Shown here: piece after piece, positions 1 through 64,000 of the stretch
Position numbering within the stretch: position 1 is the first letter of the stretch
Layout: the number at the start of each line of letters is the position of its first letter
Source: Archangium gephyra
Lineage (GTDB): Bacteria > Myxococcota > Myxococcia > Myxococcales > Myxococcaceae
Length of the DNA: 64,000 nucleotides
Direction of reading: 5' to 3'
Assembly (NCBI RefSeq): GCF_001027285.1
Contig: NZ_CP011509.1
Location: 3,108,501 to 3,172,500, forward strand
Made by a program: the position numbers and the translations under genes
Notes under the pieces: model-generated
The model's input: only the letters and a program-made list of their open reading frames with translations
What the model was told of the DNA's origin: nothing
Databases searched by the model: none

Positions 1-2
1 AT

Positions 3-83
3 GGCGGCATCGCCGTGGTGGCCATGCTCCTCGCGGGCATCTTCATCGGCCGCTTCACGGCGCGCCGGAAGGCCACGAGCTGA
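3..83 (+). CDS. C-terminal tail of a membrane protein (partial)
   Basis: The window opens inside a plus-strand frame that reads about 26 codons to a TGA at 81-83. The visible residues are a hydrophobic stretch (GIAVVAMLLAGIFIGRF) followed by a basic end (TARRKATS), which is the look of a last transmembrane helix with a cytoplasmic positive tail. Third codon positions are almost all G or C, so the frame is probably real. It overlaps the 3' end of the minus-strand PAP2/synthase fusion by 29 bases, tail to tail. The family cannot be told from this fragment. Confidence 0.45.
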   Translation, partial: GGIAVVAMLLAGIFIGRFTARRKATS

Positions 84-1560
84 CCCCGGCCGCCTCGCGC
101 AGGAACGGGAGTTTCCGGGGCAGGCGCTTCGCCCAGAAGCCCTCGATGGAGCGGTGGAACAGCCGCAGCAGGGCCACGCCGGAGCGTCCCTCCAGCCCGG
201 CCAGCTCCACCGCCGACTGGTCGAGCAGGGCGCGCGCCCTGCCGTGCTCGGCCACCAGCCAGGCCCGTCCCGCCACCGAGCTCACCAGGTCCTCGTAGCG
301 CAGGGGATCCAGACCCTCGGCCCGTACCGCTCGCGTCACCTCGGCTGGCACGTTGAGCAGGCCCTTGCGAAGGTCTTCGTGCAGGTCCCGCAGCGTGGAG
401 CACCAGCCGAACGCCTCGAGCAGGGACGGCGCATCGGACGCACGGACGTCGACTCCGGCCACGTGCAGCATCAGGCCCACCGACAGCAGGAAGGTGTCCC
501 GGTGGTGGGCGCGGAGGGCCTCGGCCTCGAGCTCCTGGCGGTGGAGCACGCGCTCGCGGTCCCTCCGCATGATGCGCACGAGCCGCACGGCATCGGCGCG
601 CGCCCCCTCGCCTTCGAGCCCGGTGAGGAACTCGCGGCCCAGCGTGGAGGCCACGTCCGTGCCGCTCCAGTGGCCGGTCTCCACCTGGACGAGAAGGGCG
701 TCCACCCACGCGAGCGGCTCTCCCGGAATGGGGCGATCCCCATCCAACACGTCATCCACCAGTTGGAGGAAGCAGAAGCCCGTCCGGGCCACCCGGGTGG
801 CGCGCCACCGGGGCAGCGAGTAGCGGTAGAGGCCCAGGGCGATCAGCAGGTAGCGCGGGTGGCGGCGGGAGAAGTGGTACAGCTCCCGGGCGCAGAGCGC
901 CTCCACCCGGAGCGTCTCGAGGAAGTCCGAGCGGGAGGCGCGGGCCAGCACGAAGCGCCACGTCCCCCAGGCGAGGAGCGCGCCCGCCACCAGGTCGGCC
1001 AGGTGGTGCTCGTGGATGAGCAGGGTGGACGCCGCGATGGCCGCGGCCCAGAGGCCGAACAGGCTCCGGGCGAGCCAGCCCCCGCGCTCGCCATAGGCCA
1101 GGGCGGCCGTGCACGCGAACGCCACGTGCAGCGAGGGCAGGTAGTTGCGCTCGAGGTTCATGGTGTCGGCCAGGAAGAAGACGCTGGCCCAGCTCCCGCT
1201 CACCTCGCGGGGCGGCCACGCCACCTCGACCGGGAGCACCAGGAAGCAGGCGGCGCCCACCACCGTCTCCAGACAGAGCGCGAGCACGAAGGGCACCATC
1301 TCGCGCCACGTCCGGAAGACGAGCAGCGAGAGCAGCAGCAGCACGTCCATGCTCACGTAGACGGCCGCCCAGGCGGGTACGAAGGGGATGTGCCGCTCGA
1401 AGGGCAGCTCCACGTGCACGCCCCCCGTGTAGAAGCCCGTCACCGCGCTCGCGCCGCCGTACACGAGCAGGAAGAAGAGTGAGAAGCCGAGCGCCATCGC
1501 GCCCGTGAGGACGAGTTCGTCACGGCGGGGCCAGCCCAGGAGGGGAGGGCGCGCGCTCAT
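55..1560 (-). CDS. PAP2-type phosphatase fused to squalene/phytoene synthase-like domain
   Basis: A 501-residue two-domain protein. Residues 15-205 are a multi-helix membrane domain with a PAP2_3/Aur1-like signature: PSLH at 142-145 and H185-x3-D189 in EHHLADLVAG, the motifs that carry the phosphatase histidines in this superfamily. Residues 215-501 resemble a head-to-head prenyl synthase, with aspartate motif 1 (LVDDVLDGD, about 267-275) and motif 2 (RDLHEDLRKG, about 391-400), which bind magnesium-diphosphate in squalene and phytoene synthases. Inferred role: condensation of prenyl diphosphates coupled to removal of a diphosphate at the membrane. The start is the ATG at 1560, in a 4-base ATGA overlap with the desaturase; the open frame continues upstream to 2100 but that part is antisense shadow. 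Domain calls are firm, substrate unknown. Confidence 0.82.
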   Translation of the reverse strand: MSARPPLLGWPRRDELVLTGAMALGFSLFFLLVYGGASAVTGFYTGGVHVELPFERHIPFVPAWAAVYVSMDVLLLLSLLVFRTWREMVPFVLALCLETVVGAACFLVLPVEVAWPPREVSGSWASVFFLADTMNLERNYLPSLHVAFACTAALAYGERGGWLARSLFGLWAAAIAASTLLIHEHHLADLVAGALLAWGTWRFVLARASRSDFLETLRVEALCARELYHFSRRHPRYLLIALGLYRYSLPRWRATRVARTGFCFLQLVDDVLDGDRPIPGEPLAWVDALLVQVETGHWSGTDVASTLGREFLTGLEGEGARADAVRLVRIMRRDRERVLHRQELEAEALRAHHRDTFLLSVGLMLHVAGVDVRASDAPSLLEAFGWCSTLRDLHEDLRKGLLNVPAEVTRAVRAEGLDPLRYEDLVSSVAGRAWLVAEHGRARALLDQSAVELAGLEGRSGVALLRLFHRSIEGFWAKRLPRKLPFLREAAGVSSWPSGAP

Positions 1561-2477
1561 CGCTCCTCCACGGGAGCGGGGAGGGGCTGGGGGCCTCGCC
1601 ACATGGACAGCCAGATGCGCAGGAAGGAGGGGCGGGGCACGTCCTCGTCCACGTAGCGGCCCAGGTAGAGCCAGGGCACGCGCGGGTGCCGGTGGTGGGC
1701 GCGGTGGTAGTGGTAGTTGAGGAACAGCCAGCGCACGGGCGTGGCCACGCGCAGGTCCCACGCTCCGTCGCGCACGTGCAGCGGGGACCAGGCATGGTCC
1801 GCGTACTGGAGCGAGCTCCAATTGACGGCGAACGCCGCGTAGCACAGCGCCTGGCCGGACAGGTTGAGGTCCAGCGCGAGCACCAGCCCGGCCTGCACGG
1901 CCAGCATGAGCAGGAGCTCGAGCCGGATGGTGGCGCCCGGCGCGTCCTCGAGCCGTCCGAGGTAGGCGTCGGCACCGGTCTGCTCGCCGTAGCGGGTGCC
2001 CGTGCCCCGGAGCCGTCGCAGCAAACTGGGGAAGAGTGCGAAGGCGAGGCAGCCCACCGGCACGAAGGCCCAGTAAAGCCCGGTGAGGATGGAGTACCAC
2101 TGCGCGTGCTTGAGGAAGCGGTTGTCCCCGGGGCGCAGGTAGTCGAACTGCTCCAGCTCGGTGCGGTTGTTGCGGTGGTGGGTGAGGTGGAAGGTGCGCT
2201 GCAGCGTGTACGAGGTGGGGAAGAAGGCCGCCGCGAGCCGCCCGAGCCAGTCATTGGCGCGCCGGGAGGAATGGAGCACGCCGTGCGTCGCCTCGTGGAG
2301 CAGCGAGAAGACGGTGTTGTTCACATAGGAGAAGGCACCGGCGGCCAGCAGCCGCGCGGCGAGGGACTCCGCGTGCGAGGCGAGCCAGAGGCACCCGGCA
2401 CAGGCGGCCAGGGCGGCGGCGAGGAGCACGGTGTTGAGCGTGGACGGAATGGGGGCGTCGTCACCCGTGCTCGTCAT
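1557..2477 (-). CDS. Membrane fatty-acid-desaturase-superfamily protein
   Basis: A 306-residue integral membrane di-iron protein of the desaturase/hydroxylase/ketolase superfamily. The three histidine clusters are visible: HEATH near residue 61, HLTHH near 97, and HYHRAHHRH near 255. Hydrophobic pairs surround them, as in fatty acid desaturases and carotenoid ketolases/hydroxylases. It is the middle gene of a three-gene operon: its ATG lies 17 bases inside the 3' end of the Rieske gene, and its stop overlaps the start of the PAP2/synthase fusion by 4 bases, so translation is probably coupled. The context favours a terpenoid or unusual lipid substrate over a normal phospholipid acyl chain, but this is inference; an ordinary acyl desaturase is possible. 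Confidence 0.8.
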   Translation of the reverse strand: MTSTGDDAPIPSTLNTVLLAAALAACAGCLWLASHAESLAARLLAAGAFSYVNNTVFSLLHEATHGVLHSSRRANDWLGRLAAAFFPTSYTLQRTFHLTHHRNNRTELEQFDYLRPGDNRFLKHAQWYSILTGLYWAFVPVGCLAFALFPSLLRRLRGTGTRYGEQTGADAYLGRLEDAPGATIRLELLLMLAVQAGLVLALDLNLSGQALCYAAFAVNWSSLQYADHAWSPLHVRDGAWDLRVATPVRWLFLNYHYHRAHHRHPRVPWLYLGRYVDEDVPRPSFLRIWLSMWRGPQPLPAPVEER

Positions 2478-3447
2478 CGGTGTCCTCCGGGAGTTGGGCG
2501 GCGAAGTCGAGCAGGTGGCGCAGCACGGGGTCGGCCACGGCGGCGCCCGGGTTGAAGCGCATCCCGTTGAGCACGGAGAGGTCCCTCCGCAGGAACGAGG
2601 TGAAGAGCCACCGCGACACGGCGAGTCGCAGCCGGTCGAGCCCCGGGACGCGGCCAGGAGGCGCGGCGAAGGACATCAGCACGGACACCCCCTCGGCATG
2701 GGGGCGGAACCCGGCGAGCAGGGCGCTGCGGGTGCGGCCGAGGTCGCTCTCCACGGACATGAGCGTCCCGCCATGGAGGGTGATGGTCACGCGGATGTGG
2801 TCGCGCGACAGCGCCTTCATCAACCGATCGCTGAGCCCCGTGCCGATGACGCGGGACGTGTAGCGCAGCCGGAGCGTGAACGGGTCCAGGCGCTCCACGG
2901 TGGGCGCGTCCCGCAGCTCGCGGTGATGCACGGTGCGCAGGTGCTCGATGTCGAAGGAGTTCGCCGCGATCGGCAGCCACGAGCACCCGACGGTCACGGG
3001 TGGACCGGTGCGCCAGCGCAGCTCGGGACTGCCCACCTCGGGCGGGGGGAAGAGGCTCACCGGCCCGTTGAACACGAGGATGGCGCCGTAGCGCTCCACC
3101 ACGGGGAATGCCCGCTGCCCGGGCCTGCCCGTGGCGTCAGAGCGTCCCGGCACCGCACGGCAGATGCCACCGCCGTCGAACCGCCAGTGGTGCAGCGGGC
3201 AGCGCAGGTGCTCGCCCATGACGGTGCCGTGCGCGAGGTGGGCCCCCATGTGGGCGCAGTGGGCGGAGAGGGCCTGGACGCGTCCGCTCTGGCCACGGAA
3301 GAGTACGAGCTCCCGCCCATCGAGGCTCCAGCCCATCACCTGTCCCGGCCGGAGGGCTTCGGACGGACACGCGAGGTACCAGGAGCGCAGCCGGGCCGGC
3401 TCGGAGCGACGGACCGGGTCCGCCCACGCCACGACATTCACCGCCAT
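2461..3447 (-). CDS. Rieske [2Fe-2S] non-haem iron oxygenase
   Basis: A 328-residue Rieske-type oxygenase. The N-terminal Rieske domain shows C-x-H (CAH, about 63-65) and C-x2-H (CPLHH, about 83-87), binding a 2Fe-2S cluster. The C-terminal part carries a mononuclear iron site of the usual form in NSFDIEHLRTVHH. Length and layout resemble single-component Rieske oxygenases such as KshA, Neverland or cholesterol 7-desaturase more than two-subunit aromatic dioxygenases. It is the first gene of a minus-strand operon with the desaturase and the PAP2/synthase fusion; no ferredoxin or reductase lies beside it. Transcription must start in the short gap before the divergent GspF-like gene. Function as an oxygenase is likely; the substrate is unknown. 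Confidence 0.82.
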   Translation of the reverse strand: MAVNVVAWADPVRRSEPARLRSWYLACPSEALRPGQVMGWSLDGRELVLFRGQSGRVQALSAHCAHMGAHLAHGTVMGEHLRCPLHHWRFDGGGICRAVPGRSDATGRPGQRAFPVVERYGAILVFNGPVSLFPPPEVGSPELRWRTGPPVTVGCSWLPIAANSFDIEHLRTVHHRELRDAPTVERLDPFTLRLRYTSRVIGTGLSDRLMKALSRDHIRVTITLHGGTLMSVESDLGRTRSALLAGFRPHAEGVSVLMSFAAPPGRVPGLDRLRLAVSRWLFTSFLRRDLSVLNGMRFNPGAAVADPVLRHLLDFAAQLPEDTDDEHG

Positions 3448-3521
3448 GGTGGAAACCTACCGGATGCTCCCAGGGTGGTCACCTCGTTCCCCGGAGCGGC
3501 CTGTTGGGAGAGAATCCTCCC

Positions 3522-4694
3522 ATGAACAAGCCGCAGCCTCCCCGGACACAGCCATCCTCCCCGGCGGCCAGACCCCAGGCGGGCGCTCCGGTCCGCGAGG
3601 CCGTCCGCACCGCGCGGCGCCACGTCCCGCTGGCCGAGGGGGAGACGTGGCTGGACAGCGCCTGGGCCCGGCATCCGCTCGTGGCGATGGCCCGGCACCG
3701 GCCGCGCCTCGTCTTCTTCCAGGGGCTGCACAGCATGATCCGGGCCGGGGTGGCGCTGCCCATCGCGTTCTCGGAGCTGTCGCGAGGCGCGGCGAAGGAT
3801 CCCTTCCGTCGCGCCGTGGCGCAGGTGGGCGAGGCCGTGGCCGCGGGCTCCGGCCTGGCCGAGGCGATGCGGCGGCAGCCCAGGTGGTTCGAGCCGCGGG
3901 TGGTGGAGCTGCTGGGCGCGGCGGAGGTCACGGGCACGCTCGAGTCGGCCCTGGCGCGCGTCACCGAGCAGCTGGAGGAGACGCAGCGGCTGCGCTGGCG
4001 CGCCGTCTCGATGTGCGCCTATCCCGCCTACCTGCTGGTCGCGTTCATCTTCGGCGGTGCCCTGCTGAGCACCGCGAGCAGCCTCATGGCCTCGGGGAAC
4101 ACGAACGACATCCTCGGGGTGTTCGTCTCGCACTTCCTCCAGAAGGTGTGGCTGGTGTTGTCCTTCGGGGTGGCGCTCTTCCTGCTGCCCCTGGTGCTGG
4201 TGTCGCCGGCCGTCGAGCCGCACTGGGAGCGGCTGCGCCCGCGCGTTCCCCTCCTGGGCCGTTTCCACCGGGAGTTGCAGGCCAGCCGCTTCAGCCTCGT
4301 GCTGGGCGTGGCGCTCGGGGCCGGCCTGGAGGCGGGGCGGAGTCTGGAGATGGCGCTCGAGGCCACTGGCAGCTCCCTGCTGCGCGGGCGCGTGAACCTG
4401 GCCCTCCACCGCCTCCGCTCCGGCGCCACCCTGACGGACGTGGTGGAGTGGCTCGACGTGCTCGATGGGACGTCGCTCCAGCAGCTCGCCACCGGGGAGC
4501 GGACCGGAGACCTGGAGCCCATTCTCGCCCAGGTGTCGCGAGGGCATTCCGAGTCCGCGATGCGGTGGCTGCGCACGCTCATGTTCGTGGTCATCGCGAT
4601 GCTGTCGGTGTTCCTCTTCGCCACCAACCTCGGCAAGGTCGCCGGGCTGCAGGGTGGCTACCAGCGCCAGCTCGAAGGGTTGAGCCGCGAATGA
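3522..4694 (+). CDS. Type II secretion system F (GspF/PilC) family protein, orphan
   Basis: A 390-residue inner-membrane protein with two copies of the T2SF fold: a helical cytoplasmic domain (residues 65-165), a membrane segment near 170-190, a second near 215-235, a second cytoplasmic repeat (about 255-355) and a final helix near 360-380. In type II secretion and type IV pili this platform protein contacts the ATPase and pseudopilins. No GspE, GspD or pseudopilin gene is nearby, so it is an orphan. A TTG 18 bases upstream is in frame, but the ATG at 3522 with GGGAGAG about 10 bases ahead is the better start. Its partners must be encoded elsewhere, or it serves another system. Confidence 0.75.
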   Translation: MNKPQPPRTQPSSPAARPQAGAPVREAVRTARRHVPLAEGETWLDSAWARHPLVAMARHRPRLVFFQGLHSMIRAGVALPIAFSELSRGAAKDPFRRAVAQVGEAVAAGSGLAEAMRRQPRWFEPRVVELLGAAEVTGTLESALARVTEQLEETQRLRWRAVSMCAYPAYLLVAFIFGGALLSTASSLMASGNTNDILGVFVSHFLQKVWLVLSFGVALFLLPLVLVSPAVEPHWERLRPRVPLLGRFHRELQASRFSLVLGVALGAGLEAGRSLEMALEATGSSLLRGRVNLALHRLRSGATLTDVVEWLDVLDGTSLQQLATGERTGDLEPILAQVSRGHSESAMRWLRTLMFVVIAMLSVFLFATNLGKVAGLQGGYQRQLEGLSRE

Positions 4695-4744
4695 GGCGGG
4701 TGGCCTTGCGGCTCCGCCCCCTGGCGTCATAGGAAGAGGACGGT

Positions 4745-4772
4745 CTCCCGAGCCTGGCCGGGCGCGCGGGAG
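4745..4772 (+). terminator. Possible hairpin terminator after GspF-like gene
   Basis: CTCCCG at 4745-4750 pairs with CGGGAG at 4767-4772, with an inner GCC/GGC pairing. It is followed by TTCC but no real T-run. It lies about 50 bases after the GspF-like stop and before the lipoprotein, so termination there is plausible. Confidence 0.3.
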
Positions 4773-4799
4773 CCTTCCTGTCGAGGGGGAATCACTCAC

Positions 4800-7226
4800 A
4801 TGTCTCATTGGAATGGGAACAGGCGTGCCGTGCTCGCGGTGGCGCTGCTGGCCATGGGGCTGCTCGCGGCCTGTGGTGGCGACTCGCGGAGCGCGAGCGC
4901 CGAGCTGACGGTCATGGTTCCGCGGGCGCTCTCGGGCGCGGACGTGTCACGTGTCCAGGTCGAGGTCTCCGGGCCTGGTATCACCCCACCGCTCACGGCC
5001 GAGCTCGCCCCGCGCGGAGGTTCGTGGACGGGCCTCATCACCGGGATTCCCGCGGGGGCGGGGCGGCTCTTCCGCGCCAGCGCGTATGACGCGGCGTCGA
5101 AGCTGCTCTACGTGGGCGAGGCGGGCCCGCTCCCCATCGAGCCGGGGAAGACGGCGAGCATCGCCATCCTGTTGCAGCAGGCGGAGCCGCAGGTGCCCTT
5201 CGAGAACGAGGCACCGAGAATCGACTCGGTGGCGGTCTCCGCCAACCCGGTGGAGCCAGGCGCCAGTGTGACGCTGACGGCCACCGCCCATGACGCCAAC
5301 CCCGGGGACACCCTGCGCTACAACTGGAGCGCGACCGCGGGCACCTTCAGCGCACCCGGCTCGGCGGTGACCACCTGGACGGCTCCCTCCACCGAGGGGG
5401 CGCAGCGCATCCAGCTGGAGGTGGTGGACTCGAAGGGCGCGAGCGCCACCCTGAGCGTCGACATCGGCGTGCTGCTGCCCGGCTCCACGGGGAGCGCCAC
5501 GGTGAGCGCCAGCTTCAACACGTGGCCGGCCATCACCGCGATGAATGGTGCGCCGTCCGTGCTGGTGCTCGGCGGGGGCTCGCGGCTGACGGCCACGGTC
5601 ACGGACGCCGACGGGGACGTCCCGGGCTTCTCCTGGACCTCCGACTGCTCGGGCCGCTTCGATGACCCGGCGCTGGCCAGTCCCACCTTCTTCGTGGTGG
5701 CCCTGCCGGCCACGGGCCGCTGCGCCTTCACGCTGAGGGTCACGGATGGGCGGGGCGGGCAGCACCTGGGCACGCTGACGCTTCATGCCGGCTCCGCTGC
5801 CGGGTCGGCGGTGACGGGTGAGCGCCACCTGCTCTACGTCCAGGGCGAGCGCACCGTCATCCCCGTCCCGGACGACCTGTCCTCCGTCACCATCGGTGCC
5901 TGGGTACCCACCCCGGATGGCCTGGGCTACGCCTGGCGCGCCGGCTCCGGGCAGACCAACGGCACCTTCTCCGTCCCCGATGTGGCTCCGGGCTCGTCCT
6001 ATCTCCTGCGTTTCGGGCGCGACTACCTCTGGACCGACAAGCGCAGTGTGGAGCTCTCCCGCGCCGCCGTGGGCCGCCCGGGCGTGGAGCTCGAGCCGGA
6101 GGGGACGCAGCTCCAGCTGCAGCTCGCTGGGCTCTCGCCGTGGACCGCCCTGGATGATCTGCAGCTCCACTCGCCGACCGCCGGCCTCGACTGGGTCTCC
6201 ACCGCGGGTTGCGCCATCCCGGCGGACTTCCCCCTGCCCGCCGAGGGCGGCACCTCCATCTGGGGCAACACCAGCTACAACGATTACCTGGATGCGTGCG
6301 CCAACCGGCCCGTCCGGTTCAACCCGCCCTCCGACATCCTCTATGTCACCCAGCTCGCGGGCCGCACCGACCCGGTGACGGGCATCGACTACCAGGAGCT
6401 GCGCCGCGGCTTGCGCAACGGCGGCCCCGAGCGCGTGGGCCCGGACTCGCTCCTGCTGAGGGGCTCGTTGGGCGTGCTGCCCACCTTCCCGCAGTCGCTG
6501 ACCGTCCGCGCCTCCGAGTTCGAGGCCCTGGCGCTCTCTGGCCACCCCAGCGCGAGTGTGTCGTACAGCACCCTCGATATCGGCACCCTGCAGGGCTACT
6601 CCCTGTTCGGCACGTACGCGAGCTGGCCGGACCTCGGCCTCGCCTACGATTACACCCCGGGCGATGGGGACTTCTCTCCGGCGTTCGTGCTCGGCGAGCT
6701 CTTCCCGCGCGACTGGTCCCTGTTCTCCAACTTCCAGCTGTCCGCCTCGGTGAGCTACGCCATCGACCTGCCCGGTGGAGGGACCTCCAAGCCCCGCTCG
6801 TTCTCGGCCGTCATGATCGCCCGGGAGCCGCTGGTGCGCGGCTCGTCCCCCGTGCTCGTCCCGAAGATGGGGCCGGCCCGGGCGCTGCGCATCAACGGCC
6901 TGGAGGCCACCGGGAAGCTGTCGGGCGTGGGGACGACACCGCTGCTGCACTGGACGGTGCCGGCCCTGGGCGCGCCGACCTACTACCAGCTGCGCCTGTA
7001 CCGCCTCTTCTCCCTGGCGGACGGCACCACCTCGCGGCAGAGCGTGGCGGCCTTCTACACGCCCCAGACGCAGCTGCGCCTGCCCCCCGGCCTCCTCACC
7101 GCGGGCGAGAGCTACTACGTCCAGGTGGTCTCCTCCCTGCGTCCGGGAGCGGACCCGAGCAATCCCTACAAGGACTCGCCGGTGAGCCACTCCGCGTCCG
7201 CGCTCACGGGCGTCTTCAAGCCCTGA
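4800..7226 (+). CDS. Large lipoprotein with Ig-like/PKD-type repeats
   Basis: An 808-residue exported lipoprotein. The signal peptide ends in a lipobox (LLAAC, Cys25), and the ATG at 4800 follows GAGGGGGA. Residues 30-125 form a beta-rich domain of the type seen in myxobacterial surface lipoproteins. Residues about 138-225 and 235-330 look like PKD/Ig-like folds: the first has SVxANPVEPGASVTLTATA and the second has SRLTATVTDADGDVPGFSW. The remainder (about 340-808) is tyrosine- and proline-rich with no family I recognise, ending in a fibronectin-III-like segment (LLHWTVPALGAPTYYQLRLY). It stands alone between two hairpins. An extracellular or outer-membrane role in adhesion or binding is likely; no enzyme motif is visible. 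Confidence 0.78.
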   Translation: MSHWNGNRRAVLAVALLAMGLLAACGGDSRSASAELTVMVPRALSGADVSRVQVEVSGPGITPPLTAELAPRGGSWTGLITGIPAGAGRLFRASAYDAASKLLYVGEAGPLPIEPGKTASIAILLQQAEPQVPFENEAPRIDSVAVSANPVEPGASVTLTATAHDANPGDTLRYNWSATAGTFSAPGSAVTTWTAPSTEGAQRIQLEVVDSKGASATLSVDIGVLLPGSTGSATVSASFNTWPAITAMNGAPSVLVLGGGSRLTATVTDADGDVPGFSWTSDCSGRFDDPALASPTFFVVALPATGRCAFTLRVTDGRGGQHLGTLTLHAGSAAGSAVTGERHLLYVQGERTVIPVPDDLSSVTIGAWVPTPDGLGYAWRAGSGQTNGTFSVPDVAPGSSYLLRFGRDYLWTDKRSVELSRAAVGRPGVELEPEGTQLQLQLAGLSPWTALDDLQLHSPTAGLDWVSTAGCAIPADFPLPAEGGTSIWGNTSYNDYLDACANRPVRFNPPSDILYVTQLAGRTDPVTGIDYQELRRGLRNGGPERVGPDSLLLRGSLGVLPTFPQSLTVRASEFEALALSGHPSASVSYSTLDIGTLQGYSLFGTYASWPDLGLAYDYTPGDGDFSPAFVLGELFPRDWSLFSNFQLSASVSYAIDLPGGGTSKPRSFSAVMIAREPLVRGSSPVLVPKMGPARALRINGLEATGKLSGVGTTPLLHWTVPALGAPTYYQLRLYRLFSLADGTTSRQSVAAFYTPQTQLRLPPGLLTAGESYYVQVVSSLRPGADPSNPYKDSPVSHSASALTGVFKP

Positions 7227-7270
7227 GCCGTTCCATGAGGGCCTGAGGGGCTCTCATGGGGCATCACCCG

Positions 7271-7298
7271 CGGGGGGCCGCGTCATGGCGGCTCCCCG
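7271..7298. terminator. Bidirectional hairpin terminator
   Basis: An 11-base stem (CGGGGGGCCGC at 7271-7281 against GCGGCTCCCCG at 7288-7298, one wobble pair) is followed on the plus strand by a T-rich tail (TTCGTGTTT). It lies between the convergent lipoprotein and TIMP-like genes. A second hairpin (CATGAGGGCC/GGCTCTCATG, 7234-7258) precedes it. Confidence 0.6.
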
Positions 7299-7306
7299 TT
7301 CGTGTT

Positions 7307-7996
7307 TCAGGGGGCCGCGTCTCCCGGCAGGACGACGCACTGGTAGGTCCCGGGGCGCTCAGGCATTGGCGTGCAGCGCAGGAGCGGCGAAGCCGGGGCC
7401 CCCGGGGCGAGGGGTTGAAGCGCTTCCTGAAGCTGACAGAGGGCCCTGTCGGGTGCGTACCAGGAGCACGCCGCGGCCTGGAGGTTCTCCTTGGGGCCCC
7501 AGCCCGTGGTCCGGCTCTTGGCCTCGAGGACCCTCTCGCGCTGGAGCGCCACGGGAACGAGGGGCAGCGTGCCCGTCCTGAGCCAGTGGAGCTCGAGGTT
7601 GCCCGGGGAGATCGGCCGGGTCCGGGAGCACAGACTGGTGACCAGGCGCCCTTCGTACTCGCTGGCATAGACGAGGTATTCGTCTCCCACCTTGAACGGG
7701 TACTCGCAAGCACCTCCGTTGCCGGTGGGCAGCACGAGCTTCGAGGCCACGGGGCCCTTGAAGCGTTCGATGACCTCGAGCGTGGCCTCCAGACCGCGTT
7801 TGCCGAAGAGTCCGAGGAAACCTCCCCCGCGCTCTATCGACACGACCCGGCCGTGGAAGATGGCATCCGCCCCGTCTCGCGCACGGCGGAGGGCCGTCGC
7901 CGGATCCCCGGACTCCGGCATACAGCTACAGGCGTTGGCGGGTGTCGGCCAGGCGGCGAGCAGCCAGGAGAGAACCAGGAGGGCACTGAGTCTCAT
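7307..7996 (-). CDS. Secreted TIMP/netrin-like (NTR-fold) domain protein
   Basis: A 229-residue secreted protein. The signal peptide ends ANA at residues 20-22, and the mature chain would begin Cys23-Ser24-Cys25, the Cys-x-Cys N-terminus typical of tissue-inhibitor-of-metalloproteinase (TIMP)/NTR proteins. Residues 40-130 follow an OB-like pattern (IFHGRVVSIE, LEVIERFKG, GDEYLVYAS) with further cysteines near CEYPF and SLCSRT, as in bacterial CSC-motif proteins. The last 100 residues contain extra cysteines with no known domain. The start is the ATG at 7996. It is convergent with the lipoprotein across a shared terminator. A periplasmic or extracellular protein is confident; protease inhibition is only an analogy. 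Confidence 0.7.
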   Translation of the reverse strand: MRLSALLVLSWLLAAWPTPANACSCMPESGDPATALRRARDGADAIFHGRVVSIERGGGFLGLFGKRGLEATLEVIERFKGPVASKLVLPTGNGGACEYPFKVGDEYLVYASEYEGRLVTSLCSRTRPISPGNLELHWLRTGTLPLVPVALQRERVLEAKSRTTGWGPKENLQAAACSWYAPDRALCQLQEALQPLAPGAPASPLLRCTPMPERPGTYQCVVLPGDAAP

Positions 7997-8046
7997 GTCC
8001 GCGAGCGTACGCGCATCCGGGAGGGCGCGCGAACGGCGGAGCCGGC

Positions 8047-9096
8047 TCAGGTGACGACGCCGGGGACGGGGCCGGAGCGGGGCAGGGTGACGGTGACGCG
8101 GGTGCGGGTGTCCCCGGTGGTGAGCGAGAGGCGGGCGCGGCCCTCGTAGGCGAGGGCGAGCCGGCGCTCCACGGTGGGCAGGCCGCTGCTGCCCTCGCGA
8201 GGCCCCTTGGAGGCGCCGGGGTTCTCCAGGGTGAAGACGAGCGCGTCTCCCCGGGCCTGGACGCTCAGGGAGATGGGCCCCCGGTGGCCGGCGGCCGGCC
8301 CGTGCTTCACCGCGTTCTCCGCCAGCGGCAGCAGGACGAGCGGCGGCACGGGGAAGGCCTCCAGGCCGGGGTCCACCTCGACGGAGAGCTGGAAGAGCTC
8401 CGGGTCGCGCAGCAGGTGCAGGTTGAAGAGGGTGCGCACCAGCTCCAGCTCGCGCTCCAGGGGCCAGGTGGCGGCGCGCACCCCGGCCAGCACGCTGCGC
8501 AGCATGGCGGAGAGCCGCAGCACGGCGGCCTCGGCCACCGCCCCATCCGTCTGGCACCACTCGGCGATGGCGTTGAGGGTGTTGAAGAGGAAGTGCGGAT
8601 CCAGGTGGCTGCGCAGGGCGAGCAGCTGGGCCTGTTCGGCCTCCACCTCGAGCCGGGCGGCGCGGGCGCGCTCCAGGGCGAGGCTCTCCTCGAAGCCGAT
8701 GTCCCGGCCCAGCCCCCAGCCGCCCACGAGGAAGAGGGCCGCGCAGACGGCGAGGCTGTAGCGGTCCGTGAGGAAGGTGGGCCCCAGGTCCAGCACCTTG
8801 GGCACCACGGCGCCCACCGACAGCACGACGCCCACGCCCACGGTGGCGTAGAGCAGCAGGCGGATGCCGCCGTGGCTGAAGTCGAGGCCCTCGGGGAAGA
8901 GCACGCGGTAGGACACCGGCGCCACGGCCACGCAGAGGGCGCACAGCAGGATGCCCAGGGGCGCCGCCATGGGCTCATGGGGGCTGAAGCGGACCTGGGC
9001 GGCCACCAGCGGCAGGCTGATGAGGATGATGGGGAGCAGCCGCCTGGGCACGAAGAGCGCCTTGAGGGTGGCGCGGACGATGGAGCCTTCGTTCAT
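8047..9096 (-). CDS. LytS/YehU-type membrane sensor histidine kinase
   Basis: A 349-residue kinase. Residues 20-155 hold about five membrane helices. A short coiled coil (about 158-182) precedes the PF06580-type domain with the phosphoacceptor motif LDPHFLFNTLNAI, then an HATPase domain with the N-box PLAENAVKHG and a weak glycine box (GSSGLPTVERRL). This class usually pairs with a LytTR DNA-binding response regulator, but none is adjacent. The ATG at 9096 was chosen because it lies just before the first helix. A small hydrophobic frame lies upstream on the same strand. Role: sensing a membrane or cell-envelope signal and phosphorylating an unlinked regulator. Confidence 0.85.
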   Translation of the reverse strand: MNEGSIVRATLKALFVPRRLLPIILISLPLVAAQVRFSPHEPMAAPLGILLCALCVAVAPVSYRVLFPEGLDFSHGGIRLLLYATVGVGVVLSVGAVVPKVLDLGPTFLTDRYSLAVCAALFLVGGWGLGRDIGFEESLALERARAARLEVEAEQAQLLALRSHLDPHFLFNTLNAIAEWCQTDGAVAEAAVLRLSAMLRSVLAGVRAATWPLERELELVRTLFNLHLLRDPELFQLSVEVDPGLEAFPVPPLVLLPLAENAVKHGPAAGHRGPISLSVQARGDALVFTLENPGASKGPREGSSGLPTVERRLALAYEGRARLSLTTGDTRTRVTVTLPRSGPVPGVVT

Positions 9097-9146
9097 GGCG
9101 GACCGGGTGGGAGCATACCACCCGGGCCACGCCCAGGCGGTGGGGC

Positions 9147-9287
9147 TCACGTGGGGGTTTGCCTCGTCCCGGTGGAGCCCAGGGCCAGGGCCCCGAGCAG
9201 GACGAGGGGGAAGAGGAGGACGGCCAGGGGGATGAGCAGGGCACGGCTGGGTGGGGCCATGGTGTGCTCCGGGCTGGGGGAGGTCAT
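9147..9287 (-). CDS. Small membrane protein, hypothetical
   Basis: A 46-codon frame upstream of the LytS-type kinase on the same strand. It encodes a short polar start, a single strong hydrophobic helix (ALLIPLAVLLFPLVLLGALALG) and a short polar tail. A second ATG at 9260 would give 37 residues. Codon third positions are GC-rich. No family is recognisable. It could be a small partner of the adjacent sensor kinase, but a chance frame cannot be excluded. Confidence 0.35.
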   Translation of the reverse strand: MTSPSPEHTMAPPSRALLIPLAVLLFPLVLLGALALGSTGTRQTPT

Positions 9288-9373
9288 CCCCACAGTGTCT
9301 CGTTTCCCTCTGACATGGGCGGGCGGCCGGCCGAGCGGTCGCAAGCCCGGGGTGAACGGTCCCCTGGCGCACC

Positions 9374-10780
<1,407 letters not shown>

Positions 10781-10848
10781 TCATTGCCAGGTCAAGTACC
10801 GCGGGGCAGCGTGTCTTTTCGGGGTAGAGCGGGCATTTAATGGACGTC

Positions 10849-11541
10849 ATGCGCTACGCCATTACCGGTGCCAGCAGAGGCCTGGGTCTCGAGTTCGTCC
10901 GTCAGCTTCTCAACCGTGGAGACACCATCGAAGCGGGGGTGCGTTCTCCCTCCGAAGCCCGTCAGCTCCAGGAGCTCGTCCGGGGTGCGGAGGGCCGGCT
11001 GCGGCTGCACGCGCTGGACATCTCCGACCCCCAGAGTGTGGACACCTTCGCCGCCGCGGTGGGGCAGGGTCAGCCGCTGGACGTGCTCATCAACAACGCG
11101 GGTGTCTACGGGAAGGATGGGGCGCTGACCGAGCTGGACTACGCGTCGATGGCCAACACCTTCGCCGTCAACACGCTGGGGCCCCTGCGGCTCACCGCGG
11201 CCCTGCTGCCGGCCCTGCGGCGCGGCTCGGCGCGGCGCATCATCCACATCACCTCGCACATGGGCTCCATCGGCGACAACGGGATGGGCGGCTCCTACGC
11301 CTACCGCATCTCCAAGGCCGCGCTGAACATGGCCATGCGCAACATGCACGTGGACCTGCACGCCGAGGGCTTCGTCACCATCTCCATGCACCCCGGCTGG
11401 GTGCAGACGGACATGGGCGGCCCCCAGGCGCCGCTGCGTCCCGAGGAGTCCGTGCGCGGGATGATCAACGTCATCGACCGGCTCAAGGCGGAGGACGGCG
11501 GCCGGTTCTTCAGCTACCAGGGGCAGGAGCTGCCCTGGTAG
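10849..11541 (+). CDS. csgA: CsgA-like C-signal protein (short-chain dehydrogenase)
   Basis: A 230-residue short-chain dehydrogenase that closely matches what I recall of M. xanthus CsgA, the C-signal precursor needed for rippling, aggregation and sporulation. Features: nucleotide motif TGASRGLG (6-13), NNAG (82-85), Ser136 and the Tyr152-x3-Lys156 catalytic pair, HPGWVQTDMGGP (181-192), and a C-terminal GRFFSYQGQELPW like CsgA's own tail. The next gene, convergent with a 1-base gap, is pdxH, the counterpart of fprA beside csgA in M. xanthus. An ATG at 10840 would add three residues; 10849 gives the family's MRYxITGA start. In M. xanthus the 25-kDa form is cleaved by PopC to a 17-kDa signal. 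Orthology against a paralogue needs phylogeny. Confidence 0.85.
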   Translation: MRYAITGASRGLGLEFVRQLLNRGDTIEAGVRSPSEARQLQELVRGAEGRLRLHALDISDPQSVDTFAAAVGQGQPLDVLINNAGVYGKDGALTELDYASMANTFAVNTLGPLRLTAALLPALRRGSARRIIHITSHMGSIGDNGMGGSYAYRISKAALNMAMRNMHVDLHAEGFVTISMHPGWVQTDMGGPQAPLRPEESVRGMINVIDRLKAEDGGRFFSYQGQELPW

Positions 11542-11542
11542 C

Positions 11543-12139
11543 TCACGGGTAGAGGACTTCCGTCCTCCAGCCGTTGCCCTCGCGCACGTAGACGAGCCGG
11601 TCGTGCAGCCGGCTCGGCCGCGCGTGCCAGAACTCGATGCGGTCGGGCACCACCCTCAGGCCCGACCAGTGCGGCGGCCGGGGCACCGGCTTGCCCTCGT
11701 ACCTGCGGGTGAGCTCCTCCACCCGCTCCTCCAGCACCTCGCGCGACGGCAGCGTCTGGCTCTGCAGGCTGGCCCAGGCGCCCACCTGGCTGCCGCGGGG
11801 CCGGCTCTGGAAGTACGCATCCGCCTCCTCGTCCGACACCCGCTCCACGCGCCCCTCTATCCGGACCTGCCGCTCCAGCGGCTGCCAGAAGAAGCTCAGG
11901 GCCGCCCACGGGTGGCCCAACAGCTCCCGCCCCTTGCGGCTCTCCAGGTTCGTGTAGAAGACGAAGCCCCGCGCGTCGAAGTCCTTCAGCAGCACCACGC
12001 GCGTGGACGGCCTGCCCTCGGGCCCCACCGACGCCACCGTCATGGCGTTGGGGTCCACGGGGATGACGCGCTTCGCCTCCTCGTAGAGGGCCGCGAAGCG
12101 TTGGATGGGCTCTTGGGGAAGTTCCACGCCCCCCACCAT
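11543..12139 (-). CDS. pdxH: Pyridoxamine 5'-phosphate oxidase (FprA-like)
   Basis: A 198-residue FMN-dependent oxidase that converts pyridoxine or pyridoxamine phosphate to pyridoxal 5'-phosphate. Recognisable family segments: [21 protein letters not shown] (about 32-52), [32 protein letters not shown], the [11 protein letters not shown] loop, and the C-terminal [17 protein letters not shown] with the substrate-binding arginine and histidine. It is slightly shorter than E. coli PdxH (218) because of a short N-terminus. The start is the ATG at 12139; an in-frame upstream extension to 12196 overlaps the glgA leader and is less likely. It is convergent with csgA, the arrangement reported for M. 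xanthus FprA. Confidence 0.92.
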
Positions 12140-12212
12140 ACCAACCCGCTCCCGGAGTGCGAGCCGCGTGTTTGGGTTGACTCGCGCGTCACACACGGCA
12201 TCGTCTCATTCC

Positions 12213-13643
12213 ATGAAGATTCTCTACGTGGCCTCCGAAGTCGCGCCCTTCTCCAAGACGGGCGGACTCGGGGACGTGGCGGGGGCGCTGCCCGCGGAGC
12301 TGGCGGCGCTCGGCCACGAGGTGAAGGTCGTCTCTCCCCGCTACGGCTCCATCAAGACGGATCGCCTCACCCCCACCGGCCACCACCTGGAGCTGCGCTT
12401 CCCCTTCGGCGTCGAGCGCGGACCCATCCTCTCGCTGCGCCCCTCGCCCAACCTGGAGCTGCTCTTCCTGGAGAACGAGCACTACTACAACCGGGGCGGC
12501 ATCTACGGGGACAGGTGGGGCGAGTTCGGCGACAACCACCGCCGCTACGCCTATCTGTCCATCGGCGCGCTCCAGGCCGCCCAGCGCCTGGGCTTCACCC
12601 CGGACATCGTCCACCTCAACGACTGGCAGACGGGGTTGACGGCCGTGGCCCTCCGGCGCGCCTTCCAGGCCACGGCCCTGGGACGGGCCCGGAGCGTCCT
12701 CACCATCCACAACCTCGCCTACCAGGGCCAGTTCGGTAAGGAGATCATGGGAGACCTGGGGCTGCCCTGGGAGCTCTTCACCGCCGAGCAGGGGCTCGAG
12801 TTCTACGACACGGTCAACTTCCTCAAGGGGGCCATCCAGTTCTCCGATGCCCTCACCACCGTGTCGCCCACCTACGCCCGGGAGATCCAACAGCCGGAGG
12901 GGGGCGCCAACCTGGACGGGCTGCTGCGCCGGCGCCAGGGGGTGCTCTCCGGCATCCTCAACGGCATCGACGTGCACGAGTGGAACCCGGAGACGGACAC
13001 GTACCTGCCGGAGCGCTACGGGGCGGACGACTTGTCGGGCAAGGCCGCGTGCCGGCGCGAGCTGCTGCGCCGCTTCGGGCTGGACCCGGACACGCGGGCC
13101 CCGGTGTTCGGCATCGTGTCGCGGCTGGCGTGGCAGAAGGGGGTGGACCTGCTGCTGGAGGTGATGCCGCAGGCGCTCCAGGCGGACATCCGCTTCGTGG
13201 CGGTGGGCAGCGGCGAGGGCCGCTACGAGGACGGGCTGCGCACCCTGCAGCACCACTTCCCCGGGCAGGTGGGGACGTTCATCGGCTTCGACCAGGGGCT
13301 GAGCCACCTGGTGGAGGCGGGGGCGGACTTCTTCATCATGCCCAGCCGCTACGAGCCGTGCGGGCTCAACCAGATGTACTCGCTGCGCTATGGGACGGTG
13401 CCCATCGTCCGGGCCACGGGAGGGCTGGTGGACACGGTGGATGGGAGCATGGAGGGGGATGGCATCCTCTTCGAGGCCTTCCACCCGGCGGCGCTGCTGG
13501 CGGCCCTGCGGCGGGCCCAGGCCCTCTACGCCGAGCCGGAGCGGCTGCGGGCCTTCCGGCGCCGGGGCATGGGCCGGGACTTCTCGTGGGCCGCGTCGGC
13601 GAGGCGGTACGAGCGGCTATTTTCCTCCTTGCTGACGCAATAA
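12213..13643 (+). CDS. glgA: Glycogen synthase (ADP-glucose type, GT5)
   Basis: A 476-residue bacterial glycogen synthase that adds glucose from ADP-glucose to alpha-1,4-glucan. The N-terminal ADP-glucose motif KTGGLGDV begins at residue 15. The central part has HLNDWQTGL and VLTIHNLAYQG, and the C-terminal GT-B domain has GIVSRLAWQKGVDLL, the E-x7-E region in PSRYEPCGLNQMYSLRYG, and ATGGLVDTV. Length equals the E. coli enzyme (477). The ATG at 12213 fits the family start MKILYVASE. A TTGACT lies about 30 bases upstream, but no good -10 accompanies it. glgX is about 17 kb away, so the glycogen genes here are not one operon. Confidence 0.96.
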   Translation: MKILYVASEVAPFSKTGGLGDVAGALPAELAALGHEVKVVSPRYGSIKTDRLTPTGHHLELRFPFGVERGPILSLRPSPNLELLFLENEHYYNRGGIYGDRWGEFGDNHRRYAYLSIGALQAAQRLGFTPDIVHLNDWQTGLTAVALRRAFQATALGRARSVLTIHNLAYQGQFGKEIMGDLGLPWELFTAEQGLEFYDTVNFLKGAIQFSDALTTVSPTYAREIQQPEGGANLDGLLRRRQGVLSGILNGIDVHEWNPETDTYLPERYGADDLSGKAACRRELLRRFGLDPDTRAPVFGIVSRLAWQKGVDLLLEVMPQALQADIRFVAVGSGEGRYEDGLRTLQHHFPGQVGTFIGFDQGLSHLVEAGADFFIMPSRYEPCGLNQMYSLRYGTVPIVRATGGLVDTVDGSMEGDGILFEAFHPAALLAALRRAQALYAEPERLRAFRRRGMGRDFSWAASARRYERLFSSLLTQ

Positions 13644-13646
13644 TGG

Positions 13647-13678
13647 GTGTTCAACACAAAGCGGGGTAGGCTGAACAC
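13647..13678. promoter_or_regulatory. Inverted repeat ahead of kinase gene
   Basis: A perfect 7-base inverted repeat (GTGTTCA at 13647-13653 and TGAACAC at 13672-13678, spacer 18) fills the 35-base gap between glgA and the kinase and ends at the GTG start. It may be an operator or may block ribosome access; no protein can be named. Confidence 0.3.
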
Positions 13679-14605
13679 GTGTCGCAGCAAGCACCTGACC
13701 TGGGTGGGTATGAGGTCGTCGGCCGGCTCGCGGTTGGCGGGATGGCCGAGGTGTACCAGGCGCGGGCGAAGCCCAGCACGCAGCGCTCGCCGGGCGAGCC
13801 CGAGGACGTGGTGCTCAAGCGCCTGTTGCCCACGTACCGCAACGATGGCGCCTACGTGAAGGCCTTCGTCGACGAGGCGAAGCTCACCGTGCGCCTGCGC
13901 CATCCCAACATCGTCCGCACCTTCCGCCTCTTCAAGGCGGGGCCGGACTACCTGATGGTGCAGGAGCTGGTGTCGGGCCGGACGCTGGGCTTCATGCAGG
14001 AGCTGTTGATGAAGGCCCGGACGGCGATGCCGCCCGAGGCCGCCTGCTACATCTGCTGGAGCATGCTCAAGGCGCTGGACTACATCCACCGCGCGAAGCT
14101 GGGCGAGGGCGGGGGCGGGGGCAGCATCGTCCACCGCGACGTGAACCCGTCCAACATCCTCCTGAGCGTGGCCGGAGACGTGAAGCTCACCGACTTCGGC
14201 GTGGCGGACGTGGAGGGCGTGACGCGCGGGGACTCGGGCGCGCTGCGCGGCACGCTGCCGTACATGAGCCCGGAGCAGGTGCTGGGCCAGACGGTGGACG
14301 CGCGCAGCGACCTGTACTCGGTGGGTGTCATCCTCTGGGAGCTGCTGGCCAACCGGCGCCTGCACCTCGCGGACGGCGAGGCGGAGATGATGCACCGGGT
14401 GCGGGATGCGCGGGCGCCGCTGCTGTCCACGCTCGCGCCGGAGCTGCCGGACTACGCGGTGCAGGTGGCGCGCAAGGCGCTCTTCGCGGACAAGTCCCGC
14501 CGCTTCCAGTCGGCCACGGAGTTCATCCGCGCGCTGGAGGTGCTGGCGCGCCGCGCCGGGTGGCCGCTGTCGGTGGAGGCGCTCAAGCCCCTCCTGGGGG
14601 GCTGA
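13679..14605 (+). CDS. Serine/threonine protein kinase (Hanks type)
   Basis: A 308-residue cytoplasmic kinase with all catalytic elements: a glycine loop (LAVGGMAEVY, about 17-26), the ATP lysine at 47 (VVLKRL), HRDVNPSN (152-159), DFG (172-174) and SPE (197-199). A glycine run at 143-148 lies in the linker before HRD. No membrane helix or sensor domain follows, so it is a minimal kinase. The start is GTG at 13679, immediately after an inverted repeat. Its TGA overlaps the ATG of the following lipoprotein by one base, so the two are probably cotranslated. The target is unknown. Confidence 0.9.
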   Translation: MSQQAPDLGGYEVVGRLAVGGMAEVYQARAKPSTQRSPGEPEDVVLKRLLPTYRNDGAYVKAFVDEAKLTVRLRHPNIVRTFRLFKAGPDYLMVQELVSGRTLGFMQELLMKARTAMPPEAACYICWSMLKALDYIHRAKLGEGGGGGSIVHRDVNPSNILLSVAGDVKLTDFGVADVEGVTRGDSGALRGTLPYMSPEQVLGQTVDARSDLYSVGVILWELLANRRLHLADGEAEMMHRVRDARAPLLSTLAPELPDYAVQVARKALFADKSRRFQSATEFIRALEVLARRAGWPLSVEALKPLLGG

Positions 14606-15084
14606 TGCGCCGCCTCCCGCTCCTCTTGCTGGTGCTGCCGTGGCTGGCCGGGTGCGCCGGGGTGACGCTGCGGCCGCATGCGCTGGACAAGGCGGTGCGG
14701 GTGGCGGAGGTGGGGCTCGCCTTCACCCCGGAGGGCTCCGGAGAGCTCACCCTGCGCCTGGAGGTGGAGAACCCCACCTTCTGGGACGGGGAGGTGACGG
14801 GGGTGGACTTCGAGCTGGTGCTGAACGGGCGGCGCTATGCGGTGGGCACGCGCGGGTTGAGCGGCCTGCCCCTGGCCGCGGACGCGCGGCGCACCCTCAC
14901 GGTGTCCTTCCCGCTGCAGTCCGAGCCCGCGGCGGGTGAGCCTCCGCGCACGTGGCGGGTGGAGGTGGGCGGTGGGGTGGCGTTGACCTTCGGGGAGACG
15001 GTGCGCCTGCTGCCCTTCCGCGCCGAGCGCTACCTGCGGCTCCAGTCCTTCCGGCCCGGAATGCCCAGGCCGGAGTCGGAGTGA
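14605..15084 (+). CDS. Small LEA-type-2-like lipoprotein
   Basis: A 159-residue lipoprotein. The signal peptide is short (MRRLPLLLLVLPWLAGC) with lipobox LAGC. The mature part is one beta-rich domain with the pattern LTLRLEVENPTFWDGEVTGV followed by a polar-hydrophobic repeat, which resembles the LEA14/WHy fold (VENPN motif). It is translationally coupled to the upstream kinase through a TGATG junction and ends just before the convergent CorC/HlyC-like gene. A second, longer LEA-type lipoprotein lies at 37.3-38.2 kb. Its role in the envelope is unknown. Confidence 0.72.
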   Translation: MRRLPLLLLVLPWLAGCAGVTLRPHALDKAVRVAEVGLAFTPEGSGELTLRLEVENPTFWDGEVTGVDFELVLNGRRYAVGTRGLSGLPLAADARRTLTVSFPLQSEPAAGEPPRTWRVEVGGGVALTFGETVRLLPFRAERYLRLQSFRPGMPRPESE

Positions 15085-15087
15085 GGC

Positions 15088-16434
15088 TCAGGCCTTGAGC
15101 TCCTGGCCCGCGGACTCCTTGCCGGCGGAGTCCTTGGGCGGCGCGGGCTCCTTGCTGGGCGTCTTGAGCTTCGTCATCCGCACCCGGTCGACGCGCGCGC
15201 CTTCCTTGGCGTGCACGGTGAAGGCCCAGCCGTTGTAGGTGAAGCGCTCGCCCACGTCCGGCAGGTGCCCGGCCATCGACGACAGGAAGCCGCCCAGCGT
15301 GTCGAAGTCGCCGTCCGGCAGCGAGAAGCCGAAGGCCTGGGTGAAGCGGTCCACCTCCAGGGCGGCGTCCACCAGGAAGCTCCCGTCCTGCTGCTTCTCC
15401 ACCTGCTTCTCCTCCACCTCGAACTCGTCGCCGATGTCGCCGACGATCTCCCGGAGGATGTCCTCCAGCGTGACGATCCCCATGAAGCCGCCGTACTCGT
15501 CCACGACGATGGCCATGTGGATCTTCTTGCGCTGCATCTCGCGCAGCAGATCTCCAATCGGCTTGAGCCACGGCACGAAGTGGGCCGGACGGATGATGTC
15601 CTGCACGACGATGAGCTCGGGGTGCTGGAGCAGCGGAATCAGGTCGCGCGCGTGCAGCACGCCGAGGATGTGGTCCACGTCATCCCGGTAGACGGGGATG
15701 CGCGAGTGGTTCTCCTCGGCGAGCAGGCGCAGCACCTGGTCGGGCGGGATGGAGATGTCCACGCACACCACCTCGGTGCGGGGCACCATCACGTCTCGGC
15801 AGCGCTTGTCGGACAACTCGAAGATGGAGCGGATGAGCTGGGGGGCGCTCTGGTCCACCTCTTCCTTGGCCGCCTGGGCGGCGAGCAGCTTCTCCAACTC
15901 CTCGAGCGGCGGAGGCGGGGGCTCGAAGCGCAGGGTGCGGCCGAAGCCCCGGGCCACGAGGTTGATGGGCACCATGAGCAGGCGCATGGGCGGGAAGAAG
16001 AGGAAGACGAGCACCGAGACGAGCCAGGACAGGCGCAGCGCCCAGCGCTCGGGGCCGGCGTTGGCCAGGCCGCGCATCGTCACCTCGATGAGGGCGGCGA
16101 GCACGCCCACCAGCAGGGCGCCGGCGAGCACGGTGGCCACGTCCAGCCAGGCGGCATTGCCCCAGCGGCTGAAGTTGAGCAGCTGCGGGGGCACGAAGGA
16201 GCCGATGGCGGCGGCGAGGAAGCCGCACAGCACGCTGCCCATGCGCAGGGCCGTGGCGGTGGCCTCGCGCTCCGTCTTGTGGCGCAGCACCCGGCTGCCG
16301 GCTTTCGGAGTGGACTTCGCCAGCTCCTGGGCACGCAGGTCGGAGGTGCCGTAGAGGGCGGATTCGGCGGCGGCGACGAAGCCCCGGAGGAGGACGAGGG
16401 CCAGGCAGGCGGTCCAAAGGACCCAGGGTGGCAT
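15088..16434 (-). CDS. CNNM/HlyC-CorC family membrane protein
   Basis: A 448-residue protein with the standard layout of the CorC/CNNM family: a DUF21 membrane domain (about four helices, residues 1-150), a CBS pair (about 205-325, with VMVPRTEVVCVDI and the HMAIVVDEYGGFMGIVTLEDIL segment) and a C-terminal CorC_HlyC domain (about 345-425). Family members are linked to magnesium or cobalt export; the hemolysin name is historical. The start at 16434 is the ATG before PPWVLW. It ends 3 bases past the convergent lipoprotein stop. The C-terminal tail is lysine- and proline-rich. Confidence 0.88.
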   Translation of the reverse strand: MPPWVLWTACLALVLLRGFVAAAESALYGTSDLRAQELAKSTPKAGSRVLRHKTEREATATALRMGSVLCGFLAAAIGSFVPPQLLNFSRWGNAAWLDVATVLAGALLVGVLAALIEVTMRGLANAGPERWALRLSWLVSVLVFLFFPPMRLLMVPINLVARGFGRTLRFEPPPPPLEELEKLLAAQAAKEEVDQSAPQLIRSIFELSDKRCRDVMVPRTEVVCVDISIPPDQVLRLLAEENHSRIPVYRDDVDHILGVLHARDLIPLLQHPELIVVQDIIRPAHFVPWLKPIGDLLREMQRKKIHMAIVVDEYGGFMGIVTLEDILREIVGDIGDEFEVEEKQVEKQQDGSFLVDAALEVDRFTQAFGFSLPDGDFDTLGGFLSSMAGHLPDVGERFTYNGWAFTVHAKEGARVDRVRMTKLKTPSKEPAPPKDSAGKESAGQELKA

Positions 16435-16492
16435 AGGACCTCCCTACATACCCCGTGGTAAGAGGAGACGCACACTTTCCGAGAGGACCGGG

Positions 16493-17230
16493 GTGCGGAT
16501 GCGTCCACCAGTGAGCCGCAGGGCCCTTCCATTGTTCGCCTTCCTGGCCGCCCTCCTGCTGGCGCTGTCCCCCCTCCAGGCCTCGGCCTGGCCGGTGGAC
16601 CTGGTGATGCCGCTGGAGCCGGGCAAGGAGCGCTTCCACAAGTTGAGCGTGGTGGACTTCGTGGAGGTGGAGGACCCCTCCCTCGCCACCGCCGAGGTGC
16701 TCGAGGGCAGCAACGAGCTGCTGCTCACGGGGCTCAAGCCCGGGCGCACGTTGCTGCTGCTGTACGCGGAGGGGAAGTTCGCCGTGTGGCGCCTGGTGGT
16801 GGGCACGCCCCCCGAGCCCCTGCCCGCCCAGGAGCCCCTGGTGGCCGCGGCGCGCAAGGCCTGCCCGGGACTCAAGGTGGCCAACGGGGCCGAGCGGGGC
16901 CTGACGGCCGAGGTGAAGGACGCGCGCTGCCGCGAGGCCCTGCGCTCGCTGCTGAAGACGGACGCGTACCTGGCGCGCGAGCTGGAGCTGACCTTCGAGC
17001 TGCCCCTGCTCCAGGAGCAGCTCACCGCCCTGACGCCGGTGTTGAAGGGCCTGGGCCTCACCGTGAGCTACCGCGGGGCGGGGCTGGTGCTGGAGGGCAC
17101 GAGCACTCCGGAGGGCCACCGCAAGGCGCTCTGGGAGTTGTTCCGCCAGTCCGTGGGCCGCGTCCCGCTGGAGGACCGCGTCACCGTGCAGCGGCCCGCG
17201 CCCCGTGACGCCGGCACCCCCGCGGAGTGA
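16493..17230 (+). CDS. Secreted protein with pilus-assembly/secretin N-terminal-like domain
   Basis: A 245-residue exported protein. Residues 1-32 are a signal peptide. Residues 35-105 fit the N-terminal domain of CpaC/secretin-type proteins (KLSVVDFVEVEDPSLATAEV, then LLLTGLKPGRTLLLLY). The rest has a cysteine pair (CPGL, ARCREAL) and a BON-like segment (LTPVLKGLGLTVSYRGAGLVLEG). No secretin barrel is present, so it is not itself a channel. A GTG at 16493 is 6 bases after GAGAGGA and is taken as start; an ATG lies 6 bases further on. No secretion operon surrounds it. Confidence 0.68.
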   Translation: MRMRPPVSRRALPLFAFLAALLLALSPLQASAWPVDLVMPLEPGKERFHKLSVVDFVEVEDPSLATAEVLEGSNELLLTGLKPGRTLLLLYAEGKFAVWRLVVGTPPEPLPAQEPLVAAARKACPGLKVANGAERGLTAEVKDARCREALRSLLKTDAYLARELELTFELPLLQEQLTALTPVLKGLGLTVSYRGAGLVLEGTSTPEGHRKALWELFRQSVGRVPLEDRVTVQRPAPRDAGTPAE

Positions 17231-17256
17231 TCCCCGGCCCATGCGCTGACACCGCA

Positions 17257-17297
17257 CCCCTTTCCCCTCGCCCTCCGGGAGAGGGACGGGGTGAGGG
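17257..17297. repeat. Dispersed palindromic repeat, copy 1
   Basis: A CCCCTCGCCCTCCGGGAGAGGG palindrome followed by ACGGGGTGAGGG. Read on the minus strand it gives CCCTCACCCCGTCCCTCTCCC, the same element as at 49213-49246 and, partly, at 24891-24925 and 17367-17394. Confidence 0.65.
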
Positions 17298-17366
17298 TTT
17301 CGGGTGAACCCGGGTTGAACCCGCTGTCCACACCGTGGGCCATGGGTTGAAGAACGGGCCCGGATA

Positions 17367-17394
17367 CCCTCACCCCCTCCCGAGGAGCGCGGGG
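17367..17394. repeat. Dispersed palindromic repeat, degenerate copy 2
   Basis: CCCTCACCCCCTCCCGAGGAGCGCGGGG is a shortened copy in opposite orientation to copy 1, 70 bases away, so the two form an inverted pair. Confidence 0.5.
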
Positions 17395-17631
17395 ATTGTG
17401 TCCAGACGTTACCAGCCATTCGCAAGCTCTCGGAAGCATTGAGGCTGCGGGGTCCGGTTCCGTCCAAACGTCCCAATCTGTTACGGGGCTAATTGGAAAG
17501 GAGAGCGAGCGCGCGAGCGAGCGAAAACTTCAGGAGCGAACTCGGAGCGACTTCCGACACTGAGGTGCGAGTCGAGGCCGGGACTTGCGTGATGCAGCTC
17601 CCCCACATCGAGAGACTCGGACGGGCTCGCC

Positions 17632-18555
17632 TCAAAGCCCCGGCCCCTCAGTCAGAGCCGGGAAGGTCACGCTGCCGAGTGTGACGGTACTCAGTCCATT
17701 CGCTTGCCAGAGCTTCAGGACAAAGGGACCAGTGGTTCGCACGTCCTCAGCCCGCACTTCGATGTAGAGAGTGAGCGGTTCACCTAAGAGAACGGGCTTT
17801 TGAGGCCAGACGGACCCCTCCAGTTCTTCACCCTTCGGACCCACGAGCTTCGCTCCTTGCGCAGTCCAGGGGGCCGTGCCCTCGTTTCTCAAATCGAAGC
17901 GCACCGCCATCCGCCTTCGAGCACGGCAGGTGGTGACACCTCGCGCGGACAGCGCATTTCCCGGACGCTGCACGACACGAACCGTTGAGCAGGGGATGCC
18001 CTTCTCGCTCATCATGCCAGAAGCGAGCAAGCCAGTGAGTCCGTCTGGGTTGTCTCGTTCCGCACGCAGCCGTTGGATCTCTGCGCGCAACCTCGCGTTC
18101 TCCTCGTAGGACTTCTTCAAGTCGGCTTGGATGGACTCCACCGGACGCGAGTGGCGGAAGATCTCCACTCGGCGCTCGCCAATCGCCGGATGAACGACCA
18201 GCCGGAAGGTCATGCAGGGCGGAACCTCACCATCAGCGAAACACACCGTCAGTGTGCTGAGCTTCTCGCCGCGCATCTTCTCCGAGGGTTCGAGTGTGAT
18301 GAGGCGCTGTCCAGGCGCTACCTTGAAGCGCTCTCGGTTCTCCAGCGTCATCCCGTCCGCGCGAACGTCCGAATCAAAGCTGAATGTGGTGGGCTGTCCT
18401 GGGCTGATCTGTACCTCGGAGACCTCGTTGGTCCCGTCCGCCGTCAATTCGATGCAGCGACCTTCCGCTTCCCCGGGAGGAGGACATGTCTGCGCGGTGG
18501 CGGAAGTCCCCGCGAGAAGCAGCATCAGGAACGCAGCAATCGACGGAGCGAACAC
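17632..18555 (-). CDS. DUF2381 family exported protein (myxobacterial paralogous family)
   Basis: A 307-residue secreted protein of the DUF2381 family, found almost only in myxobacteria in many copies. Residues 1-21 are a signal peptide. A beta-rich domain follows (VSEVQISPGQPTTFSFDSD, LITLEPSEKM, MTFRLVVHP), then a helical stretch (about 145-170, LKKSYEENARLRAEIQRLRAE) that could be a coiled coil, and a C-terminal beta domain (MAVRFDLRNEGTAPW, EPLTLYIEV). The start is GTG at 18555. It lies 103 bases downstream of a transmembrane kinase on the same strand, a pairing I recall as common for this family. GC is lower than in flanking genes. Function unknown; the kinase link suggests a periplasmic sensing partner. 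Confidence 0.82.
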   Translation of the reverse strand: MFAPSIAAFLMLLLAGTSATAQTCPPPGEAEGRCIELTADGTNEVSEVQISPGQPTTFSFDSDVRADGMTLENRERFKVAPGQRLITLEPSEKMRGEKLSTLTVCFADGEVPPCMTFRLVVHPAIGERRVEIFRHSRPVESIQADLKKSYEENARLRAEIQRLRAERDNPDGLTGLLASGMMSEKGIPCSTVRVVQRPGNALSARGVTTCRARRRMAVRFDLRNEGTAPWTAQGAKLVGPKGEELEGSVWPQKPVLLGEPLTLYIEVRAEDVRTTGPFVLKLWQANGLSTVTLGSVTFPALTEGPGL

Positions 18556-18658
18556 GGGACACCCACTCCAGGGCAGGAACGGTGCCCGCCTCTATCACGT
18601 CTCCGGACCCGGTTGTGCTCGGGCCCAGTCCTTCCATTTCCGACCGCTTGTCCGGCTC

Positions 18659-20641
18659 TCACTCGAAGCTACGTACGGCCTTCACACGCACCGTGGAGTA
18701 GATGCGAGCAGAATCCAAGCCGCCGTTGCGTTCCCGGATGGCACCTTTCCCACCCTTCAACGAGTCCCACATCTCAAAGCACACCGGAAACGGCTGGCCG
18801 TCTCCCTTCAGGTCGCGCGCTTCGGTGAATCGCCCGTACACGCGATCCTCTCCGATGGTGAGTGTTCCGGACAGGAAGATGCGGCCTCCTGATTCACCCG
18901 GTTGGCGGGGTCCCAACTGGGCGGAGGTGGGGCCGTCGTGGACGCTGATGTCCTCGGCGAATCCTTCGAGGTCAAGGTATGCCGAAACCGTTTCCCCGCT
19001 GCGGACGCCGAGCTTGTCGGCCATGGCCTCGACCGCACCCGCCGGACACGAAGCAGGTTGCGGAGTCGGCCGCACTTGTTGGGGGGGCGGACAGCCCGCC
19101 AGCGCATTGCAAACCAAGCCTGTACCGATGACCTTGGCTGCGCGTCCGAGAACCTTCGTCTTCTTCTCGCTGCTGTCGTCCTTGCGAAGCATCGTGATCA
19201 TAACAGGCGCAGAGATGGAGCCCATTGTGGGCTCGGCGCCTTCTCCACCCGGAGGATCCAGCGGCTTCACGGATGGCGCCACTTCACGACCGGACTCGGC
19301 TTGTCGAGTGGGAGTAGCCTCGGACGACGCATCGAGTGGACCCGCCCCAGAGCGCGTGAGCAGCGACATGGCGAACAGGAACGCGCCGAGCACCACAGCC
19401 GCGCCCCCCGCTGCTGCTGCGAAGCGAGAGCGACGGCGCGCGACTGGAGGGGCCGGAGCTGCTGCCTCTCGCGGCGCTTCAAAAGGGGCCGGGGCTTGAG
19501 ATGCTGGTGGCGGAGCCGGCTCCGATGGAACCGGCTCCAGCGCAGGCATCACAGCAACAGCAGGCGTCTTCTGTTCTGGGCCGGAAGCGAGAACTTCGAT
19601 CTCGGGAACAAGAGCCTTCTCCGGTGGCTTCCGGCCTCTCTGCCGCTCTTTCTTCAGCCAGCGCCGGAGCCAGCGCTTCGAGTCGGCCACATCCACCAGC
19701 GCTGGATCCTCCTCGGTCGTCCTGTTGTGGGATTCGCCTGGCTCGAATAGCGGGAGATCCCAACTTGCGTCAGCCTCGGCCTCGGCCATGGCTGCATCAA
19801 GCGCCGCGCAGAACTCGACCACGCTCCCGTAGCGTGCCGCCGGGTCCTTCTCCAACATCCGCATGCAGATGTCGGAGAGCGCTCGCGGGACTCGTGGGTT
19901 GAGAACGTGCGGCGTTACAGGCATCTGGTGAAGGATTCGCTCTGCAAGTCCTCCCTCTTCTTCGTCCTCCCGGTCCCCAAACGGAAGGATGTCCGTCAGC
20001 AGCCAATAGAACGACACTGCGAGGGCCCAAAGCTCATCCGATGGGCCGTAGTCGTAGCTCGCGGAGTCGTTCTCTCTGCTGAAGCTCCACGCCTCGGGCG
20101 CGCGGAACTCGATGGTTCCAGGCGGAAGACGTGAAGTGGTGATGGCCGGAGCCCCCATCAGAGTGCCCACTCCGAAATCGATCAGGAGCGGTCTCGCGTT
20201 CCCATCCCGGATAATGACGTTGTCCGGCTTGAGGTCCCTGTGCATGACGCCTTGCCGGAGGACTTCCCCGAGCGTCAGCCCGATATCCAGCACGATGCGC
20301 GCGGACCTACGAGCCGAGGGATTCTCCTCCGAGGCATACGTCTCCAGTGTCCGGCCCCCGGCAAACCCCATCACGATGTACGAGTGCCCGATAATGGGGT
20401 CAGGCCAATAGCCGCACCCAAAGAAGCGGACGACATCAGGATGTTCCAGATGGTTCAGGATGCCGATCTCGCGTTTGGCTCGGTCGTGCAACAGTCGGCC
20501 CCGGAGGATCTTGACGGCGTAGAAGCCCCCGGACTGTTCGGCCTTGTAGACATGGCCGTAGCTACCGCTGCCGAGCTTCTCAAGGATTCGGTAGTCCCCG
20601 ACCATCTCTCCGATTTCCGGCAGCCTGTAGGCCAATCCCAC
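18659..20641 (-). CDS. Transmembrane serine/threonine protein kinase
   Basis: A 660-residue receptor-like kinase. The cytoplasmic kinase domain covers about 16-285 with GSGSYG (24-29), Lys44, HRDLKPDN (134-141), DFG (155-157) and APE (181-183), so it should be active. A proline/alanine-rich linker (about 340-400) leads to one membrane helix (406-428) and an outside domain of about 230 residues with a cysteine pair (VCNALAGCPPP) and a jelly-roll-like tail (VSAYLDLEGFAEDISV). The start is GTG at 20641. It is followed by the DUF2381 gene and sits back to back with an XRE regulator. Codon use is less GC-biased than the chromosome average, in keeping with an accessory island. Confidence 0.9.
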   Translation of the reverse strand: MGLAYRLPEIGEMVGDYRILEKLGSGSYGHVYKAEQSGGFYAVKILRGRLLHDRAKREIGILNHLEHPDVVRFFGCGYWPDPIIGHSYIVMGFAGGRTLETYASEENPSARRSARIVLDIGLTLGEVLRQGVMHRDLKPDNVIIRDGNARPLLIDFGVGTLMGAPAITTSRLPPGTIEFRAPEAWSFSRENDSASYDYGPSDELWALAVSFYWLLTDILPFGDREDEEEGGLAERILHQMPVTPHVLNPRVPRALSDICMRMLEKDPAARYGSVVEFCAALDAAMAEAEADASWDLPLFEPGESHNRTTEEDPALVDVADSKRWLRRWLKKERQRGRKPPEKALVPEIEVLASGPEQKTPAVAVMPALEPVPSEPAPPPASQAPAPFEAPREAAAPAPPVARRRSRFAAAAGGAAVVLGAFLFAMSLLTRSGAGPLDASSEATPTRQAESGREVAPSVKPLDPPGGEGAEPTMGSISAPVMITMLRKDDSSEKKTKVLGRAAKVIGTGLVCNALAGCPPPQQVRPTPQPASCPAGAVEAMADKLGVRSGETVSAYLDLEGFAEDISVHDGPTSAQLGPRQPGESGGRIFLSGTLTIGEDRVYGRFTEARDLKGDGQPFPVCFEMWDSLKGGKGAIRERNGGLDSARIYSTVRVKAVRSFE

Positions 20642-20728
20642 GACGCACCTCCGAGAACGCGGAGCCTACCAATCTCGAGAACGACGAGCTGCACGCCGAA
20701 AGCCCCGGCCCCAAGTCCATCGTGGTAG

Positions 20729-21109
20729 ATGGTTCCCATGGACGAAGAACTTCAGCGCTCCCTCGGAGAAGTGGCTCGCGCAGCCCGGGAACGCCTCGGT
20801 CTCACACAGGCCCAAGTTGCCCAAAAGGTGGGGCTCGTTCCAGGCGTCTACGGACGGATCGAACGTGGCGACATGATGCCGTCCGTCCCGAGCTTGAGGC
20901 GGATCAGCCTCGTCCTCGGTATCTCGTCCGATGCGCTGCTGGGAGTGAGCCCTTCTCAGGTTGCGGCCACGGTGGATGACGCTCTCCCAGAAGAGAACCT
21001 CTCGTCGGAGCTGCGACGCATCGTCCACCAGCTCCGGACGTGGTCGCCGAAGCGGCTCAGGGTGCTTAGCAAGGTGCTGACCGTACTTGCTTCCTCCTTC
21101 GAGGATTGA
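20729..21109 (+). CDS. XRE-family helix-turn-helix regulator (copy A)
   Basis: A 126-residue protein. The N-terminal XRE HTH (about 8-70) shows RERLGLTQAQVAQKVG, YGRIERGDMMPSVPSL and LGISSDALLG. The C-terminal half is a helical tail (ELRRIVHQLRTWSPKRLRVLSKVL). An ATG three codons later is an alternative start. It is divergent from the transmembrane kinase (88-base gap) and convergent with a paralogue of the same design 20 bases away. It probably regulates the kinase operon or itself. Confidence 0.82.
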   Translation: MVPMDEELQRSLGEVARAARERLGLTQAQVAQKVGLVPGVYGRIERGDMMPSVPSLRRISLVLGISSDALLGVSPSQVAATVDDALPEENLSSELRRIVHQLRTWSPKRLRVLSKVLTVLASSFED

Positions 21110-21128
21110 ACCAAGTAGAGCCATCCGC

Positions 21129-21536
21129 CTACTTGGTTTGATCATCTGGCTGTTGTGCCGTGTGTCTCATCAGCGCATTGGCGGTGCTGCTCATCACCGC
21201 AAGCTGTGCAGAATCCATGCGGCGAAGCGTTCTTACCAATCGGCGCAATTCGGGTGGATCATCTGCCTCGCGTTCAGGAGCCTTCAGCAATGGCGCCTTC
21301 TCGGCGTCGAGCCCCAAGATGGCGTTAGCATCCACACCCAAGGCGCGGCATAGCTTGCGGAGGGTAGGAACGCTCGGGAGTAGGTATCCTCGCTCCAGCC
21401 GCCCAAATACCTCGGTGACGACCCCAACGCGCTCCGCGACATCAGCCTGAGTCAGCTCAGCCCTCTTGCGTGCGTCGCGCACGACCGCTGCCAGGTGGGC
21501 CATCAATTTCTTTTTCTCATTCTGCCTGTCCGTCAT
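21129..21536 (-). CDS. XRE-family helix-turn-helix regulator (copy B)
   Basis: A 135-residue regulator paralogous to copy A. The HTH has RKRAELTQADVAERVG, FGRLERGYLLPSVPTL and LGVDANAILGL, and the tail ELRRLVRTLRRMDSAQLAVMSS has the same rhythm as copy A's. The ATG at 21536 (MTDRQNEKKK) is preferred; an in-frame start at 21584 would overlap the end of the pseudokinase gene. It follows the pseudokinase on the same strand by about 20 bases, so the two are probably one transcript. Confidence 0.8.
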   Translation of the reverse strand: MTDRQNEKKKLMAHLAAVVRDARKRAELTQADVAERVGVVTEVFGRLERGYLLPSVPTLRKLCRALGVDANAILGLDAEKAPLLKAPEREADDPPELRRLVRTLRRMDSAQLAVMSSTANALMRHTAQQPDDQTK

Positions 21537-21556
21537 CGGCCTACTCGTTCCAGGGG

Positions 21557-22717
21557 TTACCGGATGTTCACAGCCTTCGGCCACGGGAGGACCCCCATCT
21601 CGACAGGGTGCGCATCCTTCCGCTTGAGGGCAGATGCTTTCTTGAGGATGTCGGCCAGTTCCGCAGCGGCCTCGGGAGCGCCGAAGGGCTGGCGGAGACT
21701 GCGCAGATACGCGCGCAGATCGTCACGCATCTCAGCAGCCGATTGGTAACGCTCCGCAGGGTCAATCCGAAGAGCCCGGTGAGCTACCTGTTTCAGAGGG
21801 GCCGGGGCTTTGTAAGCGATGCGTTCCACGTCCTCGGGACCGAATCGCAGCAGACGATCCGCAAGTACCTCGATGGAGGCCCATGCGGAGTGTTCTGCCC
21901 TCACTCCCGAGACGAGTCGAAGCGCGCGCTTGGACACCTCGGATGGAAGCGTGTCCAGAGGGTCGAGCGGATGATTCCCCGCGAAGATCTCCAGCAGCAC
22001 GAGCCCGAGCGAGAAGATGTCCGCCCTGCTGTCGATGCCCTTGGGAGAGAGAAGACCGGCTCGGCCCTTTTCGGAGATGGAGCGAATGATCTCCGGAGCC
22101 GCGTAGGCGAAGTTCCCTCGGAGCACCTTCGGTGGCGTGGGCACGCGGCCCAACAGCTCGGAGAACGCGGCACCAAAATTCGTGAGCTTCACGCGACCGT
22201 TGCTCCCAATGCGAACGGTCATGGGACCCACGGCACGGTGAATGATGTGAAGCGGGCGGCCTCGGTCATCCTCGCAGTGGTGGGCGTAGTCGAGGGCGTT
22301 GGCTACTTCAGCAGCGATGAAGGCGGCGAGGGCAGGCGAGAGCCTGCGGCCCAGCAACAGCGCGGAGCCGATGACAGTGGCCAGGAAGGCTCCTGGCGTG
22401 TGCTCCATCACCACGAACGGGGCGCCCTGATGCTCCGCGAGTCTGAAGACGCGGGCGAGCCCAGGATGATGAAGGTGCTCGGCGAGCTGAACTTCCTCTA
22501 TTGCCCGTGTGCGGCCCTCACGCCCTTCGGGGACTTCTACCTGCTTCAGGACAACGAGCCTTCGGGGCGCCTTCTCCTTCATGGGCCTACGTCTCGCCAG
22601 CCACAGAGTGTCGTAGTCCACGTGTTCGAGGACAGAGCGAAGCACCTCGTAGTGGAACCCGTCCGACTCGAAGGTGAAGGGCCCTGTGTCCGTGGGCGGG
22701 GTGTCGAATTCGGCCAT
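21557..22717 (-). CDS. Serine/threonine pseudokinase
   Basis: A 386-residue protein with a Hanks kinase fold but broken catalysis. The ATP lysine (K58, VVLKQVE) and the APE of the activation segment (207-209) are present. The catalytic HRD reads HRA (160-162, HRAVGPMTVRI), the DFG reads NFG (180-182), and the glycine-rich loop is not recognisable. Both catalytic aspartates are gone, so phosphotransfer is unlikely; a scaffold or regulatory role is inferred. No membrane helix is seen. The start is the ATG at 22717 with AGGAG seven bases ahead; the frame is open to 22792. It precedes XRE copy B on the same strand. An intact fold without frameshifts argues against simple decay. Confidence 0.85.
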   Translation of the reverse strand: MAEFDTPPTDTGPFTFESDGFHYEVLRSVLEHVDYDTLWLARRRPMKEKAPRRLVVLKQVEVPEGREGRTRAIEEVQLAEHLHHPGLARVFRLAEHQGAPFVVMEHTPGAFLATVIGSALLLGRRLSPALAAFIAAEVANALDYAHHCEDDRGRPLHIIHRAVGPMTVRIGSNGRVKLTNFGAAFSELLGRVPTPPKVLRGNFAYAAPEIIRSISEKGRAGLLSPKGIDSRADIFSLGLVLLEIFAGNHPLDPLDTLPSEVSKRALRLVSGVRAEHSAWASIEVLADRLLRFGPEDVERIAYKAPAPLKQVAHRALRIDPAERYQSAAEMRDDLRAYLRSLRQPFGAPEAAAELADILKKASALKRKDAHPVEMGVLPWPKAVNIR

Positions 22718-23181
22718 GTGGTCTCCTGTGCGCTGCGGATCGCTTGAGAGGAATGCAGGTCTCCATAGGTTACTTCCAAAGTGCTCCGACACGTACCATG
22801 GAGGGGCGGAGAAATGGAAGCTACCTTACTGGGTAGGTCATCGCTCCCCGGCAACCAGCCGAAGTAGGACGGAGCATCGAGAGGGACAACCAAGCGCGAC
22901 GCATCTACGAGAGGAGACGCGCCCCTCGTTCAAGATCCCGAATCTTCGGTAACTCGGATCCAAGCCCCGGCGCCTCCGAGGAACTGGACCTCACTGAATC
23001 GACCGGAACTGGACGGGGGCCTCCCGGTTCCGATGCACTCCGACAGCTACGAGGCGCGGCCACGCTGACACGTCAAGCCGTCAAATTTTTTGCCCAGCCT
23101 GCTTCCCAGTGCTACACCTCTGTTCAGGCGGTGCGCGGTGCATCGCCTTAGTCGTACGCTTTTAATATACGCATACTCAAT
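22718..23181. other. Intergenic region, no gene
   Basis: About 460 bases between the pseudokinase and the TIR-like gene. I see no frame with convincing codon use, and no tRNA. Base composition drifts toward AT to the right (a CAAATTTTTT run near 23084-23093). The right end carries a TAATAT element just before the next gene. Confidence 0.5.
23163..23168 (+). promoter_or_regulatory. Possible -10 element (TAATAT)
   Basis: TAATAT lies 14 bases before the ATG of the TIR-like gene. A -35 at the expected place (about 23140) is poor. It would give a very short leader, and no clear Shine-Dalgarno is present. Confidence 0.3.
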
Positions 23182-24294
23182 ATGAGCCTCCCGTTTACTG
23201 TTCCCGTCACCCTCATCAAGAACGCTGGACAGCCAAATGAGTCACGGCAGATCGTTCAGTGCAGCGTGCAGCCCAAGAAAGGGTTCTTTGAACTCAACGC
23301 GCCAGTCTATGAAGGAGACATTGTCGAACTACCGGATCCCCGGGGAGGAGTCCGACAACTCTACGTTGCAGAGGTCAACATCGTTGGGCAAGGCAGCGAA
23401 CTTGGGCACATTGAGGTGAGTTGGGGCAAGCCACCGCTAGCAGGAGAAAGCCAAACAATGATCGGAAACTTCCAACATCTCATGCAAGCAGTGCTTGAAC
23501 AGATGTACAAAATATCAAAGATGCCAGGGTCGTCAGGCCGATATGTAGATCTGAATCTCGATAACATCGCCGAGCTTCTGAAATCGGATCCTGACGACAT
23601 CCGCGAGGCACTGAATACACTGAATGACCAAGGACTCATTGATGCCAATTTTTATCTTGGCGGAGGGTGCTCGGCACGCATCACGGGGGCAGGGCGCCTT
23701 CAAGTTGAAGAAAAACAACGCAATACTTCTAAGCCAATGGCCATGACCGGTGATTCAACCAGCCTGCCCCCCCCGTATCGTCATCTGGAATCCGCCCTGA
23801 AGCAATTCCACGAAGATGCCCCCGCCGAGAAGAGCGTTTTCGTGATGATGAAGTTCCCATCTAACGACATGGAGGACTGGAAGAAGAAGTGTCTCTCTGA
23901 CTTGTATGATGCTGTCAGGGATGAGTTGGATCGGCATGGACTGATGGCTCGACGCGCCGATCAGAAAACGTACCCAGAAAGCCGTCAGATGTGGGACAAT
24001 GTTTGCACCCATATGCTGGGTTGCGACTACGGTGTCGCCATCCTTGAGGATCATGTCGGCGACGAGTTCAACCCGAATGTGGCGCTAGAGTACGGTTTCA
24101 TGTTGGCCCGTGGCAGCAAGGTTGTCTTGCTCAAGGAGGCGAACTTCAAGCACACCCGGGCTGATATATTGGCTACGATTTCCGTGCCCTTCTCCATCAG
24201 CAAAGAGCATGTGGTTGACACTAACTCTGTCAGGGACGCGATCTCGAACTGGTTGAGCGTAGATCTTAAAATTACGCCTCGGCGGAGGAGATAA
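23182..24294 (+). CDS. TIR/nucleoside-deoxyribosyltransferase-like protein, putative defence effector
   Basis: A 370-residue soluble protein. Residues 1-85 are a beta-rich domain. Residues about 95-180 look like a winged helix (LDNIAELLKSDPDDIREALNTLNDQGLI). Residues about 215-350 follow the TIR-like/nucleoside 2-deoxyribosyltransferase pattern: SVFVMMKFP (218-226), a helix, CDYGVAILED (281-290), then FNPNVALEYGFMLARGSKVVLL (297-317) with Glu303 in the position of the catalytic glutamate. Related folds cleave NAD or nucleotides, and several are anti-phage effectors. Codon use is markedly AT-richer than the rest of the window, the gene sits beside an IS remnant, and no partner gene is adjacent, so horizontal acquisition is likely. 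Fold assignment is moderate; activity is inference. Confidence 0.72.
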   Translation: MSLPFTVPVTLIKNAGQPNESRQIVQCSVQPKKGFFELNAPVYEGDIVELPDPRGGVRQLYVAEVNIVGQGSELGHIEVSWGKPPLAGESQTMIGNFQHLMQAVLEQMYKISKMPGSSGRYVDLNLDNIAELLKSDPDDIREALNTLNDQGLIDANFYLGGGCSARITGAGRLQVEEKQRNTSKPMAMTGDSTSLPPPYRHLESALKQFHEDAPAEKSVFVMMKFPSNDMEDWKKKCLSDLYDAVRDELDRHGLMARRADQKTYPESRQMWDNVCTHMLGCDYGVAILEDHVGDEFNPNVALEYGFMLARGSKVVLLKEANFKHTRADILATISVPFSISKEHVVDTNSVRDAISNWLSVDLKITPRRRR

Positions 24295-24425
24295 GCTCCC
24301 GGAATCTCGGAATGTAGAGCCCTGGAGAAGTCCAAGAGCCAGAGCTTTGAACTGACCAGTTGATTGATCTACACATCGCAACTCCTCAAGGACACAACGC
24401 TCGTGATCGGTCACGCGCGAGCTTA

Positions 24426-24785
24426 GAGGGTGTTGAACAGGAGCAATCAGGCGAGGCGGCGGAGCATGAGTCGCATCATGCCCAGGTGGATGAAGGCTTC
24501 GGAGGACTCCTCCTTGCGTTCGTAGTCCTTGGATAGACGCCGCTCCCGATTGAGCCAGCCGAAGGTGCGCTCGACAATCCAGCGTTTCGCCTGGACGATG
24601 AAACCATTGTCCTTCTCCGAGCGTTTCACCACCTTGAGGGTGATGCCGCTCTTGCTGGCGACCTTCTCCACCTGTTGTCCCTGGTAGGCCCCGTCCGCCC
24701 ACGTCTTCTGGAGCGTGGGGTAGTCGTGTGCCGCAAGGGGCAACACTGCCTGTGGGGCAGCAAGGCGCGGCCCCGTTTGCTGCAT
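24426..24785 (-). mobile_element. IS5-type insertion sequence remnant
   Basis: One end begins near GAGGGTGTTGAACAGG at 24426, the kind of terminus seen in IS5-family elements, and runs into the transposase 3' end. The other end and the N-terminal half of the transposase are missing, so the element is dead. Confidence 0.6.
24447..24785 (-). pseudogene. Truncated IS5-family transposase
   Basis: The last 95 or so residues of a DDE transposase: WADGAYQG, then ITLKVVKRSEK, RWIVERTFGWLNRERRLSKDYE and the C-terminal LMLRRLA. These are the typical IS5-group C-terminal blocks, including the catalytic glutamate in VERTFGW. The N-terminal DDE aspartate region is absent, and the first 18 or so residues of the frame (MQQTGPRLAAPQAVLPL) do not look like transposase. 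It is a fossil between the TIR-like gene and the antiporter, supporting acquisition of the island by transposition. Confidence 0.75.
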
Positions 24786-24890
24786 CCTTGCTGCAAGCCC
24801 CCAACGAGGCCAGCGGCATGCCCGTAGCTGGGGGCTCCAATCCCCAAGACTTACAGGCAGTTACGCTGGTGTGGGACTTGGATTCAGCAT

Positions 24891-24925
24891 CTACCCCGTC
24901 CCTCTCCCGAGGGGAGCGGGAGTAG
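24891..24925. repeat. Dispersed palindromic repeat, copy 3
   Basis: CTACCCCGTCCCTCTCCC followed by GAGGGGAGCGGGAGTAG makes a near-complete palindrome starting six bases beyond the antiporter stop, so it can also act as that gene's terminator. It shares CCCCGTCCCTCTCCC with the copies at 17.3 and 49.2 kb. Confidence 0.6.
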
Positions 24926-24931
24926 CGGTCC

Positions 24932-27013
24932 TCAGGGTGCAACGGCTTCGGGGCTCCGGGGCGTCTCGAGCACGGCCCGGGCCGCGTCGATGGCCTCGTG
25001 CGTGCCGGCCAGCGCGAGCACATCCCCCTCGCGCAGCACCTCCTGCGCGGTGGGGACGACCGCTCCCTCCTCGCCCCGCTGGATGGCGAGCACCGTGGCG
25101 CCCGTCATCCCGCGCAGGTTGAGCTGCGCGAGGCTCCGCCCCACCGCGGGACTGGAGGCCTCGAGCCGCACGGGCGTCGGCTCGCCGAGCCCGGGGAGGA
25201 TGGCATGGAGCGTCTTCAACTGCTCCCCATGCTTCTTCTCGTTCCCGACATGCGTCTGGGCCGCGAGCGCCGAGACGATGACCTGGGAGCCCGCGCGCAC
25301 GTGCCCCTGGAGGTTGGTGGCGCTGCGCCAGAAACCCACCGCCAGCACCACGAGCTGGACGAGCAGCACGGCCGCGCCCTGGAAGCCGGGGATGAAGGGC
25401 TGGGTGAGGGCGACGAGTGGTATCCCCACGCTGAGCAGGCTCCCCAGCTGGAGCGTCACCACGAGCGCGCGCCGGGGCGCGGCGGCCCGGTCCAGCTTGC
25501 CCTCGGCGACAGGGGGCAGCGCCAGGTCCGCGAGCAGCACGCCCATTCCCCGCGCCACCCGGACGATTCCCACCAGGAACGGCACCGCGAGGGCGGACGC
25601 CAGGCCGATGACGAGCAGGCGCGCCACCGACGCTCCCAGGCCGCCCCGGCTCTCCACGGTGGTGGTGAGCCGCTCGAGGAACACGGACGTCCCGATGACG
25701 AGGGCGGCGAGGAGGGCCGCGTCGAGCACCAGCAGGCGCACCATGCGGCGGATCCTCGCGCCGGTGGTCTTCTGCTGCGGCGCGGCGCGCAGGCCCTCCA
25801 CCCAACTGCCATACAGGGCCGCGAACGTCTGGAGCGGCTTGGGCAGCTTGCGGTCCACGAAGTTGGCGACCGGACCCGAGGCCCGGATGAGGAAGGGCGT
25901 GGTGAGGGTGGTGATCGCCGAGACGGCCACCGCCACCGGGTAGAGGAACGGGCCCGTGGCGTTCAGCGACAGGCCCAGGCCGGCGATGATGAAGGAGAAC
26001 TCGCCAATCTGCGCCAGGCTCAGGCCCGACTGCACCGCGGTGCGCGTGCCGTTGCCCGTGAGGAACACGCCCAGCGACACGCCCACCAGCTTGCCGAGGA
26101 TGACCACCCCCGTCAGCACGGCCACGGCCACCCAGTGCTCGGCGACGAGCGCGGGATCGATGAGCATGCCCACCGAGACGAAGAAGATGGCGGCGAACAC
26201 GTCACGCACCGGCTGCACCAGGTGCTCGACGTCCTTCTCCTTGCCGGACTCCGCCACCAGCGAGCCCGCGAGGAACGCGCCGAGCGCCACCGAATAGCCG
26301 AACTCCTGCGCCAGCAGCGCCACGGCGAAGCAGATGCCCACGCTCGTCACCAGCAGCGTCTCCGGCCGCTCCAGCCGGTGGACGGCCCGCACGACACGCG
26401 GGATGACCAGCAGCCCCACCACCACCAGCCCCACCAGGAACAGCCCCAGCCGGCCAATGGTCAGGGCGAGCTGCCCCGCCGACAGGCCCGCGCCGCTGGA
26501 CACCGCCGTGAGGGTCGCCATCAGGAGGATGGCGATGAGATCCTCCACGATGAGCACCCCGACGACGATCTCCCGCAGCTTGCCCTTGATGCCCTGCTCG
26601 TCGAAGGCCTTGGCGATGATGGTCGTGCTGGAGATGGCGATGATGGCGCCGACGAAGATGCTCTCGAGCGTCGTCCAGCCGAAGGCCCGGCCCACGACGA
26701 AGCCGAGCCAGATCATCAGGCTGCACTGGATGACGGCGGTGATGCCCGCGGTGGGGCCCACCTGGAAGAGCTTGCGCAGGCTGAACTCCAGCCCGAGCGA
26801 GAACATGAGGAGGATGACGCCCAGCTCCGACAGCGTCTGGACGATGGAGGGGTCCGCGACGAGGGGAATGGGGACGTGGGGGCCGATGATGAGCCCCGCG
26901 ATGATGTACCCGAGCACGACGGGTTGGCGCAGCCGCTGGAAGATGACGGACGTCACCGCGGCGACGCAGAGGACCATCGCCAGGGCCTTGAGGAAATCGT
27001 GAGCACCGTGCAT
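24932..27013 (-). CDS. CPA2-family cation:proton antiporter (KefB-like) with RCK-C domain
   Basis: A 693-residue protein. Residues 1-385 are a Na+/H+-exchanger-type membrane domain of about 12 helices with family landmarks RQPVVLGYIIAGLIIGP, MFSLGLEFS, ISSTTIIAKAFDEQG, GVLIVEDLIAILLM and SLAQIGEFSFI. Residues about 430-600 add further helices, an extra hydrophobic block that classical KefB lacks. The C-terminal about 80 residues fit TrkA-C/RCK-C (PAVGRSLAQLNLRGMTGATVLAIQRG). No Rossmann RCK-N domain is evident. Likely role: K+ or Na+ exchange with protons, gated by a ligand. The start is the ATG at 27013; the upstream extension to 27202 is shadow. A hairpin repeat lies directly after the stop. 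Confidence 0.9.
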   Translation of the reverse strand: MHGAHDFLKALAMVLCVAAVTSVIFQRLRQPVVLGYIIAGLIIGPHVPIPLVADPSIVQTLSELGVILLMFSLGLEFSLRKLFQVGPTAGITAVIQCSLMIWLGFVVGRAFGWTTLESIFVGAIIAISSTTIIAKAFDEQGIKGKLREIVVGVLIVEDLIAILLMATLTAVSSGAGLSAGQLALTIGRLGLFLVGLVVVGLLVIPRVVRAVHRLERPETLLVTSVGICFAVALLAQEFGYSVALGAFLAGSLVAESGKEKDVEHLVQPVRDVFAAIFFVSVGMLIDPALVAEHWVAVAVLTGVVILGKLVGVSLGVFLTGNGTRTAVQSGLSLAQIGEFSFIIAGLGLSLNATGPFLYPVAVAVSAITTLTTPFLIRASGPVANFVDRKLPKPLQTFAALYGSWVEGLRAAPQQKTTGARIRRMVRLLVLDAALLAALVIGTSVFLERLTTTVESRGGLGASVARLLVIGLASALAVPFLVGIVRVARGMGVLLADLALPPVAEGKLDRAAAPRRALVVTLQLGSLLSVGIPLVALTQPFIPGFQGAAVLLVQLVVLAVGFWRSATNLQGHVRAGSQVIVSALAAQTHVGNEKKHGEQLKTLHAILPGLGEPTPVRLEASSPAVGRSLAQLNLRGMTGATVLAIQRGEEGAVVPTAQEVLREGDVLALAGTHEAIDAARAVLETPRSPEAVAP

Positions 27014-27288
27014 CGCTGAATCACCTGCTGGGAATCTAGGGAGGGGAGGGACGGGAAGGGCCTCGGAGGAGCGCACCGGCCCCGGAACGGCCGAGGGCCG
27101 GTGTGCTCGCCCTTCCATCAGCCGAACCGCTCGACGGCGATGGCGGCGCCGATGAGGAGCAGGCAGACGGCCACCGCGAGGAGGAGCCGTCCCCTCCGCC
27201 ACCGGGCGTAGCCCTCATTGGGGGCGAGCTCACGCGCACCAGGGCCGCTGGCACGCGGGTGAAGGAAGGGAGCTCTGGGACCGGAACG

Positions 27289-27750
27289 TCAGGCGGTCCG
27301 CGGAGGTCCTTGCGCGGGACAGTTGGCGAGGATGGGGCGATCCGCGACACGGCCGTGGCTCGTGGGCAGGACGCACGACAGCTGCCGCCTCGTGCGTTCC
27401 GCGAGCAGGGCTTCCGGCTGGAGCGCGGGGCCGGGGCGCGTCTCCGAGCGCTGGTGGTGCGGAGGCGGCTTGCGGGTGGGGCGCGGCAGCTCCAGCTGGC
27501 CCTGCGCCGGCGACACATGGACGCCCATCAGGCTCTGCTTCGGCCCGGGCTGCGGGGCCGAGAGCGAGCGCTGGGGTCGCGGCTGGCGCTCGCTGGAGAC
27601 CCAACGGGCCTCGGTGCCCTCGGAGGTCCCAGCACCCAGGGCGCACACCCCGGCCCCGAGGGCCAGCAGGAGGGCGCAGGCAGCGCCTACCAGGGCCATC
27701 CAGCGGGCGCTCGCGTGCTCGCGCCAGGATGCGGGGCCAACGGTTCTCAT
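27289..27750 (-). CDS. Hypothetical membrane-anchored Arg/Pro-rich protein
   Basis: A 153-residue protein with one N-terminal membrane helix (residues 18-40, MALVGAACALLLALGAGVCA) and a long basic, proline-rich outside segment with several cysteines (SCVLPTS, ANCPAQ). Third positions are GC-rich, so it appears to be translated. The ATG at 27750 follows a weak purine stretch. The same reading frame continues past the TGA at 27289-27291 for 56 more codons that encode a second membrane helix with no start of its own (see findings). It is divergent from the beta-barrel gene. No family is recognised. Confidence 0.55.
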   Translation of the reverse strand: MRTVGPASWREHASARWMALVGAACALLLALGAGVCALGAGTSEGTEARWVSSERQPRPQRSLSAPQPGPKQSLMGVHVSPAQGQLELPRPTRKPPPHHQRSETRPGPALQPEALLAERTRRQLSCVLPTSHGRVADRPILANCPAQGPPRTA

Positions 27751-27930
27751 GGAGATTGGTGCTCAAACACTCCTAACATCCAGAGTGCTTCCAGGGAAAG
27801 GCACTCTTCAGGAGGCGCCCTGCATGCCCGCCGCTCCCGCCCGGGCGAGAGGAAGTACACACTCGTGTGAATAATCCGTAAGAATCGACAGTCCAGGGGC
27901 CGCTCCAACCACATCCCCCGAGGACCTTCG

Positions 27931-29211
27931 ATGAGCCGTGCATTCCCCCAGCTGCGTGCCAGTGCCGTGCTGGTCGCCACCCTTCTGCCCCTCTGTGTCT
28001 TCGCGTCTCCGCCGCGCCTGCAGTTCCTTCGGGCCGAGAGCTCCATCACCGACATCCCGGAGCTGAGCACGCAGACGCTGAAGGAGCGCACCCTCTACGG
28101 GCTCACGCAGGCCCTCAAGGCGGAGCAGGGCAAGGCCTCGCTGGTGTCCGCCGGAGCGCCCGAGGGGGCGGATGTGTTGGTGGGGGCGATGCTGGCGCGC
28201 AGCGGCGCGAAGTTCCGTCTGGTCTACATCGTCCAGCTGAAGCAGGACCCCAAGCTCCGCAACCAGCTGGTCTATGAGTTCGCCACCCCGCGGCTGAGCG
28301 ACAAGGGCGTGACGGTGATGGCCGGAGACATCATCGCCGAGGCCGTGAAGCTGAATCACTCGCTGCCCGTGTCGCCCTCCGCCACCGCGCCTGGCACCGC
28401 CTCCGTCGCCGCTCCCGTGGCCGCTTCCGCCCCCGTGGCCGCTTCCGCCCAGGCCCCGGCGCCAGCCCCCGCGGTGGCCAGCGCGCCGGCCTCCAGGCCC
28501 ACGGGCTTCGGCGCCACGATCAATGCCTCCCGGACCGAGGTGGCTCCGGCGGACGCCCCCTCGGGCTTGGCCGCCACGAGCAGTGCCTCCCAGGCCGAGG
28601 CGGCTCCGGTGGCCGATGAGCCCGTGGCGTCCTCGGCGCCGGTCGACCTGCCCCGGGAGCGCAAGCAGCCGCTCCTCGTCGTCCACTCGGGCATCGCCGG
28701 CCTCTGGGGCCATGGCACGCAGAGCTACGGAATCGGCGCGGTGGTCGAGCCCAAGTGGAACATCACCGACTCGATCGCGGTGGGTCTCCGCTTCGACGGT
28801 GGCGTCCTGTTGGGCGGCCGCATCGTTCCGGATGGGACCTCGGCGTTCGCCTTCTCCGCTTCGTCGGCCTCGCTCCTCAAGGGCGAATACCTGCTCGGCG
28901 ATTCCGGCGTGCGTCCGTTCGCGGGCCTGGGCGTGGGCCTGTACGCCCTCGCCGGCCAGAGCGTGAGCGCGGGGAGCGATGGCGCGGGGGTCTCGCAGGT
29001 GGCCGGCCAGTTCTACGGAATCGCCCCGCAGCTCGGCCTCGACTTCGGCGGACTGCGCCTGGGGGTGACCTACAACGTCATCCTCGGCGCGGACATCGTC
29101 ATCGAGCAGAACGTCTCCGTGGGCGTCCAGGCCGAGCGCCTCCCGCGCAACTACGTCCAGCTGGAGCTCTCGGGCCCGATCTTCAAGTTCGCCGGGTTCC
29201 CGCGCTTCTAA
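27931..29211 (+). CDS. Outer-membrane beta-barrel protein with Ala/Pro linker
   Basis: A 426-residue exported protein. Residues 1-25 are a signal peptide. Residues 27-145 form an alpha/beta domain (LKERTLYGLTQALKAEQ, ADVLVGAMLARSGAKFRLVYIV) resembling periplasmic nucleotide-free domains of myxobacterial barrel proteins. A low-complexity Ala-Pro-Ser linker (about 150-240) contains a tandem duplication. Residues about 250-426 alternate polar and hydrophobic residues as in an outer-membrane barrel and end in an aromatic, GFPRF. The start is the ATG at 27931. Function unknown; a porin-like or sensor role is possible. Confidence 0.75.
   Translation: MSRAFPQLRASAVLVATLLPLCVFASPPRLQFLRAESSITDIPELSTQTLKERTLYGLTQALKAEQGKASLVSAGAPEGADVLVGAMLARSGAKFRLVYIVQLKQDPKLRNQLVYEFATPRLSDKGVTVMAGDIIAEAVKLNHSLPVSPSATAPGTASVAAPVAASAPVAASAQAPAPAPAVASAPASRPTGFGATINASRTEVAPADAPSGLAATSSASQAEAAPVADEPVASSAPVDLPRERKQPLLVVHSGIAGLWGHGTQSYGIGAVVEPKWNITDSIAVGLRFDGGVLLGGRIVPDGTSAFAFSASSASLLKGEYLLGDSGVRPFAGLGVGLYALAGQSVSAGSDGAGVSQVAGQFYGIAPQLGLDFGGLRLGVTYNVILGADIVIEQNVSVGVQAERLPRNYVQLELSGPIFKFAGFPRF
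28414..28449 (+). repeat. 18-bp tandem duplication in linker
   Basis: CCCGTGGCCGCTTCCGCC occurs twice without a gap (28414-28431, 28432-28449), encoding P-V-A-A-S-A twice. A longer imperfect repeat (A-T-x-x-A-S-x-x-E) follows at about 28510-28610. Such units are prone to slippage and could vary linker length. Confidence 0.8.
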
Positions 29212-29264
29212 GCCAGGAGGAGTCACTCCTGTCAGGGGGGAGGTTCCGGCGGCGATGAGGCGCA

Positions 29265-29287
29265 ACTGGTCCGACTGTCGGACCAGT
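29265..29287. terminator. Perfect hairpin downstream of barrel gene
   Basis: ACTGGTCCGA (29265-29274) and TCGGACCAGT (29278-29287) form a perfect 10-bp stem with a 3-base loop, 54 bases after the barrel stop. There is no T-tract; it could also be an operator. Confidence 0.45.
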
Positions 29288-29435
29288 CGGCACGCCGCGC
29301 GCCCGGAAGGCGCCCCCCTGCGCTGCTGCAAGAGCACCCCTGAAAGAACTTACTTCCGCTGGCTTGGGGCGCGCGCACCTCCGCCTCCCAGGCAGGCAGG
29401 GGAAGTGGCCGGCATCGCCCGCGGCCCCCCGCGGA

Positions 29436-29463
29436 CCTCCCCGTCCTTGAGCTGACGGGGAGG
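29436..29463. terminator. Perfect hairpin between convergent genes
   Basis: CCTCCCCGTC (29436-29445) pairs with GACGGGGAGG (29454-29463) around an 8-base loop. It lies between the convergent barrel and DUF4142 genes and may terminate both. Confidence 0.5.
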
Positions 29464-29469
29464 CGCGGG

Positions 29470-29489
29470 ACGAAGGCGGAAGCCTTCGT
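29470..29489 (-). terminator. Short hairpin at end of DUF4142 gene
   Basis: ACGAAGGC and GCCTTCGT form a perfect 8-bp stem with a GGAA loop (minus-strand TTCC), overlapping the DUF4142 stop by one base. Confidence 0.45.
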
Positions 29490-30307
29490 TACTTCTTGGG
29501 CTGCATGCCGGTGCCGGACTGGCCGGTCCCCGTGGTGCCGCTGGTGCCCGTACCCATGTGGCCGCCGGTGCCGCTGCCCGTCGTGCCGCTGCCGGTGCCC
29601 GTGCCCATGTGGCCGCCGGTGCCGCTGCCCGTGCCCGTGCCCATGTGGCCGCCGTGGCCGCCCGTGCCGGACTCGGTGCCCTTCTGCATGCCGGTGCCCG
29701 CGCCGCCCACGCCCATGGTCTGGCCCAGCTTGCCGAGCACCGAGTAGGCCTGCTGGCGGTGCTGGGACACGTGCTGGGTCATCTCGTCCATCAGCGAGGT
29801 CAGCTGGGCGTTGCCGGTGAGGGCCTGCCGGCCCGCCATCAGCTTGCCGAGCGTGGCGTCATGATCGCCCACCTGGCCGGAGATGTAGCAGGAGTCGAAC
29901 GGCTCGCCCTTGAGCGCCTGGAGCTCCTCCATGATGGCCTTGTCCGCGGCCATCACCTTCTTCTCCACGTCGTTCATCGGCTTGGGCATGTCCGACAGCT
30001 TCAGGCCCAGGCCCTGCGCCATCGTCATCAGCTTCCCGTCCGCGGCGGTGTGCTCGTCCACCATCTGCTTGCCAAAGGCCTTCACGTCCGGGTTGTTGGA
30101 GTTCTGCTGGGCCAACTGGCCGAGCTTGATCTCCAGCTGGTTGGTGTAGTGCAGCCGCTCGAGCAGGGCCTTCTCGTCGGTGGGCACCACGAAGCCCCTC
30201 AGCTCGGCCGTGCCCTTCTTGTTCTCCTTGCCCGCCTGCTGCGCGAGCGCGGAGCCACCGAGGACGAGCGTACCGGCCAGCATGAGTCCCTGAATCGTCT
30301 GCTTCAT
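29489..30307 (-). CDS. DUF4142 domain exported protein with Gly/Thr repeat tail
   Basis: A 272-residue exported protein. The signal peptide ends ALA near residue 22. Residues about 40-175 are a helical DUF4142 bundle (LLERLHYTNQLEIKLGQLAQQ, FGKQMVDEHTAADGKL, YISGQVGDHDATL), a ferritin-like fold without an obvious full metal site. The last 80 residues are a Gly-Thr-Ser-His low-complexity tail with repeated GGHMGTGTGSG units. The start is the ATG at 30307 with GAAAGGAAG about 8 bases ahead. It is convergent with the barrel gene. In other bacteria such proteins are stress-induced; the repeat tail could bind metal through its histidines and methionines (inference). Confidence 0.85.
   Translation of the reverse strand: MKQTIQGLMLAGTLVLGGSALAQQAGKENKKGTAELRGFVVPTDEKALLERLHYTNQLEIKLGQLAQQNSNNPDVKAFGKQMVDEHTAADGKLMTMAQGLGLKLSDMPKPMNDVEKKVMAADKAIMEELQALKGEPFDSCYISGQVGDHDATLGKLMAGRQALTGNAQLTSLMDEMTQHVSQHRQQAYSVLGKLGQTMGVGGAGTGMQKGTESGTGGHGGHMGTGTGSGTGGHMGTGTGSGTTGSGTGGHMGTGTSGTTGTGQSGTGMQPKK
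29553..29653 (-). repeat. Tandem repeats encoding the Gly/Thr/Met tail
   Basis: The 14-base core CCCATGTGGCCGCC recurs exactly at 29553, 29604 and, with its last bases varying, at 29640, set in CCGGTGCCGCTGCCCGT-type filler. It encodes the repeated GGHMG of the DUF4142 protein. Confidence 0.7.
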
Positions 30308-30559
30308 GTGCGGACTTCCTTTCGTGGGAAACGCGGGCGCGCACACTGGCGAAGGTCCAGACGGACTTCATGGATCCACGGTCCAGAGCGTGTGGAAGCG
30401 TACGGTGGCAGCCCCCTGCTGATGGCTGGCGGACGCTCCATCTGTATGGCGGACGGACGCTCCACCCCTCCCGGGTCGCAGACACCGTGAAGTCCTTGAA
30501 TCGTGTGACTCCCACCCACAGATTCAATGGGCATTGGATTTGAAAGGACAGCGACGCGT

Positions 30560-32692
<2,133 letters not shown>

Positions 32693-32703
32693 GCCTGGTG
32701 CTC

Positions 32704-32727
32704 GGGCGGGCGGGTACCCTCCCGCCC
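32704..32727 (+). terminator. Hairpin after glgX
   Basis: GGGCGGG (32704-32710) pairs with CCCGCCC (32721-32727), with a 10-base loop containing GGGTACCC. It starts 12 bases past the glgX stop. No T-tract. Confidence 0.45.
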
Positions 32728-32841
32728 CTCGTGGAATAGGGCTCTGGCTCCGGCCCCGCGCTTGTCTCCCGCCCCCGCCGTGCGGACTGTGTGTCGCGGG
32801 GACGACACGCCCGTGGAGGGGCGGGAGCAAGGAGCCATACC

Positions 32842-33321
32842 GTGAGCGCGATCGAATTACTCAAGCAGCAGCACCGGGAAGTCGACGGCCTCTTCCAGCG
32901 CATCAAGTCCACCACCGGCGACGAGCGCATCTCCCTGCTGGGCCAGGTGGCCGAGGCCCTCACCATCCACGCGGCCCTGGAGGAGCAGTACTTCTACCCC
33001 TTCGCCCGGCAGCAGGGCGTGGACGGCCTCATCGACGAGTCCTTCCAGGATCACGCCGAGGTGAAGCAGCTCCTCTCGGAGATCCTCCAGGTGAAGCAGA
33101 CCGACCCGCGGCTGGACGAGCTGTGCCTGCGCCTGGAGCGGATGGTGACCGAGCACGTGAGCCAGGAGGAGAGCGCGCTCCTGCCCAAGGTGCAGGCCGT
33201 GGCCAACGAGGACGAGCTCGTCTCCATGCGGGACGACATGCAGCAGGCCATTGACAATTGGCGCAACAAGGAGCTGCTGCGCATGGCCGAGCACCAGGAG
33301 TCACCCCCACCCGCGGTGTGA
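32842..33321 (+). CDS. Hemerythrin-domain (HHE) protein
   Basis: A 159-residue four-helix protein. The HHE pattern is visible: QQHREVDGLFQRI near residue 10, HAALEEQYFYPF near 45, FQDHAEVKQLL near 72, and HVSQEESALLPK near 110. The histidines and glutamates are spaced to hold a di-iron centre. The start is GTG at 32842 with AAGGAG nine bases before it; the in-frame ATG at 32791 is less likely. HHE proteins sense or store oxygen, nitric oxide or iron. A nitric oxide reductase lies elsewhere in the window, but no link is shown. Confidence 0.85.
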   Translation: MSAIELLKQQHREVDGLFQRIKSTTGDERISLLGQVAEALTIHAALEEQYFYPFARQQGVDGLIDESFQDHAEVKQLLSEILQVKQTDPRLDELCLRLERMVTEHVSQEESALLPKVQAVANEDELVSMRDDMQQAIDNWRNKELLRMAEHQESPPPAV

Positions 33322-33424
33322 GCGGGCAGGCGGGGCTGCCCGCCGGATGTGGGTGCGCGCACATGACGAAGCCAGGGGTGAGCACATTGCCCGTGGCTTT
33401 TGTCACGTGGTACCCATAGACCCC

Positions 33425-34756
33425 ATGAGTCCTCCGACGGGGGAGTGCCGCCGGATTCTGGTGGTCGACGACAACAGTGCCATCCACCAGGACTTCCGGA
33501 AGATCCTCGCCAGGTCCGGCCAGGGGGTCGAGGAGCTGGATGCGATGGAGTCCATGCTCTTCGGGGACGCTCCGCCCCGGAGCAGCAGCACCCGTTTCGA
33601 GCTGGACTTCGCGCTGGGTGGGGAAGAGGGCGTTCGCCTGGTGCGCGACGCGGTGCGTGAAGGGCGCCCCTACGCCGTGGCCTTCGTGGACATCCGCATG
33701 CCCCCGGGCATGGACGGGGTGGAGGCCACCCTGCACATGTGGCGGGAGGAGGCGGACCTGCAGGTGGTGCTCTGCTCGGCCCACTCCGACTACTCGTGGG
33801 ACGAGCTGTCGCGCAAGCTGGGGACGAGCGAGCGGCTGCTCATCCTGCGCAAGCCCTTCGACAGCATCGAGGTGCGCCAGATGGCGCACTCCCTGTGCGA
33901 GAAGTGGGAGCTGTTGCGCGCCAGCCACCAGCGGATGGAGGACCTGGAGCGGATGGTGGAGGAGCGCACGCGGGCACTGGCGGAGGCCAACGCCCGGCTG
34001 GTGCACGCGCAGAAGCTGGAGGCGCTGGGGCGCATGTCGGCGGGCCTGGCCCACGAGGTCAACAACCCGCTGAGCTACATCCTGTCCAACCTGCGCCACG
34101 TGGTGAAGGGGCTGGAGAAGCTGCCGTGCGCGGAGGAGGGGCTGCGCGCCCGGGACGAGCTGCGGGATGCGTGCCGGGATGCCGTCACCGGGGCCGAGCG
34201 CATCGAGCGCATCGTCCAGGACGTGCGCATCTTCGCGCGCATGGACGAGCCGCCCAAGGAGGTGGTGGACGTGCGCCACGTGATGGAGCTCACCATCTCC
34301 ATGGCGGCGCGGGCGCTGCGTCCGGAGCTGCGGCTGGTGCGGGAGTTCCAGGAGGTGCCGCGCGTCTGGGGCAGCGAGCACGGCCTGGGGCAGGTGTTCC
34401 TCAACCTCATCGTCAACGCCACCCACGCCCTCGCGGGCCGCGAGGAGCCGATGATCCGGCTGGGCATCCAGCGGCGCGAGGACGGCATGGTGGAGGTGCA
34501 GGTGCAGGACAACGGCAGCGGCATCCGCGCCGAGCACCTGAGCCGCCTCTTCGAGCCCTTCTTCACGACGAAGCCGGTGGGCACGGGCACGGGACTCGGC
34601 CTGTCCATCTGCCATGGCATCGTGACGCGGCTGGGCGGAGACATCGCCGTGGAGAGCACGCCGGGCCAGGGCACCACCTTCCGGGTGCTCCTGCCCACGG
34701 CCTCCGAGCAGGCGCCGGAGTCCGCTATGCTGGAGCGGAGGCGCTCCGGGTCCTAG
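33425..34756 (+). CDS. Receiver-histidine kinase hybrid
   Basis: A 443-residue cytoplasmic protein with an N-terminal receiver domain (RRILVVDDN; phosphoacceptor Asp89 in FVDIRMPPGMDG; Lys in LRKPFDS), a coiled coil (about 165-200), HisKA with His210 (LAHEVNNPLSYI) and an HATPase domain (NLIVNATHAL, DNGSGI, GTGTGLGLSI). Receiver-first kinases usually relay a signal from another kinase. The insert EGVRLVRDAVREG between receiver strands is unusual in length. The ATG at 33425 is the chosen start; a GTG at 33407 is also in frame. It ends 36 bases before a second kinase on the same strand, so the two are probably one operon. Confidence 0.88.
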   Translation: MSPPTGECRRILVVDDNSAIHQDFRKILARSGQGVEELDAMESMLFGDAPPRSSSTRFELDFALGGEEGVRLVRDAVREGRPYAVAFVDIRMPPGMDGVEATLHMWREEADLQVVLCSAHSDYSWDELSRKLGTSERLLILRKPFDSIEVRQMAHSLCEKWELLRASHQRMEDLERMVEERTRALAEANARLVHAQKLEALGRMSAGLAHEVNNPLSYILSNLRHVVKGLEKLPCAEEGLRARDELRDACRDAVTGAERIERIVQDVRIFARMDEPPKEVVDVRHVMELTISMAARALRPELRLVREFQEVPRVWGSEHGLGQVFLNLIVNATHALAGREEPMIRLGIQRREDGMVEVQVQDNGSGIRAEHLSRLFEPFFTTKPVGTGTGLGLSICHGIVTRLGGDIAVESTPGQGTTFRVLLPTASEQAPESAMLERRRSGS

Positions 34757-34792
34757 CCCGGGGCGTGCTCGCGCACTGACAAGGGGACGTGG

Positions 34793-36625
34793 ATGGCCTG
34801 GAGCCCGCGTGCATGGGTGCTGGAGCGGCTGGACGGCCAGCTGACGGAGTCGCAGCGCCGGCTGCCCCCGGGGGAGCTCTGGCGCTACCGGGTGCTGCTG
34901 GGGGCCACCACCCTGCTGTTGGTGCTCAACGGCCTGTACCTGTTCGCCATCCCCACCTTTGCGCCCGGAGAGCGCCTGCCGCAGGTCGTGGCGGTGGGGG
35001 TGTGCACGGCCGCCTACGTCTCGGTGCTGATGTTGGCGCGCCGGCTGTCCTCGCCCACCCTTCCGTCCCTCCTCCTGTGCTCGGCCCTGGCCGCGGGCTT
35101 CATCCTGGGCACCCTGCCCGTGGACACGCCGGGCGCTGTCTCCCATGCGGTGGGCATGTTGATTCCGGCCCTGGCCGTCTACCTGCTGGGGCCGCGCCGC
35201 GGGTTCTTCTTCACCGTGCTCCTCGTGCTCTACGCGGGGCTCTTCCACCAGCTCTTCCACTCCGGCTTCGGCCGGGTGCGGCCGCTCTTCCATGACCAGG
35301 GCGTCTGGATGAGCAACCTCATCACCTGCCTCAGCCTGCTGATGGGCTGGGCGCTGAGCTGGCTCTACGGCACCGTGCGCGAGGAGTCCCACGGGGTGCT
35401 GGAGGGAGCGCTCAAGACGCTGCGCGAGAGCGAGGGCAAGCTGATCAGCGTCCTGGAGAGCACGGAGGACGTGGTGGTGGCGCTCGACCGGGAAGGGCGC
35501 GTGGTCACCGCCAACCAGATGGCCAAGGCCCTGGGCCAGCACGTCTATGGCCGCAAGCTCGAGCGGGGCGGCATCCTGGATTGGATGGCCTCTCCGGGCC
35601 TCATGGAGCTGTTCCAGGCGGCCCTGACGGGCAAGCGGCAGCGGGTGGAGATTCCCCTCACCCACGAGGGCCGCACCCTGACGCTGGACGTCACCTTCAA
35701 CCCGGTATGGGAAGGGGAGCGGGTGGTGGGGGCCACGCTCTTCAGCCGCGACATCACCGAGCGCAAGGAGGCCGAGGCGCGGCTGGCGGAGCTGCACCGC
35801 AGCCTGGTGGACGTGTCGCGCCACGCGGGCATGGCGGAGATCGCCACCGGGGTGCTGCACAACGTGGGCAACACGCTCAACAGCGTGAACGTGTCGGCCA
35901 ACCTCGTGGTGGACCGGCTGCGCGCCTCGCGGGCCGCGGGCCTGGACAAGGCCGTGGAGCTGCTGCGCGAGAATGCCTCGCGGCTGGGCGCCTTCTTCGA
36001 GGAGGACCCCCGGGGCCGGCAGTTCCCGGCGTACCTGGCGGCGCTCTCGGGCCAGCTCGCCCAGGAGCGCGAGAGCGTGCTGGAGGAGCTGCGGCGGCTC
36101 ACCGAGAGCGTGGACCACATCAAGTCCGTGGTGAGCATGCAGCAGGAGCATGCCCGCTTCGCCGGCGTGCTGGAGCGGGTGGAGGTGCCCGGGCTGCTGG
36201 ATGACGCCATGCGCCTGCACGCGGTGTCCTTCGATCGCCTGGGCATCCAGTTGCGGCGCGAGTACACCGCCGCCGCCTCCGCGGTGATGGTGGACCGGCA
36301 CAAGCTGCTGCAAATCCTGGTGAACCTGCTGAGCAACGCGCGCCATGCGCTGCTGGAGAGCCAGCAGCCCGACAAGCAGCTCACCCTGCGCGTGGAGCAG
36401 GCCGGCGAGCGGCTGCGCATCGCCGTGGCGGACAACGGGGTGGGCATCGCCCCGGAGAACCTGCAGCGCCTCTTCAGCCAGGGCTTCACCACGAAGAAGG
36501 ACGGGCACGGCTTCGGGCTGCACATCAGCGCCCTGTCCGCCGAGGAGCTGGGCGGCTCCCTCCAGTGTGAGAGCGAGGGCCCCGGCAAGGGCGCCACCTT
36601 CACCCTGGAGCTGCCCCTGGCCTGA
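34793..36625 (+). CDS. Membrane PAS sensor histidine kinase
   Basis: A 610-residue kinase. Residues 35-200 have about six membrane helices. A coiled-coil stretch is followed by a PAS domain (about 215-330, LESTEDVVVALDREGRVVTANQMA, ending ATLFSRDITERKEAE). The phosphoacceptor is probably His356 in GVLHNVGNTLNSV, the HNVGN form common in myxobacterial kinases. The HATPase has NLLSNARHAL, DNGVGI and HGFGLHISAL. AAGGGGA lies 6 bases ahead of the ATG. It follows the receiver-kinase closely and may be its phosphodonor. No DNA-binding regulator is adjacent. Confidence 0.88.
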   Translation: MAWSPRAWVLERLDGQLTESQRRLPPGELWRYRVLLGATTLLLVLNGLYLFAIPTFAPGERLPQVVAVGVCTAAYVSVLMLARRLSSPTLPSLLLCSALAAGFILGTLPVDTPGAVSHAVGMLIPALAVYLLGPRRGFFFTVLLVLYAGLFHQLFHSGFGRVRPLFHDQGVWMSNLITCLSLLMGWALSWLYGTVREESHGVLEGALKTLRESEGKLISVLESTEDVVVALDREGRVVTANQMAKALGQHVYGRKLERGGILDWMASPGLMELFQAALTGKRQRVEIPLTHEGRTLTLDVTFNPVWEGERVVGATLFSRDITERKEAEARLAELHRSLVDVSRHAGMAEIATGVLHNVGNTLNSVNVSANLVVDRLRASRAAGLDKAVELLRENASRLGAFFEEDPRGRQFPAYLAALSGQLAQERESVLEELRRLTESVDHIKSVVSMQQEHARFAGVLERVEVPGLLDDAMRLHAVSFDRLGIQLRREYTAAASAVMVDRHKLLQILVNLLSNARHALLESQQPDKQLTLRVEQAGERLRIAVADNGVGIAPENLQRLFSQGFTTKKDGHGFGLHISALSAEELGGSLQCESEGPGKGATFTLELPLA

Positions 36626-36631
36626 GGGGGC

Positions 36632-37317
36632 TCAGGCCTCCGTCCACCGGCCCCGGCGCGTGGGCTCCTGGAGGGCCCGCCCCAGGGCCTGGAGGAAGCG
36701 CTTGCGCGGCCAGTGCTCGGCCCCGAAGCGCGCCAGGTGCTCCGTCTCCACCTGGCAGTCGATGAAGTGGAAGCCCCAGGCCTGGAAGCGCTCCACCGCG
36801 GTGGTGAAGGCCACCTTCGAGGCGTCCGGCGCGTGGGCGAACATGCTCTCCCCGAAGAAGGCCGCCCCCAGCGACACGCCGTAGAAGCCGCCCTTCAGCT
36901 CGCCCCCCGCCCAGGCCTCCACCGAGTGCGCGAAGCCCAGCTCGTGCAGCGTGACGTAGGCCTCGAGCATCTCGTCCGTGATCCACGTGCCGTCCTGGCC
37001 GGGACGCGGCGTGCTGGCGCACGCGGTGATGACGTCCGCGAAGGCGGTGTCCCAGCGGATGTCGTAGACGCCGGCCTTGAGCGTCTTGCGCAGCGAGCGG
37101 CCCACGTGCAGCTTGTCCGGCGTGAGGACGAAGCGCGGGTCCGGCGAGTGCCAGAGGATGGGCTGGCCCCGGCTGTACCAGGGGAAGATGCCCTGGGAGT
37201 ACGCCGACAGCAGGCGCTCGGGGCTCAGGTCCCCCCAACGGCGAGCAGCCCGCCCCGGTCCGCCTTCTCCGGGGGAGGGAAGAGCTCCGGATCTTCTCCG
37301 AGTAGGTAGATGGGCAC
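36632..37317 (-). pseudogene. aat: Leucyl/phenylalanyl-tRNA-protein transferase, frameshifted
   Basis: Aat adds Leu or Phe from charged tRNA to N-terminal Arg or Lys, marking proteins for ClpSP (N-degron pathway). The N-terminal part (VPIYLLGEDPELFPPPE, then GLLAVGG) begins at the GTG at 37317 and runs into a TGA. The rest of the protein (DLSPERLLSAYSQGIFPWYS onward, FIDCQVETEHLARFGA near the end) is in another frame. The shift occurs in a run of six C at 37231-37236; one more base would restore a 228-residue protein of normal length. Either a real mutation, a sequencing error in a homopolymer, or recoding. The GTG overlaps the upstream lipoprotein stop by one base (TAGTG), and the 3' end is 6 bases from the convergent kinase stop. 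Confidence 0.85.
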
Positions 37318-38153
37318 TACCGCGACACGTTGAGCTTTACGTCTCCGGACAGCGAGTAGGGGATGCGCACCAGCGGGCCCGTGAGCTCGCCCGCGATCTC
37401 ATACGGCAGCGTCCCCTTGGCGATGAGCGCCCGCACGTCCTGCCCCCACGTCTCCTTCGTCACCGCCACCTCCACGGGATACACCCCGGTGGCCGACGCG
37501 TCCACGGTGTCGTACTTGCCCTGGGTGCCCTCGCCCAGCTTGCGGCCTCCCACCGAGAGGGCCCACTTGAGCTCCTCCAGCCGCAGCGGGAAGGGGTTGG
37601 GGTTCTCCACGCCCAGCCGCAAGAGCAGGTCCACCTGCTCCTCCGAGTAGCGGGCCCCCTCCAGGCTCTCCACCTTCACCACGGGCAGCCGGGGCACGCG
37701 CACCGGCCGGGAGGCGGCGAAGGGCAGCGTGCGCACCTCGCCCCCCGCGCGCACCGTCAGCGTGCCGCGCAGCGCCACGAGCAGGTTGCCGCCCCGCTGG
37801 CTCAGCGCCTTCAAGTCCTCCGGCGTGCGCACGTAGGCGGCCTCGGCCTGGAAGGAGAAGGGCGTGGGGGCGCCGGGCTCCAGGGGGACGCCCAGGGGCG
37901 CCGAGCCCTTCTGGACGACCTGGCCATCGGAGACGAGCTCGTAGTCGGCCTTCTCCAGCACGGCGGGGCCGGGGCTGGTGAGCTGGCCGGAGTAGCGCAG
38001 CTTCACCTCGGAAAGGCCCTGGGAGGCGACGCTGGCTTCCTCGCCGCCGAGCGAGGCGGGGCCCACGGGGGCCGGGGGCGGCGTGGAGGCACACCCGGCC
38101 AGCCAGGCGGCGAGCGTCAGGAGGTGGACGGTGGCACGCGGGGCGGAACGCAT
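37317..38153 (-). CDS. LEA type 2 (WHy-domain) lipoprotein
   Basis: A 278-residue lipoprotein with lipobox LAGC (Cys21). Two WHy/LEA14-like beta domains can be seen: a divergent one (about 45-130) and a clear one (about 160-270) with the diagnostic VENPNPFPLRLEELKWALSVGG. LEA14-like domains in bacterial lipoproteins are of unclear function. The start is the ATG at 38153. Its TAG overlaps the GTG of aat by one base, so the two would be translated together. The 5' end is divergent from the putative metallopeptidase. A shorter relative is at 14.6 kb. Confidence 0.85.
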   Translation of the reverse strand: MRSAPRATVHLLTLAAWLAGCASTPPPAPVGPASLGGEEASVASQGLSEVKLRYSGQLTSPGPAVLEKADYELVSDGQVVQKGSAPLGVPLEPGAPTPFSFQAEAAYVRTPEDLKALSQRGGNLLVALRGTLTVRAGGEVRTLPFAASRPVRVPRLPVVKVESLEGARYSEEQVDLLLRLGVENPNPFPLRLEELKWALSVGGRKLGEGTQGKYDTVDASATGVYPVEVAVTKETWGQDVRALIAKGTLPYEIAGELTGPLVRIPYSLSGDVKLNVSR

Positions 38154-38218
38154 GGCGCCAAGGTGCGGCCGGTTCGCGCTGGCCTCAAGGGCTTTTCGGG
38201 TACACTGTTGACTACACC

Positions 38219-38878
38219 GTGGCCCACCGTCGCCCGAACCTCAACAAGGCCATCCGCGCGCTCATTCGCGACATCGCCGCGAAGATGCCCGAGTTCGCCC
38301 ATGTGAGGGCCAGCCGCATCCTGGTGATAGCGGGCGAGGCACGGCGGGCCTCGCGGGGCACGGTGAAGCCGCTGTGCTTCCGGGGCGGGCGCAGCACGGA
38401 CCGCGCCGGGCGCCGCAAGCCCATCGTCCGGCTCAAGGGCAAGCGGATGCTCTACTGCATCACCCTGCGCCCGCTCTTCTTCCGCTCCTCCACGCCCAAG
38501 GCCCGCGTCGAGACGGTGATGCACGAGCTCTTCCACATGTCCCGGCGCTTCGACGGCACGCTGCACGCCGGGCGCAGGCACTCGGTGCTGGGCAGGGACT
38601 TCCCCCGCCGGCTGCGGCCGCTGGTGCGCCGCTACCTCAAGCACTGCCCCAAGGAGGTGCTGGATGCCTTCGCCTACTCCGGCGAGGTGAAGGTGCTGCA
38701 GTGGCTGGAGCGGCCCGGCCCCGCCTACGTCCCCGGCACGCGCGGGGTGCGCAAGGTGTACACCGAGGAGCAGCTCTACTACGGCATCTCCCGCATGGTG
38801 ACGCGCAGGCGGCCCCGTCTCGCCACCGGGCCCAAGCTCCCGCGCAAGGAGCGCGTGGAGAAGCCTCGGGTGCACTAG
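38219..38878 (+). CDS. Putative zinc metallopeptidase (SprT/phage-metallopeptidase-like)
   Basis: A 219-residue basic soluble protein. The zinc-binding motif HELFH (about residues 102-106, VMHELFHMSRRFDG) has the HExxH form with the catalytic glutamate. A further histidine downstream (LHAGRRHSVLG) could be the third ligand. The rest is arginine-rich with no signal peptide. It resembles putative phage-type metallopeptidases rather than secreted proteases. The start is GTG at 38219. It is divergent from the LEA lipoprotein and convergent with the next gene. No other phage genes are nearby. Substrate unknown. Confidence 0.72.
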   Translation: MAHRRPNLNKAIRALIRDIAAKMPEFAHVRASRILVIAGEARRASRGTVKPLCFRGGRSTDRAGRRKPIVRLKGKRMLYCITLRPLFFRSSTPKARVETVMHELFHMSRRFDGTLHAGRRHSVLGRDFPRRLRPLVRRYLKHCPKEVLDAFAYSGEVKVLQWLERPGPAYVPGTRGVRKVYTEEQLYYGISRMVTRRRPRLATGPKLPRKERVEKPRVH

Positions 38879-38884
38879 GGCCCT

Positions 38885-39229
38885 TCAGTTGAGGTACTTG
38901 GGACGGGGCGCCACGGGCGGCTGCGGCGGCCCGGCCTCCATCATCTCCAGCCCCTGACGGGTGAGCAGGAAGCGCACCACGCCGGAGCCGCGCTCCGTTT
39001 CGATCTCCGCCTCGAAGGCGGGGCCCGAGATGGCGCCCATCTGCACGTCCTTGCGCAGGTTGTGCACCTTGCCCGTGAGCAGATCTCCCGCCACCGGTTG
39101 CACGGTGTCGCCACGCCGGTAGAGCTCGTACGCGACCTGATGCAGCGTCATGGCCAGCGTGGGCGTCAACGGCTGGGAGCTGAACAGGACCGAGATGAGG
39201 ACCCAATAGGGGGGGGACTGTTCGGCCAT
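38885..39229 (-). CDS. Conserved hypothetical protein, 114 residues
   Basis: A small soluble protein (LTLHQVAYELYRRGDTVQPVAG, then VQMGAISGPAFEAEIETE and a proline-rich tail, PPQPPVAPRPKYLN). No recognisable domain. The ATG at 39229 is preceded by GGAGAC at good spacing; an ATG three codons upstream (39238) contains that same GGAG. It is convergent with the metallopeptidase (6-base gap) and divergent from the amylase across a region with a long imperfect palindrome. Confidence 0.65.
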   Translation of the reverse strand: MAEQSPPYWVLISVLFSSQPLTPTLAMTLHQVAYELYRRGDTVQPVAGDLLTGKVHNLRKDVQMGAISGPAFEAEIETERGSGVVRFLLTRQGLEMMEAGPPQPPVAPRPKYLN

Positions 39230-39317
39230 TGTCTCCATTCTAACGCCCCCCCGGCGCGCGCCCCATCCGTTTTCCTCCCCCGGGCCTTCGGTGCCGTCGA
39301 AAAATTCTGACGATTCG

Positions 39318-39349
39318 GGAAAAGTAACGTTCTGCAACGAATGTTTTCC
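39318..39349. promoter_or_regulatory. Imperfect 32-bp palindrome upstream of amylase
   Basis: GGAAAAGTAACGTT and AACGAATGTTTTCC form arms matching at 10 of 14 positions around CTGC. It lies 78 bases before the amylase start, in an unusually AT-rich spot. Plausible operator for the amylase or for the divergent small gene; the binding protein is unknown. Confidence 0.4.
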
Positions 39350-39426
39350 GTCCTGTCACTCGCTTGACCAGCAAACCGCCTGTAAATCGCCCGCCCGTTT
39401 CCTCCCTGTTTCACACGGAGCACCGA

Positions 39427-40689
39427 ATGTTCGCGAAGAAGGTGTTTGGCGGAATGTTGTCCCTGTCGTGGGCCCTGGGCCTGGTGGCGTCGACGGCCGC
39501 GTTCGCCGGCCCGCTGGACGGCAACAGCAGCGACGTGATGCTGCAGGGCTTCCACTGGCGCTCCACCGAGACGTACCCCTGGTGGGGCGTCGTCCAGGGC
39601 AAGGCCTCGGACATCAAGGCGAGCGGCTTCACCATGGTGTGGTTCCCGCCCTCCGGGGACTCGGCGGCCAAGGAGGGCTACCTGCCGCGGCAGCTGTACG
39701 TGCAGAACAGCTCCTACGGCACGGACGCGCAGCTCAAGAGCGCCATCGGCTCGCTGCACACCTACGGCGTGAAGGCCATCGCGGACATCGTGGTCAACCA
39801 CCGCGTGGGCACCACCAACTGGGCGGACTTCACCAACCCCACCTGGGGCTCGTGGTCGGTGGTGAAGGGCGACGAGTGGACGAGCGCCACCGGCAACTAC
39901 GACACCGGCGACGGCTTCAGCGCCGCGCGCGACCTGGACCACACCAACGGCACCGTCCAGAGCGACCTGAAGGGCTGGATGAACTGGCTCAAGTCCAGCA
40001 TCGGCTACGACGGCTGGCGCTATGACTACGTGAAGGGCTACGGCGGCTCGTACGTGGGCGGCTACAACAGCGCCACGGTGCCCTACTTCTCCGTGGGCGA
40101 GCTGTGGACGGACCTCAACCTCAACGACGTCAACCCCCACCGCCAGCTCATCATGAACTGGATCAACGCCACCGGGGGCAACTCGGGCGCGTTCGACTTC
40201 ACCACCAAGGGCATCCTCCAGCAGGCGGTGCAGTACAACGAGTTCTGGCGGCTCAAGGCCAGCGACGGCAAGCCCCAGGGCGCCATCGGCTGGTGGCCGG
40301 CCAAGTCGGTGACGTTCATCGACAACCACGACACCGGCCCGTCCTCGCCGAGCGGCGGCCAGAACCACTGGCCCTTCCCCAGCGACAAGGTGATGCAGGG
40401 CTACGCGTACATCCTCACGCACCCGGGCATCCCCTGCGTCTACTGGGTGCACTTCTATGACTGGGGCCACGCCGCCGCCATCAAGAGCCTCATCGCGGCG
40501 CGCAAGGAGAAGGGCGTCACCTCCACCTCCGCGGTGAGCATCCAGGCCGCGGACACGAGCAAGTACGCCGCCATCATCACCGGCAACAGCGGCAGCCTGG
40601 CGATGAAGATCGGCTACGGCTCCTGGTCGCCGGGCACCGGCTGGACGCTGGTGAACTCGGGCACCAACTGGGCCGTCTGGAAGAAGTAG
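39427..40689 (+). CDS. Secreted plant-type alpha-amylase (GH13)
   Basis: A 420-residue exported alpha-amylase that hydrolyses alpha-1,4 bonds of starch. The signal peptide ends AFA near residue 27. The catalytic (beta/alpha)8 barrel has DIVVNHRVG, nucleophile Asp200 in GWRYDYVKG, acid/base Glu225 in VGELWTD and Asp302 in FIDNHDTG. Segments such as TTKGILQQAVQ, IGWWPAKSVTF and VMQGYAYILTHPGIPC are strikingly like barley-type amylases, and the short C-terminal beta domain ending NWAVWKK matches the plant Alpha-amylase_C_2 pattern. The ATG at 39427 gives the signal peptide. Monocistronic. Probably used for external polysaccharide, separate from glgA and glgX. Confidence 0.93.
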   Translation: MFAKKVFGGMLSLSWALGLVASTAAFAGPLDGNSSDVMLQGFHWRSTETYPWWGVVQGKASDIKASGFTMVWFPPSGDSAAKEGYLPRQLYVQNSSYGTDAQLKSAIGSLHTYGVKAIADIVVNHRVGTTNWADFTNPTWGSWSVVKGDEWTSATGNYDTGDGFSAARDLDHTNGTVQSDLKGWMNWLKSSIGYDGWRYDYVKGYGGSYVGGYNSATVPYFSVGELWTDLNLNDVNPHRQLIMNWINATGGNSGAFDFTTKGILQQAVQYNEFWRLKASDGKPQGAIGWWPAKSVTFIDNHDTGPSSPSGGQNHWPFPSDKVMQGYAYILTHPGIPCVYWVHFYDWGHAAAIKSLIAARKEKGVTSTSAVSIQAADTSKYAAIITGNSGSLAMKIGYGSWSPGTGWTLVNSGTNWAVWKK

Positions 40690-40715
40690 GCCGGGCTCGG
40701 GTAACGTCGCGGGTG

Positions 40716-41357
40716 ATGATCCAGTTCACCCGCAACTACACCGACCGCTCGAACAACTACGGCTTCCAGTTCGAGTTCCACTGCGACAAGTGCCGCAACG
40801 GGCACATGTCGCCCTTCATCGCCAACAAGATGGGCATGGCGGCGGGCTTCCTGAAGGCGGCGGGCTCCCTCTTCGGGGGCACGCTGTCGCGGGCGGCCTA
40901 CGCGGGCGACCACGTGAAGGACGCCCTGCGCGGCAGCGCCTGGGACGACGCCTACGCCGAGGCGGTGGAGGAGGGGAAGAAGCACTTCAAGCACTGCACC
41001 CGCTGTGGCCAGTGGGTGTGCCCGCAGGCGTGTTGGAACGAGTCGCGCGGCCTGTGCGAGGCGTGCGCGCCGGACCTCCAGGAGGAGGCCGCGCACATCC
41101 AGGCCAAGGTGGCCGTGGATCAGGCCTGGGACAAGGCGCGCAAGGTGGACCAGGTGGAGTCGCTGGACATGAAGGCCCACCGCACGGCGGCGGCCTCGGC
41201 GTGCCCCCACTGCAACGCGCGGGTCGAAGGCGGGAAGTTCTGCTCCGAGTGCGGCAAGCCACTGGCGGCGGCCAAGGTGCACTGCACCCAGTGCGGCGTG
41301 GAGATGAAGCCCACCGCGCGCTTCTGCGGCGATTGCGGCACGCCCCGGAGCGGCTGA
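40716..41357 (+). CDS. Zinc-ribbon protein
   Basis: A 213-residue soluble protein with four Cys-x2-Cys clusters: CDKC near residue 25, CTRC/CPQAC near 95-107 and CEAC near 116, then C-terminal zinc ribbons CPHC...CSEC and CTQC...CGDC, the double zinc-ribbon type of DZR proteins. Between the first and second clusters is a glycine/alanine helical stretch (MGMAAGFLKAAGSLFGG). A GTG at 40713 directly precedes the chosen ATG. It follows the amylase by 26 bases but has no obvious link to it. Role unknown; nucleic-acid or protein binding is typical. Confidence 0.78.
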   Translation: MIQFTRNYTDRSNNYGFQFEFHCDKCRNGHMSPFIANKMGMAAGFLKAAGSLFGGTLSRAAYAGDHVKDALRGSAWDDAYAEAVEEGKKHFKHCTRCGQWVCPQACWNESRGLCEACAPDLQEEAAHIQAKVAVDQAWDKARKVDQVESLDMKAHRTAAASACPHCNARVEGGKFCSECGKPLAAAKVHCTQCGVEMKPTARFCGDCGTPRSG

Positions 41358-41465
41358 GCCGTCCTTCGTCATGGCACAACCATGACGAAACCACCGCATG
41401 GCCGTGGAGCAGGGGGAGGGGAGAGTCCCCTAGGCTGACGTCCCCCCTCAACGACAGGACTCGCC

Positions 41466-41990
41466 ATGTCGAATCCCCTCCGCCGTCTCGTGATGGTTGC
41501 CGCCGGCTCCTGCGCGGTGGCTTCCCTCGGTGCGTGTGCGGGTGTCACGGCCGCCACCCAACCCGCCTCCGCGCTCTCGGTGCGCGAGCTGAACATCGTC
41601 GACGAGCACGGCCAGACACGTCTGCGCATCGGCGCGCCGCTGCCGGATCCCAAGGGCCTCAAGCGCGCGGTGAAGGCTGTCGGCCTCCAGTTCATGGACC
41701 CGGACGGACACGAAATCGGCGGGCTCGCGATGCTCGACTCCATCGGTATCACCGGACTGTGCTTCGACAGCAAGGAGGGCTACGAGGCCATGTGCATGGG
41801 CCTCATCAACGGAGAGCCCAACCTCACCTTCCGCCACGACTGGAAGGAGCGCATCGTTCTCGGTGTGGAGAAGGGCGTGGCGAGCGTCGTGCTCCACGAC
41901 GCCCAGGGCACCCCGCGGCTGCGGCTCGAGGTCGACAAGGACGGCAGGACGCGGGTCGAAGGGGTGACGCCCGCTCCCGCGAGCCGATAG
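41466..41990 (+). CDS. Hypothetical exported protein, possible lipoprotein
   Basis: A 174-residue protein with a signal segment that may end in a lipobox (SLGAC, about Cys24). The mature part is beta-rich: SVRELNIVDEHGQTRLRIG, GLQFMDPDGHEIGGLAML, then VASVVLHDAQGTPRLRLEVDKDGR, suggesting repeated strands. No named family is recognised. AGGACTCGCC precedes the ATG. It is convergent with the proline-rich lipoprotein, 6 bases away. Confidence 0.7.
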   Translation: MSNPLRRLVMVAAGSCAVASLGACAGVTAATQPASALSVRELNIVDEHGQTRLRIGAPLPDPKGLKRAVKAVGLQFMDPDGHEIGGLAMLDSIGITGLCFDSKEGYEAMCMGLINGEPNLTFRHDWKERIVLGVEKGVASVVLHDAQGTPRLRLEVDKDGRTRVEGVTPAPASR

Positions 41991-41996
41991 CGCGGC

Positions 41997-42560
41997 TCAG
42001 TCGTCGCTCTTGGGAATCTTGGGTTGGTTCAGCAGGGGCTGCTCCTCGGGCTCCGGTGGCGCCCCGGGGTTGCGCACCTCCACGAGCAGGGCCACGGGCT
42101 CACCCTCGGCGATTTCATAGGTGGCGCGCACCTCGCCGCCCTCGCGGATCTCCGCCGCGGTGGCGGGCCGGCCATCCACGCGCACCTCCGTTCCCGAGAT
42201 GATGAGCATCCGCACGTCCTGTCCCTCCGCCGCCGTCAGCACGTGCAGCTGATTCCCGGTGACGGCCAGCACCTCCCCCGAGACCTGCCGGGGCTGCGTG
42301 GGGCTCGCGGTGGCGTCGTCCGGCGGCTGGGGGGCCGGGGGCTCGGTGGGTTGCCGTACCTCGGCCCTTTGCGGCGGGGGCGGCTCGCGCGGGGGCGGCC
42401 GTGGGGGCGGGGGCCGGCTGTCGTTCGTGGTGCCGGGCTCCGCGTTCATGGGCGCCGAGGCCGTCTCCCGCTCCCGTTCCCGTGCCTCCCGCTTCTCGCA
42501 GCCGGCCGCCACGAGAAGCATCGCCACTCCCGCCAGCAGACCGCTCGTCCCGTGTCGCAT
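41997..42560 (-). CDS. Proline-rich lipoprotein
   Basis: A 187-residue lipoprotein. The signal peptide ends in VAAGC. A 75-residue segment rich in Pro, Arg and Glu follows, then a small beta-domain (about 95-165) with SGEVLAVTGNQLHVLTA and VRATYEIAEGEPVALLVEV, like OB-type envelope domains. The ATG at 42560 follows GGGAGGCGGC. It is divergent from the VTT-domain gene. Function unknown; a periplasmic tether is one possibility. Confidence 0.72.
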   Translation of the reverse strand: MRHGTSGLLAGVAMLLVAAGCEKREARERERETASAPMNAEPGTTNDSRPPPPRPPPREPPPPQRAEVRQPTEPPAPQPPDDATASPTQPRQVSGEVLAVTGNQLHVLTAAEGQDVRMLIISGTEVRVDGRPATAAEIREGGEVRATYEIAEGEPVALLVEVRNPGAPPEPEEQPLLNQPKIPKSDD

Positions 42561-42771
42561 GCCGCCTCCCGTGCCTCTCGGGGTCTTCTTCAAGGATGGG
42601 GAGGCGTCCTTCCGGCTCCCACCGGGCCGGGGCCGGGGAGTCCAGGCCGCATGGCTCCTCCGCGAGGGCGCTGGAAGGCGCTCGCTGGCGAGGGAGCGGA
42701 CCGGGTCCTCCCGCCTGACTATGCTTCATGTCTCACGCCCCTCTTCCGAGCGTGGTATGCGACGGAGCACG

Positions 42772-43446
42772 ATGACGCCGAGCCGGATGGAGCTGCCTTC
42801 CGTGGAGTGGAAGCGGGTGCTCCTGCTGCTGCTCGTGCTCGGGGGGCTGGTCCTGTTCGCCTCCTCCGACGTGTTCCAGTCCTCGCTGGCCTGGCTCCTC
42901 GCGAAGGCCGGCCCCGTCATCCAGGCGCACCCCTTCTGGGGCGCGGCGCTCTTCATCCTCCTGTCCGCGTTCTCGGCCATCCTGGCCTTCTTCAGCAGCG
43001 CGGTGCTCGTGCCCGTGGCCATCCACACCTGGGGCGAGGCCGTGTGCGTGCTCCTGTTGTGGTGCGGGTGGATGCTCGGCGGCGCTGGCGCCTACGTCAT
43101 CGCCCGGGCCTGGGGACGGCCGGTGGTGCGCCGGCTCGTGTCCAACGAGCTGTTCGGCCGCTACGAGGAGCGCATCTCCCAGCACAGCTCCTTTGGCTTG
43201 GTGCTCCTCTTCCAGCTGGCCGTCCCCTCCGAGATTCCCGGCTACGTGCTCGGGCTCGCGCGCTATGGGCTCCGCAGGTACCTGCGGGTGCTGGCCGTCG
43301 CGGAGCTGCCGTACGCGGTGGGCACCGTCTACCTCGGCTCCAGCCTCCTCGCGCAGCGCTCCTTCGTGCTCCTCGCCCTGGGCCTGCTCGGCATCCTCTT
43401 CAGCACGTGGGCCTTGCGCGCCTTGCGCAGGCGCCTCGGCCCCTAG
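42772..43446 (+). CDS. VTT/DedA (SNARE-associated) family membrane protein
   Basis: A 224-residue integral membrane protein. The VTT-type core has a re-entrant helix region (FLSAFSAILAFFSSAVLVPVAIHTWG) and the conserved GAGAYVIARAWGRPVVRRL and FQLAVPSEIPGYVLGLARYGLRRYL segments, the latter with the usual P-x2-P-x3 geometry. DedA-like proteins handle lipid carriers or envelope homeostasis. Starts at 42721, 42757, 42772 and 42787 are possible; 42772 has CGGAG eight bases ahead. It is followed by the large hybrid kinase on the same strand, 128 bases later. Confidence 0.78.
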   Translation: MTPSRMELPSVEWKRVLLLLLVLGGLVLFASSDVFQSSLAWLLAKAGPVIQAHPFWGAALFILLSAFSAILAFFSSAVLVPVAIHTWGEAVCVLLLWCGWMLGGAGAYVIARAWGRPVVRRLVSNELFGRYEERISQHSSFGLVLLFQLAVPSEIPGYVLGLARYGLRRYLRVLAVAELPYAVGTVYLGSSLLAQRSFVLLALGLLGILFSTWALRALRRRLGP

Positions 43447-43574
43447 CTCGGCTCCCTGGCGCCGGTCCGAGGTGGCGGGGGCTCTTCGTCACGGCTGTTC
43501 CCCTCCCGCTTCCTCCTCCGGCCTCCTTTTCCCCGGAGGGGCTCCCCCGCTACCGTGGGGGTCTGGCCCTCCGC

Positions 43575-46500
43575 ATGCGCCCCACGCCTGGTTCCTCGAA
43601 GGACGTCCCCCTCGGGTCCACCCCGCCGCGGCACCGCGCACGCCTGCTCGTCGCCGGAGTGCTCCTGGGACTGCTCACCAGCGCGGGGAGCGCCTCGGCC
43701 CTGGATGTGAACAAGTCCCCGCGCCAGTTCCCCCACCGGGCCTGGCAGACGGCGGACGGACTCCCGCAGAACAGCATCCTGAACCTGGCGCAGACGCCGG
43801 ATGGCTACCTCTGGGGCTGCACGTGGGAAGGCCTGGTGCGCTTCGACGGGGTCCGCTTCACCGTGTTCGACAAGTCGAACACCCCCGCCTTCCCGGGCCG
43901 CACCACCCTGGTCCTCGCGGTGGGGCAGGACGGGACGCTGTGGATCGGCACGGACAAGGGGCTCGTCAGGATGCGGGACGGCGCCTTCCATCCCGTCGTC
44001 CCGCCCGAGGGCACCCTCCTGCACAACCCCGAGGTGATGCAGATCTCCCGGGATGGGAGCTTGTGGATCGCCACGGCGGACCATGGGCTGACGCGGCTCT
44101 CCGGCGAGCGGTTCCAGACGTGGACCACGGCCAACGGGCTCGCCAGCCCGAAGCTCCTGGCGCTCGCCGAGGATGAGGCGGGAGGCCTCTGGGTGGGCGG
44201 CACCCGGGGCCTCCAGCGATGGGATGGCACGGCCTGGTCGCCGCCCCTGCCCTTCGAGGGAGCGCTCCCGGTGGAGGTGCGCGCGCTGGTGATTGATCGC
44301 CAGGGCACGCTCTGGGCCGGCACGGAGGAGGGGGAGGTGTACCGGCTCGAGGGAGGCGTCATGCGGCAGGTGCCCGAGGTGAGCGTGCCAGGCGCTCCCA
44401 TCTCGGAGCTGCTGGTGGACCGGGAGGGGGCCCTCTGGGTGGGGAGTCTGGGCCGGGGAGTCCGGCGGCTGGTGGGGGGCCGGGTCTCGGTGCTGGAGGA
44501 GGGACACCCGCTGGCGGACAGCCTGGTGAGCGCACTGCTCGAGGACGCCGAGGGCGACCTGTGGATTGGCACGGAGGCGCGGGGACTGCACCGGCTCCAG
44601 GATGCGCCCTTCACCACCCACGGTCCTCCCGAGGGCCTGGCGCACGAGATGGTGCTGGCCATCCACGAGGCCCGCGACGGCAGCCTCTGGTTCGGCACCG
44701 TGGGAGGCGGAGTCAGCCGCATGCGGGACGGGCGGGTGACGTCGTGGAACATGAAGGACGGGCTCCTCCTGGACCGCGTCCGCTCCATCGCCGAGACGCC
44801 GGATGGCGTCCTGTGGTTCGGCACGCGCGTGGGCATCAGCCGCTGGAGCGGGGGCACGTTCACCTCGTTCGGCGCCGCCCAGGGACTGGGGGACCCGAGG
44901 GCCTTCCTGCAGGCCGTGGACGCCGCCGGCACGCTCTGGGTGGGCACCCCGACGGGGCTCTTCCGGTGGAACGGCGCGCGCTTCGAGTCCTTCACGCCTC
45001 GCGGAGGGCTGCCCGGCCAGGAGCCCACCCTGCTGCTGCCGAGCGCCGCGGGAGGCCTCTGGGTGGGCACGCGAAACGGCGGACTGGCCCACGTCCTCGA
45101 GGGCCGGAGCACCGCGTGGGTGCCCGAGGCCACGCCGTTGGATGGCAAGGTCCTGGCGCTCCACGAGGAGCCGGACGGCACGCTGTGGATTGGCACGGGC
45201 GAGGGCATCTTCCGGTGGAAGAAGGGGAGCATCCACCGCTTCACCCGGGACGAGGGGCTGTTCGACGAGCGCACCTTCCAGCTGCTCTCCGACGGGCGGG
45301 GCTACCTGTGGGCCAGCGGGAACAAGGGCGTCTTCCGCATGTCCCTGGCGGAGCTGGAGGACGTGGCCGAGGGCCGGCGGGAGCGCCTCTCCTCGCGGGC
45401 CTACGGGGTGGAGGATGGGATGCGCTCGGAGGAGTGCAACAGCCTGGGCTCTCCCGCGGGCGTGCGCACGCGGGATGGCCGGCTGTGGTTTCCCACCATC
45501 CGCGGGGCCGTGGTCTACACCCCGCAGCACGAGCATCGGAACCTGGTGTCTCCGCCCGCGCTCATCGAGGAGCTCCGGCTCGATGGCCGCCCGGTGCCGC
45601 GCTCCGAGTGGGAGCACCTCCAGGTGGGGGACGGACGGCTCGAGCTCCAGTTCACGGCCACGGGCCTGCGCGCTCCCCGGCGGCTGCGCTTCCGCTACCA
45701 GCTCGAGGGCATTGATCCGCGGCCGGTGGAGGCCCGGGCACAGCGCGTGGCCTCCTATACGCGCCTGCCGCCCGGGCGCTACCGCTTCCGCGTGGATGCG
45801 TGGTACGCGGACGGCGGCGGCGCGGCCCCGACGTTGGAGGTGCCGCTCTACCTGCGCCCCCGCTTCCACCAGACGCTCACGTTCCGCGTGGGGTGCGTGC
45901 TGGCCGCCGTGCTCGCGGTGGCCGGTGGGGTGTGGCTGCGCCTGCGGGGCGCGCGCCTGCGCGAGCGCGAGCTGCGGGCCCATGTGGATCTGCGCACCGC
46001 GGAGCTGGCCACCCTCAACGCGGACCTGGAGGCCCGTCTCCAGGAGCTGCAGACGGCCCGCGAGCAGCTCGTCCACGCCGAGAAGATGGCGGCGGTGGGC
46101 ACGCTGGCCGCGGGCGTCGGGCATGAGCTCAACAACCCGCTGGCCTTCGTCATCTCCAACGTCCACTACGCCGCCTCGGAGGTGCGGGACGTGGCGGCTC
46201 ACGCGGAAGATCGCGAGCGCTGGGAGGAGGTGGAGCAGGCGCTCGCCGAGGCCCTCCAGGGCACGGAGCGGATGCGCCGCATCATCCAGGACTTGAAGAC
46301 GTTCTCCCGGGTGCAGCCTCAGCGCGACACGCAGCGGGTGGATTTGCACGCGGTGGTGGACCTGGCGCTGTCCATCTCGGCCGCGGAGATGCGTCACCGC
46401 GCCCGCGTGGTGAAGGAGTATGGCCCGGTGCCGGCCGTGCTCGGGGACGAGACGCGGCTGGGCCAGGTGTTCCTCAACCTGCTCATCAACGCCGCCCAGG

Positions 46501-47243
46501 CCATTCCCGAGGGCCATGCCGGGGAGCACGAGATTCGCGTCTCCACGCGCCAGGACGAGCAGGGCGCGGTCGTGGTGGCGGTGAGCGACACCGGCGGGGG
46601 CATCGCTCCCGAGGTGCTCTCCCGCATCTTCGAGCCCTTCTTCACCACCAAGCCGGTGGGGGTGGGCACGGGCCTGGGACTGTCCATCTGCCACAGCTAC
46701 GTGCAGGCCATGGGCGGAGACATCCGGGTGCACAGCGAGGTGGGGCAGGGCACCACGTTCGAGGTGGTGCTGCGCTCGGCCGAGGAGGACGCCCCCGCGC
46801 ACTCCACCGAGCCGGCCGCCCCTTGCGCGGAGAAGGGCCCGCGCGGCCGGCTGATGGTCATCGACGACGAGCCGTTGCTGCTCGCCTCCCTGTCACGGAC
46901 GCTGGCGCCCGAGCACGACGTGGAGTCCTTCGGCGGGGCGCGTGCGGCGCTGGAGCGGCTGCGGGCCGGGGAGTGCTATTCGCTCATCCTGTGTGACGTG
47001 ATGATGCCGGAGATGACGGGGGTGGAGCTGTACGAGACCCTGGTGCGCGAGGTGCCCGGGCAGGCCGAGCGCATGGTGTTCCTCACCGGGGGGGCCTTCA
47101 GCGAGGCGGCCCGCACGCTCCTGGAGACCACGCGGCGGCCGTGCCTGGACAAGCCCTTCGAGCCGGAGGCGCTGCGCGCGCGCATCCACGCGCTGCTGGA
47201 GGCTCAGGAGAGCAGCCCGCCGCGCAGCGCCGTTGGCGAGTAG
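43575..47243 (+). CDS. Hybrid sensor kinase with periplasmic propeller (HTCS-like)
   Basis: A 1222-residue sensor. After a signal segment (ending near 43), residues about 50-690 form two seven-bladed propellers of two-component-regulator type, with repeated GTLWIGT / GLWVGT blades. A Y_Y_Y domain (about 695-765, ending LPPGRYRFRVDAWYADG) and one membrane helix (about 770-792) follow. Inside the cell are a coiled coil, HisKA with His850 (GVGHELNNPLAFVISN), HATPase (NLLINAAQAI, DTGGGI, GTGLGLSI) and a C-terminal receiver (about 1093-1210, Asp1141 in LCDVMMPEMTG). Unlike Bacteroides HTCS it lacks an AraC output domain. The convergent AraC gene overlaps its 3' end by 40 bases. Ligand may be a sugar, by analogy. 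Confidence 0.9.
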   Translation: MRPTPGSSKDVPLGSTPPRHRARLLVAGVLLGLLTSAGSASALDVNKSPRQFPHRAWQTADGLPQNSILNLAQTPDGYLWGCTWEGLVRFDGVRFTVFDKSNTPAFPGRTTLVLAVGQDGTLWIGTDKGLVRMRDGAFHPVVPPEGTLLHNPEVMQISRDGSLWIATADHGLTRLSGERFQTWTTANGLASPKLLALAEDEAGGLWVGGTRGLQRWDGTAWSPPLPFEGALPVEVRALVIDRQGTLWAGTEEGEVYRLEGGVMRQVPEVSVPGAPISELLVDREGALWVGSLGRGVRRLVGGRVSVLEEGHPLADSLVSALLEDAEGDLWIGTEARGLHRLQDAPFTTHGPPEGLAHEMVLAIHEARDGSLWFGTVGGGVSRMRDGRVTSWNMKDGLLLDRVRSIAETPDGVLWFGTRVGISRWSGGTFTSFGAAQGLGDPRAFLQAVDAAGTLWVGTPTGLFRWNGARFESFTPRGGLPGQEPTLLLPSAAGGLWVGTRNGGLAHVLEGRSTAWVPEATPLDGKVLALHEEPDGTLWIGTGEGIFRWKKGSIHRFTRDEGLFDERTFQLLSDGRGYLWASGNKGVFRMSLAELEDVAEGRRERLSSRAYGVEDGMRSEECNSLGSPAGVRTRDGRLWFPTIRGAVVYTPQHEHRNLVSPPALIEELRLDGRPVPRSEWEHLQVGDGRLELQFTATGLRAPRRLRFRYQLEGIDPRPVEARAQRVASYTRLPPGRYRFRVDAWYADGGGAAPTLEVPLYLRPRFHQTLTFRVGCVLAAVLAVAGGVWLRLRGARLRERELRAHVDLRTAELATLNADLEARLQELQTAREQLVHAEKMAAVGTLAAGVGHELNNPLAFVISNVHYAASEVRDVAAHAEDRERWEEVEQALAEALQGTERMRRIIQDLKTFSRVQPQRDTQRVDLHAVVDLALSISAAEMRHRARVVKEYGPVPAVLGDETRLGQVFLNLLINAAQAIPEGHAGEHEIRVSTRQDEQGAVVVAVSDTGGGIAPEVLSRIFEPFFTTKPVGVGTGLGLSICHSYVQAMGGDIRVHSEVGQGTTFEVVLRSAEEDAPAHSTEPAAPCAEKGPRGRLMVIDDEPLLLASLSRTLAPEHDVESFGGARAALERLRAGECYSLILCDVMMPEMTGVELYETLVREVPGQAERMVFLTGGAFSEAARTLLETTRRPCLDKPFEPEALRARIHALLEAQESSPPRSAVGE

Positions 47244-47950
47244 CCGAGCATCCGGCGGCACGTGCGCGAGAAGTGGGCGAGGTCGGCGAAGCCCGCGAGG
47301 TGGGCCGCGCTCGTCGCATCGAGGCGCGAGGACGCCGCCACCGCGACGAGCAGCCGGCGCCAGAGCTGGAAGGTGCGGATGGGCACCCCCACGTCGCGGA
47401 CGAAGAGCGCCCGCAGGTGTGCCAGGGAGAGCCGCGTACGCGCGGCGGCGAGACGCCAGTCGGCCTCCGGCGTCCGCAGGGCCTCGAGGACGCGGGCGAT
47501 GCGGGCGTCTGGCTCGGCGCGCGGCGACTCCTGAGAGAGCCAGTCCGCGTATTCGCGCGCGAGGCCGGCGAGGACGTCGGGCCGCGACAGGGACGCGCGG
47601 TGCGCGGTGAGGGCCGCTCCGAGCCGCTCCGCGAGCCGGCCCTCGAGCGGGAAGGCCCCGCCACGCCCGCGTGAGTAGCTCGCCACGTGTGCGGCCAGCT
47701 CCGGGTCGTAGAGGAGCCCGAGCGTGGGTCCGGGGCTGGCCACGGCGTGCGGCAGATGGGGAGGCACCACCACCACCCGCCCGCGCACGCTCGCCCGGCC
47801 CGGCTCCGTCACGGTCACCTCGCCGTCCAGGCCGACGAGCAGCGCCGCGCCGTGCTGCGCGTGGAGCGTCGACTCCGTCGCCGTCGAGGCCCGCACCGCG
47901 AATGCTTCCGTGATGACCGCTCCAATCCGCGATTCGTTCAAGCGCTCCAT
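47204..47950 (-). CDS. AraC-family transcriptional regulator
   Basis: A 248-residue regulator. Residues about 25-90 fit a cupin-like AraC ligand domain (VTVTEPGRASVRGRVVVVPPHLPHAV). The C-terminal double HTH (about 150-245) has RLSLAHLRALFVRDVGVPIRTFQLWRRL and the signature HLAGFADLAHFSRTCRRMLGYSPTALR. The start is the ATG at 47950. It is divergent from the cytochrome P450 with a 60-base gap, so control of the P450 is the simplest reading. Its 3' end overlaps the hybrid kinase gene by 40 bases, convergent. Confidence 0.9.
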   Translation of the reverse strand: MERLNESRIGAVITEAFAVRASTATESTLHAQHGAALLVGLDGEVTVTEPGRASVRGRVVVVPPHLPHAVASPGPTLGLLYDPELAAHVASYSRGRGGAFPLEGRLAERLGAALTAHRASLSRPDVLAGLAREYADWLSQESPRAEPDARIARVLEALRTPEADWRLAAARTRLSLAHLRALFVRDVGVPIRTFQLWRRLLVAVAASSRLDATSAAHLAGFADLAHFSRTCRRMLGYSPTALRGGLLS

Positions 47951-48010
47951 GCCTCGCCCACCCTACCGTATCCCTCCGTTCCTCGATTCCGGGCCTGGAG
48001 GCCGTGAGCG

Positions 48011-49186
48011 ATGATGAACCTTTTCTCCGATGAGGTGCGCCGCAATCCCTACCCCGCGTACGAGCAGCTCCGGAGCCGCTCTCCCGTGCTGCATGAGCCG
48101 CACTCGGACCTGTGGATGGTCTTCGATTACGAGAGCGTGAAGCGCGCGCTCCAGGATCATGAGGCGTTCAGCTCCATCGTCGCGCCCCCGTCCGCGATGA
48201 CCTCGCAGTGGCTCGTGTTCGCCGATCCGCCGCGCCACTCGAAGCTGCGCGCCCTCCTCCTGCGCGCCTTCACCCCCCGGGCCGTGGCGAGCCTCGAGCC
48301 GCGCATCCTGGCGCTGTCCCATGAGCTGCTGGACCGGACGATGGCCCGCGGAGAGATGGACCTGGCCGAGGACTTCTCCGTCCCGCTTCCCCTGAGGGTG
48401 ATCGCCGAGATGCTCGGGGTGCCCACCACGGACCTGCCTCACTTCAAGCGATGGAGCGACGTGATGATGGCGCTCGGCTACGCCGTCGCGGGCAGCGAGG
48501 AGGCCGCCCGGGTGCAGCGCGAGTTCTCCGAGGTGACGGAGGAGATGCGCGTCTACGTCCGGGACCTGGCCGGGCAGCGGCGGGAGACGCCGCGGGAGGA
48601 CCTGTTGACCCGGCTCGTCGAGGCCGAGGTGGAGGGTGAACGGCTGACGGAGGATGAGCTCCTGGGCTTCGTCCAGCTCCTCCTCTCGGCCGGCCACGAG
48701 ACGACCACGAACCTGCTCAACAACGCGCTCCTGTGCTTCCTCGAGCACCCGGAGCAGCTCGCTCGGTTGAGGGCGGAGCCCGCTCTGCTGCCCTCGGCCA
48801 TCGAGGAGGTCCTGCGCTACCGCTCACCCGTCCAGGCGATGTTCCGCGTGACGCGGAGCGAGGTCTCCCTGCACGGCCAGGTGATTCCCCCCGGGAAGAT
48901 GGTGCTGGCGATGATCGGCTCGGCGAACCGGGACCCGCGGAAGTTCCAGGACCCGGACCGGTTCGACATCTCGCGCGAGCCCAATCCGCACATCGCCTTC
49001 GGGCACGGCATCCATTTCTGCATCGGGGCGCCGCTCTCCCGGCTGGAGGCACGGGTGGGTCTCTCCGTGCTGCTGGAACGGATGAGGGATGTCGCTCTCG
49101 CCAGTGATGCGCCCTGGGAGCCTCGCAGGGCCATTCACGTTCACGGGCCGACCCGGCTGCCCATCCGATTCACACCGGGGACGTGA
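48011..49186 (+). CDS. Cytochrome P450
   Basis: A 391-residue soluble bacterial P450 (CYP107-like in layout). The I-helix has AGHETT (227-232) with acid-alcohol pair Glu230-Thr231, the K-helix E266-x2-R269 in EEVLRYR, and the haem loop FGHGIHFCIGAPL with Cys337 as the iron ligand. No fused reductase or adjacent ferredoxin is present. It is divergent from an AraC regulator. Substrate unknown; macrolide or fatty-acid hydroxylation is common for such enzymes. A dispersed palindromic repeat follows about 27 bases after the stop. Confidence 0.95.
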   Translation: MMNLFSDEVRRNPYPAYEQLRSRSPVLHEPHSDLWMVFDYESVKRALQDHEAFSSIVAPPSAMTSQWLVFADPPRHSKLRALLLRAFTPRAVASLEPRILALSHELLDRTMARGEMDLAEDFSVPLPLRVIAEMLGVPTTDLPHFKRWSDVMMALGYAVAGSEEAARVQREFSEVTEEMRVYVRDLAGQRRETPREDLLTRLVEAEVEGERLTEDELLGFVQLLLSAGHETTTNLLNNALLCFLEHPEQLARLRAEPALLPSAIEEVLRYRSPVQAMFRVTRSEVSLHGQVIPPGKMVLAMIGSANRDPRKFQDPDRFDISREPNPHIAFGHGIHFCIGAPLSRLEARVGLSVLLERMRDVALASDAPWEPRRAIHVHGPTRLPIRFTPGT

Positions 49187-49212
49187 CAGGGGGCAACCCG
49201 GGAACCTCGATA

Positions 49213-49246
49213 CCCTCACCCCGTCCCTCTCCCGAGGGGAGAGGGG
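49213..49246. repeat. Dispersed palindromic repeat, copy 4 (best copy)
   Basis: CCCTCACCCCGTCCCTCTCCC then GAGGGGAGAGGGG. The inner CCCTCTCCC/GGGAGAGGG arms form a perfect 9-bp stem. It sits between the convergent P450 and nitric oxide reductase genes and may serve as their terminator. Confidence 0.65.
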
Positions 49247-49283
49247 TTGTTGGGGGCAAGGGGTGATGGGCCGGTGATGGGGC

Positions 49284-51590
49284 TCAGCGGCGCCGGAGGA
49301 TGGCGTGGGCCGGGGCCGCCGCTCCCAGCCGCTCGGTCTCGGGCTCGGGCTTCGTCCGAGGCGCTTCGGCCCGCTCCAGCGACCAGCCCGTCTTCAGTCC
49401 CACCACGAACCAGGCGAGCAGCACGGCCCCCACCGCGAAGAGCACGTCCCCGGGCACCCGCAGCCAGCGCAGCGTGTCCATCAGCGGCGTCTGCATGAAC
49501 TCCGCGCTGCGCGCCCACCAGGTGCCCTGCTCGATGGCCGCCTGCGTCTGCAACACCCCGATGGGCAGCAGCGACAGCACCACCATCAGCACCAGCCCCG
49601 CGTTGATGCTCCAGAAGGCCCACGCCAGCGGCGCCGTCTTCCACTTCGCGTCCGGCTGCATCATCCGGAACGAGAAGAGCATCAGCGCGATGCCCAGCAT
49701 GCCGTACACCCCGAAGAGCGCCGTGTGGCCGTGCAGCGGCGTCAGGTTGAGGCCCTGCATGTAGTAGAGCGCGATGGGCGGGTTGATGAGGAAGCCGAAC
49801 AGGCCCGCGCCCACCAGGTTCCAGAACGCCACCCCGATGAAGAAGAGGATGGGCCAGCGGTACTGCTCCATCCACCCCGGCAGCTTCGACAGGCGGATGT
49901 GGCCCCACACCTCACGGCCCACCAGCACCAGCGGCACCACCTCCAGCGCGCTGAACGTCGCGCCCAGCGCCATCGCCGACGCGGGCGTCCCCGAGAAGTA
50001 CAGGTGGTGGAACGTGCCGATGATGCCGCTGCTCAGGAAGATGATGGTGGTGAAGAGCACCGCCGGCACCGCCGCGCGCGGCGACAGCACCCCCAGCCGC
50101 GTGAAGAGGAACGCCATCACCACCGTGGCGAACACCTCGAAGAAGCCCTCCACCCACAGGTGCACCACCCACCAGCGCCAGTACTCCACCATGCCCATGT
50201 GGCTGCGCTGCCCGTACATCAGCCCCGCTCCGTAGAAGGACGCGATGGCCAACGACGAGATGACGAAGAGCACCAGCAACGGCCGGCCCTCGCTCGGCTT
50301 CTTCAGCGCCGGCCACACCGCCCGCGCCGTGAGGAACAGCCACACGAACAGGCCCACGAAGAGGAAGATCTGCCAGAAGCGGCCCAGGTCCACGTACTCC
50401 CAGCCCTGGTGGCCGAACCAGTACCAGTAGTCCCCGCTGCCCATCCGCTGCTGCACCGACGCCCACTGCCCGAAGAGCGCTCCCACCACGATGATGAGCA
50501 GGCACACGAAGAGGAAGTTGACGCCCGCCCGCTGGTACTTCGGCTCCACCCCGCTCACCGCCGGGCCCACGAAGAGACCCGTGGCCAGCCACGCCGTGGC
50601 GATCCAGAAGATGCCCAGCTGCGTGTGCCAGCTGCGCGTCACCGCGTAGGGCAGGTACTTCGCCAGCGGCACGCCGTAGAAGCCCGCGCCCTCCACCCCG
50701 AAGTGCGCCGTCACACCGCCCAGCCCCACCTGCGCCAGGAAGAGCGCCACCACCACCAGGAAGTACTTGCCCGTGGCCCGCTGGCTCGGGGTGAGCTGCA
50801 TCCCGGAGAAGGGATCCTTCTCGGGCGGCGCCAGCTCCTCCTCCTCCTTCTTGCCGCTCAGGTACCAGACGAGCCCTCCCACCCCGGCGATCAGCAGCAC
50901 CACCGAGGCCAGGCTCCACATCAACACCCCCGAGGCGGGCACGTTGCCCACCAGCGGCTCGTGCGGCCAGTTCTGCGTGTAGCTGACGGTGTCCCCGGGC
51001 CGGTTCGTCGACGTCACCCAGCTCGTCCACCAGAAGAAGGCCCCCAGGTCCTTGAGCTTCTCGGGATTCGTGAGCGCGCCCTGGGGAATGGCGAAGGCCG
51101 AGCGGCCCTGCGAGAAGACGTCCGCGTAGTAGGCGGCGTTGTCGCGCATCGCCTCGGCACGCACGGGGTCCAACGTCACCGTGCCCGTGCTCGCGTCATA
51201 CGTGTTGGTGCGCATCACCGCGGCGAGCCGCTCACGCAGCGCCGCCTGCCGCTCGGCCGGGGCCAGGGCATAGGAGGCGCGGCTCTCCGCGCGCGCCCAG
51301 GTGTCCAGCACGAAGGTGGCCTCGCGGTGCAGCCAGTCCGCGCTCCAGTCCGGTGCCACGTACGCGCCGTGGCCCCACACCGAGCCCACCTGCTGCCCGC
51401 CAATGGACTGCCACACGTTCTGTCCCCGCATGATGGACTCGCCCGTGAGCAGCACCGTGCCGTCCGGCGTCATCACCTTGTCCGGGATGGGCGGCAGCGT
51501 GCGCGAGATGCGGACTCCCTGGCCCCCCAACACCAGGAAGGAGACGAGGACGACGGCGCCTAGGCCGAGCCAGAGTTTTCGGTGTTGCAT
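49284..51590 (-). CDS. norZ: Quinol-dependent nitric oxide reductase (qNor)
   Basis: A 768-residue single-subunit enzyme reducing NO to N2O with quinol. The N-terminus has one helix then a periplasmic domain that replaces the NorC cytochrome (about 40-220, with GGQQVGSVWGHGAYVAPDWSAD) but no CxxCH, as expected for qNor. From about 230 a 12-helix haem-copper core follows, with HTQLGIFWIATAWL, HLWVEGFFEVFAT and FHHLYFSG carrying the haem and FeB histidines. The start is the ATG at 51590. No NorR, NsrR or Dnr gene is adjacent. Probably NO detoxification, as no other denitrification gene is seen. The upstream gap holds a CACCGGTG palindrome (51732-51739) that is unassigned. Confidence 0.95.
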   Translation of the reverse strand: MQHRKLWLGLGAVVLVSFLVLGGQGVRISRTLPPIPDKVMTPDGTVLLTGESIMRGQNVWQSIGGQQVGSVWGHGAYVAPDWSADWLHREATFVLDTWARAESRASYALAPAERQAALRERLAAVMRTNTYDASTGTVTLDPVRAEAMRDNAAYYADVFSQGRSAFAIPQGALTNPEKLKDLGAFFWWTSWVTSTNRPGDTVSYTQNWPHEPLVGNVPASGVLMWSLASVVLLIAGVGGLVWYLSGKKEEEELAPPEKDPFSGMQLTPSQRATGKYFLVVVALFLAQVGLGGVTAHFGVEGAGFYGVPLAKYLPYAVTRSWHTQLGIFWIATAWLATGLFVGPAVSGVEPKYQRAGVNFLFVCLLIIVVGALFGQWASVQQRMGSGDYWYWFGHQGWEYVDLGRFWQIFLFVGLFVWLFLTARAVWPALKKPSEGRPLLVLFVISSLAIASFYGAGLMYGQRSHMGMVEYWRWWVVHLWVEGFFEVFATVVMAFLFTRLGVLSPRAAVPAVLFTTIIFLSSGIIGTFHHLYFSGTPASAMALGATFSALEVVPLVLVGREVWGHIRLSKLPGWMEQYRWPILFFIGVAFWNLVGAGLFGFLINPPIALYYMQGLNLTPLHGHTALFGVYGMLGIALMLFSFRMMQPDAKWKTAPLAWAFWSINAGLVLMVVLSLLPIGVLQTQAAIEQGTWWARSAEFMQTPLMDTLRWLRVPGDVLFAVGAVLLAWFVVGLKTGWSLERAEAPRTKPEPETERLGAAAPAHAILRRR

Positions 51591-51834
51591 GACCGCTTGC
51601 TCCTGAAAGGAGGGTGTCCGTGGGTTGGGTCCTCCCAGAGCAAGCCCCGTTCCAGGCCCTCCCCCTCGGACCCGCACGCTCCGTGAGCGCAACCGGTGCG
51701 TCCGGGAGCACGAGGTGCGCAAAATGTGCATCACCGGTGCATGGTTTTGGAGGAGGGGGTTGAAGTCGGGGGGCGCCTCGCGTGGAGTGCGCGGCCTTCA
51801 CGTGTTCATTCCCCGCGCTTTCCCTGGAGGTGCG

Positions 51835-52689
51835 TTGAGTTCCGCCGCGCTGGTGCTGGTGCTCTCGTCCGCGTTCTTCCACGCGCTGTGGAACGCGCTC
51901 CTCAAGCGCCACGAGGATCCAGAGTCCGCCGTGGTGGGCGTCATCGCCGTCACCGTGGTGTGTGGGGCCCTGTGGGCGCTCGGCCTGGAGGGGGCGGCGT
52001 TTCCCACGTCCGCCGCCTTGCTCTGGTCGCTCGTGGCCGGGGTGCTGGAGAGCGGCTACCTCGTCGCGCTCGCGCGGGCGCTGCGCCGGGCGCCGCTGGG
52101 GCTGGCGTACACGGTGTCCCGGGGTGGGGCGTTGCTGCTCGTGTGGCCCGTGTCCGTGCTGTGGCTGGGCGAGCAACTCACCCCCGCGTCCCTGGGCGGC
52201 GCGGCCCTGGTGGCGCTGGGCATGGCGGCGATGAACCTCGTGCTGCCCCGGGGCGCGGTGGGCGAGGGGGTGCTCTGGGCCCTGGTGAGCGCCGCGTGCA
52301 TCGCCGGGTTCAACCTCAGCTACAAGCGCGCCCTGGGCGAGGGGGCCCAGCCTCCGGCCCTCTTCACGCTGTCGCTCGGGGTGGCGCTGCCGTTGATCGT
52401 CCTCATGCGCCGGCGCGAGGAGGCGGGCTGGGGGGTGCTGCGCCGCAAGGTGATGACCCGGCCCCTGCTCCTCGTGGTGGCCGGGTTGCTGTGTACGCTG
52501 TCCTTCTCGCTGTTGCTCCTGGCCCTGGTGCACAGCGGGACGGGCGCCGTGCTCACCCTGCGCAACACGTCCATCGCCTTCGCGCTGGGGCTCGGCGCGC
52601 TCCAGGGCGAGCGGATGGGGCGGCGGCAACTGCTCGGCGCTGGACTGGTGATGCTCGGGGCCGTGCTGCTGGGGTGGCCCCGTCCGTGA
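51835..52689 (+). CDS. EamA/DMT-family transporter
   Basis: A 284-residue inner-membrane protein of ten helices in two EamA repeats (about 3-138 and 148-283), each ending in a pattern like LGGAALVALGMAAMNLVL. HALWNALLKR near residue 14 is typical of this family. The start is TTG at 51835 with GGAGG four bases ahead; the open frame runs up to 51625, but the segment before is not hydrophobic or conserved. It is divergent from norZ. Substrate unknown; members export amino acids, sugars or metabolites. Confidence 0.82.
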   Translation: MSSAALVLVLSSAFFHALWNALLKRHEDPESAVVGVIAVTVVCGALWALGLEGAAFPTSAALLWSLVAGVLESGYLVALARALRRAPLGLAYTVSRGGALLLVWPVSVLWLGEQLTPASLGGAALVALGMAAMNLVLPRGAVGEGVLWALVSAACIAGFNLSYKRALGEGAQPPALFTLSLGVALPLIVLMRRREEAGWGVLRRKVMTRPLLLVVAGLLCTLSFSLLLLALVHSGTGAVLTLRNTSIAFALGLGALQGERMGRRQLLGAGLVMLGAVLLGWPRP

Positions 52690-52797
52690 ACCCCCGGCGC
52701 CGGACACTGTCACCCAGAGGATGGAGCGCGCTTCCGGGGCCCCCCGCGCGGGCTTCTGGACCCTGCACGGTGTGAGCCGCGTGCCAATGTTCCCGGC

Positions 52798-53805
52798 ATG
52801 AACGCGCCTTCCCCGTCCCCCCGAACCGCCGTCATCCTCATCCATGACGAAGAAGACGGTCCCGGGCAGCTCGGCCCCGCGTTGCGGCGCTCGGGCTTCT
52901 CCCTGGATGTCCGCACGCGAGACCCGCACCCGGAGGACACGGAGGCGGACCTGGTCGTGGTGATGGGCAAGGCGCTGGGGCACCCGGAGGGGGAGCCCCC
53001 CGCCCTGTGGGAGGAGGAGCGGCGCTTGCTGGCCCGCCGGTTGGAAGCGGGCCGGCCGAGCCTGGGCATCGGACTGGGCGCGCGGTTGCTCGCCGCCGCG
53101 GCGGGGGCTCGCGTTGGCCCGGGTGAGAAGGGCCCCGTGCTGGGGGTGCACCCGGTGTCCCTGACGATGGAGGGGCTGGCGGACCCGTTGTTCGCCGGCT
53201 TCGAGGAGTTCTTCGACGTCCTGCACTGGCAGGGGGACACCTTCGAGAACATCCCCGGCGCGCAGGAGCTGGTGTCCACGGCGCGCTACCCGCACCAGGC
53301 CTTCCGCGTGGGCAAGTCCTATGGCGTGCGGTTCCATCCCGAGGTGGATGGGGGCCTGTTCGAGCGCTGGGTGGGTAGCTCGCGGGAGGATGTGGCCCGG
53401 GTGGGGCTCACCGCCGAGGAGCTGCTGAAGCGGGAGGGGCCCCGGGTGGTGCGGGTGCAGCAACACGCGATGCTCCTGCTGGAGCGGCTGGCGACCTTCT
53501 TCGCGCGGCAGGTGGGGGCGGGAGGAGGGGAGCGCTACCTGTTCACCGTGGATGCCATCCAACGGCTGGCGGGCCGGGGCGTGCTGCTCTCGCCCGGCAT
53601 CCCCCGGCGCGCGCCCATCGTCCGGGTGGGGCAGACGCTCTCCCTCAAGCGGCCGGATGGCTCTCGCGTGGAGGGCACCGTGCGCGGCATGGCCAGCTTC
53701 GGGGATACCGGGTCGGCCATCCCCCTGCTGGTGCTGCTGGACTCGCCCGACGCGGAGGTTCCGCCCGGCTCGGAGGCCCTCACCTCCGAGCCCCTGACGG
53801 TATAG
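52798..53805 (+). CDS. Degenerate class-I glutamine amidotransferase fused to an EF-Tu-domain-2-like barrel
   Basis: A 335-residue protein. Residues 10-195 match the class-I glutamine amidotransferase fold, with SLGIGLGARLLA at the nucleophile elbow (canonical GxCxG; here Gly92 replaces the cysteine), FEEFFDVLHWQGDTFE, and GVRFHPEVD carrying the His180 and Glu182 of the triad. Glutaminase activity is therefore unlikely. After a helical linker (about 205-240), residues about 245-330 look like a translation-factor domain-2 beta-barrel (YLFTVDAIQRLAGRGVLL, then VRVGQTLSLKRPDG). The start is the ATG at 52798. The next gene begins 11 bases later and is probably cotranscribed. Barrel assignment is by eye; role unknown. 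Confidence 0.75.
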   Translation: MNAPSPSPRTAVILIHDEEDGPGQLGPALRRSGFSLDVRTRDPHPEDTEADLVVVMGKALGHPEGEPPALWEEERRLLARRLEAGRPSLGIGLGARLLAAAAGARVGPGEKGPVLGVHPVSLTMEGLADPLFAGFEEFFDVLHWQGDTFENIPGAQELVSTARYPHQAFRVGKSYGVRFHPEVDGGLFERWVGSSREDVARVGLTAEELLKREGPRVVRVQQHAMLLLERLATFFARQVGAGGGERYLFTVDAIQRLAGRGVLLSPGIPRRAPIVRVGQTLSLKRPDGSRVEGTVRGMASFGDTGSAIPLLVLLDSPDAEVPPGSEALTSEPLTV

Positions 53806-53816
53806 AAGGGCGGGCA

Positions 53817-54212
53817 ATGAAGCAGATCTTCCGGGACGAGTACTTCACCATCCTCGTGGATGAGCGCCAGGCCATCGTCCAGACCATTCGCACCGGCAAG
53901 CCGTTCGCGTCGATGCGGGACGTGGAGGTCAGTTTCGCGGGGCTCATCAAGGCCCTGGATGACCTGGGCCGGGCACGCTACGCGCTCCTCGCGGACATCC
54001 GGGCGGCTCCCGGCCGGAACGACCCGCAGTTCGAGGAGGCCCTCCAGCGCGTCCGCCTGAAGTGGATCAGCGGCTTCCGCAAGGTGGGCGTGTTCGTCCA
54101 GAGCGCCGTGGGCGTGCTGCAGGTCAAGCGTTACGCCAGGCAGGATGGCGTGAAGCGGCTGGTGACGAGCGACGAGGACGAGCTCATGCGCTACCTCACC
54201 GAGGTGGACTGA
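53817..54212 (+). CDS. Conserved hypothetical protein (STAS/SpoIIAA-like)
   Basis: A 131-residue soluble alpha/beta protein. The order FTILVDERQAIVQTIRTG, then FAGLIKALDDLGRARYALLADIRAAPG, RKVGVFVQSAVGVLQVKRY and DEDELMRYL resembles the SpoIIAA-like/STAS fold common in myxobacteria. No catalytic motif is seen. It follows the amidotransferase-like gene by 11 bases, with AAGGGCGG before the ATG, so a shared transcript is likely. It is convergent with the Rpn-type nuclease across a single base. Confidence 0.65.
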   Translation: MKQIFRDEYFTILVDERQAIVQTIRTGKPFASMRDVEVSFAGLIKALDDLGRARYALLADIRAAPGRNDPQFEEALQRVRLKWISGFRKVGVFVQSAVGVLQVKRYARQDGVKRLVTSDEDELMRYLTEVD

Positions 54213-54213
54213 G

Positions 54214-55194
54214 CTACTGTGGCAGGTCCTCCAGCACGTCGGAGAGCGCCGTGGCGGACAGGGCTCGATCGAGCCAGCGGTCAAGGACGGTCATGTCCGT
54301 GCAGGTCAGGATGCGCTGCCGGGACTGTTCGTCGACGTGCAGTCCTCGCGCGGTGAGAATCCGAAGCACGGCCCGCACCAGCCCCTGCTGACGCCCTTGC
54401 TCGATGAGTTCCTCACCATAGGTTCGCATCAGTTCCTCCGCTCGGTGTGTCTCCATGACGGAATGTAGCACTTGGCCTATCGCCTCGCGGATGGTCCTGT
54501 CCCCCACCTGGAGGAGATAGCGGACGATGAGTCCCAGCTGCTCGTCTCCATGGGGATCGGCGTGGACCTGCGCGAAGAGTGCCGCCCAATCCGGCAGCCT
54601 CTCGGTGAGCTCCTCGGTGCGCCCGTAGCGCAGAACGAGCAGGGCAAGTCGGGCCAGGGGCGGTCCGGGGCGTGCCATCAGGGCTTCAGCCCGCTCGGCC
54701 GTCAGGTCATCGAGCAGGTATTCGAAGCGTGGCACGAGTGCGCGCCAGCCCTCCTGTGCCTCCGCCTCATCCGGCACGTCGAACAGTTCCTCCACCCGCT
54801 GGGGGGCTGACCAGGTGCCATCGGGCCCGTGGTACATGACGAGGGGAATCACCACCGGCAACCTGGCGCTGCCAGGGTTCGCCTTGCGCCAGTGCTCGAG
54901 CTGGCGCACCACGTAGCGCAGCATGCGCAGCGCCATCCACCTATCCACCCGCGACTGGTGCTCCATCAATAGGTAGAACAGCAGTGGCCGCCCACCGCTC
55001 AATCGGGCCGAGAAGAGCAGATCACTCTGGGTCTCCCGCAGCTCTGGATCCACGACGGAGCCGGGCTCCCGCCGCAGCGTGGACCAGTCCACCTGGGAAA
55101 CGACTTGAGGGGGCAAGGCAGCGCGCAGTTCGGCCGCGGCCCGCTCGGGCTGGCCGAAGGTGTAGCGGACGAAGAGGTCATGAGGTCCGGGCAT
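54214..55194 (-). CDS. Rpn-family PD-(D/E)XK nuclease / putative transposase
   Basis: A 326-residue protein of the Rpn (Transposase_31) family, nucleases that raise RecA-independent recombination. The N-terminus reads MPGPHDLFVRYTFGQPERAAAEL, followed by the nuclease core: an acidic residue in TQSDLLFSARLSGG and the ExQ-type motif LLMEHQSRVDRWMALRML. The middle LPVVIPLVMYHGPDGTW is a family marker. The C-terminal third is helical and ends with a QGLVRAVLRILTARGL segment like DUF4351 tails. The start is the ATG at 55194. It could be domesticated mobile DNA. The neighbouring genes do not clarify its role. Confidence 0.85.
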   Translation of the reverse strand: MPGPHDLFVRYTFGQPERAAAELRAALPPQVVSQVDWSTLRREPGSVVDPELRETQSDLLFSARLSGGRPLLFYLLMEHQSRVDRWMALRMLRYVVRQLEHWRKANPGSARLPVVIPLVMYHGPDGTWSAPQRVEELFDVPDEAEAQEGWRALVPRFEYLLDDLTAERAEALMARPGPPLARLALLVLRYGRTEELTERLPDWAALFAQVHADPHGDEQLGLIVRYLLQVGDRTIREAIGQVLHSVMETHRAEELMRTYGEELIEQGRQQGLVRAVLRILTARGLHVDEQSRQRILTCTDMTVLDRWLDRALSATALSDVLEDLPQ

Positions 55195-55351
55195 GGCGAG
55201 CAGCGCCGGAGAAAGCACACGGCGGGCCAGTGGTGCTGCACAGGGAACCACCTGTCCAGCTGCGTCTGTTTTCGCGACTCCTCTCCCGTAGATGAGACGG
55301 GAGCACCCGGAACTCTCGCTCGATGCCGTGACCTCGGCTGCGCGTGTGGCC

Positions 55352-56599
55352 CTACTTGCGCTTCGCCGTCTTCGCGGCGCGCGGCTTCTTCTCCGGCGCG
55401 GGCTGCTTCTTGCGGGGCGCGGGGCTCCGGCTGCCGCGCAGGGGCTTGCCCTTCTTGTCGAAGAACACGTCGAAGAGCTCACTGCCCGTGAGCCACGAGG
55501 GCGAGGCGGGCGCCGGGGCGACGTCGACGTTGCCGTCCTCGTCCTGGCGGAGCACGAGCACCTCTTCCTGCTCCAGCCCCGGCAGGAGCATGGCCGAGTG
55601 CGTGGTGGCGATGAACTGCAGCCGGGGGAAGATGCGCTTGAGCGCGGGAACGAGCGCCGTCTGCCAGCGCGGGTGCAGGTGCAGGTCCAGCTCGTCGACG
55701 AGCACCAGCCCCTCCATCTTCTCGGGCGCCACGGGCTTGCCCGCCTCGAGCAGGATGTGGCCGATGAGATCCGCCAGCCAGGCGATGGAGCTCTGGTACC
55801 CGTGGGACAGCCACGTGGCGGGAACCTGGATGCGCTGGCCGCCCATCTCCAGCTCGAAACGGTGGGCCTCCAGCATGTCCTGCCGCGTGCGCACGATGCC
55901 CGGGCTCTTCAGCTCCAGGCCCACCAGGCCCGGCAGCAGGTTGCCCTCCAGCAGCACCTGCTTCAGCACCCGCGAGTACGCCTTCGCCTGCGCCGGCTCG
56001 AAGACGTCCGCGAAGCCGGTGGCGATGAGACTGCCCTGGTCGAAGAGGTTCGCCAGCCGCTGCTTGATGGGATCCGACAGGCCCTCGCCCTGGATGGCAC
56101 TGGGGCGGGGCAGGGCGCGCGCCACGCCGTAGCCCGCGACGAACCAACCCGGCAGCTGCGTGCGGCGCGCCTCGCGGATGGGATCGAAGACGCGCGTGTG
56201 CTCCACGCCGACGTACCTCGAGTTGCCCACCAGCTCGCGCCAGGTGTTCTTGGCCGCCACCGAGCTGCGCACATAAGGCGGCAGCGAGTGCTTCTTCTCC
56301 AGGCCCGGGTAGTCGCGCGCCTTGTGGCCTTCCTGGCCGAAGGTGAACTCGGCGCCGATGAGCATCAGCTCGCTGGAGGGCAACCGCCTGTCTGGCAGGG
56401 CGGTGACATCCGCGAGCTCGCTGCCGAGCGAGGAGCCGCTCGCGGCGAGGGCAATGGCCTGGAGGACGGCCGTCTTGCACAGCCCGTTCTCCCCGACGAA
56501 GACGGTCCAGGGCCGGATCTCCCCGTCCGCGCGGGTGAAGGAGATGGCGACGTCCCTCAGGAGCTTGAGGTTCTGGAGCGTGAGGCTGCGCAGGTACAT
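55352..56599 (-). CDS. AAA (ABC-type) ATPase with substituted Walker A
   Basis: A 415-residue ATPase of the RecF/OLD/SMC-like AAA_21 type. Residues 1-20 (MYLRSLTLQNLKLLRDV) begin the ATPase core. Walker A reads VGENGLCKT (35-43): the glycine before the lysine is Cys41. The signature region ATWLSHGYQSSIAWLADL (about 268-285), Walker B GLVLVDELDLHLHPRWQ and switch ATTHSAMLLPG are intact. The last 40 residues are Lys/Pro/Ala-rich (RKKQPAPEKKPRAAKTAKRK). No partner nuclease or reverse transcriptase is adjacent, so it is a stand-alone member. The ATG at 56599 is used; an upstream ATG (56635) has poor spacing. Related proteins serve in phage defence or DNA repair. Confidence 0.8.
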   Translation of the reverse strand: MYLRSLTLQNLKLLRDVAISFTRADGEIRPWTVFVGENGLCKTAVLQAIALAASGSSLGSELADVTALPDRRLPSSELMLIGAEFTFGQEGHKARDYPGLEKKHSLPPYVRSSVAAKNTWRELVGNSRYVGVEHTRVFDPIREARRTQLPGWFVAGYGVARALPRPSAIQGEGLSDPIKQRLANLFDQGSLIATGFADVFEPAQAKAYSRVLKQVLLEGNLLPGLVGLELKSPGIVRTRQDMLEAHRFELEMGGQRIQVPATWLSHGYQSSIAWLADLIGHILLEAGKPVAPEKMEGLVLVDELDLHLHPRWQTALVPALKRIFPRLQFIATTHSAMLLPGLEQEEVLVLRQDEDGNVDVAPAPASPSWLTGSELFDVFFDKKGKPLRGSRSPAPRKKQPAPEKKPRAAKTAKRK

Positions 56600-56750
56600 G
56601 CGGAGGGCCAAGTAAGCGAGGTAGGGCCCCACCATATCCTCACCCGGCCGGGTTGTGGGCATTCGTGAGATGTTGGAGCCCCAGGGGCCCGGCTTCGCTC
56701 CCGGGCCGGATTTCAGGGGGGGCTCCGGCACCAGATGTAGGGAACTCTTA

Positions 56751-56780
56751 CGGCCATACGGATCTTCTCCGGCCATACGG
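56751..56780 (+). promoter_or_regulatory. Direct repeat of CGGCCATACGG upstream of CTERM gene
   Basis: CGGCCATACGG occurs at 56751-56761 and 56770-56780, a period of 19 bases (nearly two helical turns). It starts 124 bases before the MYXO-CTERM gene. Typical geometry for a tandem-site regulator; identity unknown. Confidence 0.4.
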
Positions 56781-56874
56781 TCCGTGCAGGGTCGGCGTGC
56801 CGCGAAGTGTCAGGGGGCCATGGGAGGACGGGGCGAAGCGCGTTAAAAAGAGAACCCCCACTCATGGAGGTTGT

Positions 56875-57492
56875 ATGAAGTTCCCCTCGTACGCCGCTGC
56901 TGGAGTCCTCTCGGCGTGCCTGCTGTCCGCCCCCGCCCTCGCCAATTCCGCCGGTGTGATCAACGGCGCAGGTAAGCCGGGCTCGATGAACGTGTGCAGC
57001 AACTGCCACACTCAGGCTGCGGTGCCCACGGTCACGCTCACCGGTCCCTCGTCGCTCGCCGCGGGCGAGACGGGTCAGTACAAGCTCACCATCACCGGCG
57101 GCCCTGGTTTGAAGGGCGGCTTCAATGTGGCCGTGGACAACACGGCGGCGTCGCTCGATTTCGTCGCGGGCACGGGCATAAAGAAGCAGAGCAACGAGCT
57201 CACCCACACCGCGCCCAAGCCCGCCGCCGCCGGTGCCATCACCTTCGACTTCTCGCTGGTGGCGCCCCCCTCGGCCGGCACCGTGAAGATCTTCGCCGCC
57301 GGCAACTCGGTCAACGGTGACAACAACTCCACCGGAGACGCCGCCGCGCTCACGTCGCTGTCCGTGAGCGTCACCGGCAACAACGAGCCGCAGGAGGAGG
57401 AGAAGGGCGGTTGCTCCTCCGCCGGTGGCGCTCCGGTGCTGGCGTTCGCGCTGACCACCGGCCTGGCGCTGCTGCGCCGCCGCCGCAGCTGA
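56875..57492 (+). CDS. MYXO-CTERM-anchored protein with a CxxCH motif
   Basis: A 205-residue exported protein. The signal peptide ends ALA near residue 23. A CSNCH motif at about 41-45 is a c-type haem-binding form; the following domain (about 50-175) is Ig-like (VTLTGPSSLAAGETGQYKLTI, then PPSAGTVKIFAAG), as in choice-of-anchor V proteins. The C-terminus has a Cys (GGCSSAGG), a hydrophobic helix (APVLAFALTTGLALL) and RRRRS, which is the MYXO-CTERM sorting signal. TGGAGG is seven bases ahead of the ATG. It starts a plus-strand run through 63.3 kb. A surface-attached cytochrome is possible but covalent haem is unproven. Confidence 0.85.
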   Translation: MKFPSYAAAGVLSACLLSAPALANSAGVINGAGKPGSMNVCSNCHTQAAVPTVTLTGPSSLAAGETGQYKLTITGGPGLKGGFNVAVDNTAASLDFVAGTGIKKQSNELTHTAPKPAAAGAITFDFSLVAPPSAGTVKIFAAGNSVNGDNNSTGDAAALTSLSVSVTGNNEPQEEEKGGCSSAGGAPVLAFALTTGLALLRRRRS

Positions 57493-57629
57493 GCCCCTCC
57501 GCTGTCCCGTACCTCCTCCCGTGTCCGGCTGGGACCCGGGAGGAGGGCAGTCCCCAGTCAGTAGACCCCCGCCGCCCGTATCTCCTGCTCCCGAGTCCCC
57601 CCGTGCTGCCTTCCCTCCGCTCGCGCAAC

Positions 57630-58615
57630 ATGTTCCAGCCGCTGTCTCGCGTCTGCTGCGGCCTCCTCTCCACGCTGCTGGTGCTCGCCGCTCCGGCGGC
57701 CGAGGCCGCTCCCAAGAAGAAGTCCGCGAAGTCGTCCCGGACGAGCGCCTCCAAGCCCGCCGCCGTGGAGCCGGCCCCTCCGCCCGCTCCCGCCGAGCCC
57801 GCTGCCGCCCCCGAGGCGAAGGCGGCTCCCGCGTCCGCCGCGGAGACGAAGGACACCGAGGAGCCGTCTTCTCGGCCCGCCCCGAGTCCAAGCAGGTGGC
57901 GGAAGCCCGGACCGCTCCGGCGCAGAAGTCCACCGCGTCCCGCTCCGCCGCCGCCAAGGAAGCGCCCAAGGAGGCTCGCAAGGAGGCTCCCCTCGTCTCG
58001 GGCCCCATGCGCATCGGCGTGAGCCCGGACCTCTACCTGGAAGGGGCGCGGATGTCGGGGGTGCAGTACATCAACACCACGCGCCTGGATGAGTCCTTCG
58101 ACTACTCGGCGGGCTTCCTGTCCCTCACGGCCTGGCTGAGTGCTCCCGTGCCCACGGTGAGCGAGCGGCTGCGGCTGGGCGCGGGCGTGCGCATCTTCGG
58201 CAACTACGCCGCGTCCGGAGGCCAGCAGTTCGGCTTCGGCATCTACAACGAGGCGTTCGTCTCCGGCGAGTACGGCCTGCCCGTCGCCGACAAGCTGGAG
58301 GTCGTCTTCGCCGCCCGCGCGGGCTTGTCCCTCCTCATCCCGGGCCTCGAGTTCTCGGAGACGATCAGCCGGCTCCAGATGCAGGGCGTGAACGTGTGGA
58401 GCGTGCCGCGCGTGGGCTGGCTGCTGGGCCCGTCCGTGGGCGCGCGGCGGCGTATGTCCGACAACATCTGGCTGCGCGCGGATCTGCTCGGCCAGATTGG
58501 ACAGCAGTACCTCTTCGCCACGAGCCAGGAGATCTCCGGCTTCAACTACTCCAAGAACTGGAGCACCCTGGGTCTGCGCCTGGGGTTGTCGCTCGGAGCT
58601 GAATTCTCCCTCTGA
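57630..58615 (+). pseudogene. Exported beta-barrel protein, frameshifted
   Basis: An intact start (ATG at 57630, signal peptide VCCGLLSTLLVLAAPAAEA, then a Lys/Ala/Pro-rich linker) is in one frame up to about 57865. The C-terminal domain (from about AVFSARPESKQVAEA, then MRIGVSPDLYLEGARM, FLSLTAWLSAPVP and ending LGLSLGAEFSL) is in another. The total is 986 bases, two more than a multiple of three, consistent with one lost base near 57858-57866 (GAGGAGCC). The domain alternates as an outer-membrane barrel. Either a real mutation or a sequence error; if corrected it encodes 328 residues. It lies in the same run as the CTERM gene and the lipoprotein. Confidence 0.7.
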
Positions 58616-58643
58616 AGCACCCTCTTTTCGCAGGGAGTCGTGA

Positions 58644-60440
58644 ATGACTGTCTCTCGGACGCTCTTTCTCTCCGTCCTCGTCCTGGTGGCCGCGTGTCAG
58701 CCCACCTACACCTTCGAACCGGACCAGGTGGCCCAAGGCCCGGGTGGCATGGTGGGCAACGGCGAACCCATCACCTCGGGCACCTTCGCGGGAGGGGATG
58801 ACACCCTGCCCGCGGCGCGCACGGTGGGCTCCCTGCCCAACGAGACGCGCCCGCCCGACTGTGACGCGGGCTGCGTGGCCCACTGCAACGAGGCGGTGCT
58901 GCACAATCCCGTCAACCGCGGGCTGTGCCGCAGCCTCTGGGGCGTGGGCCTGTCCAACCGCCCCATCGTGCACGCCGAGGCCTGCCGTCGGCTCTTCGTG
59001 GACATGCTGGGCCGCGTGCCCGGCGCCGACGAGGCCGAGGCCACGTGCGCGGGCGGGTGGGGCGCCACGGTGAAGCGGCTGATGGAGATGGACGAGTTCA
59101 TCCTCGTCCAGCAGCGCCGCGCCGCGGACCGCTTCCTCTACAGCAACGAGGTGACGAGCCTCCAGGCCATCTACGACATGGACCGGCTGGTGGAGAAGCT
59201 CTTCCGCGGGAAGGTGCCGTATGATCTGTTCGCCGCGGTGGTGAGCGCCCATCCCGTGTTGACCCGCCGCTACGCGGACCCGGGCGACAAGGCGGAGGCG
59301 CTCTTCAACCACTTCCTGGGCCGCCCGCCCTTCGAGCACGAGCGCGCGGACATGTCGCGCCTCTACAAGCTGTGGCACTCGGGCTACTACGACCATCCGC
59401 AGCTGGGCCTGCGCCTGCCGGACGCCTTCATCCGCTTCCGCTGCCTGGATGACGACGGGCAGGTGGACGAGGTGTCGCGCGGCGAGTGCGCCAGCGTGCT
59501 GTGGGGCTACAACGAGCTCATCTTCACCCCGGACCTGCGCGCCTCGCGTGACCCGGCGCTGCGCGAGTCCACGATGTGGAGCGGCCTGCTCAAGCCCGAG
59601 GAGTGGGCGAAGCTGCAGACGCCGGGCCGCATCCTCTCGCGCGACATGGCCTTCTGGGAGCGCGCGGTGGACGACGTGCTCCTGCAGTACCTGGGCTACG
59701 AGCTGTCCGCGCGCGTCCCCGAGGTGCGTGAGGAGCTGGTGCGCTGGCTGCTGGAGAACGACGGCGACATCCGCTCGGTGCACTACGCGGTGGCCACCTC
59801 CGCCGCCTACCTCCAGTCCGCCGAGGGCGCCTCGGCCTCCGGCTACCGGTGGACCTACGGCCCGCTCAAGCAGGTGGACGCCGAGGTGTGGATCGACTCC
59901 ATGGCGCACAACACCGGCTACACGCTGCCCGGCTGCGACCACCGCATCAGCCAGCCCGAGGCCCTGCTGGAGTCGGGAAGCGTCGCCAGCTTCAGCGTGC
60001 TGCAGGAGTCGCGCTGGAAGCTGGACGAGGAGGGCGAGCTGGACGAGCGCTACTCGGGCCTGGCGCGGACCCTGGGCGGCTGCCCGGAGAACGTGGTGGG
60101 CGGGCGCTTCCGCGTGGTGAGCATCCTCACCACCGCCACCCAGCTGTCCTTCGTGCAGGAGCTGTGCAACCCCACGCTGGACCCCAAGGTGAAGGGGGCC
60201 GCGGTGGAGAAGCTGCTGCCCGAGGGGGTGAGCCCCAGCCGCGCGGTGGACCCGGCCCTGGCCGAGCAGATCGCTACCCACCAGTACCGGCTGCTGCTCG
60301 GCCGTTCGCCGGATGCCACCGAGAAGGCCGAGGCCCGCGAGGCGGGCACCGCGTGTGCCCAGACCCTCTGCAAGGCCGAAGAGTTCGCCCGTCCCTACTG
60401 CTTCGCGCTGCTCAGCAGCGCCGAGCGTGTCTTCTACTAG
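58644..60440 (+). CDS. Large lipoprotein of DUF1501-linked operon
   Basis: A 598-residue lipoprotein (signal peptide with VAAC, Cys18). The mature part is mostly helical with many cysteines in the first 100 residues (DCDAGCVAHCNEAVLHN, ACRRLFVDMLG). Two copies of a module can be seen: RLFVDMLGRVPGADEAEATC near 110 and LFNHFLGRPPFEHERADM near 215, plus YRLLLGRSPDATEKAEAR near 555, which recall DUF1549/DUF4214-type modules. It immediately precedes the DUF1501 gene (17-base gap), matching the pairing of such lipoproteins with DUF1501 in planctomycetes. GGGAG lies about 8 bases ahead of the ATG. Function unknown. Confidence 0.75.
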   Translation: MTVSRTLFLSVLVLVAACQPTYTFEPDQVAQGPGGMVGNGEPITSGTFAGGDDTLPAARTVGSLPNETRPPDCDAGCVAHCNEAVLHNPVNRGLCRSLWGVGLSNRPIVHAEACRRLFVDMLGRVPGADEAEATCAGGWGATVKRLMEMDEFILVQQRRAADRFLYSNEVTSLQAIYDMDRLVEKLFRGKVPYDLFAAVVSAHPVLTRRYADPGDKAEALFNHFLGRPPFEHERADMSRLYKLWHSGYYDHPQLGLRLPDAFIRFRCLDDDGQVDEVSRGECASVLWGYNELIFTPDLRASRDPALRESTMWSGLLKPEEWAKLQTPGRILSRDMAFWERAVDDVLLQYLGYELSARVPEVREELVRWLLENDGDIRSVHYAVATSAAYLQSAEGASASGYRWTYGPLKQVDAEVWIDSMAHNTGYTLPGCDHRISQPEALLESGSVASFSVLQESRWKLDEEGELDERYSGLARTLGGCPENVVGGRFRVVSILTTATQLSFVQELCNPTLDPKVKGAAVEKLLPEGVSPSRAVDPALAEQIATHQYRLLLGRSPDATEKAEAREAGTACAQTLCKAEEFARPYCFALLSSAERVFY

Positions 60441-60457
60441 CCCCGGAGCTCCTTCCC

Positions 60458-61870
60458 ATGTCCGACTCCGATGACAAGAAGTCCGTCACTTTCGGCCGCC
60501 GCCGGCTGTTGCAGGGGCTGGGCGCTGGCACCGCCGCGCTGGCCTTCCCCCACCTGTGGCTGCCGGGCGAGGCCCGTGCCCAGACGCCCGGGCACGGCAG
60601 CATCCGCCACCTCATCTACATCCGCCTGTCCGGCGGCTTCCGCTTCACCACCGCCTTCAACAGCGACGTGGCCGACGAGTTCAACCCCTTCGGCCTCTCG
60701 GACAAGCGCGCGCCCGGCACCGAGTGGGGCGCGGGCAGGCTGCTGGAGCGCGCCACGTGGCTGGAGGGCGAGGACGCCAAGCCCCAGCGCGACCTGGGCA
60801 TGAAGCCCGTCACCGACTTCACCAATGAAATGTGCGTGCTGCCGTGCGTGGACCACGAGCCCTTCTCGGCGCGCGCCGACGGTGGCCACGGCACGGGCCT
60901 GGAGCGCTTCCTCACGGGCTTCGTGGGCGGGGCCACCGGCTTCCTCACGCTCGTCAACTACGGGGTGCGCGAGCGCGTGAAGGAAGCGGCCTCCCGGGGC
61001 ATCACCCTGCTGCCGGCCTTCAGCATGGGCGAGGCGGGCATGGCCACGGGCGCGGGCGAGTACGCCACCTACCGGCCGCCGGTGCTGGAGGGCAGCGGCT
61101 TCGAGCGCTTCAGCGTGGACCCGGACTCGACGCTGCCGGAGTGGGCCAAGCCGCTTCCCGGCAAGATGGACGCCCGCTTCCACGCGCGGCTGCACACGGC
61201 GCTGCGCGGCGGCGTGGAGACGTACCAGCAGACGCGCAAGGCCACGAGCGACTACGGGAAGATCTTCCGCGACCCGCTGCTGCGGGTGAACAGCGACTCG
61301 CAGGAGCAGGTGGACGGCATCAGCAACCGCGAGCTGCGCACGCTGCTGGGCACGGACACCACGGGCCTGCGGGCGGCGCTCGCGCTGCGCCTCTTCCACT
61401 TCGGCTGCCCGGCGGTGTTCCTCAACCAGGGGGGCTACGACTTCCACTCGCGCGAGGACATGGAGCTGCCGGGCGAGATGGACGCGGCCAACCGGCTGGT
61501 GAGCGGCCTGCGCACGGCCCTCCAGAAGATGCAGCACCCCGAGGGCGGGACGTACTGGGACAAGACGCTGGTGGTGCTCGGCAGCGAGTTCGGCCGCACC
61601 ACGGGCGGCAGCCGCTACAACTCCGCCAACGGCAGCGACCATGGCAGTGACTTCGCCACCCGGTGGATGTCCATGCCCTTCATGGGCGGTGTCATCACCG
61701 CCGCCGGCAAGGGCGGCAAGAGCCTCGGCTCGGTGAACCGCACCAACCTCAAGGCCACCGGCCAGGTGTACTCGTACCGTTCCGTGCTCAAGACGATGTT
61801 GGACCTGCTCGGTGCCGACCACCAGGGCATCTTCCCCGCCGACGCCCCCATCCAGGACTTCTTCGCATGA
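60458..61870 (+). CDS. Tat-exported DUF1501 protein
   Basis: A 470-residue protein. The N-terminus has a twin-arginine signal (FGRRRLLQGLGAGTAALAF), so it is exported folded. The DUF1501 fold belongs to the alkaline-phosphatase/sulfatase superfamily; visible elements are IYIRLSGGFRFTTAF near 48, a central DHEPFSARADGGHG (about 128-141), QGGYDFHSRED near 328, and LGSEFGRTTGG near 372 with the metal-binding pattern. The ATG at 60458 follows GGAGCTCC. Its stop overlaps the next gene by 4 bases (ATGA). The exact substrate of DUF1501 proteins is not known. Confidence 0.88.
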   Translation: MSDSDDKKSVTFGRRRLLQGLGAGTAALAFPHLWLPGEARAQTPGHGSIRHLIYIRLSGGFRFTTAFNSDVADEFNPFGLSDKRAPGTEWGAGRLLERATWLEGEDAKPQRDLGMKPVTDFTNEMCVLPCVDHEPFSARADGGHGTGLERFLTGFVGGATGFLTLVNYGVRERVKEAASRGITLLPAFSMGEAGMATGAGEYATYRPPVLEGSGFERFSVDPDSTLPEWAKPLPGKMDARFHARLHTALRGGVETYQQTRKATSDYGKIFRDPLLRVNSDSQEQVDGISNRELRTLLGTDTTGLRAALALRLFHFGCPAVFLNQGGYDFHSREDMELPGEMDAANRLVSGLRTALQKMQHPEGGTYWDKTLVVLGSEFGRTTGGSRYNSANGSDHGSDFATRWMSMPFMGGVITAAGKGGKSLGSVNRTNLKATGQVYSYRSVLKTMLDLLGADHQGIFPADAPIQDFFA

Positions 61871-63255
61871 AGCGCTCTCTTCTCGCCGCCACCCTCGGAG
61901 CCCTGGCGCTGGCCGCCTGTGGCCCGACGAATCCCAACAAGGATGACCCGGGCACCATCCCCTTCGACCCGAGGCGTCCCACGCCCGGGGGCACCTCGGA
62001 CGTGAGCGCGTACACCGGCTCGGACGTGGACGTGCTGGGGGCCCAGCTCACGTACCCCACGGGCATCGATCTGCACCGCAAGCTGGTGATGCGCACCTGC
62101 AGCGGCACCAACGGCGTGTGCCACAACCAGAAGGAGTACCCGGATCTGCACACGCCGGGCACCTTCGTGGCCTCCATCAACGCCCCGTGCAACGTGCAGT
62201 CGGGAACCGCGACCGGCGTGTTCGACCGGTGCGAGCGCCTGGGAGACCGCTTCCGCTTCGCCGAGCCGGTCTTCAAGGAGGTGGAGATTGGCTGGTTCGA
62301 GCTCGTCCGCGGAGAGACCCCGGAGTTGGATCCACAGGGGACGCGGCCGGACGACTCCACGCCGGGCCTGCACCTGCACCTGCATGATCCCGTGCCCGTG
62401 AACAGCGACCGCATCAACGCCACGGGCACCTTCATCCGCAACTTCATCAACGACCAGGGAGACGTGCAGGAGCTGGCCTTCGCCAGCTACGAGACACGCT
62501 GGTGGGTGCTCGGTGACCGGAAGCACCTCTTCGCCGAGGTGCGCGATAACCAGCGCGACACGGTGGAGGGCCTGGTGGCGAGCGGCATCGTCCAGGGGGA
62601 CCAGAACCGCAACGGCACGTATGGGGCGCGCATCGTCGGCAACACCGTGCCGCTCATCAAGCCGGGCAAGCCCGAGGAGAGCTACCTGGTGGCGCGCCTG
62701 CGCGGGTACATGAAGAGGGGCGAGGAGCAGGAGCCGGTGCCCGGCACGCGCATGCCGTTGGCCAACCAGCCGCCCAACGTGCAGGACATGCTGGCGCTGA
62801 TGTGCTTCATCGAGGGGCTCGACCCGAATGCCTCGCAGTGGAGCCTGAGCTCGGCCATCGACTACAACAAGTGCTCGTACTCGGCGAACCCGTCGTCCCT
62901 GAGCCTGGCGGGCTCCGGGGACACGTGGAGCGCGCGTGTGCTGCCCATCCTCCAGTCCAACTGCGGCGGCTGCCACGGTGGCGAGAACCCGCAGGGCGGG
63001 CTGAACCTGCTCGGCTCCTCGCACGAGGTCTACGAGCGCCTGGTGCTCAAGCCCTCCGTGCAGAAGCCCACGATGAACCTCATCCAGCCGGGCAGCCTGG
63101 ACAAGAGCTACCTGGTGCTCAAGCTCACGGGTGACGGCAGCATCGTCGGCAGCCGCATGCCCATCAACCCGCTCAACGGCAACTCGCCGCTGCCCGAGGC
63201 GGAGCGCCAGTCCATCGAGAACTGGGTGTTCCTCTCCGGAGCCGTGGAGAACTGA
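61867..63255 (+). CDS. Cytochrome c-like lipoprotein
   Basis: A 462-residue lipoprotein with LAAC lipobox. It contains CSGTNGVCH (about 78-86) and, near residue 363, NCGGCHGG, a standard CxxCH haem motif. Around the latter the pattern ILQSNCGGCHGGENPQGGLNLLG resembles planctomycete-type cytochrome c (PSCyt1-like), and RMPLANQPPNVQDML and SRMPINPLNG supply likely methionine ligands. A 4-base ATGA overlap joins it to the DUF1501 gene. It is the last gene of the run; a strong hairpin follows. Likely an outer-surface electron carrier or binding protein. Confidence 0.82.
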   Translation: MKRSLLAATLGALALAACGPTNPNKDDPGTIPFDPRRPTPGGTSDVSAYTGSDVDVLGAQLTYPTGIDLHRKLVMRTCSGTNGVCHNQKEYPDLHTPGTFVASINAPCNVQSGTATGVFDRCERLGDRFRFAEPVFKEVEIGWFELVRGETPELDPQGTRPDDSTPGLHLHLHDPVPVNSDRINATGTFIRNFINDQGDVQELAFASYETRWWVLGDRKHLFAEVRDNQRDTVEGLVASGIVQGDQNRNGTYGARIVGNTVPLIKPGKPEESYLVARLRGYMKRGEEQEPVPGTRMPLANQPPNVQDMLALMCFIEGLDPNASQWSLSSAIDYNKCSYSANPSSLSLAGSGDTWSARVLPILQSNCGGCHGGENPQGGLNLLGSSHEVYERLVLKPSVQKPTMNLIQPGSLDKSYLVLKLTGDGSIVGSRMPINPLNGNSPLPEAERQSIENWVFLSGAVEN

Positions 63256-63261
63256 GCGCGG

Positions 63262-63286
63262 GGGCTCCTCCTCGAGGGAGGAGCCC
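63262..63286. terminator. Strong hairpin terminator between convergent genes
   Basis: GGGCTCCTCC (63262-63271) pairs perfectly with GGAGGAGCCC (63277-63286), with a five-base loop. It is 7 bases after the cytochrome-like gene and 9 before the M1 aminopeptidase stop. No T-tract, but likely to end transcription from both sides. Confidence 0.6.
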
Positions 63287-63294
63287 AGGCTCCG

Positions 63295-64000
63295 CTACGG
63301 GACGAGCTCGACGAGCAGGTCCCGGGTGAAGGGCTGATTCATCGTGGTGGGCGCTCGGGCGCACGGGATGTCCACCGTGGACTCGAGCGCGCCCCCGGTG
63401 AAGGTCACCTCGCCGGTGCAGGAGGCCGTCGCCGCGTCCGCATCGTCGAAGGCGTACTTCAGCGCCAGGGGTCCGCTGAAGGTGTAGCTGCCGTACCGCG
63501 CCACGTCCTGGGTCTGCCGGACCGTGAGGCGGATGACCCGGCGGGCACTGTCGTAGCTCCAGGTGCTCGCGAGCTTGGGCCAGCCCCTGCCGTACACCCA
63601 CTCCTTGAAGAAGGGCGTGAAGTCCACCGCGCTCTCGGCGTTGAGCAGGGCGAGCAGCTGGGCGGTGCTGTAGGGCTTGAAGCGCGTGGCTGCGTAGAAC
63701 TTCTTCATGAACGCGGCGAAGGCGGACTCACCGAGCTGGAGGCGGATCATCTGCCAGACCCAGGGGCCCTTGACGTAGGGCGCGCCGAAGGAGGCCTTCG
63801 TGGTCTCACCGGGCACCTCCTCGGGGTGGCGTGACCAGCGGAGCGCGTCGTCATCGTAGCGGGCGGGCGCCTTGAAGATCGCCGCCTTCATCCGGTCCAG
63901 CTCCGCCTGGAAGGCGCTCCTGCCCCCGAGCACGCCGAGCGCCTCGGCGGTGTAGAAGGACGAGAGGCTCTCGTTGAGCCAGAACTCCTCCCAGCTCGCC
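63295..64000 (-). CDS. M1-family aminopeptidase, C-terminal part (runs off the end)
   Basis: The last about 235 residues of a zinc aminopeptidase. The fragment begins ASWEEFWLNESLSSFYTAEALG, where WLNES carries the third zinc ligand (the glutamate) that follows HExxH by 18 residues in M1 enzymes; HExxH itself lies outside the window. The middle VKGPWVWQMIRLQLGE and FFKEWVYGRGWPKL resemble M1 domains, with GRGWPKLASTWSYD starting a C-terminal beta domain. The stop is at 63295. It is convergent with the cytochrome-like lipoprotein. Secretion cannot be judged without the start. Confidence 0.85.
   Translation of the reverse strand, partial: ASWEEFWLNESLSSFYTAEALGVLGGRSAFQAELDRMKAAIFKAPARYDDDALRWSRHPEEVPGETTKASFGAPYVKGPWVWQMIRLQLGESAFAAFMKKFYAATRFKPYSTAQLLALLNAESAVDFTPFFKEWVYGRGWPKLASTWSYDSARRVIRLTVRQTQDVARYGSYTFSGPLALKYAFDDADAATASCTGEVTFTGGALESTVDIPCARAPTTMNQPFTRDLLVELVP

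Follow-up and report, generated by a model that had tools for sequence, protein, structure and literature searches.

Gene content of the locus

The window, the whole stretch of 64,000 nucleotides analysed here, carries at its start three minus-strand genes for a Rieske oxygenase, a desaturase-like enzyme and a protein in which a PAP2 domain is fused to a squalene/phytoene-synthase (SQS)-fold domain (Table 1). According to the open reading frame (ORF) calls, the genes are packed with overlaps of 17 nt (2461-2477) and 4 nt (1557-1560), exactly as in the original prediction. The fusion gene starts at the ATG at 1560, its frame ends at 55, and its N-terminus aligns with those of orthologues. A fourth, convergent gene reaches into the window edge and overlaps the fusion gene end by 29 nt (55-83). 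Its product matches the Pfam families DUF4440 (9.7e-10) and SnoaL_2 (1.7e-8), and its signal-like N-terminus and hydrophobic C-terminal segment suggest that it is exported and membrane-anchored. The three-gene unit proposed originally is co-conserved, but it was incomplete, as this SnoaL-like gene had been missed. Prenyl-diphosphate synthase, reductase and ferredoxin genes were not recognised within the operon.

Table 1 Coordinates of the genes, domains and motifs in the window
Feature	Position	Strand	Details
SnoaL/DUF4440-like gene, 3' end	1..83	+	197 aa; whole gene L034:7991-8584 = G000:C1:3107990-3108583
PAP2/squalene-phytoene-synthase (SQS)-fold fusion gene	55-1560	-	501 aa
Squalene/phytoene-synthase-fold domain, C-terminal part of fusion	55..933 (residues 210-501)	-	
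Second Asp-rich motif RDLHED	373..390 (residues 391-396)	-	R, D, L, E, D invariant in 37/37 loci, 36 distinct
First Asp-rich motif DDVLD	742..756 (residues 269-273)	-	all three D invariant in 37/37 loci, 36 distinct
PAP2_3 lipid phosphatase-like domain, N-terminal part of fusion	934..1560	-	six predicted TM helices
PAP2 motif HEHHLAD	994..1014 (residues 183-189)	-	first H and final D invariant in 36/36 loci, 35 distinct
PAP2 motif PSLH	1126..1137 (residues 142-145)	-	invariant in 36/36 loci, 35 distinct
Membrane di-iron desaturase/hydroxylase-like enzyme	1557..2477	-	306 aa; ORF call and Pfam
Rieske non-haem iron oxygenase	2461..3447	-	328 aa; ORF call and Pfam
Rieske [2Fe-2S] ligands	C64/H66/C83/H86 (within 2461..3447)	-	
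Rieske mononuclear Fe motif	N163-x2-D166-x2-H169-x4-H174 (within 2461..3447)	-	

The domain assignments made beforehand (Rieske, desaturase, and PAP2 with a synthase-like part) were borne out by Pfam matches and predicted-structure comparison. The Rieske protein matched Pfam Rieske at 3.2e-20 (72.3 bits against a cut-off of 20.3) and passes the class test, with both the Rieske centre and the D-x2-H-x4-H site; the ligands C, H, C, H, D, H and H are invariant in 37/37 loci (36 distinct). Family-level matches were not obtained for SdmA (53.9 bits against a cut-off of 600, residues 22-129 only) or for KshA over the catalytic domain (best stretch, residues 21-145). The sterol-like product suggested earlier is a speculative candidate, with similarity in the Rieske domain as its sole support. 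The desaturase-like enzyme matched FA_desaturase at 3.3e-25 (89.7 bits against 29.7) and carries the boxes HEATH, HLTHH and HRAHH together with NWSSLQYADH, the box histidines being invariant in all 37 loci (36 distinct). It was not placed in a named subfamily, as NCBIfam matches were all far under their cut-offs (best CrtW, 28.5 against 350); PDB sequences gave no match, and its AF2 model was poor (pLDDT 50).

The PAP2 domain matched PAP2_3 at 4.1e-8 on the whole fusion protein (33.7 bits against 27) and at 1.4e-8 on the domain alone, and its profile matched LpxE (3.2e-5) and, weakly, PgpB and Aur1. The first classical PAP2 motif is KxxxxxxRP; the motif test covered the PSLH and H...D motifs. 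Helix positions and charge counts (positive-inside) lead to a predicted topology with the PAP2 active site, including the HEHHLAD motif, on the extracytoplasmic side and the synthase domain in the cytoplasm. The AF2 fusion model is itself of low confidence over its PAP2 half (pLDDT block means about 30-56), and the structural neighbour list given below does not bear on this half.

Fold and motifs of the synthase-like domain

Structural support was needed for the synthase-like domain because its sequence match was weak. Pfam SQS_PSY scored 20.2 bits on the whole protein (5.2e-4), and a second score was 21.4 bits, both under the curated cut-off of 26; the domain alone (2.3e-4) was likewise under the cut-off. 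A match at E<=0.1 was found in only two of six members (best 4.7e-5). The domain profile gave chance matches only against PDB sequences (best E 0.46), and sequence alone therefore does not place the domain. In hhalign, the profile aligned with the CrtB-like protein of the same genome only over the second-motif half (probability 48%).

The AF2 model of the fusion, built from a 5-sequence alignment, had pLDDT block means of 83-94 over residues 261-480. The VIA structural neighbours of the domain were led by LvqB4 (Z 16.3), CqsB4 (16.1), HpnC (16.0) and CrtM (15.2), and the top 25 rows were all SQS/PSY-fold enzymes (Z 16.3 to 13.7 over 243-270 residues). Foldseek with the whole fusion model returned no match at E <= 0.001 (best 0.047). 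The SQS/PSY fold is confidently predicted on this basis, so that the domain appears to be a divergent relative of the enzymes with which sterol and carotenoid biosynthesis begins, and an unrelated helical fold, named at the outset as a possible refutation, is ruled out by the VIA neighbours.

Both metal-binding motifs can be located. DDVLD aligns with the first motif of CrtB/SQS in three MAFFT modes, RDLHED aligns with RDVKED/KDVRED of paralogues in the same genome, and DDxLD with RDLxED is kept in 38/38 loci (37 distinct). The PROSITE patterns PS01044 and PS01045, the two squalene/phytoene synthase signatures, matched none of these 38 loci (37 distinct) in strict form, nor did the relaxed first signature; the relaxed second was uninformative, since it matched all 38 loci via the first Asp motif. 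As controls, a CrtB-like paralogue matched the strict second and relaxed first signatures and not the strict first, and an SQS-like paralogue matched the strict and relaxed first signatures and not the strict second. The VAGxVG helix and the QLTN ahead of the second Asp motif are replaced in the operon's domain.

Distribution and variant loci

The reading covered all 50 desaturase places, which lie in 44 of the 195 Myxococcota genomes. Lack of co-conservation, the other possible refutation named at the outset, was not found: the order Rieske-desaturase-PAP2.SQS is kept in 35/35 myxobacterial places of the window's desaturase class. The three-gene set goes beyond chance because of this order and because all 32 domain comparisons gave a dN/dS under 1 (range 0.08-0.55); these two results, together with the invariant motifs and co-occurrence, rule out a chance overlap of three ORFs. 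The PAP2 and SQS-like domains lie in a single ORF in 36/36 myxobacterial loci (35 distinct). Of the 195 Myxococcota genomes, 36 have the SQS-like domain (16 belong to genus g26 and 14 to genus g23), and separate profile searches found the SnoaL-like gene in the identical 36. Within genera the operon is patchy (four of six genomes in g1, two of four in g11), and its genes appear to be gained or lost together.

Two variant loci reveal how the module divides. An Elusimicrobia MAG (locus L033) holds the module without PAP2: clustered Rieske (32% identity), SnoaL-like (49%), desaturase (59%) and SQS-like (43%) genes, with the SQS-like domain in stand-alone form. Contamination is thought an unlikely source, as the same contig further along (L068) shares gene order with G467 (L072) of the same phylum. 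In the myxobacterium G124 (locus L110), an in-frame deletion joins the first desaturase codons to the SQS-like domain, so that desaturase and PAP2 are absent and the Rieske, SQS-like and SnoaL-like genes are retained. The conserved core is Rieske, SQS-like and SnoaL-like, from which a desaturase-PAP2 sub-module can be separated. PAP2 and desaturase are thus not indispensable partners, and to that extent the original view that the overlapping genes must act together is unsupported. Among the other 15 Myxococcota places, 12 pair a desaturase relative with PAP2 and lack an SQS-like gene, and in L044 and L067 such a relative is fused to PAP2 in one frame.

Candidate functions and known systems

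Our preferred reading, held tentatively and at somewhat less than even confidence, is that the four-gene module of these soil myxobacteria makes an oxidised, prenyl-derived compound of the cell envelope, the product being putative. The fold and metal motifs suggest that the cytoplasmic SQS-fold domain would bind a prenyl diphosphate via its two Asp-rich motifs and move the prenyl group to a lipophilic acceptor, in the manner of phytoene-synthase-like (PSL) prenyltransferases and not of ordinary squalene/phytoene synthesis. The di-iron enzyme and the Rieske oxygenase, whose classes are established, may then desaturate or hydroxylate the prenyl product; PAP2 would remove or exchange a phosphate at the predicted outer face of the inner membrane; and the SnoaL-like protein, if tethered as its termini suggest, may isomerise, cyclise or hold the product outside. 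Gene order, co-occurrence, L033, the G124 deletion, fold, invariant motifs, dN/dS, topology and the PSL precedents count for this module. Against it stand the sub-cut-off SQS_PSY match, the lack of a recognised prenyl-diphosphate synthase, reductase or ferredoxin gene in the operon, and the predicted active sites on opposite membrane faces, which leave the fusion unexplained. Nor do the neighbouring genes read suggest an aromatic acceptor. Since relatives of the desaturase accompany PAP2 where an SQS-like gene is lacking, the substrate of these two enzymes may be no prenyl lipid.

Head-to-head condensation, in which two prenyl diphosphates give a presqualene-type intermediate or hydrocarbon that PAP2 dephosphorylates and the Rieske and desaturase enzymes oxidise, was the scheme first proposed, and we now consider it unlikely. 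It agrees with the fold, the invariant Asp-rich motifs and the high rank of HpnC and CrtM in the neighbour list, where HpnC is level with the carbazole prenyltransferases, and the PAP2-type PDP1 hydrolyses FPP and GGPP to alcohols (available text of PMC8641950). As a default it is nevertheless unsupported because both family signatures are absent and the best structural neighbours include aromatic prenyltransferases; moreover, the genome already has CrtB-like and squalene synthase-like genes, and the L033 and L110 modules lack PAP2. Condensation followed by dephosphorylation in one fused protein also fits poorly with predicted sites on opposite membrane faces.

A remodelling of acyl lipids is an improbable alternative as well. 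Here a phospholipid or a ceramide-like lipid would be the substrate of desaturase and PAP2, and the SQS-fold domain would have taken on a different substrate or a binding function. In its favour are the desaturase relatives that adjoin or are fused with PAP2, one such cluster on a Citrobacter plasmid also including a SnoaL-like homologue, together with the weak Aur1 match and a phosphoinositol dihydroceramide synthase match (1.6e-5) in one of eight PAP2 relatives, which is not the window's own. However, a binding role would not need the strictly kept metal motifs, and the SQS-like domain persists in L110. In a further alternative, the SQS-fold domain would be a class I terpene synthase, or else a prenyl-diphosphate phosphatase, that turns a single prenyl diphosphate into an alcohol or hydrocarbon for oxidation. 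YisP, an SQS-family farnesyl diphosphate phosphatase, is a precedent, the second-substrate signature is lost, and class I terpene synthases come next in the list of structural neighbours (epi-isozizaene synthase, Z 13.4). This alternative is quite improbable, because sequence and fold are nearer SQS/PSY and the VIA guidance treats Z values of about 13 or less as weak for helical folds.

A bolder form of the preferred module reading is doubtful: the SQS-like domain would define a functionally new clade within the head-to-head synthase fold. As a prenyltransferase tethered to the membrane, it would work with the Rieske enzyme and the extracytoplasmic SnoaL-like protein to make an undescribed class of envelope prenyl lipids in Myxococcaceae-type bacteria and, following an ancient transfer, in a lineage of Elusimicrobia. 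From the enzyme set one may expect a metabolite that a comparison of mutant and parent could reveal, and for dissecting the module the natural deletion of G124 and the stand-alone Elusimicrobia form are ready comparisons. The operon would probably be missed by genome-mining rules that require a squalene/phytoene synthase match at the Pfam threshold, because the domain scores under that cut-off.

The operon was not found described in the open-licence full-text literature searched, and the available part of PMC10435759, on Archangium lansinium clusters, does not mention it. The original remark that no characterised pathway has such a gene set agrees with that search. PDP1/PPAPDC2 belongs to the PAP2 superfamily. 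Like the operon's PAP2 domain it is a membrane lipid phosphatase, and it acts on prenyl diphosphates, but its active site is cytosolic (available text of PMC8641950), whereas that of the operon is predicted outside and its protein carries a fused synthase domain. The Citrobacter portucalensis plasmid NZ_CP134684.1 holds a desaturase-PAP2-SnoaL cluster with GH3, N-acetyltransferase and radical SAM genes (identity to the window's or same-genome proteins: desaturase 41%, PAP2 30%, SnoaL-like 30%); five radical SAM genes take the place of Rieske and SQS-like genes, neither of which is annotated in 24 kb. HpnC, CrtM, CrtB and SQS share the fold and Asp-rich motifs with the operon's domain, but their family signatures were matched in 0 of 37 distinct operon loci and the Pfam score is weak. 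The PSL prenyltransferases (CqsB4, LvqB4, NzsG, NozPT) likewise combine the SQS/PSY fold with two Asp-rich motifs, and the available text of PMC7466098 and PMC10156859 describes members from biosynthetic clusters that attach prenyl groups to non-prenyl acceptors. The closest structural neighbours of the operon's domain are CqsB4 and LvqB4, with an identity of 14-15% over aligned residues; no carbazole, indole or diketopiperazine genes were recognised nearby, and the operon's domain differs in being fused to a membrane PAP2 beside a membrane desaturase. This structural proximity suggests that the SQS-like domain may be a PSL-type transferase to a non-prenyl acceptor.

Operon genes and their conservation

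The original prediction of three overlapping frames was borne out at the stated positions; all lie on the minus strand, with overlaps of 17 and 4 nt. No NCBIfam model reached its own cut-off for the Rieske oxygenase, the desaturase or the fusion, and the fusion had no NCBIfam match of any kind.

Frames of the operon in the window and their Pfam domain calls
Gene	Position	Strand	Domain evidence
Rieske oxygenase	2461-3447	-	Pfam Rieske above cut-off
Desaturase	1557-2477	-	Pfam FA_desaturase above cut-off
PAP2+synthase-like (SQS-like) fusion	55-1560	-	Pfam PAP2_3 above cut-off, SQS_PSY below cut-off

A convergent 197-aa gene at the window edge has its stop at 81-83 and shares its last 29 nt with the end of the fusion gene. 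Its product carries a SnoaL/DUF4440-type domain, is hydrophobic at its N-terminus and has a C-terminal hydrophobic stretch, after which come basic residues; it is probably exported and membrane-anchored. The product of the operon's divergent neighbour (3504-4694, +) resembles protein F of type II secretion systems (Pfam T2SSF); a similar gene lay several kb or less from the operon in the other examined genomes of the window's genus (L035-L037), and none was seen at L038-L040.

Across the 37 aligned loci (36 distinct), no variation was seen in the ligands of the Rieske protein, the histidines of the desaturase, the PAP2 motifs or the two Asp-rich motifs of the SQS-like domain; the signature comparison also took in the SQS-like domain of L110, a locus of genome G124. 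The dN/dS values, calculated using a custom NG86 script and rough at high GC, were 0.08-0.55 in all 32 comparisons, including 0.35-0.55 for the three domains remaining in L110.

Distribution among Myxococcota

Across 195 Myxococcota genomes, a desaturase profile search found 50 places, spread over 44 of the genomes, and all 50 neighbourhoods were fetched, read and scored. The order Rieske, desaturase, PAP2 and SQS-like was found at 35 places, the last two sharing a single frame (the one-frame count of 36 loci includes L032, the same locus as L091). The SnoaL-like gene was within the fetched stretch at 31 of these 35 loci; in the other four genomes it was located on separate contigs (G111, G113 and G117) or, in G116, on the same contig at a distance of approximately 15 kb. 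PAP2 adjoined the desaturase in 12 of the remaining 15 places and was not beside it in three (L058-L060); the SQS-like domain was absent from all 15 neighbourhoods. In two of the 12, each in a different myxobacterium (L044:8616-10145 and L067:9516-11066), PAP2 and desaturase relatives share a single frame, a sign that both domains work together.

Independent profile searches for the SQS-like and SnoaL-like proteins returned an identical set of 36 of the 195 genomes, namely, four of six in the window's genus, two of four in genus g11, 14 in g23 and 16 in g26. The carriers are related to one another and do not represent 36 independent events. The joint absence of both genes within the first two genera points to joint gain or loss. 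All 37 distinct cases (the 36 genomes and L033, an Elusimicrobia MAG locus) have Rieske, SQS-like and SnoaL-like genes; 36 of them have a desaturase of this class, and 35 have PAP2 within the module.

Exceptional loci and the wider desaturase family

L033 contains Rieske, SnoaL-like, desaturase and SQS-like homologues in the same direction, preceded by a second, ring-hydroxylating-type Rieske oxygenase. Its SQS-like protein is stand-alone (277 aa) and without PAP2, and only this genome carries the domain among 340 of its phylum. Approximately 31 kb from the module, the same contig holds a second cluster (L068:3528-11976) with a Rieske relative, GH3, AurF, a second desaturase relative, and GNAT-like (by eye, no Pfam match) and radical SAM-like (by eye) genes. 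In L110 (9634-10545), the first desaturase codons continue in frame into the SQS-like domain, with Rieske before and the SnoaL-like gene after; the simplest account is an internal deletion that removed desaturase and PAP2 and kept the frame. G124 also holds a separate PAP2-desaturase pair (L090). This natural deletion offers a ready-made test of which module parts are needed.

Two further replicons carry desaturase relatives. On a Citrobacter plasmid they sit with genes for PAP2, a SnoaL-like homologue, GH3, an N-acetyltransferase and radical SAM proteins. On a Burkholderia replicon they are accompanied by a fusion of PAP2-like and desaturase domains and by genes resembling GNAT, GH3 and Rieske, all labels here other than the desaturase having been assigned by eye. 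The former set (L109:10127-21513, NZ_CP134684.1, mobilizable plasmid of Citrobacter portucalensis) includes five radical SAM genes and looks like an undescribed biosynthetic cluster having three parts in common with the window's operon. In the latter (L108:654-9564, Burkholderia arboris NZ_CP101525.1), where the collection used had no annotated genes, a 591-aa protein joins a PAP2-like N-terminus (by eye) to a Pfam FA_desaturase domain, with another desaturase relative nearby. From these occurrences, the desaturase-PAP2-SnoaL set seems to predate the myxobacterial operon and to be the more mobile of the two, with the SQS-like domain as a local addition, thereby weakening the claim that every operon enzyme acts on a prenyl lipid.

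Identity of the SQS-like domain and the proposed product

The AF2 model of the fusion (five sequences) gave pLDDT block means of 83-94 for residues 261-480 and was poor in the PAP2 half. The best VIA structural matches of the SQS-like domain, spanning about 248-270 residues, were LvqB4 (Z 16.3), CqsB4 (16.1), HpnC (16.0), a CrtM-like protein (15.6) and CrtM (15.2), where rows no more than 1 apart count as tied; Foldseek alone returned no match for the fusion model at E <= 0.001. The window's genome has two further SQS_PSY members, named here by sequence resemblance: one is CrtB-like and adjoins a CrtI-like gene, and the other resembles squalene synthase. Both Asp-rich motifs align with those of these paralogues in all three MAFFT modes; in the clearest mode, YCYxVAGxVG is replaced and QLTN ahead of the second motif reads GWCS. 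Neither of the two PROSITE signatures of squalene/phytoene synthases was found in any of 38 SQS-like loci (37 distinct), and each paralogue strictly matches one of them. The domain is thus an SQS/PSY-fold member that stands apart from the canonical squalene and phytoene synthases.

The analysis shows the enzyme classes, conservation and linkage of the genes, which form a module that may make an oxidised prenyl-derived envelope compound; the acceptor, the sequence of reactions, the product and what the SnoaL-like protein does are inferred. We hold this reading tentatively, at somewhat below an even chance, because the desaturase-PAP2-SnoaL set appears older and the SQS-like domain locally added. 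Charge counts in 36 sequences predicted both PAP2-domain termini inside and the PAP2 motifs outside, which fits synthesis in the cytoplasm followed by a phosphatase step at the outer face better than direct hand-over. Phytoene-synthase-like prenyltransferases of the same fold can prenylate other acceptors (PMC7466098, PMC10156859), and PDP1 is described as a PAP2-type phosphatase able to act on prenyl diphosphates (PMC8641950).
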